Shown here: positions 1 to 64,000 of the stretch, piece after piece
Position numbering within the stretch: position 1 is the first letter of the stretch
How the letters are laid out: every line of letters begins with the position of its first letter
Origin: Acanthochlamys bracteata
Taxonomy: Eukaryota > Streptophyta > Magnoliopsida > Pandanales > Velloziaceae
DNA: 64,000 bases
Reading direction: 5' to 3'
Assembly (NCBI GenBank): GCA_019914995.1
Contig: CM034131.1
Coordinates: forward strand, 6,852,501-6,916,500
Notes under the pieces: model-generated
The model's database searches: none
What the model was told of the DNA's origin: nothing
The model's input: the letters and a program-made list of their open reading frames with translations, nothing else
Position numbers and translations under genes: made by a program

Positions 1-85
1 ATAGACTAAACAGCTGCTAAAATAATTAATGTTTTTAATATCAAAATATGTGAAGTGAATTGAAAATTCAAAATATTCTTGCGAT

Positions 86-1905
86 TCAAACAATTTCAAT
101 CTTCATTCCACCAATCTTGACCTTTCTCTTCCCCTTCTTTGGCACAAGTGTCACCACAATGCTCTCATCTCCCTGAGCTTCCATGTCTTCCAATATCTCA
201 TCAATGCACATTCTCAACCGTGACTTCATTCTCCTCTTCCCATGCCGGATCCCGTTCGGCAACTTCACGAAACTTCCGGCTCTTTCCCGTCCTCCTGCTC
301 CTACTTCTCGGTAATGCTCCGCCGCGTTTACGTAAACATCAAACTTTACATACTCATCTCCTTCAACCTCAATATCATACACTACGAGCACTTCATGACC
401 ACTCTTCGCTGCCGATGATGACCACGGTGTCCTGTTCACTTTCGTACTCAACGCTGTCGAACCAAGGGTCAGCGGAAACGTCACTCTACGGACCTGATTA
501 AAATCAGAAGGCTTCGTACTCCTTGTAAGCTTTGGCCGAGCTTGAATCCAAGGGTTGGTCACGTTCATGTAAGTGTAGCGAAGCTTGATAGGGTCGAGAC
601 AGTCGCGGACTTTGATCCTCACCGGACGAGCGTTCTCGTCGATGAAAATGAAGGATGCATTCAGGAAATCGGGATCGGTAGGGTCGCCTCTTGGGCTGTC
701 GCCGAGGGTCTTCCAAACGGTCCATAAACGGTCGACGTTGGTATGATGTGCGTAGAATATCGGGTCACGGGCTGCTGTGTATAGGTTGATCATGTCCTCG
801 CCGATCCAGTCATGCATAGGGCCGTGCGGAGCATACTCTAGTGGACCAGAACCCAACGGGTCCTCGCCGGCACGGTATGCGCCACCGATGAACAAATCAA
901 CGTTCGGCGCATTTGTAATCATCTATGACAGTGAATAGATTACAATCATATGATCAATGCCGTTTTCATCCTCCAAAAAATAATAATGTATAGAGAAAAG
1001 TAAATTGAAGTATATGTTACCTGTCGATACATGAGCTTGAGGTTTGCCTCAATCTGCGCGTCGCCTCTTAATGTAGGGTCGTCGTCGTATTCGTGAAAGT
1101 CTAAGTCTACAATGGCCGGTGGCTGATGTTCCGGGTACCGGTTGGGATCATAGAGCGGCGAAGATTTGTTTGTGTAAAGTAAAGGAAATGTCATGGTGTC
1201 CGGATTGTCCCAGTTCCAAAACGGGAGGGCAAAGGTATCATCGCCGATCAGTTTCCCGAGTATCCGTTCAAAGAAGTACATAAAGCACCGATGCCATGGC
1301 AAGAACACCCACGATCCATGAGTGCTGAACTCTAAATCAGGAAAGCCTAGCTGACCATAAGAGCCTACACAGTATGAGCAATGAAAATTAGACAGCTGCA
1401 AGAAATTGCGAGGATCGTCGGCTGGCAAAGCCTTCATAAGTGAAAAAGCTTTTTCCAACTTAGCGATGTAGTCAGCGTCAACGAACTGAATAGCCGGCCG
1501 GACACGGAGAGGAGAGGACGGGTCCGGCGGGACGAAGTCTATGATTGCTTCGTTAGCGAGAGACTTGGGAGGGCAGCAAGAAGTCGGATCGACTCCGTCA
1601 GGTAGTTGAGATGAAGGGCCGCATTTCGTTAAATCAGGAATTGCGACCGGTGCTTTCAGTGTCGGCTTCTTCGTCGGAGCTGTTGCTGACTCATTGTCTC
1701 TCCAAGTAAAAGAAAATCTCCTGCCAACTTGACTACTGCTTAGTTCCCTCGGAAGCAGAAGATTGACTGCGCCGCGGAGAAACTGCCATGGCGAGTTACC
1801 ATTAGTGTTGGAGCTGTCATGAGGAGATATTATGGAGAATGAGAACGAGAGTGTCGCCGTAATGGCAATGGCGACCAGAGCAACAGCTGAGATTCGATTG
1901 ATCAT
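86..1905 (-). CDS. PPO: Polyphenol oxidase (catechol oxidase), secretory-type N-terminus
   Basis: Two coding exons, 1905-1021 and 922-86, joined in phase 0 across an intron of about 98 bases (donor CAG|GTAACA, acceptor CATAG|ATG), give 573 residues. The type-3 copper enzyme oxidises o-diphenols to quinones. CuA ligands are H175 (in HCSYC), H196 and H205, with C179 placed to form the usual thioether with H196. CuB ligands are H328, H332 and H354 (HGPMHDW, then AHHTNVDRLW). The loop before H354 is about seven residues shorter than I recall for sweet-potato catechol oxidase. The N-terminal Cys set (LTKC, TSCCPP), a DWL-type region and a KFDV domain (YVKFDVYVN) are present, so it looks intact. 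Residues 1-27 are a hydrophobic signal or anchor rather than the Ser-rich plastid transit peptide usual in this family, suggesting vacuole or apoplast (inference). The start is nearly identical to that of the divergent neighbour at 3468. Confidence 0.93.
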
Positions 1906-3467
1906 GGGTATGGCTCTCTATCTGCAGAGAGAGAGAGAGAGAGGGGAGATGGCCTGGTTTTGTGAAGGTGCTAGATGTGTTTGTCTTTCAGATGTATGCT
2001 ATAATAATCTGTAAATAGAAGTGGGGAAGAAGTACATAGATGAACAGTGATCGAAATTAGTCTGAAAACGATATTAAATTTTAATGTTTTTTACTTTGTT
2101 ATTTCCGAGGTGAACCAGTATTAAAAATAGAGCATGTGTTACATACATGATCATCACTCAAAAGATCAAAGGATCTTATGTTACATGCTTGACGCTGGCT
2201 GGTAGGTAGCAGATGTGTCTGTGACTTGTTCATTGGTTAAAACAAAGCTATAAAAGAGAGAAAACTTATGCTTGTGTTATTCCATCCTAACAGTAACTCA
2301 ATTTTGAGTAATTCATTTTCTGTTAAAAAAGAAAACATACTCTAACACGGGCACTGCATTTATAATCAACAATAATATTATCCAATTTTTCACTGAACAT
2401 CTCACCCTACTAATAAAAATGTATAATTTAACACAAACACACCATATATAGGTTCTCTTAAAACAGAGAGACGAAAGTTCCAGCAGAACACAAAGACATC
2501 TATGAACTCCAGCTACTACCCACACTGTTCCGTTCTTTGTATTTGTTATTATATGCTGAACTATAAGGACAGCAGGCGAGTCGGTAGATTTACTGATATT
2601 GTTAACCTCTTCATAAATGAATTTGCGTACTCTGAATTTAACCTCTCTATAAGATTTAAACACATTATTAATTAATGATATGTCCCCGAGATACAACCAC
2701 ATCTAGTTTCTTTGCTCTCTGATTCCTCTTCTGCAGTGACGAAGCTTTTTGCCAATGTCGATCTTGAGCAAAGCAAAAGTCCAGCAATAATCTCCGGTTC
2801 CTGGATTGCAAGCTTCAGCTTCGATATGCCAAGAAGGCACCAGTACTGGCTTAAGCGCTGGCGACGGCTGCGAAGAAATTTGAGAAAAGAAGCAGATAGA
2901 AGGGCGAATAAAAGAGGCCGACTACGGGTTGGTTCACCGCTGTTGTCATTTTGCCGACTTCAATTACAAGTTTGAACTCGAGGCTTGGTTTTTAGTAATT
3001 GTATTGCTAATTGATTTTTAAGAAGAGATCGTGTTCGAAATTTTTTAACTAAACATACATGTCTTCATGTGAAATATAAAGAATCTTTTATGTAAAATCG
3101 TGACGGCTATTAAAAACCCCACATGCTTAACACGAGCTATAACTACAAGGCTTTGGGCTGTATACCGTATATTTAATTGGGCCTTAGCAGTAGTCTGGGC
3201 TGCCCATTGTGTTGTATATTACTTCCCTACTAGGTGAAATGGCGGCAAAGAAACAAACAGGCGTTACAATCTATTTCTATTTTTAATAATATTCAAAAAG
3301 AACCTTGTATATACAACAAATAATAGTTGAACTTTCAGGATTATAGTAGATTCCTACACGTATCTCCTTCTCCTGGTTTATTAACAATAACAGCGCCGCA
3401 TCTCCATCTCCATTCATTTCACAACACTCTACCAAACTCCAAGCAATCGGAAAGCTAACTAGCTGCC
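1906..3467. promoter_or_regulatory. Divergent intergenic region between PPO and permuted NlpC/P60 gene
   Basis: This 1.56-kb stretch separates two start codons pointing away from each other. Read on the minus strand, a (CT)n tract ending in GCAG lies just before the PPO ATG (about 1921-1943) and looks like a 3' splice acceptor, so PPO may have a 5'UTR intron. A TATAAA-like box on the plus strand is near 2250. The ORF at 2712-2975 has an Arg-rich end but no family I recognise. No other gene is seen. Confidence 0.5.
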
Positions 3468-6400
3468 ATGATCAATCGAATCTCAGCCGTTGTTCTTATC
3501 ACAGCCGCTGCCGCTGTTGCGGCGCTGTTGTTTTTAATCACCATAACATCGCCGCACTTGGCAGCTTTGCTGAAGAGCAGCACCATCAAAGGTGGGGATG
3601 AAGATTTCACGCCATGGCGGTTACCAATCCGACCGTTGGATTTGTTGCCCTTGATGCCGAGACAGGTGTCGATGCCAGTGCTTCGGTCGCTACGTAGCGC
3701 GGTAGACCTTCTACCGACCTTCGTTGGCGCCGCGGCAGCTAATAATGGCGATAATTCCACCGTTCTTGAGTGGAAAGGCGCGTGTTTTTATAAGAATCAG
3801 GCTTGGATGGAGTTCCATAACAAGACTGGGTCGCGGTATGGCGGCGGTACGCTTCACATCAAGGTTTGTTTTACTGTGGTGTTATTTTCTTTAGGTGGAG
3901 TGAAGTGCCAGAAACTTGCATCTCTTAGTAAGAGGTCCTAATTGCGCTTGTTGTCATACCCACCGTAATGTGCAAAATTTCGTAGTATCTATAGTTTAAC
4001 ATGTAAGTGATTAAGATGTTTCATTTTGTAAATTGGGAAAAGAAAATTTTCTTTTGGAGAATTAGGAAATTGGATTTGTTGGAGGTGAAGGGGAAGATGT
4101 TAATTTAGCTGATTTCATTATGATTCCTTGAAATTATTTCAAGTTTGATGATAAGTGCTTGCTAACTTGAAATTGTCAGTATTGGTGTTCAGTTTGTCTG
4201 TGAAGTGGAAGTTAATTTAGCTAAGTTGCAATGAAGCTCTGAAAGGTTGCTTCAATAATGAAAAAAGTATAAGTTGAAACTAAGTGAGTACAAGGTGTTA
4301 TCATGAGTGCAAGGATTGGACTTGTTTTCTACTTTAATTATTCCTTGCACGCATAGATCCCTTACTGGGGAAGTGTTATGGTGATGAAAACTTGCATATG
4401 CTAAGTTGCTGAGGATAGTAGGTTAGTGCTGTTTTAGCTACAATTTGTACAGATTCTATTAGAGGCTTATACGAAGGATTATATACATGTGAAAGCAAAC
4501 AAGTAAATGTGTTATCTACCTATCTTAAATTTGACCATAATAGTACTAGTTGCTTCTACCATTCTTTTGCTATTTTCCGTTGGGCATGGGACTGATTTTT
4601 GTTGAGTGATTTTGGCAGTTGATTGGTTAACTATTTTCCAAAAAGATTTTGTATTTAACTACTTGCTATAGTCTGTTCATTAATTCATTTTGTACATGAT
4701 ATGTCAAATTCCTATATGAAGTATTTCTACATTAAAGCAATTCAAGTGACTAGCTTTTCTTTATTTTTCAGGTGAGCAAGGCTCACAGTTTGACATGTAT
4801 CGATCTTTATGTCTTTGCAACTCCATACCGTGTCACATGGGACTACTACTTCCTTGCTCGAGAACATACTCTTGATTTCAAAGAGTGGGAGGATGAGGCA
4901 GAGTATGAATATGTAGGCTACCGCTTCTGTTTTCCATCTACTATAAATTAACATCAGATGAAAGCATATGTCTATAATGACTTCATGACCTTTCTTTTGC
5001 AACTCAGGTGAAGCGTAATGGAGTTTCGATCTTCCTCATGGAGTCAGGCACCATTGGAACTCTACGTGCTCTATGGGATGTATTTCCTTTGTTTACGAAC
5101 ACTGGATGGGGCGAAAACTCTAATCTTGCTTTCCTTAAGAAGCATATGGGGACAGATTTTGATGTAAGGCCAGAGCCATGGGTTTCAAATATCACTGTTG
5201 ATGATATCCATTCTGGGGATTTCTTAGCCATTTCAAAGATTCGAGGAAGGTGGGGAGGATTCGAGACATTGGAGAAGTGGGTCACTGGGGCCTATGTTGG
5301 TCACAGTGCAGTCTGTCTCAAGGACTCTGAAGGAAAACTTTGGGTTGCAGAATCTGGGCATGAAGATGAGGAGGTTAAACCTCAGAGCTTCCTTCTGGAG
5401 TTCAGATAGCATCCTAGTTTCAGATTGTGTTTGTTGCAATATGCTTCAATCTTTCTGATTAGTTAGTTTGATGCTCTCTATCTTTTTGTAAGTTGCATAA
5501 GTTTAGTTCAATGATAGTTTTCTTTTTCATTCTAGGGAAATGATGTTATTGCTATATTGCCTTGGGAAGAATGGTGGGAGTTTGAGCTGACAAAGGATGA
5601 TTCTAATCCGCAAATTGCATTGCTTCCGTTGCATCCAGATATTCTAGCCAAATTCAACAACACTGCAGCTTGGGAGTACGCCAAAAGCATGTCAGGAAAA
5701 CCCTACGGTTACCATAATATGATTTTCAGTTGGATAGACACTATAAAAAATAACTATCCCCCACCTTTGGATGCCCATGTGGTAAGATCTCTTTAATAGG
5801 AAGTCTGTTGACTTTGAGATAGTTTCTCATGTGTAGGCTTCTTTGCACGTAATAGCGGTGTGAATCAGTGTGTTAGCAAGTGGGTTGTTTCTGTTTCCCA
5901 AACTTCTAGTTGTTATTCATGTGTTGGCTCTCTCTGTTTACTGCCCATTTTGTCATTCATGCGAGTGCTTTCTCTCTTCCCTTTATCTTTTGGTGACTGT
6001 CAGGTCTTTGGCTCATACTATTACACTTCAAATCATTATTCTAAGTGTGTTGAGAGTCCGGTTCCTTGGAGATTATATTTATCGATCTTTGGGTTCTAGT
6101 TATGGTTTATCCAGATATGGGTTAGGGCTGTTGTGGCTTCAGTAGTGGGCCACATCCCAAAAGTTGTACACCCTTATAGGTATGTGGAGTTATGAGTAGA
6201 CTTCTATGGGAGAGGCTGTTTATTGCAAAATAAGTTTCAAGAGGATTATTTAGGTTTAGAAGCCAGATGAGGTGTACTTACCTTCAGATGTGATTGGAAT
6301 GCATCAAGATTGAAGACTTCCTTTTATTGTAACATCTAAATGTATCCCTGAATCATACCGATTGTTCTCCTGAAAGTGCCAGTTTGATATTTGTCCTGGT

Positions 6401-8287
6401 ATCTGTTCCATATCTGTTGAGCCAAAAATGTAATTTGTAACAATACCATCTAATTTCTTGTATTATATGGTTTATTTTGGAAGGTATCCATGATTCTAGT
6501 TGTTACTTAATATGTTACGCTGCATCAAAATGACTTGCTTCAAAATAAAAGATCGAGCTTAAAGAACGTTTGAGATTTTGCAGTGTAGCATCATGATCTA
6601 TTAAGAAAGTAACATGTGGTAGTATTAGATTCTGATTTTGTGTAACATAAGTGCATCCGATCTAATGATTTCTAAGGTTTCTGGTGTTTGATCCTTGAGG
6701 CAGGTTCTCGTAACTTATCTCTATTGTATGGCTTGTAGGTTGCTTCTGTTATGACCATGTGGAGCAAGATTCAGCCTGCATATGCTGCTAATATGTGGAA
6801 TGAAGCCTTGAACAAGCGGCTTGGCACTGAGGTTTGTGGCTGTACACATGTGAAACTCCTATTCTTTTTACAAGTGCTCATGTATGTTAAAGAGCAAATG
6901 AGGACTATAAGCAGTATAACATGGATTCCTTAAAGAAACAAATGTGAAACTTTATAGAGATGTCATTGCTATTGTGTAAATCTTCCTTGATAGCGACAAA
7001 CCAAACTGCTACTCTTTAAGTTTGTTGTTTGACCATATAGGCACAGTGTGCTTTTGGAGAATATAGAAATATCTGGATTGTCTTAAACTTGCTGAATCCA
7101 TGTCCAAATCGATCACCGCTATAAAGACATCAGTTCGTATCATGAATGATTCATTATTGGATAATTCAAATTTTGTAAAGGACAGCACTAAGATGCTACT
7201 ATCAGATAAGATGGCGAATTGCATCAGTTCTTTCAGATTCTGTATATAGTTGGTCGTCATTGTTGATTGGTTAACTTCATCCTTAGATACCGAGTTGCTC
7301 AGTTTGTAGTTCCCTCCGTTGAAAGACATAATGACTTTCAACTTTTTGTACTGAAGTAGGATTAGTTATCCATTTAGTAGTGATGAGCTATAATAGATGG
7401 GACATTCTAACTTTGCAACTACCATTGGTCTCATTCAAATTCTAGTCTTTTGAGTTTGTTCCAAATTCTTTGGTATATTGTCATATTAGTTATCCTATAC
7501 TTCTTTTTACAGGGCTTAGATCTGCCGGATATTATAGTTGAATCGGAGAAACAGGGCTTATCTTTTGACAAACTCCTTACAATTCCTGAACAAGACAGGT
7601 GGGTTTATACTGATGGAAGGTCTACCTCTTGTGTTGCTTTCATACTTGAGATGTACAAGCATGCTGGGGTGTTTGAACCAATCGGCCACTCTATAGAGGT
7701 CACTGAGTTCACTGTAAGTTGATGAACGGCATCTTTAATTTCCTTCATTTTCATTTTAACCTGCATGCTTATTGTGCTATTCCATTTCTAACATTTGAGC
7801 ATTTTGATTAAGTCATCCCCTTTTGTGTAGAACAGAAATATATCCTAGCATATTTGCGATTCTCTCTTGCTGCTTGCATTGCTTGTGTCAATATTTTCGA
7901 GCTTTTAGAAGGCTTATCTGTACATGAAATTGTTGAATAAATATTGTTTCTTCTTATTTTATTTCTTCTTCATGAGCAAACTTCTGGTGAGTGGAAGTTA
8001 TGCGGTGCCATCTTTCTGCCAGCAGGTTTTAAGTACCCTATATATCGTTATAACCATTTCTTGTTTCGCAGATAAAAGATGCCTACACACTTAACATTTA
8101 TGAAAGCAACATGAGTCGGTTGCCAGAATGGTGCAACAAAGAAGATGAAGCGATGCTTCCATATTGTCAAATCAAGGGGAAGTACCGGATGGAACTGCCT
8201 TTCTACAACACCATGAAACCCTATCCGCACATGAATGAGAAGTGCCCCTCCCTTCCTCCCAACTATTTCAGGCCGAAAAATTGCTAG
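3468..8287 (+). CDS. Secreted/membrane-anchored permuted NlpC/P60 (papain-like) family protein
   Basis: Seven coding exons: 3468-3863, 4772-4912, 5008-5373, 5536-5781, 6739-6831, 7513-7713 and 8072-8287. All six introns are phase 0, and the product is 552 residues. The N-terminus (MINRISAV, then a hydrophobic run to about residue 28) is a signal peptide or anchor. A His in the motif YVGHSAVCL (H278), an acidic/His patch (AESGHED, about 294-299) and a Cys in STSCVAFIL (C454) occur in the order His-Glu-Cys. That order is expected for circularly permuted papain-fold proteins of the YiiX/LRAT/PPPDE group. The protein looks like a conserved plant protein normally annotated as uncharacterised. Hydrolase or amidase activity in the secretory path is inference; substrate and partners are unknown. 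Several WxxW-rich blocks (WEEWWEFEL) and NxT/S sites fit a lumenal or extracellular protein. It is head to head with the polyphenol oxidase. Confidence 0.85.
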
Positions 8288-9521
8288 TGTTTTTCCATCT
8301 ACCATGGATTTAATTTAAGGAACCACATCTACAACTATGTATTCTTCTGTATATAAGCTAACTTATCAAAGATTCAAAATGTAAGCTTGGTGGGACAAGT
8401 AGAGGAAACCTACTGTTATATTAGACCCAAAAAAAAAAAGGAATTAGATATTAGCTAGTGAGAAGATGTATGGTAAATATAGTTTGACGCAAGTTATTAG
8501 GTGGATGAGACCGTAGTATATGGAACCTGATAGCTCGGCCCTCTTCTATCTCCTGTTCATAGGATTGTAGCTCACAGTTTATGCAAGGAATTATTAAATA
8601 GCAAGTCAATAGTTTTACTACTTGAAGTTCATGGAAAATACGAACCAGTTAGATGTTTGTAATTAACTTTGTAGAGCTTATCTGTGGCAGACAGTCATGT
8701 AGGTGATAGTATCTGGAGCAAGTTAAAGGTAGACACTTGGTCTTTCTTGACAACAATCTCTAAATCCAAAGATCAAATCATGAGTTCTTGTAATAATCGA
8801 TATAACGAAAACTAGTCTCTAACTACAGATTTATGAGTGCATCATATTTTTTCTGCTCAATTTTGATAAGAAACCAACGCAAACATGAAGTTATGGGATC
8901 TCTGCAGTATGTGCCATCTCACCTCAGCAGTACAATCTCTGCCTTTCCAAACGATAGTGTAATGTTCTGTCCACAAGTAGAGGGGGTGTTTGGTTTTGCT
9001 TTTCTCCAACCCAACTTTTCAATTCTCCATTTCACGTTTTTCAATACATATTTTATAAATATATAAAAATTTATTTAAAAATTTAGAAAGTGTAGAAAAA
9101 ATTCTACAAGTGAGATCTTTTTATTACATATTTTTATTATTTTTTTAGAAGTAAAAAAAATAGAGCTCGTTTTTCAAAAAGGACAAAAATACCCTTCATT
9201 TCACAAAAGCTCCATTTCATAAGCAATCCCAAACACCCCCAGACTCCATCTTGCGAAACTCATTGCCAGGGCAAAATTTTCTAGCCATGTGCCAAGTAGT
9301 ATGTAATAAAATGCGGAGGGAACGCTCACTTACTGAATCGCTATTGTTCCAGAATTATATTAACAACAATATGGTGAATCCATTAGTTGGGATATAAGGC
9401 GTACATCGTTGTCGATAATATCCACGTGTCAAAAGTAACACAATTGCAAGATACATATAAAGACGGGAATCTTACAAAAGTGACATTTAATTGAACCACT
9501 GCAAATGGCATGATTATGAAG
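8288..9521. other. Intergenic: 3' UTR of the permuted-protease-like gene and a MITE
   Basis: About 200 bases after the stop look like 3' UTR. Apart from the inverted-repeat element at 8982-9240 I see no gene. The two genes bordering the region converge here. Confidence 0.6.
8982..9240. mobile_element. MITE with GGGGGTGTTTGG terminal inverted repeats
   Basis: The 259-base element begins GGGGGTGTTTGGTTTTGC and ends with the inverted counterpart (GCAATCCCAAACACCCCC). It is flanked on both sides by AGA (8979-8981 and 9241-9243), consistent with a 3-base target duplication. The inside is AT-rich with a small palindrome (TGTAGAAAAAATTCTACA). It has no coding capacity. Terminal sequence and 3-base duplication resemble PIF/Harbinger-type (Tourist-like) elements, though AGA is not the usual TWA target. 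Degraded relatives occur elsewhere in the window. Confidence 0.8.
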
Positions 9522-11689
9522 CTATTCTTTCTTTGGAGGAATATGATTGAAGCCAGTTGCTATTTTGAAGATGTAAAATCCAGCCATAAGAGCACTGCAA
9601 TATGAAACATCTTGTCAGACGTCCATGTTGGGAAAGAAGATATTCATATTGAACAGAAGGGCACAGAATTGGAAGTCTAAGAAGAGGAGAAGATTTTGTC
9701 ACGATTCAACTGCCAATCCTAGATACGAAACATTAATCGATAGACATCCATTGGGTACGGAACCAGAAGTTTCCCTTTGAAGATAGCAGCGTCACAATTT
9801 AGATCAGCAATTGTAAACAATGAATGCCATATTCCAAATGATAAAAAGAAATAACAAAGAGGTTCTGTCATCAAACCTGAGTAAAGCAACTACACCAGCA
9901 GGCATTATCTTAGAGGTCTGGAGGTATCTCTGCCCCATGACAAATGTTAACGAGAGTGATATGACTGTTTCATAGGGAAAATCAAAGTAAGAATTATTTT
10001 TAGTATGTTAAAGTGAGTGAAATGACTGTTTCATAAGAAATATCAAAGTAAGAGCTTTTTTTAGGACCTAATCTTAGAAGAAACTGAAAATATCATTGTA
10101 AAGAGACAAATACCATAACTTAGCAGTCGTGGGATAAATAACAAGTATTTTCTACTAAATACCTTGTACTGTTCTTCGGCTCCATCATGTTACTAGGTTG
10201 GGGAAGAATAAGACAAACTTATAGCCACAGCAGAACGTCTAGAGTTTAAACAATTTCTACTAGTATTGTCATGTAAGGTTATGGAATCAATTATAGGCTC
10301 TATCTTAAGAGTCGCCAACTGCAATTCACTTAGGATCCCATTTATTTACTCTGTTAGCTGCAAATTTGATTGAACATTATTGTAGAATCTCACTTCAAAA
10401 ACTTGGGGTCTTGACATTGTGGGTCATCTTCCTCTTTGATTTTATACCGTAATTCTACACGTAGGACTTTCCCGGTTATGATGATGTAATTTGATAGCAT
10501 CAAGGTTCAGGTGGATCTTAGTAATCTTCAGCAGACAGAAACATTTTCTATTCATGACTGACAAAGATGTCCCATCTTGTAATTGAACAAAGAGAAATTA
10601 AAGGATTCTAGTTCAAAGGACTTGAAAGGGTTCCTTCTCCTTATGATAGGAGGCATGTGTTCTGCAAAAAATATATTGATTACATAGTATGACATGTTGA
10701 AGCTAATGACATAGGATAGTCACATAAGGGAGGATTGTTTCCTAGTAAGCTGGAGTCAACTTGATGCCTTCACTAGCTAATCTAGTACTTGAAACATCCA
10801 AAACAATCACAAATATATACGATAAAGATGCAATGATTTATTTCACTTTTAGCTACTGCAATATCAGTCGTAACTAAACTTTTACAAGTTAAATATGGTA
10901 CTTAATTCCTAGACCGTCCACCTTGCCATTCTATTTGAATGGAGAGCAAATTTTATGACTTTGCACCTATGATATGACTTTTACAAGTCAAGCCATTTCT
11001 TAAAACCAGTCATTTCTAACAGCACAGAGACATGCAAACGCAGAAGAGAGATCATGCTGCAAAAGATAACTAATCCAAGACAAAACTATAAATATATGCC
11101 AACTGAATATTTTGAGCAGAAGAGAGATCATGCTGCAAAAGATAACTAATCCAAGACAAAACTATAAATATATGCTAACTGAATATTTTGACAAGCAAGC
11201 AGAAGCAAATCATCAGACCAATAACAAGTACTAGTCAGATCCAGAACAAGCTTCTAACAGTGATCGGAACGCTAAACAAATCATAGTAAAGCTAACTGAA
11301 TTTGAGATCAGCACTCCAATTCCAAGTTTTACAAAATTCAAAAGATCCAAGACATTAGAAGAAATTAACAATGAGCTGATCACCTAGAAACTATCCCATC
11401 ATTATTTCACCGATTTCGAAAGAACAAAACAAGGCAAAACAAATTCCAAAGTCCAAAAACAAATGACAACGAGAAGTTCAGAATACTAACTGGTCTCAAG
11501 GAAGAAAGCAAGGTAAGAATTCTGGCGCTTCTCGAAAGCCTGAAGACTAATATATCCAGCAAGTATAAGAAGTAAACCAGCACCACCGCCGCCGGCAAGA
11601 GAAGTAGTGCTACCTTTCCGAGCATAGCCAACGACTCCGCCGGCCATCACCATCATCCCATAGGGGATCGTGAAGCAGAAGTCGTGCAT
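9522..11689 (-). CDS. TMEM14 / FATTY ACID EXPORT-like small membrane protein
   Basis: Three coding exons, 11689-11491, 9964-9877 and 9594-9522, join to 119 residues, the usual size of TMEM14/FAX5-7 proteins. The start MHDFCFTIPYG, the Gly-rich first helices (GGVVGYARKGS, LAGGGGAGLL), the segment VMGQRYLQTSKIMPAG and the tail GFNHIPPKKE match the family as I remember it. Four short hydrophobic helices are expected. Plant relatives are linked to fatty-acid export from plastids or to other endomembranes; members without an N-terminal transit peptide, like this one, are usually placed outside the plastid (established for the family, not shown here). A splice acceptor (TTTGCAG) 9 bases before the ATG implies a 5'UTR intron. 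Intron 1 (about 1.5 kb) contains two tandem duplications. It shares a promoter region with the DTW gene. Confidence 0.9.
9952..10075. repeat. 61-base tandem duplication covering a splice acceptor
   Basis: The block containing ATGACTGTTTCATA begins at 9961 and again at 10022, followed in both copies by a similar ATCAAAGTAAGA stretch. The first copy holds the acceptor of exon 2 of the FAX-like gene (minus strand ATGAAACAG|TCAT); the second copy carries the same acceptor sequence 61 bases upstream. Confidence 0.8.
11040..11191. repeat. 76-base perfect-length tandem duplication
   Basis: Copies at 11040-11115 and 11116-11191 both begin GCAGAAGAGAGATCATG and differ at one base (GCC versus GCT near the end). 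They lie in intron 1 of the FAX-like gene. The near-identity means a recent event. Confidence 0.95.
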
Positions 11690-12075
11690 ATCTTCAACTG
11701 CAAATTCAAAGGAATCTTGAAGGGAATCGTTCTGAGATCAATTCAATCAATGATCACCTGATGAGATTGAAGAGCTCAACTGCCCTGCTGCTTTGGAAAA
11801 GTTAGAACTGGTCTATTGTTTCCTTCCCGGTTACGAAGTTTGTTGGGTTGATTATTATAAGGAAGAGAATAGGAACGTGGTTGCCACCCGATTTGCTGAA
11901 AAGTCAAGTTGGACTTGGGCCCATTAAAGAATTCTGGACTAAGCCCATCAAGAAGCTCATTATTAACTGTTTCACACTTCATTGATCAACCAGTCCATAA
12001 CTCCATATGTAAAACCCAGGTTTTAGCTGTGGTCTAATTGCTTCATCATCAAACCCACGCTTCAAAATCTAGGCA
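11690..12075. promoter_or_regulatory. Bidirectional promoter between FAX-like and DTW genes
   Basis: Only 386 bases separate the two divergent start codons. Site II-type elements are seen: TGGGCC at 11916-11921 and AGCCCA (reverse of TGGGCT) at 11942-11947. These are common in promoters of plant housekeeping genes. No clear TATA box lies at a fitting distance on either side. Confidence 0.65.
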
Positions 12076-13446
12076 ATGGGAAGCTGCGTGGACCCATCAC
12101 CGCCGCCTTCATCATCGGCGAAGTCTCGGCGAGTAGTTTGCGCCCGGTGCACGAAGCCTGAGCGGCTGTGCCTTTGTGCACGCATCAAGCCACCGTTGCC
12201 TCTAGATAACCCAATCCCGCTCACGATTCTACAGCACCCGCTTGAAGCTTCCCACCCGCTTAATTCCACTCGCGTCGCTCGACTCGGGCTCAACAAAATC
12301 GACGTTGTATCTGTTAGTGAAGTTAACTTCCACGCGCATTTTATTATCCGCCCGCTTGATTCCCGAGAAGAAACGGGAATTGGTGTTGGTTTTCAGAAGC
12401 CTGGCTCCGATAGAAATTCGAATTTGATCAATGGTTGTGAAGAAACTGAACGGGTTGGTGTTGGAGATGAAGGTTTTGATCGTGTTAATTATAAGAAGCG
12501 AGGCTCGCTAGAAACATTAATTCTTGACAAAGGTAGCTGGAATGGAGGTCCTGATGAAAAGTTTAGTTTAGTGACCACCAACTATGATGCAAATTTGGAT
12601 AAGAAAAATGTTATTGGATTTGAAGACAATGAATGCGATGGAGATTTTGAGACAATCAACACTCAGACTTTGTTTTCTGGCAGTTCAGTTCAGGAAAGTT
12701 TGAATGGACATGAAAAGCCTGAATGTGGCTTGCAGGAAAGCTTCTCTGATCCTGTTAATGTTGAGGGTATGTTGGATGAGCTTGATGCAAGTCAAGAAGC
12801 TATAGTAAATGTGGCAGTTCTATCTGAATTGATGGATTCAGATGGAGATTATGAGTTCCAAGAGACATTACCGAAATTCAAAGTGAAGTGCTCTAGTAGT
12901 AGGATATTTCTGAGAATAGAGCGTGGCGTGCAACCTGACATGCGCGGCGCGGCAGCCACTTCGGTTGGTAGAACTGTTGCGAGAGATGGCTTTTTGGTCA
13001 AGAAGGTGCACAGGGAACGGATCGGATTGACCGATAAGTTTAAGGACTTTGTAGAATTTGGGATTGCTGTGCCCCCAGGATCAGTGCTCCTGTACCCGAG
13101 CGACAAATCCATTGATATGAAAACTGTGGACTTTAAGGTGAGGCATTTGATTGTGTTGGATGGGACGTGGTCTAAGGCAAAACGGATATACCATGAGAAT
13201 CCATGGTTAGAGCTTCTTCCGCATGTTAAGTTGGATGTGAAGAAGGAGAGTTTGTATAGCGATGTGAGGCATGAGCCGAAGACTGGATACTTGTCAACCA
13301 TAGAGAGTATTGTTTGTGCAATGAGGGCACTGGGGGGCAACATTAATGGGTTCGATGAGCTTTTGGATGTGTTTGAGTCTATGATTGTGGATCAAAGACG
13401 CTGCAAGGATGAAAAATTCGCAAGAATTGCCATTTCTCGAGTATAA
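12076..13446 (+). CDS. DTW domain-containing tRNA-uridine aminocarboxypropyltransferase
   Basis: A single open exon of 456 residues. The family moves the 3-amino-3-carboxypropyl group of S-adenosylmethionine to a uridine of tRNA (TapT/DTWD1/DTWD2). The N-terminal Cys cluster CARCTKPERLCLC (residues 22-34) and the following substrate-side segment (ILQHPLEASHPLNS) are typical. The name-giving motif appears as DGTW (about 362-365, VLDGTWSKAKRIYHENPW), and the C-terminal signature RHEPKTGYLSTIES follows. Between about residues 90 and 270 lies a poorly conserved acidic stretch that splits the domain, which fits the longer DTWD2-like plant forms. The first ATG with the Cys cluster close behind was taken as the start. 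The Site II promoter suggests constitutive expression. No intron signals are needed. Confidence 0.92.
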   Translation: MGSCVDPSPPPSSSAKSRRVVCARCTKPERLCLCARIKPPLPLDNPIPLTILQHPLEASHPLNSTRVARLGLNKIDVVSVSEVNFHAHFIIRPLDSREETGIGVGFQKPGSDRNSNLINGCEETERVGVGDEGFDRVNYKKRGSLETLILDKGSWNGGPDEKFSLVTTNYDANLDKKNVIGFEDNECDGDFETINTQTLFSGSSVQESLNGHEKPECGLQESFSDPVNVEGMLDELDASQEAIVNVAVLSELMDSDGDYEFQETLPKFKVKCSSSRIFLRIERGVQPDMRGAAATSVGRTVARDGFLVKKVHRERIGLTDKFKDFVEFGIAVPPGSVLLYPSDKSIDMKTVDFKVRHLIVLDGTWSKAKRIYHENPWLELLPHVKLDVKKESLYSDVRHEPKTGYLSTIESIVCAMRALGGNINGFDELLDVFESMIVDQRRCKDEKFARIAISRV

Positions 13447-14199
13447 TGATCTATTTGTTCTTCTTTACCTAAAGTTTTACTGATTTTGATTGTCAAGGAT
13501 GAAGTTGAGCTCGATAGCTGATGTTGAAGCCCATTTTTTTGTGCTTCACTCAAATGAGCAGCTTGGTGCTGTTTAGAATTGCGTATCACCAACTTTTTAT
13601 TTCATATTTTAAAATAATTTTTATAATATCTTACATATTTTTTTAATTTAAAAAATTAAAAATTATATTTACTTTTATAAAAAATAAGAAAATATATAAA
13701 CTTTTTTCTTCCAAAAGAGAGAGGTGTCTCATAGAAAATATTGGTATTATATACGATCTTTTTTATTTTTTGATTATCTTTCTTTTTTGGCTAAAACCGG
13801 CGATGCCACTATATATTATATAGTGGTACACTTTACAACGTAACCATGCAGTTTTGAGCTAGTTTGGACATTTACATATTATATATAATCCATCGGAAAC
13901 CTTTTCTCAGCAGGTAAAAGGAACAGCATTGGCAGTACACCAAGTGCAAACCCAAATGTACCTTTGGCATAGCAAAGACGTGCTAGATTTATGTTACTCA
14001 TATTCATCTTGAATAACTACTACAAAAGTTGCAGTCACTTGTAAAGGACCCAAAAAAGTTACTTAGAAAGAGTAAATTTCAAGTTATGTACAAAGTTTGC
14101 TTGTATAAGTGAGAGCAAGGATGTAAATGGCGAGCAAAATACAGGGTAGTTTTGGACAAAAAACCAAAAATCATCAGAGTAGAAGATTTCCCCTTGTGC
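13447..14199. other. Intergenic between convergent DTW and CCCH genes
   Basis: This holds the 3' UTRs of two convergent genes and a strongly AT-rich patch (about 13590-13700) like the insides of the MITEs seen elsewhere, without clear ends. No gene is seen. Confidence 0.55.
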
Positions 14200-17100
14200 T
14201 CAAGTATCTAGATACCTTTGCGCATATGCCTGCACAAAAGGGGGAAAAAATCAAATATCAATAGATGTTGGCAAGCTAAATATTCTTCTAACCTATAAAA
14301 CTCCAACCAATTTTACCTGTACAAGTTTTTCGATTTTGACTTTTGCGAAAGACAGATAACTATTGATCCTGTCCAGGCTCTGGGGGATGTCAGCTCCATG
14401 CATGGTGTCAGTCACTTTATCAACTGTTTTCTTCACAATAGTCTTGTAAGCTTCTTTAGTCAAATGGCCCTCCTTCCATGTTGGATTCAGTATATCCTTC
14501 ACAAATTCCACAAGTGAAAATTTGAATCTTAACATTTTCTCATCCTCAATGCAAGCTTCCGACTCTCCAAGAACCTGTGCATCAACATTCTCTGCATAAC
14601 AACCTTGCTTTTCTCCGCTTTTATGCGCTGCTTCAGCTTCCTTCACCTTCAATTCAGCAGGTACACTTTGTTCATCTGAGAAGCATTCACCATTTCCTTG
14701 TTTGGATTTGCTACTCAGATCAGAGAACTTGACAGAGCTGCTACAACGGCCTTGCCTTTCTCCACCTATATGTGCTGCTTCAGTTTCCTTCACGTCAAAC
14801 TCAATCGAGCGACTTGGTTCAACCAAGAAGCCATCATCATTTGTTTCTGTGGATTTGCTCCTCACATTAGAGAACCTAACAGAACTGCTATAATTAGACA
14901 GTGATGGCACTGTACAGTTCAGCTTTGTCTCAAATTTCTGTAGATCTTCTGCTACAAGAGGTCTTGAAGGAGACAGGTCACTGCAGTTTGACATGACCAA
15001 AGATTCTCGAAATGTTACCATACGAAAGTTTGACGATGGCTGCGATGGCACCAAATCTGAGACATCTTTAGGGATGGAACAGGGGCGTTCTTTAGGTTGT
15101 TCTCCACTCCCACATGTCTGATGCGAGATAATCAAGCTGTTAAAATTGTCAGCAGAACCCTTATAATTTGTATCTCTCACACCAAGGATGCAAGAATCAG
15201 ACTCTACTTGCAAAGGATTAGCTGCAACACCATCCACCTGACTTTCTGATCCCTCAACAGCTGATTGCAAGACTTGTGATTTTTGACAATAATGAGCACT
15301 AACACCATACTGTCCATCCAAAACATTTTTATCAACATCCATAGGAGTTTCTGATTCAATTGACCCACTGTTTGAGAGGGAACAAGATAATCTCCCCTCG
15401 TGCATGGAAGAAACATGACTTGTCTCAGTCTGTTGAGTACGGGCAACACAAACAGAGTCTGCAGGGTTTTGAAGCTTTGTTGTTGGAGAATGCAGCATAG
15501 CCTGCTGGTTCTGAATGTCTTCATGTGAAGAGGTAACATGAACTAGCTTATCAACCTCATTGAGCAAGGACTGAGAGGAGGCTGAAGCATATAAAGCACC
15601 ATTAGGAGAATCCAAACTCCGACATTTCTGTGAGGAATTATTACATATACCCAGACCCACTTGTTTATGAACGCTCCAGGGTGACCATTTACCCACATCA
15701 AGATTACCAGCCAAACTATCATCAGGAGTCCTGTCTTTACACCAGTCATCTAGCAAATCCTGACAATAATGACCGTGACTATCAAAACGGGAATGACATT
15801 CACACGAATGCTGGTTAGAAGTGACCATTGTCCCGGAACGTTTCAGCCTCTGCTTAATAACTGGATCTGCACCTATTTTATCATAGAACTTCTCCTTTGG
15901 ATCGCCTTCCGAAAGCCATCTATCCTGATAAGGAACGTCATAATGAGAAAACCTGCAGGCTGATCCTCTTTTACATTTTTCATGGCTAGAACCATAACAA
16001 CTAACTGCACTGTTCAATTTATAATCATGATTAGGACCATCATGGTGACTGTCAGATCTCCAACCATTCCTTGGTAAAGCATCATCATGGAGAAAGTCAT
16101 GCCCTTGCACGTGCTTTTTACTGTAAGCATCATAGATAGTTTTGTACCTCTCTGCATGTCTCTGTGAGCCAAATTCATATAAACTTCCACATGCTCGGTT
16201 ATGCTTCACGTAGTCATAGTCACTCTTAAAGTGACCCAGCTGCCTCCTGTCTTGCAACATGTCCTCCTCAACATATTCTGTCCTCTGAAGTAACGTATAC
16301 CCTAAATCATCTACATGCCGAGGTAGATCTATAACCTGGTCATAATCTGAATATCTTCGTCTTCCAGGGCTATAATCTGAATAAAGTATCTCTTCATCTT
16401 TCAGAGCAGAATAATCAGAGTGTCTTCGTCTTACAGAGCTATGATCTGAATAATTCATGTCTTCATCTGCTAGAGCTGAATAATCTGAGTATCTTCGTCT
16501 TCCAGAGCTACAACCTGAAAAATACACTTCATCTTCCTGATATGAATAATCAGAGTATCTTCGTCTCACAGAGCTACGGTCTGAATAATCCATTTCTTCA
16601 GAGGTATATGTAAAGTATTCCTGCACTCTTTTCACTGGATATCTTGCTCTTTTAGAGCTACTTCCTCTGAAATCTGACAAACTACTATCAGGATCCACAC
16701 AACTGGTTTCATCATGAAAGTAACTGCACAGTCTTCCTTTCTTACACCTCCCTACCAAATAAAATTTACAAGGCACTGCAGCACGACCTCCTGGTATTCC
16801 TGTTTGAATCCTGTCACTGCCAGGAATCCTGCTTTTGCTCCTACAATACAAGAGGTGCCCAAATCATGAGTAGTTAAAAGAAAAAGCAAATTACAAAAAA
16901 AAGCAATGCACTTAATTCTCCTCGCATTTAGGTGACTTTATTAACCACCTCACTCAATCGCCTAAAAATATCGTCATCAAGTTGATTAATGCTGCATTTG
17001 AGAGAGACTTTTTGAAAACAACTTTTAAAAGCCCTTTCAGAGAATTTAATCTTTAACTTCTTTTACAAGCTTGCTTTTAGAAGTTCCGTCATATTGTGAG

Positions 17101-18616
17101 GCATCAGATAATTTTTTGAAACAAAATTCTACCAAACACTAAGGTGCATAATCAATTACAAAACAAAATTTCCTACAAATTATGGTTCAAACTATCTCCA
17201 AAACGGAAGTTAAGTCTCCTTTTTCAATTTAGTTCCAATTTATTGACTTGGTAGAAATGTTATCCACACAAGCATACACATTACTGAAATGCCTTAATTT
17301 TCTTTTTTTAAATTGATGTTAATGCAATGCTAGCATTAATTCCATTTTCGTGTATCACATAATAAGTAGACTTGAGGGAGAATATTAATACAAGGGGTCA
17401 AATCCAAAAGAGCAGAGTTCAGGTGAGAAAGCAATTCAAACAAACATAGATGGGTAATGACCCAAAAGTGAGATAGCAGTAAGCAATTTGCTCAACAGAA
17501 TAGAAAAAACTTACATAATACCATACCATTATGAAGGATGGAACAAGATATCAATATTCCATACCATGCTAAGAGTGCTTTGATGTGGAGTTTGAAACCA
17601 TAGTTTCGAGACTTTTTGGTTTTGGAAAGTGATTTTGCAATGGTGGTTGCTAAACATTTTCCAAACCCTGGTTTAATGCGATGCCAAAATGAAAAGCACT
17701 TCTAGAATAAGTTTGGAAAAGCAAGTTAAGATTGGATTCTCAAAAGCAATTCTAGAATTGCTTTACTCAAAATCAATTCTACAAACTCAATGCCAAACAG
17801 AACTTTAAACTACTCCAGCTTCGGCTTCTATGATCAAAACGTTTCATAAAATGTTACAAGGGCGAAACAAGTGCATGTATCGTATGACACAACAGAATTA
17901 TTTCTATCGCATTGTTATGAAGGATAAAATATACTCATCAAGTTCAAGGAGTGCTACCTGTGCCGCCTGCTCCAGCCTCTCTTGGGTGAAGTAGTAGGAC
18001 TGCATCTCATCCAAGGTTTAGAACCATGAGAGATGCTCTGACCTTCTCTGTCTCTCTTACTGGAAGTTGTTCTCCTTCGACCACTCTTACTCAGAGCTGT
18101 TCCCAACTCATCATTTTTATCAAAAGCTGTTTCCCATCCATCAGAGTTTTGTCTGCCCACGTTGTTACCTTCTTCACTCTTACAAATGGCAGTATCTTGT
18201 TCCTTATCTTCATGAAGAACCACATCTTGTCCGTCAGTGGTCTGCTTTCTACTTTTATTGCCTTTCTCAAATCTACTAAAAGCATAACCCTGTTCATTGG
18301 TAGGACTATTTATGTCATTGACTTGTTCTGTATTCTTTTGAGCTGCCCCCCATCCATCTGTCACTTCACTTCTGTTACTAGATTCAAGAATTTTCTGAAA
18401 TGCATTGTGCCCATCAGGTTCTCTCTTCAGCTCATCATTTGAGGGAAACTTTGCTTCCCACTTACTAGTCTCTCTGCTTAGGTCCTTTTTTCTTGATACA
18501 ATTTGAACTCCGGTCTGCTTATTTTTGGCATTGACATGGGACATCTCTGAAGAATTATGCCTCTTACAATCACTTGACTCTGGTTCAGATATCTCTTTCT
18601 CAACACTGTCAGACAT
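14200..18616 (-). CDS. CCCH-type zinc finger protein (C3H38/C3H55-like)
   Basis: Coding exons 18616-17958, 16840-14317 and 14229-14200 give 1070 residues; the last exon is only 30 bases (AYAQRYLDT, stop). Two fingers of C-x7-C-x5-C-x3-H form are clear: CKFYLVGRCKKGRLC..H at about 244-262 and CYGSSHEKCKRGSACRFSH at about 501-519. Such fingers bind RNA or, in some plant members, DNA. The N-terminal 220 residues are hydrophilic and end in an Arg-rich SPKRGWSRRHR. Residues about 302-386 are four tandem copies of a Ser/Tyr/Asp/Arg unit, and about 876-976 hold two diverged copies of a 50-residue block (SSSVRFSN / SSSVKFSD). The C-terminus is a conserved-looking helical segment. A nuclear RNA-related role is inference. 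A 5'UTR exon with donor CAGCAAG|GTAAAA near 19717 implies a 5'UTR intron of about 1 kb. Confidence 0.88.
16342..16596 (-). repeat. Four tandem Ser/Tyr/Arg repeats within the CCCH gene
   Basis: Units of 21-23 codons end in RRRYSDYS, RRRYSDYS, RRRHSDYS and RRRYSDYD. The DNA repeats with a period near 66-69 bases (motif ATCTTCGTCTT on the plus strand). This looks like recent in-frame expansion of a low-complexity, RS-like segment. Confidence 0.85.
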
Positions 18617-20039
18617 CGTGCTGCCTCTGGCAACAGTTCCTTATAGCCAAATAGCATTAAGTAAAGCATAGCAATCCCATTAATTAAACGACGCCTTCTT
18701 CCTTAAAACTCCACTAAACCATCCACTGACAAATCAGAAGCAAGCGTTCATCATAGTAAGCAGACTTGAAGGCGCCAATTTTAACTTTACAGTTAACATA
18801 TTTTCTTAACTTCCCAAAACACTCAAATATAAATACATTAGATAATGATCACAAGCAAATAAACTAATCAAAGTACATACATTAAGCGGATGCGACTGGC
18901 CAGGGACTATGATCGTGACAAAATTAAAAAAGTATGATAATAATACCTTCAAGTACAAGAGAATAAGAAAGCATAGATCTCCTCATGTAATTATTATTAT
19001 CTTTTAATCAAAATAGTATAGTCTTAGATATACTAGTTAGCATGCTTCTTACGCTTGTGTTAAGGAAGGGGAAGGCCTCTTCGAGATAACAGGAAATCTA
19101 GTATCAATTAAGTTTTCTATGAACAAATTGAACCTGTTGCAAAATGGACTCTTTTTTTATCACTATGGCTATTTGGTGAATCAAATAATAGCTAATCAGG
19201 CATGTTTTCTCAAAGAATAATGTCTCTATCAACTTTAATGGACCAGTCTATCCCAAACTCTCCAGTTCACTGAATTCTGTAAAATGCTACATCATCCTTT
19301 GGAGTACTTGTCCATTGTACCATGTTTCCTTTTTCTGAATTAATTGGTATCATCTCTCAATGCATCCAGGTAGCTTATAGCGATGCCATCATGCCATTTT
19401 TTCCCCTAACTTTCCATCTATTTTTGTGCGTTAACTATTTCCATCAATCGAACGAATAATTTTTATACTTCAATCATGAAACTTTTGATTTCTATACCAA
19501 AACCCAGAACCATTAACTATAAACATTTCACTCAAATCAAATTCTCATACTCCCACAACAGCTATGGTGGTTCAAAACCTCCTCATAAACAATCACATAT
19601 CCTATTGCTGCTACAGAATCTTTGCAGAGAAAACAGGAAAACAAGATAAATACATCGATACATCAAGGAACAACGAGAACAAAATCAAACAATTAACAGA
19701 TTTCTAAACTTTTACCTTGCTGTACAGCGATATAACTAAACAGAAACCCTAGATGAAAAAAAAGAGAAAAGAGAAGAGAGAAGACTGAGTAGAGACACTT
19801 GGGAGATAAATTCTTCGGCGGAGGAGGTTAATAAATTGGGTTCATAAAATACTTCTGCGGAGTAAGCGAAGCGATGGGGTGGAGAAAATGAATAGGCAAA
19901 GAGCGATCCAGTTCAATCTCAAGAGTCAAGATTAATGAATAACTAGTCAAGTTCATCACGCGCGATGCACGTGTCGATCAATCTGGGCCGTAAAAATAAT
20001 GGGCCTCATTAGCCCAAACCAATTTTGGCGCCACTCAGG
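18617..20039 (-). promoter_or_regulatory. 5'UTR exon, 5'UTR intron and promoter of the CCCH gene
   Basis: A 5'UTR exon runs from about 19717 upstream, with a telo-box (AAACCCTA) at 19744-19751. Upstream are a G-box CACGTG (19968-19973), three Site II elements (TGGGCC 19984-19989 and 20000-20005, AGCCCA 20011-20016) and an E2F-like TTTGGCGC (20024-20031). The cluster sits between the CCCH gene and the GC-rich exon at 20040, so it may drive both ways. Confidence 0.6.
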
Positions 20040-20135
20040 AAAACACCGCTCGGCGTCCGCCGACGAGCAGCGGCGACGCTGCAGCGAAGAAATCTTATTT
20101 CGATTTTTCGGATCTTCTGCTACTTCAATTACAAG
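20040..20135 (+). other. Orphan GC-rich exon-like segment with splice donor
   Basis: A sudden GC-rich stretch (CGGCGTCCGCCGACGAGCAG and on) ends in a clean donor, ACAAG|GTAAGA, at about 20134/20135, just downstream of Site II motifs. It looks like the first, non-coding exon of a plus-strand transcript, but I cannot identify a partner exon: the next 600 bases contain a MITE and then an NLR remnant. It may be the 5' end of a lost gene or of a non-coding RNA. Confidence 0.4.
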
Positions 20136-20226
20136 GTAAGAAATTTTCTTGCAATTTGTATTGAATTGAGTTGAATTGCTTCTTTTTTTTTTTTTATAAT
20201 TTTTTTGATAGAAATGTTTGTTCGTA

Positions 20227-20446
20227 GTGTGCCTTTGGAATTAATTATAAAATAAAATTTTTTTAAAATAGAAAATATATTTTTTTATAAAATGAGTTCT
20301 ATTATATTATTTTCAAAAAAAAATTTCATCACATAAATTTTTTTTATATTTTTAAAATTTTTAAATATTTATAAAATATATATTAAAAAATATAAATTAA
20401 AAAAATTAAAAAATTTCGTCTGGAGAAAAGCAAAAACAAACGCACC
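20227..20446. mobile_element. Degraded MITE, same family as 8982-9240
   Basis: The right end (AGCAAAAACAAACGCACCC) is the reverse of the 8982 element's left end (GGGTGTTTGGTTTTGCTT) with changes, and the left end GTGTGCCTTTGGAATTAATT resembles its other end. The inside is AT-rich. Ends are approximate. Confidence 0.55.
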
Positions 20447-20701
20447 CGTATTCATCCGAAGAAAAGCAGTAGAAAATGTAACAAAATTGTTCGTACACTC
20501 ATTCTGGTAAAAATCTGGAGTTCATTTCTTCAGACACCCTGAATAGGTGAGGCCAATAGTAATCGAATACTTTGAAGTCAATCCTATCAGTTCCAGTTAG
20601 ATTCTATTCATTGGAGAGCATGTCTTTGTTGTTGGTTTCTGGATTTGGCGTTCCATCACTGAACCATGCAACGATTGGTTTCTACTTCACCGGAAGCAGC
20701 C

Positions 20702-20950
20702 ATGGCGACGCTTGCGATCGGGAGCTCGTTCCTTTCAGCTTTCCTCCAGGTACTCTTAGACAAGGCGCGCTCGTATGCGCTCGATAAGTTTGCTCGGCGC
20801 GCCAGCCTCGAAGACCAATTACAGCGTCCGCAAACCGCTTTGATTACAAATCAAGCTTTCCTCTTCAACTGCAAAACTCAAGTATGCTTCCTGTGATGCT
20901 GACGATACCCTTGATGATTTTGAGCATCACCGTGTTGGCAGACTCTCGTT
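20702..20950 (+). pseudogene. Remnant of a CC-NBS-LRR (NLR) resistance gene, coiled-coil part only
   Basis: The frame starting at the ATG of 20702 reads GSSFLSAFLQVLLDKARS, typical of the start of Rx-type/RPPL1-like coiled-coil NLR proteins. In a second frame, DADDTLDDFEHHRV follows at about 20899-20942, matching the conserved end of the coiled-coil block (YDAEDLLDEF type). The middle of the domain is missing or scrambled, the frame is broken before the DADDTLDDF block, and no NB-ARC domain follows; AT-rich DNA takes over. This is a relic, not a working receptor. Confidence 0.7.
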
Positions 20951-21960
20951 ATACTTATAAAATATTTTAGAAAATTTATTTTTAAATTTAAAAACTATAA
21001 AAGTTTTTATATTATAAAATTTTATAATTATTATTTTTATAGATAAAAAGATAAGAGTCGTATTTAAAAAAATTTTAGAATATTTTTTTTCATAAAACTT
21101 TTTTTCAAAACATCCTGTATGTCATTCTTTTTCTTCCTTTAAATTGTCTCCATGCTTGCATGTGGGACTGTTCCGAGAATGGAGTCTCCCATTGGTTGTA
21201 TTATACGATGCAATTGATAGTAAGAGCTCACGAAAAGTGAGTTTACTGAAAAACTAAATATATTTATTTATTTATTTATTATTAATTGATTATTTTAGTT
21301 TTATAATATAATTGTTAAAAGTAGAATTTGAAAATTAGTTTTAAAAAAAAATTTAGTTGAAAGTAAACATAAAAATGTTCCGAATTCAGTTTTTGCAACA
21401 CAAAAACAAACCCTAAGTAAATATGGCCGTGTATGTTAGTGATTTTTCTTCTTACATTCTAGTATTGCTTTCGAGTATTGCATAATAGAGTTGGTGTACA
21501 CGAGTCGTTCAAGCTTTTGCAGTGTACCTGAGAGAGTGCCTTCACCCCTTTATACCGAACTCATAGGCTTCGAGTTCGGACCAACTCCAAAGTTGAACAA
21601 CTTAGTCCATTTATTTGCTGTGTTCCAAAATACCCGAAAATTTTATTTTTTTATCATAATTGGAGTTCCGAATAATTATATATTTTAGTGTTACAAAAAA
21701 TTCAAAACTTAATTTTCGTACAATTTTTACTTCTAAAAATAATTAAAATTTACTTTTAACTCAATTTTAAAGAAAATTAAACTCATTTACAATCCACTTT
21801 TAAATATAATTATAAAAAATTTAAATTCTAATTTTAACCCACTTAAAAAATAATTAAAATTTAAAATTATTTTTCTAAAGACTTTACTTTTCATTTTTGA
21901 AAAATTTACTTACGTAGCGCATTTAAAACACATCTATACGTCAAAAGGTTTTAAAACTAC
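20951..21960. other. AT-rich intergenic stretch with probable MITE debris
   Basis: Blocks at about 21240-21410 and 21618-21935 have loosely matching inverted ends (TGTGTTCCAAAATACCC and GCGCATTTAAAACACATC for the second) around AT-rich DNA. No gene is seen. Confidence 0.4.
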
Positions 21961-22277
21961 ACCACTGGCAGCCCAAACTCACGTACCAAGTAAATCCAAT
22001 CAAGCCCAAACGCGCACATCTTATCCGGGGATAGATCTGTCAATTTTAGCATGTAGACTGAAAAGTCTCTCATATACAAGTCTCTTTCTTTCCTCTTAAG
22101 CGAAACCCTAACACCTCTCTTACTGCCGCCGCCGCCTCCTTGTTCTTCACAGAGGTATACCATTCTATGTCTTTTTATATGTTCATCAAGCATTGGTAGA
22201 TCGAAGGTTTTCTAATTGAGTTTGTTGTTAATGTTATTGGATTCATGACCAGAGAGCAAAAAAGAAGATCTTGAGAG
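21961..22277 (+). promoter_or_regulatory. eL29 promoter and 5' leader
   Basis: Two Site II elements (AGCCCA at 21970-21975 and 22003-22008) and a telo-box AAACCCTAA (22103-22111) are the standard pair of plant ribosomal-protein promoters. A 5'UTR exon rich in pyrimidine and GCC triplets ends at about 22155 (CACAGAG|GTATAC), and a short intron ends near 22250, before the ATG. Confidence 0.75.
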
Positions 22278-22951
22278 ATGGCGAAGTCGAAGAACCACAC
22301 GGCACACAACCAGTCCTACAAGGCTCACAAAAACGGCATCAAGAAGCCCCATCGCCACCGTAACACCTCTACAAAAGGAGTATGTTTTCATTTTGCTCTC
22401 ATTCATTTTCACTTTTTGGGGTTTGATTTCGTTGTTCTCTAAGTTGTTTGACTGTTCATTCAGTGGTATTTCAGTATGTCCTGTTTGTCCCTATTTCTAG
22501 TCATGCTATATGCTTGTTCGCTGCTATTTGTTAGCTGATCAATATTTTTTTTCGGTTCTTTTGCATTTTTTGTCTGTGGAGTTTGTTGATGGTTATCTGT
22601 CTCTTCATTCTATTATGATGACTTTTAATTTCAGCACCACTGATCATTAGGAAAACATATATGTAATTTGTAGGTTATAATCATGATATTTCATTGATAG
22701 TCTTTAGTCTGCTAAACATTTTTCCCCATTTCATTTGATCTAATCTATCCACAGTAGGTTATTGTATTGCAGCTGTTGATCTGTGTTTGTTAGAGTTTTT
22801 TGCTTTTCTGGTTTGTATAGGCGGACTCTGAATTGTTATTGATGAGTGGTGTTTTGTCTAATGGCAGATGGACCCCAAGTTCCTGAGGAACCAGAGGTAT
22901 GCCAGGAAGCACAACAAGAAGGGAGCTGAGGCTACCACTGAGGAAGAGTAG
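22278..22951 (+). CDS. RPL29: 60S ribosomal protein eL29
   Basis: Exons 22278-22379 and 22868-22951 join in phase 0 (GGA|GTATGT, GGCAG|ATG) to 61 residues, the normal plant length. The sequence [20 protein letters not shown], then KPHRHR and [13 protein letters not shown], is diagnostic of this small, very basic protein of the large cytosolic ribosomal subunit. The short acidic end (EATTEEE) is also typical. The gene has the ribosomal-protein promoter signature upstream. It converges with the dihydrolipoyl dehydrogenase gene downstream. Confidence 0.97.
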
Positions 22952-24359
22952 ACTCAACTGATCATGGACTTATTACTAGGAGTCTGTAGACTATGGTTTA
23001 ATTTAATTTAGCTACAAATTTTGCATTCATATGCTGGGAATGTTCTGTTTGAGTTCTGGCTATGACCAAAGATGCTTTTTGTTTGAAGTTATTCAGAAGA
23101 TGTTACCAAGTAGTATCTAGAAAAATGTTTTGCGCTTCGTTACTGAATGTTATTTTCTATTGCATACCATTATCACTCAAATTCTTTGGCAATGGAGTAT
23201 TGAGTAATGAGTTCTGAGTTCGTCTGTTGTAAATGTGACTGCAGATGACTTAGTAACGAAGTTGTTTTAGTGTGGCCCTGGTAAAATTCTGGTTGTGGGT
23301 TGGTTGTAACGACAGTTATCATGAGTTATGAGTTCCTTGCTGCTGTGGTTATGGTGTGTTTGAGCTGATCTCAGTTTTGTAATTTCCCGGGATTATAATT
23401 GTGCTTTCATCTAAGCATTAAATCCTGTAGGCACATTTGTAGTGTTTCGTCATTTCTGCATTAAAGCTTATACCGGATTTGTCTTCTGAATTTCTTTAAC
23501 CACAGGTCTGGCTTTCTATTTTAACCCCTGGGATGTTATCACATAACTTGCCTAACTTGGTTAGACGACCTGCTTTGTCTTTTTCCTAGGGTATTCGTCT
23601 TACAGCTGTTGTATTTACCTCTCTATGTTAATTGTGACAATGATCTAGATGCTGAAAGGCCATTCTCATTATATATTGCAAGCACTGGATTTATTAACTC
23701 CTTTACAAAATGGTGTTTTTGAAGTACCCTACGGCTGATGCCGGTAGGCCCTGTTCTTGTATGATTAACGGTCATTGATCAGCACCATGAGTGATATCAA
23801 TATTCTGCCATGTAAGTGGATTTCATAGATGGTAGCTAGATATGAGGATATCAAGGACATAGGAATTGTGGTTTTGTCATTCCTTATGAGAAAGGCATAT
23901 ACTCCATGTACTTCTGAATCTAATGGAACAGTTTCCATTTTTAAAACTTAGAAAGGGTGCAGGAACTTAAATTAGGGACAACTTACACCTTGTGTCTTCC
24001 ATTTTATCTGAATATGTTTAAATTCAAATCAACCACACCAACAAGAACAAGAATTTAAGGTGACATACAATTATATTCTATACTACGTCATGTAAGTTAC
24101 ACGAATGAAAAGGAGCTGCTGCACTCTCCAGAATATAGTCTAATCAGTGTTTCAAAATTGTGTGAGAACTGACTTGGTAGAATGATATAGTGCAAGACCA
24201 AACACGAATGTCTTCAATGGGTTTACTTCTGGAATGGGCAAGAGGTGTATTCCTTATGGTGTATCTCCTTATTGTGCTTTTGATTGCTGATAAAACAGGC
24301 CTTTTATAGCCGAAGAAATCAAGAATGCTATTTATATAGCTGTCCCTTCTTGGGTAGTT
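22952..24359. other. Intergenic between convergent eL29 and LPD
   Basis: This holds 3' UTR sequence of eL29 followed by about 1 kb of ordinary AT-rich DNA. I see no gene or repeat. Confidence 0.5.
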
Positions 24360-27300
24360 TTAAACTGCAGCTGGTTCACGTGGAGCAGATTTACTTATAT
24401 TAACCTGCCAAAATAAGACAATAACTATTGTAAATTGCTCGTTAGAAGAATCTACACCTGGTAACCCGCACGCAGAATGTCACTCTAGTTTGTACAAGGT
24501 GTATGCCCTTTTGAAAGATGAGTAACAAAGAACTCCAGATTTTATTAGGATGAAGATTTCCCTGGATATAGCACTTTAGATGGTATCTTTCATGTTTCAT
24601 TTTCTTTTTCCGAGAATTCTCATGTATTTGATGTTTGTTGATAAAGAGTCTTAAATATAATGCCCTTGTGAGTTATGACTCTTAAAAGAAAAACTGCAAA
24701 ATGCCCACAGTGTTTGTATCTCAAAAATCACTATCTCAACTGATTCCTATTAGCTAAAAGTTTGCTTAACTCCTATACAAATGCAGACATGCTATAGTAC
24801 ATACATGATCTAAAATTTTCCCAACTGTATTAGTAACCTTAGCGCCCTGAAGACATCCAGAATTTTGCTAATCTTTATGAGAGAGTTACTAGTGTGGCAG
24901 TTAAAAGCTTCTACCTTGGCAGATTTGAAGAGTTCATCCAGAACTTCAGATAAGGTTGGATGTGCATGAACAGCAAACTTTATATCCTGCAAAAGGTTTA
25001 AGGAAAGATTAACGACAACATTGGAGTACCTTAAGTTTAAGGTAACTGACTTTAAATTGAGATAAGAAAAAAGACCATAATATATTGAAAACACTTATCA
25101 GAACTTGACTACCATAATCACCAAGAAATTACATCTATGCTCTCAACTTAAAGAAGTACAAAATAAGTACATGAAGATGTGGATTTTATCTGATACTGAT
25201 GCACTATTTTCTTTCCATTTGAAAAATCTGCAGTTTAAGGTTCAAGCAACTATAAATCTCTCCATCTTCCAGCAGGACAAAACATGTTTCAGTTAAAGCA
25301 TATTCTATCACTCTGCAAACCTGAACAATCTTGATTCTTTCTCAGTAGTAAAATTCTTCAGGCTCCTTAATAGATAGCCATCACTATTCTTTACATATCT
25401 AAGTTTTCCAAAGAATATTCCAAATATGAATAAGGGAAACACTACTCTTACTCAGTTGTGAATAAAGTTAACATCTAATAAGCAAAAGAGCCAGTGATAT
25501 GTGAATAAGGCAAATCCTATTTTATAAATGATGTCTTCTTTTTATAGTGGATTATAAGCAAAAGCTGCAATACAACCAAATGTAAGAGGAATCTTGCCTC
25601 TAAACTTGCACCTCTTCTGAGAACTACACGTAATATGCTCTTGATTTAGGAAAGAACCAAATGTATCTGCTTTTAAAGGAAAAACTTCTCATATTTCTTA
25701 TTTGACATTTACTCTGCCTCAAAGTAGGTTTTGTATCTGGTTCAATTTCTACTATGCGACATAGTACTTTATGTTGTTTGACTTCCACACAATCTTGTGA
25801 AAGAAACCTACTTTGAAACATTCTACATACGAAACAACTCAGCGCCCTAGATGCAAATACTATCTGATAGCGAGTGGCTTCATAGGATTTTTAAAAGAAT
25901 CCAAAATTACTAATCAGCATACCTGAATATGTGTTCCAAGAGCTATTGCATTAGACGCTTCATGAATGAGATCCGCAGCATGAAGACCCAATATGTGAAC
26001 TCCCAGAATTTCTCCTGTATCAGGCCTGTATATCAACTGCATTGGCATAGTTCAAATATCAATCAACGGCCATCCTTTCAATGAGATTAAAGACAACTAC
26101 AATAATGTGGAAAGCATGAAACAAGAAAATCATTAAATCAAGAGAGAAAAGACAAATGGATGATAAAATGCTTAAGACTACCCCTATTGCCAGGAATCAT
26201 AAGAAAAGCAAATGCATTAAAGTCCTTGACACATAAATTTTGTAATACACTAGCAAAAGGATTGTTAGTAACTAAATCATCAATGCACTTAACTATCAAT
26301 GGCATCAGAGAAGGCTCCTATAAACCCTTTTAAACAAACTAGAGGCATCCTGATCCCGTACTTCCTAAAAAATGACTACTAAATTTGCTAGACATGAGAA
26401 ACCATGCCACAAGGTATACTTCCATTAATGAAAGATGAACACTTCACAAAAGCATTGCTTTTGCAAATTAAATGACAGGTACAGTTTGTGAATTGTAGTA
26501 CAGATGAAGAACAGGATATGTTTGCATATCATATACACATTCATGTACTACATAGGCGAAAAGCTTATGGAAAGAATTGAAAAGGCTTAGTTCCGAGCCT
26601 CAAATGAGAACCATGTGGTCAGAAACTCAATTTATTTGATGTACACAAGATACTCATTTCACTTTGCGTCACCTCAAACTTAATTTAGAAAGGTTTCCTC
26701 CTATTCTATTGTTACATGTATGAAGAACGCTGACAGTCTTGCACTATGTGTATGTGCCAATTGAAATAGCAATTATGTTTACCATGAAAAGATAATGCTT
26801 ATCAAACTACAAAAGTATGCTAATTCTGCAAGTGCAGCATAAGAATTCCTAAGAAGCATCTGTATCTACTTAACTCCATTGGCAGAGAATTTGAACGTTG
26901 GATGCAACATTGGTAGAGCTAATGTACAGAAAATGAGAAATAATTTGAAAGAATCACCTTAGCAAGTCCGTCTCCTTCATTCTCTGCTAGAGCTTTAGTA
27001 TTTGCTTTGAAACTTGTTTTTGAGATGCTAATTTCAAAACCCTCCTTTTCTGCTTTTTCCCTTGCTTGAGGCTACAAACATGTCAGAGATGGGTGATCCT
27101 TACAATTGCATCGTTGGACATCTGGCTTAAGTTACATATTATAATTGTATAGTGGTTTGCTTCGATGTAACCTTTTTCAAATTGTTGTGCGTAAATTTAT
27201 TCCAAGATATACAGCTCAAATTTAGTCCAAGATGCTAATATTCTGCTATCTGGATCCTTCATGTCATGCCCGAATGAACAACTTTTTGAGAGCATGCAGT

Positions 27301-30300
27301 TTAGTATATGAAATGGATTGGACTACGTACATATGATTTCATCGAAGGGATTAAGAATAACCAGAACTAAGTTAAGAAGCTGCAGCATAAATTTGTCTCA
27401 TATTTTGTCATTGAAATATCAAAAGGACCTTAAGCAGGTACCTGACTGAAGGTAACAAAAGATATTAAAAGACAAGTAGCATATTAGCTTAGGAAGTGCT
27501 GGAAAGAAGAGCTATATCTGCATGAGCATGGCAAACTTAAAGTAAAAGGAAAAAGAAAAAAATAAGATGAAAAATTTTTTGTAACTTTAAACAAGAAGAA
27601 AATAGGACAGTCTGACATAATTTGAGTGCTTATTCATGTAAGTAACTGCTCGCGATTAACAAATCATGTAGCCTACACACTTTTAGTGTCAACTACTGTT
27701 CACAATTCTGCGACAAAGTGGACTTTGTAACTCATGATTTAGTTTGATTATGCAAGAAATTCTCAGTCTCTTGGAAGAAAGAAATGGTGGAACAAAAAGG
27801 GGAATGAAATGATTGTATCTATGTGATAAGCTGTATCAACCAACAAATGCACTAATTTACATGCCACTCCAGAGTATTATTAGCTATGGGAGTTAGATAA
27901 TCTTACTTCTGTGAGGCCAACCATGCTGATCTCAGGATGCGTGAAACATGCAGCAGGGATGCCCAGATGATTGAGAACATTGTCTCTTCCACAAATTTGC
28001 TCAACAACTATGATCATCACGAATGAAAAGCAAATTTCAGTTATTTTGAGAGTAACGAGATGTTTTTATGGATCAGAATAAGTTAAAACATTTATGTGTG
28101 CAAACCTGATATCCCTTGTGCACTAGCAGCATGAGCAAGCATCATTTTCCCATTGGCATCCCCAATGCAATACAAATTGGGAACCTATAGGAAGTACAAG
28201 TCAAGGGATCGAACAGCAAATATTCACAAGAAGGATAAAGCATGTCTACTTTATAGATAGCAAGACTCAGTTAAATAATTTATGAAAAGCAATTATCATT
28301 AAGTACAAAAAATACCAAATTGCTATTAGCATCAATAACTCTCATCTGTTCATCCACAGGAACAAAACCACGCTGGGTAACAACATCAATCTGGAAATAG
28401 AATAGCAATTTAGCTAAGTTCAGAGAGTACAATGCATTGACCTAGTTTAAACCATTCTTAGAAATGCTACAAACTTCACACACATTTTCCAAGCCAAGTC
28501 CTTTTGTGAATGGAGCCCGACCAGTTGCAATGAGAGCGGCATCAACCTGCAAAGGTGTTGATTTCATAAAGAGGAATTCGGAATAAAACAAACACCTAAA
28601 GGATTACGATAGAAGTAAAATTCTACAAGTCAATTTAAAGTATCAACACAAATACAACTCCTATATACAAAGCTGGAAAGTTTAAAAAAAAAGAATAAAT
28701 CAATTTAATAAATGTTCAATCATTTTAGAAAAGCCAACCAATAAGACATTCATTTCAGACAAAAGTTGTTCTGACCAATACTAACTCTTTCTCTGAATAG
28801 TTGATATTTATGTTTCTATTAGAGTCTCTCTAGCTTGAATATAGGCAGAAAAGTTGAAGCACCACATACCTATAACTGGATCATCTACGCAATTATCCTC
28901 CTGCGAAATAATTGAAAAGGATACAAATGACTCACCTCCAAAGTGTCCTTATGTTCCTTTGTCTTTGCATCAATGAGCTCGATAAGGACAGGTTTCCCAT
29001 CCTTTGCAGGAGTTATCTAGAAAAAAGGAAAGTCTCAGAGATTGATCTCCTAGCTCATTTAATAATGAAGTATAAAGAAAAGCGATTGAGAAAGAAGAAC
29101 CTTCTTTGCAAATACACCAGTATGATAGTCGATCTTCCTTGGATTAATGAGAATCCTTTGAGCTAGCTTCCCAATCTCAGGATCAAAACCAGGCATAAGT
29201 TGATCAAGGGCCTCAACAAAAGAAACCTGGAAACAGAGCCATTAATGAAGTATACCACGAAATAACTTTAAAGGGAGTTACAATGGCTGAAATAGTGATT
29301 GCGATCAAGTATGCTCAAAAGTTGCAATACTGGTAATAAGTTAGAAGACCAAAGGAAAACTTTTGCCCAGAAGTTCTGACATGTTTGAGGTTGAATATAA
29401 AAATTCTACTTAAGCGAAACGACTGGCTGCATGACATACTGGTATACCTCACTTCCAAGTGCTGTGTACACATCACTGAACTCCAGTCCAATATATCCAC
29501 TTCCTACAATAGCTATCCAATCTGGAACCCACTCCAACTTGAGTGCATGGTCACTAGTAAATACAGTTTTCCCTAATATATCATCATGTGTTAGACTGAG
29601 GATGTATCAATAATTAAAAAACAAAAGTCATAGTTAAGAGTAATATTACTCTACTCAAAGAAATATTACTATACTCAAAGAAAGCAACCATGAAATCAGA
29701 TCTCCAAACACTAACTACAATATTAAAAAAATAAGAAAAGAAAAGACCTTAGATGAACTAACAAATAAGTATAAGAAGATGCACTACTGAGCCCACAAAT
29801 TCAGTTAAGATAACCAATAAGAATTGCTTAAAGAAAGGTGAGAACAAGAAGCAGGAAGCAACAATCAAGGGTCTTGTCAGTGCTAGCAGTTACTACCATC
29901 AACATTGTTAAGGTTCTTGAGACCAACAACATAATGTAGCTAGTGCTTACCAGCAAAACAAGCTAACATCTACAGATGCGACATAAAAGTGAGACAAGTA
30001 ATAACAAGATCAAACAACCTACTGAAGGAAGACCTGCACTTATAGCGGCTTTCCTTGAAACTTTATCCATAACAGTTTTCAAGATTGGCCTAGCTTCTTG
30101 GGTGATTTTTTAACAAAATGACTCATATCTGATTTGTTTGCAATCATACGAAAGATAGTAGCAGCTTGGATGATACAAATATGCTTCCAGAATATGTGTA
30201 CTTCCACACTAAGGATGTGACACAAGAGATGTTACCATCAACTTCAATGCCATTAGGCACAAAGGGAACTGATCCAGTTGCAATAATGATGTTCTTTGCT

Positions 30301-33300
30301 GTGATCTCCGTGTCAGGGAACCCAACTTTTCCGTATCTCACTCTTTGTTTACCCTGAATTAAAGTAAAATACAAACCATTATGAGGACTTAAGTTTCTAA
30401 GAAAGAAACAAATAGTTGAGAAAACCACAATTGCAGGCGAACAACTGGCTATTGAGGGTGGTATGTGGAAATTCCTTTGGCAAAGCCTCATATTTCACAA
30501 GTATTTTATTTAAACAGTAAGAGTTTTAAATCTAGCTAGGATGGCTCATTTAGAAGATGTAACTCCAGCCATACAGAATATAAAGCTCGATTGCATCAAA
30601 GCCAGACTCTTAAACTAACAATGTAATAGTAAGAGCCATTAGGATCTAAACCAACAGCATCACTGATATTTTACGAAACTCAAACATTCCAGATTACAAC
30701 CCGCAACTGACACCTATAATTTTCCTCATCCAGTTATCTTCATCTGTTACTAAAGGAGAAGAGCAAGGAGAAAAGAAAGAGGGTAGCTCCTTGACTTTAT
30801 ATTCATACTAGTCATAAACTGTGCAAGGCACAGGCATTTTTAATGTCATTCTCAGATTTTTTTCCCTAAAACTTATGAAATGTTTTATTTAATTACAACC
30901 TTTTTCAATAACTTTAACTTTTTGTTTCTGTCTTTGTTCCATTTATTTTTTACATTAATAACTTCAACTTTTTCAATAACTTCAACCTTTTTACATTGTA
31001 TAAGATGGAATGCCAACATGTCTCATACTTGGCACATATGTGGCGCTATGTAGTGTTATGTCATACCAAAATGCTTATTGCTTTCACAACAAAGTGTTCC
31101 CAGATCTATGGTCAGAGATATTACCAAAGTTTTAGGATTAACATCAGACAAGAACAACATGTGGATAACCAAGCCACCAAAGGCAGCTTTGTTCAGAAGA
31201 ACTAATCATTGAAATCTCAAAAAGTTTCTAAGAAAAATGTCAGTTAGAAATTGCCCCTAAATTGAAGCAAACTTAACTCTCAGCAGCCAGAATTTTTAAA
31301 CTAAATCACTGTACCCTACACTGTTAAAAATTTCCAACACAAAGCATATAATTTCAGTTCAATAGAATAAACAGATGGTGGCCGGTTACTTACCATAATG
31401 GTGCCAACTCCATTTAGTATGTCCACACCAAGACCTTTCAATGAATTGGTCAAATTGCTACGAATTTTTGAAGCAAGGTTGTTTGCATGATCAGCAACAG
31501 ATTGTCTGTCATAACTAGAAGATGTAACCTGTTGATTTGATCTAGAGCATTAGAACATCTTAGCAGATGTAGAGACATAATAGGATGAGTACCGATTGTA
31601 TTGTCAAGAACCACAAGCAGCACAGTTTATTGATAAACTAAGATATCAAGATTTAAGCCAGACATTCATGTAGGCATATATGCAGCTATGCACAATAACA
31701 ACACACAATTACATAAGTTACAGCAGTAATAATTAAGCCCTATCCCACAACAAGGGGTCGGTTACATACTTTCACGCACATAATTACTAAGTTGTGTCTT
31801 CCAAATACTTCGTACATAATTGAACGTACAGACTTTGTGTGTGCATTCACAAGCAAGCCCGTACACATAATAGTATTTTGCATTAGACAGTATCACCAGT
31901 ACTTTCATCAAAAAATTGTAGACTCCACCCTTGCAATACACCTAGAATTTTCATGAAATTTCGAGATGCGGTATGGAGATCGATTTCGTGAAGATTCCCT
32001 CAAGGAATCAGTGGAAGAGTTTATACTCCAATTATTTGTAACAAGGCATGTGCTAATACATGTCAATGTGCTGTGCATCATATAAAGATTACTTCACCAT
32101 GATTTATGCTTAAGCCTTTTCTTCTCTTAGGCTAGGTATAAACTAAAATTCTGTCAGAAGTCGACTCTAAACGACAGTGTATTGAGCTCCTACATCAGAA
32201 TAATCATTACGCACATTTCAAACTTAGTTGACTCTTAGCTAGCATGTCTAAGTCACCACTCAAACCTGACATCTTGCTTGACAACAGTTGCTAGAAGATA
32301 AAAAAAGTCAGGACAAAATAAAGTCTAAACTTCAGTATACAATTTACTCTAAACTATAGCATATCACTGCAACAAGATGTATTGTAAAATGAAAGAACAC
32401 GAGCTCAAAAACCTGTAGACCCAATGCCTTCAAGTGCTGTTCACTTTGAAGCTCACGCATCCTACCACTCACAGCAAGAAGAGCTTTAGAGGGAACACAA
32501 CCTCGGTTGACACAGGTTCCTCCTACAACATCCCCCTCAATTATTGCCGTCTTCAAGCCCTATAGGAATGTTCATCAAGAAATTTAGTTCTGATAAAGCT
32601 TCATTCAATAGAAAACCAGTAAATACAGAGAACGCAGACCTAGCAGTTCCAACCTCAACATCACAGATTTGATGCAAGTGATTCTCAATTTATCAGCATC
32701 ATAATGATTTATCTATATCAACTTCAGAATGAAGACTTTTTTTTTAATTAAATAGTTATTATCACATATCAAACCTATTACAGGAATGAAACATAGAGAG
32801 TAGAAGACAGCCAATATGCTAGCACTTAGTTGCGACCTGCAATACAGGTACAGTTCAGGCTACATCTAGCATTTAATAGTTGATGATGAGTTGGGTTATT
32901 GCCAAGAAGTTGGAGGTCCCTTACAGAATAGTAGGAGATTATGCCCCAGGTTAGCTAAAAAAGAAGAACTTTTCCCTAGGCTAGCTAAAAACAAGCATTA
33001 TTATACCGAACAATGCCCTTTACAGGTTAAAGCTGATCATGAAGTATAAGCACTAACAGATTAATCTCTTTTGCAGTGAAACAATAATACGGTAAGAAAA
33101 TTATAATTACAGAAAAGAACATCAATGTGAGAAATGCCAAATTTCACAGAAGCATCATATGTAATGTCACAACATAAGAAGAAATGAAACATAAATCAAA
33201 CAAATAATGCACGAGTGTAGGAATCACTTCTACCAGAAGTAAGCATCACACTCTGGGCAACTTATTAGAAATTGTGAGAGAGCAAAAGAAAGTTAAGTTC

Positions 33301-33866
33301 TATAAGGCTATAAGCTGCAGTAGACGCCAGCATTAGAAGCATGCTTTCAGAATACAAAAGATATAATAGCAAAACACAGGCACAAGGTTATTCAAATAAT
33401 GAAAACGCCAACTGCTGGTAAACTATTTTGCAAGCACGATCCACATTCAAAAGACAACAAACTACGGAGATACTATCATAAGCTACAGCCCACTGGATTC
33501 CCAAAACCGCCAAAGTTCAAAACATAGATCCAATGCACCAAACATTTCAAATTCTCTCACCTTCTCAACAGCATGGAGAGCAGCACCATGTCCACCAACA
33601 CCAGCACCAATAATGACAAGGTCATAGTCGAACTTTGAAGGCGCGCCATTACCAGATGCCGCAGAGCAAACAAGCTTCTTCACAGCAGGCTTGACACCAA
33701 AAGCCTTCTCTGATCTGATCTGGCTTAAATTTAGTGCTTCTCGCCGGAGACCACAGAACTTGAGCTTTGAAGGTGTTACAAAACCAGAAGAAGAATGACA
33801 ACGGCGATCGCCGGTAGATTTAACTGTGGCAGCTGCGGCGGCGGTGGAGAGATTGATTGAAGCCAT
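24360..33866 (-). CDS. LPD: Plastidial dihydrolipoyl dehydrogenase (E3)
   Basis: Fifteen coding exons: 33866-33561, 32559-32413, 31528-31394, 30353-30236, 29572-29448, 29226-29101, 29016-28936, 28546-28484, 28390-28316, 28184-28106, 28007-27907, 27071-26958, 26036-25923, 24986-24915 and 24404-24360. Together they give 566 residues. The FAD-linked enzyme reoxidises dihydrolipoamide of plastid pyruvate dehydrogenase, which feeds fatty-acid synthesis. Visible are a Ser/Ala-rich transit peptide (about 1-70), FAD loop GAGVGG (87-92), redox pair C118/C123 (GGTCVNRGC), NAD loop VGSGYIG (about 258-264), FAD site [13 protein letters not shown], and catalytic H537/E542 (HAHPTLSE). Exon 8 is best ended at AAT|GTGTGT, giving [11 protein letters not shown] without extra residues. 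The last exon supplies only [14 protein letters not shown]; without it, reading through the intron gives a wrong tail. An AG repeat lies in the 5' UTR. Confidence 0.95.
30900..30995. repeat. Short tandem repeat in an LPD intron
   Basis: The phrase TTCAATAACTT(T/C)AAC recurs at least three times between about 30904 and 30985, inside the intron between coding exons 3 and 4. Confidence 0.6.
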
Positions 33867-33901
33867 TGGAGAGAATGAATTGGTCAGCGGAGAATTGAAA
33901 C

Positions 33902-33926
<25 letters not shown>
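33902..33926. repeat. (AG)n microsatellite
   Basis: About 12 AG units followed by GGGAGGGAGG, in the 5' UTR of the dihydrolipoyl dehydrogenase gene. Confidence 0.9.
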
Positions 33927-33933
<7 letters not shown>

Positions 33934-34380
33934 AGGGGTTTTATACAGAAGGTGTTGAAGTGAAGCTGTTGAGCTGCCTCGATGAGTCCGTTTAACGGGC
34001 GGACGATTCGAAGTGTGCGGGCGAGAGACCATGACGATATGTTGTTACAAAGATCAGGTGTTTTCCTTGTTGTACGAATTACCCGTATGACCAATGAAAA
34101 ATCAAACAACAAGTTTACAGATGTGTCAATAATGGTCCGGATAATACAATCTCAGGCCTACTCTCGGCCCATTAACGAAAATATATCATCGCTATTCTTG
34201 GTTCCAAAAGGGGTGTTAAAAAGTACTTTAAAAAATAATTTTAAAACAAAATATATATATTTTTTATTTTAATAAATAAATTTTATTATTTTAATTTTAA
34301 GACATATGGCTCAAATTGTAGCTATATCAACTGTTTTCTTGTGGAGGACGGTACAAGGAGTGGGACTATAGAAAGATTTG

Positions 34381-34634
34381 GGGACGGTTTGAAACTGCTT
34401 ATAAAATAGAGTTTTTTTTAAATAAAAAATATTTTTTTTTGAGAAATAAATTTTATTATTTACTTTCAAAAAAATAATAAAAATATGTAATAAAAAGATT
34501 TTACTCCGTAGAATTTTTCTACACTTTCTAAATTTTTAAATAAATTTTTTATATACTTATAAAATATATATTAAAAAATATGAAATAGAAAAAAATTGAA
34601 AATCAGTTTTTGAAAAGCTAAACCAAATGCGCTC
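34381..34634. mobile_element. Degraded MITE, same family as 8982-9240, inverted
   Basis: Left end GGGACGGTTTGAAACTGCTT and right end AGCTAAACCAAATGCGCTC (34616-34634) are diverged inverted repeats. The inside carries TAGAATTTTTCTACACTTTC, the reverse of the palindrome-bearing core in the 8982 element. Confidence 0.65.
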
Positions 34635-35111
34635 TTCAATTTCCTTTGTTTTTTTTTAGTACTTATAAAATTTACACCCTTGGTTTTTAAAATGTTGAAC
34701 GAACTTGTTCAAACTCCAAAGAGAACGTTTAAGAGTTTTAATAGAATTTTTTTAATAAAAAATATTTAAATTTTTAAGAATTTAAATCTTTTATCTAAAA
34801 TTAATAATTAAGATTATATATATTATGGTATGTTATGATATATAATTTTTATATTTTTTAAATTTAAAAAAATTATAAAATACTGTAAAAATTTATTTAA
34901 AATATAAAATATTTTTTAAATAAGAAGTATTTGAAAAGCAACGGCTAAACGAACATCCTTTCACTTATTTTCCTTTCTCCAGTCATTCTCTCCAATGATT
35001 TTGACTTAGCTCTCCGCTCCACTAGTGATTTTCCTGTTTTTCTATATTATATTCTTAAAGAGGTTTACATCCGGTTAGTTTTCGGTTATGCATCCTAGTC
35101 TAACGCCTTTA

Positions 35112-35404
35112 GGGCGTGTTTCAAATATCCGTAATTAAATTTTATAAAAATAAAAAATAAAAAGTTAAGTTTTTTAAAAATAAAATGAAAATAATATTCA
35201 GTATTTGTGTTTTAATTATTTTTTAAAATATGTTAAAATTAAAAAATATAATTGTATTAAAAAATATACAAATAAAAAAATTGAAACTAAAATTTCATAA
35301 GTGAAAGTAAAGTTCTAAATTTTTTTTGTAATTAAAACATATAAATTATTCGAAACTTAAAATTTGATCCAAAAAATATAATTACGGATATTTAAAACAC
35401 GTCC
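35112..35404. mobile_element. Tourist-like (PIF/Harbinger) MITE
   Basis: The 293-base element has terminal inverted repeats of 26 bases with two mismatches, beginning GGGCGTGTTTCAAATATCCG on the left and GGACGTGTTTTAAATATCCG read inward from the right. It is flanked by TTA on both sides (35109-35111, 35405-35407), the classic 3-base target duplication of PIF/Harbinger elements. The inside is AT-rich with no coding capacity. Confidence 0.9.
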
Positions 35405-35734
35405 TTAATATTATATGCATCCTCTTTCTTAATATAGCAGAAATATTAAATGCTTTTGTCCTGTTGTTGAATATCGTTGCACTCTCAATAATTTCTTGAA
35501 TTCAACGATGGAGATTGCTCTTTTCTATTATACTTTCTTTCTGTTTTCTGTTTGGTGTATGTTTCCGTGAGTGCATTGTTAAGTAATGCTTTTAACACAT
35601 GGATGAAAGTTTGAGTACTCGCACACAGCTACAGGTCAGTATCCGAGTATGTCTTCTAGGTAACTATTCATATGTGGAGGCCATACATATTACTAGTTAT
35701 GTTCTTGTTTTCTCTTTCATCGTACAGGAAACTG

Positions 35735-36000
35735 GTTTGAATGCTTGAAGAGGCAGATCGCATTCTTGATACTGCTCTTTTCCGCGATCCAAACCAAGTC
35801 AGTCAAAGATCTGGCAAGTCTCAACCTGAAAGATCCTGTATATTAATGTGCACCTGAAGCTGTAACAGCAACACTGAGGCTTGAGACAAGTAGCACTAGG
35901 AGTTCCTCTAGACGAGAAGTTGAATATGTTATGGAGCTTCATTAGAATGCATCTTAACTCGAAGATCGTTGTCTCTCTCCTGACTTGCAAGCAGATACTT
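35735..36000 (+). pseudogene. DEAD-box RNA helicase 32 (DBP4/DDX10-like) single-exon remnant
   Basis: MLEEADRILD (from the ATG at 35742), then LFSAIQTKSVKDLASLNLKD, then in shifted frames INVHL and PEAVTATL, then GVPLDEKLNMLWSFI and MHLNSKIVV up to LLTCKQ. These follow the order of motif II, motif III and the start of the second RecA lobe of RH32/DBP4 helicases. About 60 bases after the DEAD-like motif are missing, and the frame is broken at least twice. The block starts after an acceptor-like TCGTACAG and stops at a CKQ exon edge, so it looks like one exon of a genomic copy rather than a retrocopy. Confidence 0.75.
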
Positions 36001-37964
36001 TCAATGTAGAAAGTGATTTATAATGACAACCTACAACAACCATATTTAAAAGTTAAGTTAGCAATAATATATGTAGAAAATCAGGTGACTGCGCTTGAAT
36101 TTTATAGCATATTGGTTTTGTATAGGTTAACCTAAGACTCTTTCTATATTTTTATTTTGACTCCCTTCTCGAGTGGCATGTAAATGCTTTAGTAGATGAA
36201 CCCTGTGACAACAAAATGTTTGCAATTGATATCTAACCTTATGAGCTTGCAGGTGCTGAGGATAAATCAATTTAGTGCTAATGCCTTTGTGAAACTATGT
36301 GGATTATTAAATAAAGCGGTTACCATGTGCATCTTCAAGTTTGAAGTACTACATTTGGTAGTCTGCAACGTTCTACTTCTATGCTCAAGTTTCGTTTCTC
36401 ATTCTATCTTGTATATCCTGGTGTCTTGAACCATTGAATTGTAGATGTAGGTATTTGTTCTGAAATCTTGTCATGGTAGTTATGCACAAAGAGTCATGTT
36501 ACTTCGTACTAGCTTTCACCATCTTACTTATGGCATGCCTCTCGTTGCTGCTCTCTCATCTCTTTCGGCATTTTGTCTCTTATTTCATGTAAGGTAGTCA
36601 TTCGTTGCTGCAAAATTAGGCAACTTCATCGATTGCAAATTGTTTTCTTTAACTAATCATGCAAGCATAAATCTTTTGGGGAACCTTTCTCAATGTTCCT
36701 GGATTTTGTAGCACTTATTTTGCTCATATGTGTACACTAATTTGGTTTATGCGAACTCCTTCACTTGTAGATTTTAGAGCTATAACGAGCATTGCAAACA
36801 AATGTGGAATACTTGTGTCTTGCTTTTCAGAATGGATAAATGAACTCTTCTGACTTTATTATTATCTGAGCAAGAAGCCCTTGCTCACAAGTTGCTGACA
36901 TCCATGCATTCTTGACTTTAATTCTAATTACAATGGAAAATGCTGCTGTACGTAATGGTGAAAGGACCATAGATGTTCTCAGATAACGTTTGGCCATCTC
37001 TATTGTACTATTTATATTGCTGGTGCTGCCTTATATCTCAGTAATGAATGCTATACATTCTAACTTTAAAATGTTAAACAGATGAACTTAAAATGCTGAT
37101 TTCCAACAATGACTCATCTAATCAACTTGGTAGCTGGAACCTAACTATTAAATGGTTTGATATACGACTTGACATAAAACCACTTGCAAAGCATATATAA
37201 AAAGAATGCCATATATCATGAACTAATCACAAATTCAACCACCAGGCTACATGTCCTTCAAAGTGCTGGATAGGGATCTTTGACATGTCAAGCAAAACCT
37301 TCCTAGTCAAAATTTCCCAAACTGCTCTCCAACTGAATGACTTATAATGCAAATCCCACAAAGCCACATTTCACATATGCAGCACTCTATACTACAGCCA
37401 CAGCCACATTACAAAACCACCCTCAGTACCGGTGGCTACTAAAACACACGTCAAGACAAGCCACCTTAGATGAAAAATCTATAGCTAATGTAAAATTCAT
37501 TTGAGTATACACATAACATTCAACCCAACCTCCAGAATTTTGCAGGTATAACCCTATTTGTCAAACCAAAGCAACTGTGCAAAAACAGAAGATATGAATG
37601 CTCCATTAAAAAGATTAAGAAAAAAAAGGGAACAAAAAGGGTAGCACATCATCAGCATAAATAAACACATTTCTTCATTGGCTTAATTAAACATCCGTAA
37701 CAAAGCTGCAAATGAGCTCATACAGCATTTCTAGCATTCAGTACACAGCACATCAAAATTGTAAGTACTGGCAAAAAGGACAACAGACTATGCCAGCAAG
37801 AAGTCGGCACTAGATAGCTTTTACATCCCACTCAATGCATGAAGCACTTAACCTTCTACGACTAAGGGGCCATAAAAAGCTTCAAGGACAAAACACAAAT
37901 ATCTGTAATGAGTGTCTTAATATGAAACTGAATCAGCTGGAGGAACTCCCAGACATCACATGAA
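36001..37964. other. Intergenic, no gene recognised
   Basis: About 2 kb with unremarkable base composition. The right part (about 37650 onward) is probably the 3' UTR of the RBP45/47 gene. Further exons of the helicase fossil were looked for and not recognised. Confidence 0.45.
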
Positions 37965-40900
37965 TCACTGCACAACGGTAACTGCCCAATAAGTTTCTTT
38001 GAAAAACATAAAAGAGTAAACAGACTTCAAATGAAATTGAATTAAAAAGGAAAAGCACTAAAAAAGCTCATGCACAACAGTGTAACTAGCAAACTTTGAG
38101 TTATGCAATCAGGCTTTAGCTTTCAAATGCAAAAAAGGAAAGAACTATTTCACAAGACCGAATATTACAGTTATTAAAGAACAATAAAGCTGAGACATGA
38201 AAACTAAGCAAAAAACATTCAATAAGGTAGAAGCACCTGTTGCTGTGGTGGTGGTTGTTGATAGTTCCCATATTGATAAGCTGCATATGCATACATGTTA
38301 GGATCTTGGGCAGGTTGGGTATATCCATATGCATCATATGATTGGCCATAACCATAATTGTTGCCATTCCATTGGTTGCCATCAGTCTGCAGTTGCTGAA
38401 TTACACAATTTGCAATATTTTAGTTTTCCCAATTAGCAATAGCGGAAGACCATCAAAATTTTGATAGTTAGAAATTTTACCTGTTTATTGGAAGGGCTGC
38501 GACCCCAAGAAAGCCGAATGTTTTGACCACCCAATTGTGTTCCATTGAGCATTCGCAAGGCCTCTTCAGCGCATTGCCTAGAGAAGGTTATCCATGAATA
38601 TCAGAGAGGTGCATAAGTTCAATTAGCAGTTAGAAGCAGATCTTGATAAGCTGACTGCCTACCTGCTAGCAAACTGGACAAACCCACACCGCTTTCCTAC
38701 GGGAATCTTAACATGGACCAAGTCCCCATACTGGCTAAATACTTGGCGCAAAGTTTCCTCAGGAACATTTGAATCCAGACCGCCAACAAATATCTGCATC
38801 CCAAAACTATATGTTACAGAACAGAAGCGATATGCAACTTTGATACAGACAATAAGAAGGACAGTTACCGTAGTATTATTCGGATCATTTTCTGAATCAG
38901 TCCCTTGAGTATGCGTCTGGAAAGAAGCTACAAATAGCGAAACCATAGAATGAAAAATAATGCCCAAAGATAATGGAAACAAGGGCCTATCATGTTTCGC
39001 TCCAAACAGATTGCTACAACACAAGCTTGCAATTATGCAGGAAGGTAAAGCCATAACTCAGAAGAATGTAAGTAAATGCTTCCAATAACAGGACCATAGA
39101 GACTAGTATCAAGACCTTCAAAATATAAAAATCAAAGTAGAGAAGCCTGATGCACCAATGTGGCAGTATCAGTCAGAACAATCATCTTGAAAATGATTAT
39201 TCCTCACTAGTGCATTCAGAATATTATGCGAGGTCTGGCCAATGAAGAGCTGAAGAATGTATAGCTCAGCCAAATTAGCCTTGAGATGTCATACTACATC
39301 TAATACACTATAAGATGCTACCAAATTTAATGCTGGCAGTAAAACATGTGATGACCTTGCTATATGAGAGGATACAATATTGAGCAAGCTGACTTATAAA
39401 GAAAGTCTACTCTGCTAGGAAACAAATCACCACGGAATCCCATGAAAATACTACCTCTTAGACTTTCTGGTAAAAAGGCATAATTAGCATTCAAAGGCTA
39501 ACATAGAAAGAGATAATCTCTATAAGACATAGAACGAAGACATCTCTATTAGAAGCCTTTGCAACCACATAATGTGCATATATAAACAAGAAATGTATTA
39601 AGATTCAAAATGACTTAATTAAATCAATCATCCCTATATGCCCCATAAAAAGATCAAAGAATGACGGAACCATAAATGATGAATCTTTGAAGGCGAAAAA
39701 GAAAGCTTCAGAAGCAGAAAGAAACGTGAGGCTTGAGAGAAACTTCAAAGAACCAAAAGCTAAATGAACACTACATGCCTGACGAAACAAGGCACTAAAA
39801 GGAACTTCTCAAAAACCCAAAAGGAATTAAGCGCCTCATGACATAAATAGCACACTGACCTAACCACGGTGTGCATTAAATAATATGCATCACAGCTGTA
39901 TTGATTCCTGAGCCCTATATGTAGAACGCACATGATATCCTACTTCCAGACAATATGGGTTTATAAGTTTTTTTTTTTTTTACTTTGATGGATTCAGAGA
40001 AGAATTTCACCTACAAAATGCCAAAAAATCTTGAATTTGTATTTCTATAGCACGGACTAAAAATTAGTAATACTAAAAAGGCTAGGATGAAGTTAAACAA
40101 TGTAAGTCAAGCAATGCATATCTGCCTATCAGATATTATCAATGAAACACCTCAAATGACACTGCTGCAGGAAACAGCTTACAATCCCAAAAAGAATATC
40201 AATGATGAGCTTCAGAGAAATGATGTATCACATTTTTTGTAAAGAGTGAAACAAAAAGAAAGGAAGCATGCAATTGTAACTTTTCAAGATTACCTGTTGT
40301 TTTCTTATTGGCAGCTGGACCAGTTCGAATAGGCCGTGTAGAACACAGCACTCCATTCATTTCAGTCATGGCACGATTTTGCTCATTCAAATCACCAAAC
40401 CTCACAAAGCCGTAGCCTTTTGAGCGTCCAGTTGCTCTATCAGTGACAACCTTTGCTCCCTTCACTGAAGCGTAATGAGCTCTGAACAACTCTTGTAGCA
40501 TGAAGTCTGTGACCTCTGTTGCCAAATCACCAACAAATATAGTATAATCAGGACCATCATCTCCACGCCTCTCACCAGCTGCAGCCCAATTAAGTCGGAA
40601 AGTTTGCTCAGAACTCGGCATCATTTGACCATTGTAAGTTTGAAGTACCAGCTCAGCTGCAGCACGTGAGCGGTACTCAATAAAACCATATCCTTCAGGC
40701 TGCCCAGTCTGCTTGTTATGAATTATTTTCACAGATTGCACCTGTGATCATGGTTAGACAATATAAGTGCAACATTCTTATGCCATGAATTCAAATACTA
40801 CTATAATAACAAATACCACTGATTCTTGTAGCATCTGATTCTTTCAAAAGAGCTTAGACAAAAGCCAAAATGCAGCTGGAAGTCACAATGAACTACTACA

Positions 40901-41933
40901 ATTCGTTTATCAGAACTTGATCATACATACATTTGATTATAACATCATAATCCACACAAGAGTAAAAGTAAGGTATAGCTCTGTTCTAGACAGAAACTGC
41001 TGTCAGTTCACATAGAATCTGCCAGATTAATAACAGTACAGGGAATTTGAGACAAACAAGGACAAAATAATGGCTTCTCTTTAATGGAGACGTCTCTAGT
41101 ACACCTATCAAATGGCCAACAAAAAGATACCAACTAGATTACAGACACACATTGTAAGACCTTATCACAAAAACACGATCATTAAGTAAGACTCATATGA
41201 AAATCACCAACCAAACGCAATTAAATGTTTTATTTTTCCTATAACAAGATTGATGCTGTTGGACACAAAACTTTTATTTCTACAGAGTATTTTGCACAAC
41301 AAGGCAAAAATAATTACTTCTCTTTAATGCAGACAACTCTAGTACACTTATAAAATGTCCTACCAAAAAGTACCAACTAGATTACATACACACATTGGAA
41401 GACCTTATCATAAAAATACGATCCTTAAGTAAGACTACATATGAAAATCGCCAACCAAACGCAATTAAATTTTTGTTCTTCTATAACAAGATCAACGCTG
41501 TTGGACACAAAGTTACCTCTCCAGTGTTGGCGAAGCAGGAGTTGAGGTAGCTCTCATCCATCCAGTACTGCAAATCTCCGATCCACAGCGTCCTGATCTC
41601 ATCCGGCTGCTGCTGGTGCATCTGCTGCGGAGCCATGAATTGCTGCATCTGCTGCTGCGGTGGGGGAGGAATCTGTTGTTGCTGATGCATAGACGGAGGA
41701 ACCTGTTGCTGTTGAGCCCACATAGGCGGTGGTGGAGCCATTGCTTGCTGCTGATGATGGTACTGCGGTGCCTGGGGAGGAGCCATACCCCACTGCTGCA
41801 GCGGCGGTTCTCCACCGATCATGTGCTGCGGCGGCGGTGGTCCACCAATCATGTGCTGAGGGGGCGGTGGAGCACCGGGCTGCTGCTGCTGATATGGCGG
41901 CGCTGCCATTCCTCCTCCGGGCTGCATCATCAT
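37965..41933 (-). CDS. RBP45/RBP47-type polyadenylate-binding RNA-binding protein
   Basis: Exons 41933-41517, 40741-40294, 38927-38869, 38793-38663, 38577-38481, 38395-38237 and a stop-only exon at 37967-37965 give 437 residues. After a Gln/Pro-rich N-terminus (QQQQ, PPPPQHMIGG twice) come three RNA-recognition motifs: about 114-192 (LWIGDL, GYGFIEY), 205-284 (YTIFVGDL, KGYGFVRF) and 309-382 (IFVGGLD, CGFVQF). A Tyr/Gly/Gln-rich tail follows. Family members bind poly(A)/U-rich RNA, shuttle from the nucleus and enter stress granules. The ATG at 41933 was chosen because the frame upstream starts only with TTG and relatives begin MMQPG. The stop codon TGA appears to be the first codon after the last acceptor (GTGCAG|TGA), so the last intron interrupts coding sequence only by the stop; this join is less certain. 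Confidence 0.9.
41057..41511. repeat. Tandem duplication of about 213 bases in RBP intron 1
   Basis: Copies at about 41057-41269 and 41300-41511 run parallel: CAAGG(A)CAAAA, CTTCTCTTTAATG, CCAACTAGATTACA, CCAACCAAACGCAATTAAAT, GCTGTTGGACACAAA. They are perhaps 85% identical. The second copy abuts the exon 1 splice donor. Confidence 0.85.
41600..41900. repeat. CTG/CAG-rich codon repeats in RBP exon 1
   Basis: Interrupted runs of CTG on the plus strand encode the Gln tracts, and a 30-base duplicated block encodes PPPPQHMIGG twice (about 41808-41867). Such tracts often vary in length between alleles. Confidence 0.75.
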
Positions 41934-41971
41934 TTGGTAAGCCAAAACAAGTAGAGAAAATGTCCCCCGAG

Positions 41972-41985
41972 AACCCTAACCCTAG
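41972..41985. promoter_or_regulatory. Double telo-box in the RBP45/47 leader
   Basis: AACCCTAACCCTAG lies about 40 bases upstream of the ATG (minus-strand gene). Telo-boxes mark many plant translation and RNA-processing genes. Confidence 0.6.
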
Positions 41986-44592
41986 CAGTGAAGGAAGCAG
42001 GCGGGAAAAGACACGAGGGAGTGATCGATACAGAGGGGAGAACTAATACCAGGAGCGTGATTGTTGGATACGTGGCGCGATCTCGTGCTTAATTTGAGTT
42101 GCTTTTGTCTGTATGCTATTTTGGATTTTTTTGCCTTTGTTAGTGGGCCTATGTTCTTCCATGCCTGCTAGTCATGCTCCGAAAGAGCCCGTAACAGGCT
42201 GGGGCCTATTTTAGTGGACGTTTGCAATTACTTTTTATTTAAATTTTTTTATTTCCTTTCAGTCTTATTTTTAATAAATTTTATATAATATTTTAGAATA
42301 ATATATATAGAATAATTATATTAGTTTTAGATAATAAAGGATAAATTATTTTTTAGAATTCCAAAAAAATTTCAGAAAATTTTTTATTTTAAATATTTCT
42401 AAATATTTTTTTTAATTTGTTTTGAAGTGTTTCGTATTGTTTTTAATATAGAATTTTTTTTAAAACGAAAGATATATTTATCTTTTTAAAAATAAGCTTT
42501 ATATTTATTTTTAAAAATGACAAAATTAAGTAATAAAAAAAACTTACTATGTAGAATTTTTTTATATCTAAGTTTTTAAATAAATTTTCTATATGCTTGT
42601 AAAAAATATATTTAACATGTGAGTTAAAAAATTAAAAGACTATTTTTTTAGAATGGAATGCCAAACTCTTGCACCAAACTCAAATTTTACAGCCAGATTT
42701 TGAATTTTGGACTACTAATATTTCAATTGTTTCGAATTTACTAAGCTCATCTCTTATTTATTTTTATCGGACTCACCGCCTACAAGCTGAGTTCGGGGCA
42801 AATAAAACACATTCTATATGTTAAAATTTTAGATGACAATGTAATTACCAAGACAAGTTTGTTTTAATACGATAAATACGTTATGGTGAACCACAATGAG
42901 GAAAAATAAATTCTTTTAATTATCAAGAGATTACCTAAACAACATTACAGAAATTTCACCTTTTCTTACATTAAAAACAGCCTATATCTACCTGACAAAA
43001 GATTGCTCAGTAGTTTCCTATCCTCAAGTTATCATCTATCTAGTTAAAAATGCCTTGCCACATCAATGATTATGTGCATGTCATTACTTGCAGCTATACA
43101 CTTGCCAAAAAAAATTTTTTCCTTCACAACATGAGGCATTGAACTTGAAAGCCCCATTACATATCAGCACATGAAGTTAATGCCTGAAGGCATGTTTTAA
43201 TTATATGAAATAAGTTTTGGGAAAGTAAATTTTATAAAGATGAATTTTAAAAAAAAATTAACTTCAATAAAAGTAAAATTCTAAGTAATAATTGATATAC
43301 GTTAAGTAAATTTTAAAATTAATTTGATGAAAATAAGATTTAAATAGATGAAATTAAAATTTGAATTAATAATTGAAATACATAAATTGGGAAAACTTAA
43401 AATTTCAAAGGAATAAGTGGAGTTTCTTGCACGGAGGATGTTCCCTTCCTATTATCCCCTTCTCATTTGACCTAATTAGAATGAAAGAGATACTCTAACT
43501 AGAATATTAACAAAATTGGAAGTAATAAGCTTTGTACTGTTAAGATTATTAACAAAATTTTTCCTTTTATCAACTTTAATATTTTGCATCAATCGATTTC
43601 TTCAAGCGCATAACCGTAATTAAGTTGAAATATGGTTGATAGCCATTTTGTTAACTGTTCATCATGGTTGAAGAAATAAACTGATCATATCTCAACAATC
43701 ATTGACATATTTTCTTTCTTTTCTTCACAATCTATTTCTCTAAATTTTCTTCAATACATTGACATTGGCCAAAGGGTCCCTGTTGCTTAGCAAAGCTCCC
43801 ATGCTTGTTGGTTCCATCCCTGATAAAATGCCATGTTCACAAAACAAGTATTTGTTTATTTCAACATCTCTAAGATTAAACCCGTGGTTCACAGATATAT
43901 TGCTTAACATTTTCCAACTTATAATCTATAAACAAAAACACTTCTCTCAACTAACTTTGGCACAATGCACTAATAAAATTCCCGCAATCCAAGTATGCCT
44001 TCCAATGCCATCCTCAATATATATAGTAAACACCTTTTGTTTCTCTTTGTTGATGAAAACACCCATTGCTTGCATTAGATTAAGTGAAACATAAGTCCCA
44101 TATTTATTGCAGAGGTGGCTATACCTTTCTCAAGTAGAAATTCTAAAACATTTCATCATCTAAACTGCTCCTCCAGATGTTTCTGTTCAATTTGTTACAT
44201 ATTCTTTTGCTTACTCATGCATTTCAACTGCATATATATGTAGTTTATTGGTGATGTTCTTAACACTACTAAGTTTTTCTTATCATGAGCGGATTCCATT
44301 ACATCACATACAACCGTCCCTCCTTTTAATTTATCCACTTTTTTTCATTCAATCTCTGCACTCAATATATACATGTTTTGTATTGTTATGAACGCATGCA
44401 AGATTCATCACTGAACTGAGTAAATTAAAATATAGCCTCCCCTATTACCCAACTGTCCCTGTCTCCTCTCTCTTATTACTAGCAGTTCAAAACCTTATAA
44501 ATCAAAGCCTAAATATCATAAATGAACATTGCAACATTATCTCTCATATTGTTGATCTCTCTGTGTTTTTCAAAATTGTGAAGCTTATTTAA
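41986..44592. other. Intergenic region with AT-rich element debris
   Basis: The RBP promoter lies near 42000-42200. AT-rich blocks at about 42230-42430, 42440-42670 (ends AGTGTTTCG and GCCAAACTC, core TGTAGAATTTTTTTATATC) and 43190-43420 resemble the MITE family. The ORF at 43759-44094 (111 codons) matches nothing I know. The last about 100 bases are the leader of the next gene. Confidence 0.45.
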
Positions 44593-44904
44593 ATGAAGCT
44601 TCTAATGAGAAGGAGATCCTACACAAGAGTGGAAGAAGACGAAGAAGATCCAGAGGAATTAAAGCAAAGGAGAGCGCAGTACCTGATTAACAAGATACTG
44701 CTACAAGCCGATGACAGAATAATAAGGCAGAGAAGAAGACCGAACGGTTGGATACTGTTGTGGAGACTGAAGATAAAGATTGGTAGAAGGATGAACAGGG
44801 TGAGAAGAAGCATGCGTTTTACAGTTTCTAATATGAATTTTTATGTTCACGGAGAAGCAGTGAAGAGGTTCAAGTTCTTGGTCATGCGCTGCGTTCCTCG
44901 TTGA
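44593..44904 (+). CDS. Small basic plant protein of unknown function
   Basis: A single exon encodes 103 residues: MKLLMRRRSYTRVEEDEEDP, then KQRRAQYLINKILLQAD, then a basic stretch (RLKIKIGRRMNRVRRSMRF). The mix of an acidic patch, a helical segment and an amphipathic basic helix is unlike random sequence. The start resembles a family of short intron-less plant proteins I remember only as uncharacterised. The ATG has an in-frame stop 12 bases upstream (TGA at 44581), so the start is firm if the gene is real. There is no signal peptide and no membrane segment. Nuclear or nucleic-acid contact is possible from the charge but unproven. It stands alone, about 450 bases before the HSP70-16 relic. 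Confidence 0.65.
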   Translation: MKLLMRRRSYTRVEEDEEDPEELKQRRAQYLINKILLQADDRIIRQRRRPNGWILLWRLKIKIGRRMNRVRRSMRFTVSNMNFYVHGEAVKRFKFLVMRCVPR

Positions 44905-45198
44905 TTGTTGAAGTTATTAGTATGCGAAAATGCATGGAGATATTTGTCCGCGTGAGTAAATTACATATGTTCATGTCTTTGTTGATCATGTTTTTTGGTG
45001 TTATGTCTGTTGGTTTTTGAAAACAGAGTTGCTTATTTGTGGAGATATAAGATATAAGAAGAGGGATCATCTTCCAAACATGTTCTGAATTGTAAGATTG
45101 CTTTATGTTCTGAAGCAATTGCCACAGAACCATCAATGGCAACTCTAATTGCACGATTTGTTCATGCACCCTAAATTAAATTCCGTATATCATCAATC

Positions 45199-45210
45199 GC
45201 TCTCTCTCTT

Positions 45211-45256
<46 letters not shown>
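45199..45256. repeat. (CT)n microsatellite
   Basis: About 58 bases of CT repeats with three interruptions, just upstream of the HSP70-16 relic, probably in its old leader. Confidence 0.95.
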
Positions 45257-45260
<4 letters not shown>

Positions 45261-45358
45261 CGACGATCGAGCAGATACCTAAAAGAGTGAGAAAAGATAA
45301 AACCAAGAGAGACACAGAGAACAATCAAGAGAGAAATCGAAGAAAAAAGACTACAAAA

Positions 45359-48300
45359 GTTAGCGCGGTTAAGTTCGATATCCGTAAAGACAGCTGAGCG
45401 ATCGCGAGCGTGAATCAGGGGGGCAGCGATGTTCTCCTCAACGAAGAATCCACACAAGAAACATCGTCCCTTCTTTCATTAACGGATAGAAAACTTATGC
45501 CCTGCCACTTCTTCTTCTTCTACTTCTTTAACAACAATTTGCGCAGATTAGGTTTCCTAATTCCTTCTCACAACGCTTCTATTCAGTTCCGCGGAAATCG
45601 CTCGTTCAATCTAACACAACTGCTTGCGATGCTTCTCTCACACTTGAAATCACAAGCAGCGAAATCCCTTAACACGCAATTCTGTCATTACTTGATTAGC
45701 ATACCTTGTTATTTCTCAGATCTTCATCGTAGAGCTTACCTGGACGCCGCTGTGATCGCCGGCTTGAAGCTTCTCTGATTGTTCCTTGACAATACGGCAA
45801 CTGCTCTCCCCTATGCGATTTACAGGAATTCTGTAAATCCTGTTTCCACTGTTGTGTTTGTCGCGGTCGCTATTGTTATCACCCTGGCAAAATGCACGTG
45901 CTTGCTCATGCGTCTGATCCTGCGCTTGGCGCCGTGGCGTTGATGATTGCTGTTTGATCACTTTGCTGGCCAGTTTAAGGAGCAGTATGGCAGTGATGTT
46001 TGAACTCGCGGGCAGGGAGTCAGTTGCAACCATTGTGCAAGAAGCTGAAGAAGGTTTTGAGCGCCGGTGCTGAAGTGCCGATCAGTTAGAGTGCTTGATG
46101 GATGAAATGTCAAGGGTTTTGTGAAGATGGTGGAATTTGAAAATGTCATCTGGACTGCTTGAGAGAGTGTTGGTCCCATGCAGGAAGGCCCTTGAGAACA
46201 CTGGAGTGAGCTTGTATACGGTACATTCTGTGGAACTTGTAGGGTCTGCTTCAAGAATACTAACAATTGGTAGAGTTTTAACTGTGTTCTTCAAGGGGGA
46301 GCCTAGTAGAACTCTTAAGGCAAGTGAGTGTGTAGCACGTGGTTGTTCCCTTTAGTGAGCCATGCTTAGCCCTGCTTTCAGGTTAGAGAGTATGAGGTAT
46401 GGTGGGAAAAAAATTACTTCTTGTTGTTCTTGCTTCTTGATTCTGGATTCTTACCAGTTTTGTTATCGAGAGAGTTATGGACTGGTAATATGAAATTATA
46501 GTCTGCAATCTGAATATGGTCTATGTTAATGTAGACTAGAATTTTGCATAGCAATGTTAATGCAAGCAGATTGACCAAATAGTCGGACTTGTTACTCACC
46601 ACTCATGTTGCAATGCATACAATTCCAACAGTTATGGAAGTTTGCTTCAACCTTGCTTTATCTTGTGGCACTTTTTGGGTAATGGAACATTTGGACTTTT
46701 GAAATATGGATGTGATAAAAGTTTTGAAATATGCACATAAGTAGGATATGGTGCAGTAAATGTTATTGGGGAAAATGAAAGTTGTCAAATTCTCCATATG
46801 GACTTGTTAGCAATAGTGTTGAACTTCTTGCCTCAGGTAAGTTGTAATTTGTTAAGAATTGTCTTTGTTATTATAAATATTTAAAATAGAATATTGATTC
46901 GTAAATCTTTTTCTTGGGCCAAATTATCCAGGTATTCAACTAAGCTTCCCTTTTGGCTTTTTCAGGTGCAAGATTCATTTGCTTACTCCATAGGATTTTC
47001 ATCTGGTGAAGGTCCTTTCTCCATACAGGTGAAAAACATATTGTTCAACAAAGGACAATTTATACCTAGTGTTAAAGTGCTCACCCTTAAGCGATCCAAT
47101 GCCTTTCATCTGGAACCTTTTATGCTGATTCAAGTGATCTCCCTCCTGGTGCATCTCAAATAATTAGCTCCTTCAAGTATGTCAGCTTTTCATCTGTTCA
47201 ATTTTGCTCTAGAATTAGCTAGGTGACAATTAGAAAGGTTTTGTGACTATGTTTTGGTTTTCTTTATTGTGTTAGAGTTCTGTCTGTTCAGTATTTATGC
47301 AAACGTTAGTAGTTCCAACCGAGTTAAATGTTATCATCTAAGTTTTAGCTTTGTTTTCTTTTAGTTGTTTCATGTGGATGAGTTGTGACCTTGTATTAAA
47401 GCAAACACCATTATTACAATTTCACCAAAAGGCGAAATGCCCTTTCAACACACTTGTTGTTTGACATAATGGATGAAGTTTTTCCTTGGTCCTTTCGTTC
47501 CCATTATAAGCTTCTTCAAATGACACAATACTTCATCTGCATCATGATTAAAAATGATCTGAGTATGTCAATCTGAATGAAAGAATCTTTTCTGCAAAAA
47601 TTTATGTTCACATTCCACAACCGAAGGTATTCCAGGTTTCCTGCTAGTTATATTACTCGATTCTTGACTTCTGAACCAACTTTGTAGTAGGCATTAGTGC
47701 TGGTAGTATACACGATTTTACAATTTGGTGGATTTCTGTTCATTGGGAATCTTGTAATGCGGCCCACAAATATCTAATTGAAAATTTTCAGTTTGCAGGT
47801 TAGTCCTTGTCAGTCTTGAGGAGTGGTGAAGAATCTCAAAGTGAAAATCAGGATAAGTCTAAATCTCAATGGCGTCGTTACAGTGGAATCAGCATCAGTG
47901 AGTATGGATTGTACCTTGTCTAAGATGTTCAATAGTATGGTGTACTTCTGTTGATTACTGATGCTTATCTTATCATAGTTTAATTTCTCAACTGCTTCAG
48001 TTAATTGAAGATAACACAAGTGACCAAACACCAAGAAGTTTGAAACACACCATTTGGGGATGATATGGACATGGAGGTTTCTTCGTCTGACAAGAAGGCA
48101 TATGTTGATGACAATGGAATGGTGGAGCAATCTGAAGCTGGACATATGCCTAGTCTACGTTCTGCTTAATTCATCTAGTCATTTTTGGGTTCAGGGATAA
48201 TGATATTCGCCGCAAAAACTAAAGAGTATCAGAACCATTTGTTTCATATGCATGCCTGCTAGCATACCAAATGTTACTCATTCGGGATTTACCATGTTTA

Positions 48301-49060
48301 GGATGCCCTAGAACAAGTGTATTATACTGAATAAAAAAACTAAAGAAACCACATGATGATTTCTATATTTTGTGATAATGTGTTCGCTTTCATTTATGAC
48401 ACATATATTTATCTTACATACATTGCATTCTTTATTGCAAATTGAGTCTAGGTTCCTGATCATCAATTTGCGAAGGAACAGCAAATTGACCTTAACGGGC
48501 TCTAAGATGGATGTGTTTCAAGAATTGCTATATGGACATGATAGCTTGATCTTTTGGATGTACCTTCTAAACATTTTCTTGGGTTGCTAAGACATAAACT
48601 TGTTGCTACTTACAGTTGGTGGATCCAATTGAAAATCGTTTCAAAGATGAAGAAGCCAGAGCCAAGCAACAAGAGAGCTCTTGAACTGCACAGTTGATTA
48701 TAGGATGGCTGTCAAATCATTGCCAACATATGAACATGATCCTACCAAAAAATTACTGATCCTGACTTTGGTCTCGCAATATTAAGAAGATGAATGAATC
48801 CTTGAAGACGTTTACTTCAAACACGTAGCCAGATTTTAATCCAATTGTTCATACACGAACCTTAAATTGCTGGGAATTTGTGTTATCTTAAATATATGCT
48901 TTAAGGTTGACTTCTCTAACTAAATATATACTTTTCTTCTTTTGGTACAGAAAATGTAACAAGATAATGGGCCCAAAGAGTTCTACAAGTTCAGAGGACG
49001 CCAAAGGCATGAATAGCTCAAATACTCCGGAGGGGATGCAAACAGATTAGTGCTATTGAA
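45359..49060 (+). pseudogene. Decayed HSP70-16-like (Hsp110-type) chaperone gene, introns kept
   Basis: Blocks in the order of the Hsp110-type HSP70-16 protein are spread over 3.7 kb: VSAVKFDI and DVLLNEES (45359-45450), MLLSHLKS..SLNTQ and RRAYLDAAVIAGLKLL (45630-45775), FDHFAGQFKEQYGSDV (45955-46002), LLERVLVPCRKALENTG with VHSVELVGSASRI and ASECVARGCSL (46147-46354), VQDSFAYSIGFSSGEGP (46966-47016), IPSVKVLTLKRSNAFHLE (47072-47125), VKIRISLNLNGVVTVES (47839-47889), VDPIENRFKDEEARAKQQ (48618-48671), and GPKSSTSSEDAKG (48969-49007). The first codon is GTT rather than ATG, and several stops and frame changes interrupt it, including the loss of long stretches of the ATPase domain. Acceptor-like sites such as TTTTTCAG|GTGCAAG precede some blocks, so this was a DNA-level duplicate, not a retrocopy. 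No chaperone can be made from it. Confidence 0.85.
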
Positions 49061-50180
49061 AATGGTGTAAGGTGTAATGCATTTTTATCTTGTTATTGCT
49101 TTGCTCAGAGTTTTCATTTTGCAGTAATAGCTTTCAAGAGCTATGTGATATTTATTTCTTAACATAATTTCAATGTAACTGTCTCTTGTAGGCTTTTGAA
49201 GTTTTGTTGCTTTCTTGGCATCATTGCAACCTTTCTTAAAATCATGCTTATCCAAAGATTGCATGTATGTACTTTCTTCTTTGAAGAAAGGTCTATTTAG
49301 GTGCAAGAATTTCCTTTGTTATTTTGATTCTTTTTGTTTATCTGCATCTTCTGTTGCGTGTTACTAGTAACGATCAAATTCTGCAATGAATGATAAATGC
49401 GAGTTTCTTTTATTATGGCCTAAACTGGTGCTTTCATGCGTGCATTCTTATATAGTTTACTTGTTATGGCTGATTCCTGAACATTAAAGAATGTCTTCTA
49501 TTGATTTTCTAAGAGTGATAAACTTGTCATGATCTGCCTATGGTTTGTACTTAGCGCCTCATTTTTCAAAATTTCAATTATGATTGTTTTTATATATCAT
49601 CTGAAAGAAAATTGTTTTTCCAACTTTATTGGGAATTGTTCTTCTACTGACTATTGTTATAACTCGCATGCTACTGTTGCTTTGCATGCATCAAAGATTG
49701 TGGAAAACTCATTGTCATACATTTATCTCAGAGCACTCTACTGATGCATTGGGCTAAAGATCCACCTTAAGTAGGCTGATCTTTTACCTAATCCTTTTCA
49801 TCATTGATAGAGACCTTGAGATTATACTGGAGATTATATCATATGCATCCATCTGTCTATCATAGAATGTCTTCCTTCCAACAAAATAATAAATCCATGA
49901 CAGATTCTTACATTACATCATGATTGAATATGGTGAACCATGCTGCCAAAGAGAGGTTTTAAAAATGGCTAAAATGGCAGGACAAAATAATAACACGTTA
50001 TCTTGGAGCTCCTCTGCTTGAGTGTAGTGGATGATAGGTAAACTAACAAAAATCTTGATCTCATTTTTCAATGATTGTAATGCTTTAAAGGCTTCTTTTG
50101 AATACTCTTCACCCTGATGGCCTAGTATTGCATATCATAGGAAGTTGTAGTTGTAGAATTATAATCATTCCACAATGTCG
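49061..50180. other. Intergenic, nothing recognised
   Basis: 1.1 kb between the chaperone relic and the 3' end of the MATE gene. It contains the probable MATE 3' UTR at its right edge. No gene or clear repeat is seen. Confidence 0.5.
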
Positions 50181-53100
50181 TCATTTGTCTTCGAGAAGAG
50201 GCTGCTTCTTATCCTCCCACTTGCTCAATCTGTTTTCTGCTACTTTGACCTGTGTTTTGACATTGAAAACATTAGTGATATACTGGAGTTACTAGAATAT
50301 AGTGAAAGTCAGGTAGATCTTTGTTCCAAATTTTGCGAACATGGTGCCATCTGTGGCTGGAATTGAACCCTCTATGTCGGGGCGAAATATTATTCTTGAA
50401 GGAAATTCGATGTTTCTTTTCTTGAATTTGATTCAGGCATGCAAGATGTTCCTTTATAGAATTTCTTTTCTGTCATGTCTTAGGTAGATTGAATAAGTAA
50501 CAGACAAATAAGTAATTATATCTCACCTTTGAATTTGGTAGGTATGGCTTTTTATTTCTGTTTCACATGTTTACAAGTTTGTCAGCTAGTAATCAGACAC
50601 TATAAGTGCCACCTATGACCACCGAATTTTCTAATTATATGTTCCTGGCTATTCTCTTTTTTATCTATCAAGTCATGATATGATGTTACTTAGAATAAAC
50701 TTCTACAATCTACATAACTTGAAGGGGGTTTCTTTTCTTTTTGAGTAATCGTTGGTTTATCCGCGCAGCAATTTTGTAGACAAAGAACTGCAAGAGTTGA
50801 AAATCTAGAGCCACACAGGTACATACTATGTAGTTTTTGGTATTTATAGTTAATGGACTAAATCCTGATGCAATGTTATGAAACACATTGCTTCCATGAT
50901 AACTTATATTTTCTTAGTTTTGTTTTGTTTTGCCACTAACTCCCAATAGCTTACGTTCTGCTTTCTTTGAAATTTGGTTTCTTGCATGCTTGACATGATC
51001 GTCGTCTTATGAGAACTACAAATTCTCCTTGTACATCTTTTAAGCCTACGTATTACTATTCATTCTCATATCTAACTGACATGTACTTCAATAAAATTGT
51101 ACTTTTGCGATTCTCCTACAGGTGCATAAGAAGTATAACTTACCTCTTTGTTCCAGTTTGTTCTGAAAGTGACCCAAAGAAGTATCAGAGTCTGCAATGT
51201 TGTTCCTCCTATCATTCCAGTCCATATTCCCTGTCATGAATGTTCTCAAGTTTGTTGGCTATGCGCTTTGTTGTTTATGATTTCATGAAGACATGTATGA
51301 ATTTCATCAGAAGTGTTCTTCTTACCTTGGCTCCCAGGTTAAAATAGAAACCTAGTAGACAACCTAGAGGAACTCCAACAACATAGTAACAGCCAACATT
51401 AACATACGCAACAAACGCTTGCCATCCGCAACCAACAGCAACGCCTGAGTTCACAAAAAAAGGTTCAGAACATCATTAACTAGTTACAAAAGAGAGCGAA
51501 GTGATACTGAGGAAGTTCAAATGTTTACCTGAGAGTACTGGTTGTATTCCATTGAGGATAATGGTGAGTCCGAGAAGCGGGCAGAGATCGGACACTGCAC
51601 GAGCAACCTCTTCTCCTTCTGTGAACATGTAACTGAGGACGTCTCGGAAACATAGGATTACAACTGCCAAGATAACTGACACAATGAAGGATAACAAAGT
51701 CACCACCACGACGGAGAACGCTGCAGATTTCGGGTGTGCAGCACCGAGCTCGTTGCTAACTCGCACACTATAGTAGTAAAATCAAGCAATCAGTTGAGAT
51801 TCAGTGTTCAGAAATGCATACAAACTTAGAGCTGCCGTCTATAAATGTTTAACTTTAGCGTGAAGTTGAACATGTATTATTGCTTGAACAATATATGTTT
51901 TATAGGCTGGTTGTAGATAAATTCAGTATGTCAATTAAAAAGTTTACCTTGCCGCTGCATTGAATCCGACGGAGATCATGAAGACCCAACCGGAGATTGT
52001 CATGCTGCATCCGCACAAACACCAAATCAAAGACTATTAATCAACAAAAAGAATGAAGTTAAGGAAAATAATTAAGACTTCAAGCAGATAATTCTAGCGT
52101 AATTTGTTCTGGTAACTCTTGACGTTATTCTGATGCCTAACATTGGTAAAATATCCCAATCCACTAACTGCTGTTTTTATCAGGAAGCAACTCAGCATGC
52201 TAGCCAGACATACATGAAGACAAACTAAAACTGAAGCTGTACAAAGAAACGTTTGTGATGAGTATGGTCTAAACAGAAAGGAAGATATGAGAAATTTTAT
52301 CTTAATTGACTTATTATGGACTCATGAATTATTGAGAACTTTTAAGTCCATATGACTCATCTCTCTAAAATTTTTGGCTCATTACAGAAAACGACCAAAG
52401 GACTAACTACGAAGTCACCGCTTTCTTTCAATTCATTTATGCTTTTTCTTTTATTCTTGCGTGTCTAAATCTACACCAAATTTGATGATCAAAATTAAAA
52501 TTTGCATTATTACTGTTACTCAAGAACAAAAAAAACAAAGTAAAGAGCATATGATTAGAACTTGTTCCAATGAATTTCATTTCAGAATGATAATTTGGCA
52601 TGACCAAAACTAACGAAACTAATAGACTTGATTGCATTTTAATATTAATTACGATTTAAGTAAATTTTCTTACCACACACTGAGGGAATCTAAGGCAAGC
52701 TGAGGGTTAGGAAGCAGACCGGCGATGAGTACCAGAATCTGAAAGTACCAAGTTTCCAAGCACAACATCACCGCCGAAGCCGCCGACAGTTTCAAAAACC
52801 CCCACAGACCACTGAACGCCGACATCGAAAACCCTCGCCACGTTCTCCGGCACCGTTCACTCGTTACAATGTACAGAAACTGCGCGCCGACGATAATCCA
52901 CCACGATATGCTCAGCATCAGAGATGCACCAAGTAGACCTAATCCTAGTTTGTAAACAACTACCCAGCTCAGAAGCAAGTGTACACATAACGTCGCCGTA
53001 GATATGTAGGCGCTCGGAGCGACGATGCTTTGTGCTTGTAAGAACTTTTGGATAGGAAAGTTTGCAGCGTACGCGAAAATCTGCGGTATAAGACCGTAGA

Positions 53101-53756
53101 CGAAGATTGCAGCTGCCGATGCAATCTCCGGTGATTCACCAAGTAGTATTAGTAATGGTTTCGAGAAGCCGTAGATGACTGCAAGCGGGACGCCGGTTGC
53201 CATTAAGAGTACAGTTGATCTTTGCAGGTAGACTCCTAGCATCTCGTAACGATTTGCACCGTATGCCTGACCGCATAACGTCTCCACTGCACTTCCCATT
53301 CCTAGCTGCAAATTGTAAACCAAAAATTAATCTTATTATCAAAATGAAGAAAAACCAAACATATATGTAGGTTTGCGGTAGTACCATGAGACCGTATGCG
53401 AAGACTTGAATGCCGGTGTTCCCTAACGAGGCAGCGGCGAGCTCAAGATTACCAAGATGACCGGAGAAAATCTGAGTGGACATGGACATCAAGTAATTGA
53501 TCATGTAAACAATCACAGCAGGTGCAGCAAGACGAAGAAGCATGCCAAACTCTATGCCCATGGCAAGCCGATGACGGTGAAACCATGCCATTTTTTCATC
53601 GCCAAGTATGGCTTCCATCTCGTCGCTGACTTCTTCACCGTGCTTTTCATCAGTGATCATCGCCGGTGGCGTTGATGTAGGCAACCGGTTCTGGTTGTCT
53701 GATAGGATGCTGCTGCTAGTAAGCAAAGGTGTCCTTGAATTAGATTCAGTATCCAT
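50181..53756 (-). CDS. MATE efflux transporter, DETOXIFICATION 40-like
   Basis: Seven coding exons, 53756-53385, 53305-52674, 52004-51948, 51767-51529, 51444-51326, 51230-51144 and 50249-50181, give 524 residues. MATE carriers export organic compounds (flavonoids, alkaloids, acids) against H+ or Na+ across the plasma or vacuolar membrane. A hydrophilic N-terminus of about 75 residues precedes twelve predicted helices. Family hallmarks are [87 protein letters not shown] and GIWTGMIGG, in correct order. The end ([16 protein letters not shown]) is a typical short cytosolic tail and comes from a separate 69-base exon after an intron of about 0.9 kb. The ATG at 53756 was chosen because the frame above it opens only with GTG. 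Substrate cannot be told from sequence. Confidence 0.94.
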
Positions 53757-54717
53757 GGCGGTTGATTGGTACACACTAGTTCCCTACTTTTAGTGATTTT
53801 ATTTTCTTAACAAGTAGCAGATGGCTTTTAAAGACTTGCTCCTTCGTTCATGTCGTAATTATTCGGTTTGAATAAAATTTTCGTGGTTGAGTTTTATTTG
53901 AAAGTTGAACAATTTAAGTACGTAGCTAGAACTGGCTCTCAAGAATCGGTGTTCGATACATATGCATGATTGCATCAGCTATGACGTACTATCGAAGGAG
54001 GAGTTCGAATAGAATTTTTTTCAAAAAAAAAATAATATTTTACGTCTCAAATACGTAAGTAATGAGATTGATAAACGAATGATGGTTGATAATTTCTCTT
54101 TTCTTTTTACCTGAAAAATAAAATAACCCATCAATCTTTTTCTTCGGGACATATTTAGTAATATTTTGTACTGAAATATTTAGTAATAAAATTTACTTTC
54201 AAATTATTTTTAAAATAATTAAATATAAATTTAATTATTCATAAAAATTTTACTTTAAAATTATTTTTAAAAATATATAAAAATAAAAACTCATTTTTAA
54301 TTTTTATTTTTTAAATATTTTATTTTTAAAAGTTTATTTTCGTAACTTATTTTTTTCCCGAGACAAACAAGCTCTAAATGGTACCGATAGACATTTGAAC
54401 TTAAAGCAGGCGGTGGGTAGCAACCACCAGATTATTAGAAGCAGTAGCCAATTTTTTGTTTTCTTATTAATCAACCTGACTTCAATAAGTGTGGGGGTGA
54501 ATTATTTTTACTATAACGTGCACGAAAAATTGGGTATTCATTTCAAACATTAAGAGCACATTTACTTATATTGACGAGTGATTCGAGAATAAATTTTTAA
54601 AATATAAATATATACTAGTAATAATTATAAACCTAATTTATAAAAGTAAAATTGTTGAAAAAAAATACTTTTGAATGTTTGAAAGTGTTTTTAAAATTAA
54701 AAATTTTGAAGCTAAAA

Positions 54718-54737
54718 ATATATATATATATATATAT
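54718..54737. repeat. (TA)n microsatellite
   Basis: About ten TA units in AT-rich intergenic DNA. Confidence 0.85.
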
Positions 54738-57129
54738 TTTGTTAACATTGGCATCAATTGTTGAAGCAGTGAGTTTGACATTTACCAGTTTTGAATGAGA
54801 TGCAATATGAATATAGATAGCATAATTATGTAGATTTTAGTTAAGTAAATAATGTTTTTTTTTTTTTTCATTTTCATCAACAAACAAACATGTTGGTCAA
54901 AACTATTAATTTTTTCCTCTTCTAAGTCAACCTAATTATTTCTTTACACAGATTGCTCAAAGGACGTGAAAAAATATCCATCTGTCATGATGGTAACAGT
55001 GTCATGATATTAGTGTTTTGGATAACATTTTATTCTGATTTTTAACTTTATATTTGTTAATATATACTATAAAATATTTTATAAAATATATTCTAAAATT
55101 CAGGAATTATAATTAAAATTATATATCATTTTATTTTTAAATTAAAAAATATCACTTATTTTTAAAAATATTTCTAAAATATTTTTATTTAAAGAAACTG
55201 ATTTAGTCTAAACTTTTAGATTCAATAATAACAATTATGCTTCAAAATTTTAAAGCGTAGCTTTTTCTGACTTATTTCATTTTTTAAAATTATTTTTAAA
55301 TAACTTTTTATAGTATTTAAAAATATCTTTAAATTTTAAAAACTATATATAAATTATACATCATTAATCTAAAAAATAGCAAATTTATTTCTCAAAAATC
55401 TAATCAAAAAGATATTTTAACATTTCCCAAATGACTCCTAAATAGACGAAATAAATATTCTATTTCTGCGGTGCTGCTTCTTATAGACGGAAACTACGAT
55501 ACAAAATTTTGTACTTATTAGGCTTGAAATTTATATTAGAATAGTACACACATTATGAAAGAATCATTCATTAGTATTTTCTTTTTACATAGAACAAATT
55601 TTAATTATATTTTATATTTGTTTAAACTCTATAATATATTTTTAAAAACTCACTATGTAATTAATACAATAACATTTGTAAATTTGTGTCCGTGTTCATA
55701 ACCTATCTGTTCTAGAGCGTCTTTTAAATACACATAAATAAATTTTCTAAAAATAAAAAATAAAAATAATTTTTTTATAAAATAATTTAAAAATAAAATT
55801 CAGTATAATATTTAATTATTTAAAAAATAAATTAGATATAAAATCTAATTTTTATATTTTAAAAATATAGTATAATAATTTGTAAAGATAATTTAAATTT
55901 AATTTGTATTTGAAATATATAAACTAAGTGAAACTTAATTCTAAAAAAAACTCACTATAATTGAAATACGCCCACGCACTTTTAGAGAAACTCAAGTCAT
56001 AGACTTTTGGGAAAGCTTTTCGAGTGATTATTATTTTAAAAAAAATTTATATTTTTAATAATTTTTAATAATTTTTAAAAAAACTTTAGAAAATACAAAA
56101 AATATTATTATAAAATTTTTATATTATTTTAACATAAAAAATTAAATTTATTTTAAAAAAATTTATTTTGCATGCACTCTCCGAACGTCTCCACAGCTTC
56201 TAGCTTATGACTGGCTACCAGTACCAAACGAAACCACGAATGAAAATTCGATTGAGACAGCTTTCGTTTTTCTGGTAAGCTTTCTGGTGATTGCTTTTAG
56301 AGATACGTACAATGATTTTTTTGTATTGTCAAACAAGTGTTGATGAATTGTGGTGCTAGTTTAGAATCCAATATAAAGATAAATTAGAAAATATATCTAA
56401 GATATTTTATCTTATATTCTTATATCAATCTCACATACAAAGAACATAAACTACAACACATATTTTACATCCGCCGAATAATACAGGTGCATATAGACTT
56501 GACACAAGAGTGAGTTTATAGATTCTAATATTACTTCAAAAGTTTGGGCTTCTAATTTAAAACTTTAAATTAAAGAGTAAGTTACTTAGTTTTTATAAAA
56601 AAATTTAAAATATATCATGTGACTTAAACCCACTGCTCTAATATGAATGAATGAAACAAAGATCTTTTGTTCTTTAGCAGGACAGGACAATCATGCAAAT
56701 TGCAGAACATAAACAACAAGAAATAAATTGAGATTGGTTGTGTAGTGTTTAATGTTCTTGTCAGAAAATGTACCTCAGTCTACTAGACAAGATGGCTGTC
56801 TTAGCTATATTTTATTCTAATTTTTTTATTTTATATTTTAAATTATTTTTTAATTAAAATAGTAAAATTTATTTATTAAATTAAATAAAAATATTTTTTA
56901 TTTAAAAAAATTTATTTTATAATTATTTTCAAACGTCCCCTTGCTAGAGACAGCCGCTGATAATGTTTGATGACAGAACTCAACATTCAACACAACAACA
57001 CAAGATAAGAACATGAACAAAAATTAGCTCAGCTCACATGGATGAGATTAAATGTAACATTTTACAAATGATACATGTAAGTAAGAAGACATGCATTTCA
57101 TTAATTTTTATTTACTATACACGGACTGG

Positions 57130-57352
57130 ATTGCATTTTTTCAATAATGCTTTCTAATTTTTCATTTCATATTTTTTAATATATATTTTATAAATATTTA
57201 AAAAATTTATTTAAAAATTTAAAAAATGTAAAGAGATTTTTTTAATTTTTTTAGAAGTAAAAAAATATAACTCATTTTTTTTTAAAATAAAAATATTTTC
57301 TATTTTTTTAAAATTCTATTTATAAGTATTTTTAAACGCATTCTGAATAATA
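57130..57352. mobile_element. Degraded MITE, 8982 family
   Basis: The inside (TTTTATAAATATTTAAAAAA, TTTAGAAGTAAAAAAATA) runs parallel with the 8982 element in the same orientation, but the ends are worn. Limits are approximate. Confidence 0.5.
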
Positions 57353-57904
57353 CAGGATTAATAAGTTTAGATATTGCTGCTATCATATTGGATTGTTTTG
57401 TTTGTTCATGGGCGGGCTATTTTTAATTGTACAAGGCCTAATACCAATAGATTACTAGTTCAATGTTGAGCCTAACAATAGTTGACCGGGCTGCTTAAGG
57501 CCCTGTTATCTAGACCTGGTCCACTGAGTACCAGTAGTTTCAAGTTCGAAGAATGAACATCTAGAGCTTGCTTAAATTCAAATGTTTCAAATTTAATTTA
57601 TCAGCAAAACTATATCAATTTATTGCGATTTGAGTGGGTGGCACGATGAACTTTGTCAACTTTATTTAAGAAGTTTAATTATTGCAATGGTTCTCTCTTC
57701 TATTGGTAGATAGCTAATTAATCGAACTATCAATGGGTTTGACATGAATTAACAGAGAAAAAAATTATAAAAACAAAACAATTGACTTTCTCTATTTCTT
57801 TGATTTCATTACTTTCTTTATCTTGTTTGTTAAATAAAAAAGATAAAAATAACTATAAAAAGGAAGGAGAGAAAAAAAAACATTATGCAGAGACTTTTGA
57901 CGGA

Positions 57905-58130
57905 TGCAGGAGATATTTGAAAGTACTTATTGAAAAAAAAATTTTAAAAAAAAAATATTTTACAAATTTTTAAAAAATAAATCTTATTTTTAAATAAATA
58001 ATAAAAATATTTTATAATGTAGAATTTTTTTGTATTTTTAAAATTTTCAAAAAAATTTTGTAAAATATTATAGAAATTTTATTAGAAAACATAAGATGAA
58101 AAGTTGGAAAAAAAAAATTCTCCAAATATA
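57905..58130. mobile_element. Degraded MITE, 8982 family, inverted
   Basis: It contains AATAAAAATATTTTATAATG followed by TAGAATTTTTTTGTATTTT and AAACATAAGATGAAAAGTTGG, like the 34381 copy. Ends are approximate. Confidence 0.45.
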
Positions 58131-59844
58131 AACATGGTCGCAATTTGTTAAATACTTCACATTTGATCCTTTCTGGGTTCGAAGAAATATAATACAGATA
58201 TCTTCATCCCTGTTTGATTCTCTAGACAAACAATGTTTTAAAATTCTGAGACTTAAATTTCTACTTGATCATTTATATAACAATACTGACAAGACCGGTT
58301 AATAACCGCGGTATTTGAAGCTTTCCGTTCTATTTTTTCCTCCTGTTTATGAGAATATCAAAAATTTTAAAGCTGTTCGCAATATTCTTCAAAACCAAAT
58401 TACCTCTGTTTCTTTTATTAAACTAAAAAGCACCAACAGATTGACATAGACTTATATTTATCTATAGAGAAGCAGTAGCTATTTGTAAAACCTCATTCAT
58501 TCACTAGCTCCTTCGTAATAACAATCTGCTTCCACGATCCAAAAAAAACCTTATAAATAAATGTAAATCCAACTCAGAGAGCTCTGTGTGGGACACTGTT
58601 TGATTGATAACCAACAGACGAGAGCTCCTCTGCTCTCCTACTCATTGGTTCATTCAAAGGTTTTTAGCAGTCTGCACACTTGATGCAGTTAGGGTATGTT
58701 TAGATTGAGAGTAAATAAAAATAATAAAAAATAAGTGAATAAATTACTTTCTATTACTTTTATTTGGCAACGATTTCATAATATTAATAAAAAATAAAAA
58801 AATTTCCATTAATCTTATATGAAAATTAATCAGCTACATTCTAATGTGGGACGTAAACTAAAGTAATAGAATTTTGGTGTCCGTTAGCATTGTTAAATTT
58901 TTATATTACCCATTATATGTAACAAATCTATTGCACTTCGTACTCGACTCTTCTTGTCTTCGATCGTCGCTCGCGCATCTGTCTGGCCTCTCGCTCTGCT
59001 CGCTCGCTGCCGGACATCTCCCTCTGTTGCTCGATCACATAGATAAACATTTTAAGAGTACGTGCACAACCGTTGTTAATTAATAGTTGTCGTGGCAATG
59101 ACTGTTTTCACAAAGGAACATTACAATTATAGAAATTAACATTAAGACATCTGTCTAATGTTTCAATTTGAAAGCCCAAAACTTGAGAATAGGGAGTTGA
59201 CATGTATTGATGTTAGGATATATAATAAGTTTAGTTCTGCAATTTAGTTAATCGGCACCTGGTCTTCCCAAATTTAATTGAGTGGATGCACAAAATCAAT
59301 GTTCAATTTCAGATCTTCCAGAAATGCATGTTTTCCAAAATTGAAATGAACAAGAGATTAGCAGGGAAATTAAAGGTTTGGAACTTTTGAAACACAGTAG
59401 ACAGAAGTAGACAACAAACAACAACAGCAATTAACAGTATCGGTAATCTATCACAATCACATAACCAACGCATAGCATTCATGTAATGCAAAACTAATTA
59501 TTTTTCTTAATTTGACAAGACCTACTACATTACACCAGTTGAAAACTTTCTTCAAGCAAGCAAGAACTAATTAAAATTATCCACCATTCACAAAATTTCA
59601 TGAAAATCAACAGCATAAACATATATGAAAATTAAGCTCAACATCGATCCATGTATCTGAAATTTCATCTAAATGATCTAACAAAAGTTAACAGATGTGT
59701 ATATATTCACACTAAAATCAAAACCCTCCAAAAAAAGCTCCAATCGTGAGCAAAAGGGGGTCTTTTTTTCTTTTCATTCAAATCTACCTACCTATACATG
59801 ATTCCCACCCAAAAAAAAAACCATCTTTCGTTCAACAAGAAGAT

Positions 59845-60249
59845 TCAGGATTTTTGATAATCTATCTGCTCGGGGCTCTCAGGTATGCTCTGCAAAGCAG
59901 GTTTCCAAGCATGATGATTATGATGATGATCTTCAACTTGTGTGACGATATAACCACCACCTGATTCTAGCAAATGAGAAACCACTTCTTGTACAGGTAA
60001 CCCTTGCACATCTACCTGATGCAACAATTTTTCCAACTGTTTCTTTGATATCTTAACCTTCACCTCTGTAGCTGAGGCTGCTTCTGCTTCTTCTGACAAC
60101 GATCTCTCATTCCTTCTCAATGGAATCATTTCTTCACCATCAACATTTCTATGCTGATGAAATCTCTCAGAATCCTCACATTCTTCCATATCCCATTCAT
60201 CTTCTTCATCGTCTGCCCATGTTGTTGCCCTCCTACAACAATTCCCCAT
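59845..60249 (-). CDS. MGNCC-type small protein, likely N-myristoylated; function unknown
   Basis: A single exon of 134 residues, starting at the ATG giving MGNCCRRATTW. Gly2 followed by Cys4/Cys5 is a standard N-myristoylation plus S-acylation signal, so attachment to the plasma membrane is likely (inference from motif). An acidic stretch (ADDEEDEWDMEECEDSE) is followed by a conserved-looking helix-rich part, VKVKISKKQLEKLLHQVD and LPVQEVVSHLL, and a tail WKPALQSIPES. I remember plant proteins of this pattern (MGNC start, then KITKKQLEELL and a WRPALQSIPE end) that are annotated only as uncharacterised. The frame runs on upstream to another ATG (60315), but the MGNCC start is preferred because of the lipidation motif. 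A His-rich run (HHHNHH) precedes the tail. Confidence 0.8.
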   Translation of the reverse strand: MGNCCRRATTWADDEEDEWDMEECEDSERFHQHRNVDGEEMIPLRRNERSLSEEAEAASATEVKVKISKKQLEKLLHQVDVQGLPVQEVVSHLLESGGGYIVTQVEDHHHNHHAWKPALQSIPESPEQIDYQKS

Positions 60250-63200
60250 ACTCCAATTGAAATTCAAACCTTTTCCTTCAAAATCAAACCAAATCCTAGT
60301 AAAATTGCTTGTCAATCAAACACGAATTCGAACGAAAATTTTGATCTTGATTATATAAAATCGAAAGTTTTTGAGATTTTTGGTTGTTGTTTTGGGAATG
60401 GAAAGAGAAAGTGGAGAAGGTTTGTAGGTGCGTGTTGGTGAGCTTTATATAATATATAGAAAGAAGACTGGGTCAGATCTAAGCATGCCACGTAGGAAAA
60501 CACGGCCGAGTCCTACGTGGCCAATAGATGAGAACAAAGTGTCGCGATATGGTTGCAAGTCTGGTGATGATGAAATTGAAACCGTTGATTTGAAATATAG
60601 ACGGCTGGTGTTGTGGGTTTTAAGGTAGAAGAGGCCAGCTTGATGCGTTTTTCTTACACAAAATTAAATTATTTTATTATATTCTAATTTAAACTCATTT
60701 GTACTATTATAATTTACTTCAAATTCATAGATTATTTTTAAATTATTCTTTATATTAATTCTTTTATTAACTTCAGATTTCTGAAACTTATATTCTAACA
60801 ATAAACACTTTTAAAATGCGGTTGGTATTACTTATCAGAGTTTTTAAAAAAATATTTTTTTATTTTTTATAAAATTTATTTAAAAATAAAAATTTTAAAT
60901 GTATCAAATTTTTCATACTATAATATTATATATTATTATTTATTTTGTTAAACAAATAAAATGTTTTGTATTTAAAATAGACAAATAGTACTATTTTATA
61001 ATTATTTCTAAACACCGTCTAATGTGAACGCGAATGACGAAGAGAATCTTATTTCTTGGAGCTCTCACATTCCCGCGTGAACGCGGAGCGAAATGGAAAC
61101 ATCCCTGGAGTTCTAAATTATTAATTTTATCATTAGGTCCACTACTGCTATGGTAAAATATAATTTCTTGTTTTCTTTGTTGTGCTGCTATTTGCGCAGT
61201 TAATTTTCACATCTTTCCCCAATACAAAAATTGATAAAAATTACAAAAAAGAGGCTAAAGTGGTGCGACTAATTAGTGTAGAGGTTTTGGAAATTTTTAC
61301 GCAAGGGTTAATTTACTTAATGATATTGGAAATATTACCATTGGATAGGTTAGTATTTTTTGAAAGACTGTAGGCTTAGTAGCTGGAAAGTGTGTCAATT
61401 AGCTAGGGATATAATATTGGTACGTGGATGTTAAATTGTCTGTAAATAACGCTGGAAAATTTTTTCTAATTTTCTTGTTCTACTCTTAGTACCGTGTATG
61501 AGGTAATGATGAGGACATTTTTCTGTTGGATTCAATTTCAAAATAATAAGAGCGTGTTTTAGTTTGTTTGTAATTTTATTTTTAGTTGCCAGTATCAAAT
61601 AGAGAGTTTGATATTCCGTGTTAATTTATTTCAAAAAATTTTTATTTCGTGTTTAATAAAATTTTTATAATATTTTATAAACTTTATTTAAAAATTTAAA
61701 AAAATAAATTTTATTTTCTTAAAGAGTAAAACCGAAACTCAAAGCAACCGTGGCCGTACGAGTACTTAAAGAAAAAAGAAAAAGCAACAATAGCAAAATC
61801 TCATTAAGGATTTTGATGATCCTAATATTAATAGCAAGTGACTCTTGTGTCTTTCTTAACGGGATCATCTGAAAAACTGGGCTCAATAGTTACTGGGCTC
61901 ATTATTCATCTTGATACGGCGTTGTAAGAAAGACTAGATCGAATAACTGGGCTCAAAATAGTTCAATCACAAGAGCCCTTAGTTGGCCCATCGGCTCGCA
62001 CCAGCAGGCGGAGCAACTGACGATAGCTAAACAACCAGCCCATGGGCTCCCAGAGCAGAAACATCTGACTTACTACTTATTTATTTATTTATCAAAAAAC
62101 AAATATAATTTTTTTAAAGTAACTTTCAGATTAATTTTTTATAATTTATTTTTATAAATCTATAGTCACTAATGCACTCTTAATAATTAATATTTTAAGA
62201 TCTCCCTTTCTATGTTTAGTATAAGTTCTAATAATAATAATAACAATAAGTAAAATATATGTATTATATTTGTGATCGACCATGATGCTATAAATAGAAT
62301 AAAACATATTTAGCTCAATAAAAATATACCTTAACATTAATGGTCCATTCTTTTAATTCACTTTCATTACTAAAAATTAATTTCAGCAATATAAAAATAT
62401 AAAAACTAATTTTAATTAATTTTTATAAAAAATTAAAATTAAAATTATTTATAATAATATCATTTAATAATTTTATTTCTGTTCAAAACAACACACACTA
62501 TTCATTGTATTCAGGAAGATCCTATTTTGTTGAGCGGTGCTTTTTCGTAGGGATCAACTGACTGAAACATCGTGATTTTTTCCCTTTTCCTCACGAGCTT
62601 TTTCATGTAAACTCATCAGGACCGTTCTTGTGTTGCCTTTTTTTTGCGCACGTCTGCCGTAACATGTTTAGAAACAAATTTCCGAAGAACATGTTTGGAA
62701 TAGTTTTTCTTTCCAAAATTTTTATTTTATATTTTTTAATAAAGTTTTAAAATATTTTACAGAATTTTAAGAAAATTTTAGTAATACAAAAAATTCTACG
62801 TCATAAAATTTTTATTAATTATTATTATTATTATTTTAAATAAAAAATAAAATTTATTTTAAAAAATTCTTAATATATTTTTTTTCAAAAATTATTTTTT
62901 TCAATAACCACTCCAAAACATCCCTGAATCATTTCCAATGCCGGTGCGGTGCAGGCATCAGCACATCTTTGCTTCACTTTTTTTGGGTCATTTTAAGAGC
63001 ATGCTACTTGACATTGTTTATAGAAAAATTTGAAAGTAATTTTAAAAAGAATTATAAAAATCAAATATATTTTAAAAAATTTTATAAAAAGAAATTTTAT
63101 TTTATTTAAAATAATAATAAATAATAAAATGTATTATATTTTGTTCAAAAAGAGTTATTTTTAGTTAAAAAGAAAACACTAATAGATAATTTCGTATTGA

Positions 63201-64000
63201 TAAAGCACGGAACAAAAGAATAAAAAGGATTACACGTGCTCTATGCTACCAAGTAGATAGTATAAGTTAACCAATGAAGCATTGGATTCTGGTTTTTGAA
63301 GTAGAAAACAACTGCAAGCATTCTAATTTACAACAATTTTGTTTTGATATCTATTCTACAGATTGATTGAAGAGAAAATAAAGAAAAAGTTAGAAAGTAT
63401 TCAACAAGCTACCCTACTCACATGCTTTATCTCTTCTTTTCTCTACTCATTAACATAATAGTCTGTTTTAATTATATGAAAGTATGATTTAATTGCGTAG
63501 AAATGTGATTCGCAAGCGAGTTTTATAACAGCAAAATTTGATAAAAATTTAAGTTCGATAAAAATAAAATTTGTAGTTATTAAAATACGTAAAATAAAGT
63601 TTAAAATTCAATTTTGATAGTGATAAGTGAAATATAAAAATTAATCAAATTTGAACTCTTAAAGAGAAATTAGATTGAAATATGTATAAACAGGTATGGT
63701 ATTTTAATTGCTTTTTGTTTATGGAAGGTGTTTAGCAATGAGTTCACCACATGTATAACAACAGCATGTTGCGTCGCCCACAGCCACATTCATGTGACAA
63801 TGTTTTGATTTCCTCTTATTTTGATGTAGTCATAAAAGAAAAAGAAAAATATATTTAAGAATGTTAATTTCTTTGAACTAATTCTAAGATTTTGCTTAAA
63901 ATACTTTTTGATCAAAGTGCACGTTATTATCCAGGGTGGATAAAAGTTAACCCACTGATATGTTTAGGTTTTATTAGAAATTATGGTATGAAAAGTTGAT
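60250..64000. other. AT-rich intergenic region to the window end
   Basis: The promoter of the MGNCC gene is at the left edge. Element-like AT-rich blocks are at about 60815-61022 (ends GCGGTTGGTATTAC and AACACCGTC), 61549-61745, 62690-62925, 63000-63170 and 63470-63710. A short hairpin CCGCGTGAACGCGG is near 61073-61086. No gene is supported. Confidence 0.5.
62690..62925. mobile_element. Degraded MITE, 8982-like family
   Basis: Left end ATGTTTGGAATAGTTTTTC and right end AATAACCACTCCAAAACAT are inverted repeats with changes. The inside carries ACAAAAAATTCTACGTCATA and AT-rich DNA like the other copies. Confidence 0.55.

What the first reader, a model, noticed from the sequence alone, without database searches (positions are those of the whole stretch)
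1818..3560. Two unrelated enzymes, head to head, carry the same secretion signal
The polyphenol oxidase (minus) and the permuted NlpC/P60-type protein (plus) share no domain, yet both begin MINRISAV, continue with a hydrophobic run and then (I/T)SPH, and have PW..R and LLP motifs further on. At the DNA level the first 20 coding bases (ATGATCAATCGAATCTCAGC) are identical, and a second match follows 70-odd bases later (CCATAA.ATC.CC.CA). The best reading is that an inverted duplication or 5'-end capture copied one gene's signal exon onto the other, giving the oxidase a secretory route in place of a plastid transit peptide. A shared promoter could also make the pair co-expressed.
Basis: partly seen in the sequence, partly recalled or inferred. 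Interest (0 to 1): 0.85.

Follow-up and report, generated by a model that had tools for sequence, protein, structure and literature searches.

The report
Shared N-terminal leader in neighbouring plant genes
Two side-by-side, oppositely oriented plant genes for unrelated proteins begin with what looks like the same copied membrane-targeting leader, a probable case of one gene borrowing its neighbour's address label, though which gene gave it and when could not be determined here.

Summary
A polyphenol oxidase (PPO; minus, 2 exons, 573 aa) and a 7-exon gene (plus, 552 aa) stand head to head, 1562 bp between start codons. Their first 20 coding bases are identical; a 31-nt inverted repeat (94%) begins 2 bases before each ATG. 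The 5' regions align with score 62 against a maximum of 39 in 2000 shuffles. At codon level similarity is strong to about codon 30 and weaker, depending on scoring, to PPO codon 56 / plus codon 68. Common ancestry of the leader is likely; local copying between neighbours is the simplest account. Not supported: a 'signal exon', a recent origin of the whole segment, a shared promoter, and 'permuted NlpC/P60' (no supporting family or structure match). That copying gave the PPO its secretory route is doubtful: published work describes multispecies clades of PPOs with signal peptides. No plant orthologues were reachable, so donor, direction and age stay open.

The parts
1021..1905 (-). PPO exon 1 (885 nt); residues 1-84 are presequence, matches to PPO chains in the PDB begin at residue 85 or 86
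   Evidence: the frame given to one search ran on into the intron after residue 295
86..922 (-). PPO exon 2, after a 98-nt intron (1020-923) between the CuA and CuB regions; rest of the tyrosinase domain, PPO1_DWL and PPO1_KFDV
1819..1905 (-). PPO codons 1-29 (alignment columns 1-30, one gap), hydrophobic N-terminal leader alike to plus gene codons 1-30
1738..1818 (-). PPO codons 30-56, weaker colinear similarity (SS, SPW, LLPR, S); tested from codon 31 on
1877..1907 (-). arm of the 31-nt, 94% inverted repeat; begins 2 bases before the ATG
3466..3496 (+). other arm of the inverted repeat
3468..3557 (+). plus gene codons 1-30, hydrophobic N-terminal leader
3558..3671 (+). plus gene codons 31-68, weaker colinear similarity to PPO codons 31-56
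3468..8287 (+). plus gene, 7 exons (3468-3863, 4772-4912, 5008-5373, 5536-5781, 6739-6831, 7513-7713, 8072-8287), 552 aa, no family assigned; exon model made by hand from splice sites and reading frame, no transcript seen
1906..3467 (.). 1562-bp region between the start codons; no established similarity between its two ends

Best explanation
The 5' coding segments of two head-to-head neighbours share ancestry: a stretch of about 90 nt, possibly 170-200 nt, beginning at the start codon was copied from one gene to the other in inverted orientation (inverted partial duplication or template switching, then fusion in frame). Shown: statistically strong, colinear similarity at the start of the two coding sequences. 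Inferred: both leaders, with one arginine followed by a hydrophobic run of roughly 20 residues, send their proteins into the secretory pathway as a signal peptide or signal anchor, so that the PPO would be in the ER, vacuole or cell-wall route and not in the thylakoid. Inferred: the copying is old, because same-residue codons in columns 9-30 agree no more than chance, while the first 8 codons were held or rewritten later (23 of 24 nt). Direction is unresolved.
For: DNA score 62 vs max 39 in 2000 shuffles; coding bases 1-90 alone 0 of 1000 shuffles; 31-nt 94% inverted repeat; codons 9-30 alone 0 of 500 shuffles; extension to PPO codon 56 / plus codon 68 with 11 of 2000 shuffles and 0 of 361 real windows under the codon plus BLOSUM score. 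The highest 19-residue hydropathy windows of both proteins lie in the leader (KD 2.26 and 2.82; windows starting after residue 40 reach at most 0.6 and 1.0). PPO windows starting at residues 50-80 reach at most KD -0.01, so the hydrophobic thylakoid-transfer part of plastid PPOs (recalled) is missing.
Against: No flanking similarity outside the coding start is established (436 of 1000 and 50 of 1000 shuffles), which a recent inverted duplication would leave. tblastn with the PPO as query gives only E 3.6. The extension beyond codon 30 fails with nucleotide-only scores (170 of 2000 shuffles and 56 of 361 windows; 86 of 1000) and with a protein-only score (546 of 5000). Hydrophobic leaders share composition. 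No orthologue was seen, so neighbour-to-neighbour copying is inferred from adjacency alone.
Confidence: 0.62

Rival explanations
1. Old homology plus a recent short gene conversion: the leaders were copied long ago and a tract of about 28 bp at the ATG was later rewritten from one inverted arm to the other.
For: Identity is 23 of 24 nt in codons 1-8 but 41 of 63 in columns 9-30 (Fisher P 0.0027); same-residue codons 2-8 agree 6 of 7 against 2.16 expected (P 0.0035), those in columns 9-30 agree 4 of 10 against 3.18 (P 0.40).
Against: The boundary at codon 8 was chosen after seeing the data; the contrast in codon agreement alone is P 0.08. Constraint on residues 1-8 (8 of 8 identical against 10 of 21, P 0.012) explains part of it.
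Confidence: 0.2
2. Both genes took their leader independently from a third gene or a repeated element elsewhere in the genome.
For: Not excluded: the rest of the genome could not be searched.
Against: No third copy was found in the 64-kb window (exact 20-mer; tblastn of both N-terminal exons at E up to 10); adjacency of the two carriers would be a coincidence.
Confidence: 0.1
3. Convergence or chance among hydrophobic leaders.
For: Leaders share composition; protein evidence beyond residue 30 is weak.
Against: 20 identical bases including codons for N, R and S, a 94% 31-nt inverted repeat, one of only two repeated 20-mers among 2618 ATG sites.
Confidence: 0.05

Closest known systems
PPOs with signal peptides (Eudicot I clade with PtrPPO13, Monocot III clade; Tran et al. 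2012, PMC3472199: abstract, passages and sections 7 and 8 seen)
   Same: N-terminal hydrophobic leader in place of a plastid transit peptide; intron-containing gene.
   Different: PtrPPO13 is reported with a 164-bp intron at its 5' end; the window PPO has none there, only a 98-nt intron between CuA and CuB. Leader sequences of those clades were not seen, and clade membership was not tested.
Presequence acquisition by duplication of an existing targeting signal (mitochondrial genes moved to the nucleus; recalled; only search listings seen)
   Same: A targeting leader copied from one gene onto an unrelated one.
   Different: Here the leader looks secretory, the two genes are direct inverted neighbours, and no intron marks the junction.
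YaeF/YiiX-like permuted papain-fold enzymes (PMC3142127, passages seen; that text holds neither 'plant' nor 'Arabidopsis')
   Same: By eye: GHSAV early and SCVAF late in the plus protein, a His-first, Cys-late order.
   Different: No NlpC/P60 or permuted-papain family among matches at E up to 5 in Pfam (one row, DUF4179, E 0.16, below its cut-off) or NCBIfam (none), and no such chain in the PDB at E up to 1.

Membership tests
Plant polyphenol oxidase | tyrosinase core, DWL and KFDV domains | tested here: met
   PF00264, PF12142, PF12143 all above cut-off; PDB match to polyphenol oxidase 5ce9, E 9.1e-75
Plant polyphenol oxidase | HxxxC (CuA) and HxxxH (CuB) motifs | tested here: met
   HCSYC and HGPMH read by eye in the translation
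Plastid-type PPO | bipartite transit peptide with a hydrophobic thylakoid-transfer part before the mature start (recalled) | tested here: not met
   windows starting at residues 50-80 reach at most KD -0.01; the hydrophobic stretch lies at residues 5-26; no targeting predictor was available
Secretory PPO clade (Eudicot I / Monocot III) | position in a PPO tree | not testable with these tools
   no plant genome or protein collection was on hand beyond PDB chains
Permuted NlpC/P60 (YaeF/YiiX-like) | profile match to the family | tested here: not met
   none among matches at E up to 5 in Pfam or NCBIfam; HMMER's filters drop most matches above about 0.1
Permuted NlpC/P60 (YaeF/YiiX-like) | papain-like fold with the catalytic Cys near the C-terminus | not tested
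   no structure was predicted; only the motif order was read by eye
Signal-exon shuffling | intron at the junction of the transferred segment | tested here: not met
   the leader lies inside a 396-nt and an 885-nt exon of the hand-made models

The most novel reading that the evidence does not exclude
An exon-internal leader, copied between head-to-head neighbours without an intron and then kept alike at its first 8 codons by conversion between the two inverted arms, keeps two unrelated enzymes in the same cell compartment.
Probability: 0.15. Interest if true: 0.75.

Novelty: new variant of a known kind. Interest (0 to 1): 0.48.

Why it matters
[quoted passage not shown] Neighbours that share a leader would show a source for such a switch in either direction, and comparison across related genomes could date it.

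Tried and rejected
Rejected: chance match; separate signal exon; shared flanking or promoter repeat (not established); recent duplication of the whole segment (codon agreement at chance in columns 9-30).

Led nowhere: own genome not held. No relatives of plus exon 3 or of the PPO exon-1 frame in viral contigs (3 and 1 pattern matches, none confirmed), nor of the plus protein in genome contigs (4 pattern matches, none confirmed) or plasmids (residues 99-552, E up to 0.1). The 20-mer has no exact match in viral contigs. No Rfam family at gathering score and no tRNA in the window. Paper search for MINRISAV, MINRIS or NRISAV inside words: 21 papers, 20 listed, the 20 showing no occurrence of MINRISAV or NRISAV. 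Search on PPO with head-to-head, bidirectional promoter and like terms: 367 papers, 15 listed, none of the 15 holding 'polyphenol oxidase'. Further searches seen as listings only. A possible vacuolar sorting motif in the plus protein (LPIR, residues 52-55; resembles NPIR, recalled) was not tested and is short enough to be chance.

Full report
Setting. The window looks like plant nuclear DNA: it holds a PPO with the chloroplast-PPO domains DWL and KFDV, a seven-exon gene, and open frames with DTW and MatE domains. No own genome is held, and the collections at hand hold no plant genomes, so this report rests on the window itself, Pfam, NCBIfam and PDB sequence searches, and papers.

The two genes. 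PPO: minus strand, exons 1905-1021 and 922-86, 573 aa, 98-nt intron. It matches PF00264, PF12142 and PF12143 above cut-off. Its best PDB matches are polyphenol oxidases (5ce9, 2p3x, 6els), aligned from residue 85 or 86 on, so residues 1-84 are presequence. Searches used the two open frames, of which the first runs on into the intron. Plus gene: seven exons by my own splice-site reading, 3468-8287, 552 aa. No family can be assigned: Pfam's only row at E up to 5 is DUF4179 at E 0.16, below its cut-off, on residues 9-41; NCBIfam has none; the PDB search at E up to 1 gives three fucose-binding lectin sequences, E 0.0036 to 0.11, all on residues 464-502, which I take as chance.

Is the match real? 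Yes. Local DNA alignment of the 5' regions scores 62 against mean 19.9, sd 2.5, max 39 in 2000 dinucleotide shuffles. The repeat finder reports a 31-nt inverted repeat, 94%, with 1558 nt between the arms. Of 2618 ATG-anchored 20-mers on both strands only two are repeated, the other being a direct repeat at 11054/11130.

How far does it go? The leaders align over 30 columns with one gap, 18 of 29 residues identical; codons 1-8 agree at 23 of 24 nt, columns 9-30 at 41 of 63. Columns 9-30 alone score 57 at codon level and 0 of 500 codon shuffles reach it; on plain DNA, coding bases 29-90 score 21 and 9 of 1000 shuffles reach it. Beyond codon 30, a first codon-level test gave 5 of 500 shuffles; five scoring schemes then gave 11, 39, 42, 170 and 21 of 2000 shuffles, and 0, 0, 0, 56 and 0 of 361 real-sequence windows, the 170 and 56 belonging to the nucleotide-only score. 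Protein-only local alignment gave 546 of 5000 and, with a cheaper gap, 481 of 5000. Plain DNA alignment gave 86 of 1000 for coding bases 91-300 and 38 of 200 for 91 to the end. I read this as a probable but unproven extension to PPO codon 56 / plus codon 68. Upstream of the ATGs, 436 of 1000 (100 bp) and 50 of 1000 (400 bp) shuffles reach the observed score, so no upstream homology is claimed. tblastn is asymmetric: E 1.8e-5 with the plus exon-1 protein as query, E 3.6 with the PPO as query.

Age. Where residues agree, codons agree 6 of 7 times in codons 2-8 (2.16 expected from the two genes' own codon use, P 0.0035) and 4 of 10 in columns 9-30 (3.18 expected, P 0.40). So most of the leader looks old, and the first 28 bp look younger or constrained. 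The contrast in codon agreement by itself is only P 0.08, and the boundary was chosen after seeing the data.

Function. The three most hydrophobic 19-residue windows of each protein start at residues 5 to 8 (best KD 2.26 and 2.82); windows starting after residue 40 reach at most 0.6 and 1.0. With one arginine before the run, this fits a signal peptide or signal anchor; no predictor was available, so cleavage and final compartment are not known. The PPO has RR at residues 62-63, but no hydrophobic stretch follows before the mature start, so the thylakoid route of plastid PPOs is unlikely. Each protein has 5 N-glycosylation sequons, which is compatible with, not proof of, secretion.

Known background. 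Tran et al. 2012 (PMC3472199; abstract, passages, sections 7 and 8 seen) report a well-supported multispecies Eudicot I clade (poplar, grape, Argemone, columbine) whose members have signal peptides rather than transit peptides, and a Monocot III clade likewise. A review (PMC8517187, passages seen) states that about 75% of plant PPOs have a plastid transit peptide and only a few a signal peptide, with vacuolar or Golgi location shown for three. A PPO with a secretory leader is therefore not new, and the window PPO may belong to such a clade (not tested); the local copy may then have run from PPO to the plus gene. PtrPPO13's 5' intron is absent here. Head-to-head plant gene pairs with intergenic regions of 1258 and 1429 bp were studied as bidirectional promoters (starts of abstracts), so a 1562-bp gap does not exclude a shared promoter, but nothing here supports one.

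Verdict. Observation confirmed and slightly extended; interpretation partly supported. What is unusual is an exon-internal leader shared between inverted, unrelated neighbours. What is missing is any orthologue.

Noticed in passing
window 2672-2991, minus strand: Between the two genes, overlapping open frames (46, 72 and 95 aa, stop to stop), with a 98-aa frame on the plus strand of the same stretch. The 46-aa frame reads like a hydrophobic leader ending AAVASA, and the 72-aa frame, in another register, has a Cys-containing stretch; the two peptides give no Pfam match. It could be a decayed small gene or chance.
   Followed up: partly
window 11054-11149: Direct repeat, start-to-start 76 bp, with an identical ATG-anchored 20-mer; seen in the control.
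   Followed up: no
window 3621-3653 and 3690-3716, plus strand: The plus protein carries LPIRPLDLLPL and LRSAVDLLP close together; FLRGAVNLLLP of the PPO resembles both, and LPIR resembles a plant vacuolar sorting motif (recalled). Not tested.
   Followed up: no
window 12073-13446, plus strand: Open frame of 457 aa with a DTW domain (PF03942, E 4.7e-36).
   Followed up: partly
window 52673-53326, minus strand: Open frame with a MatE domain (PF01554, E 8.9e-28), a transporter.
   Followed up: partly
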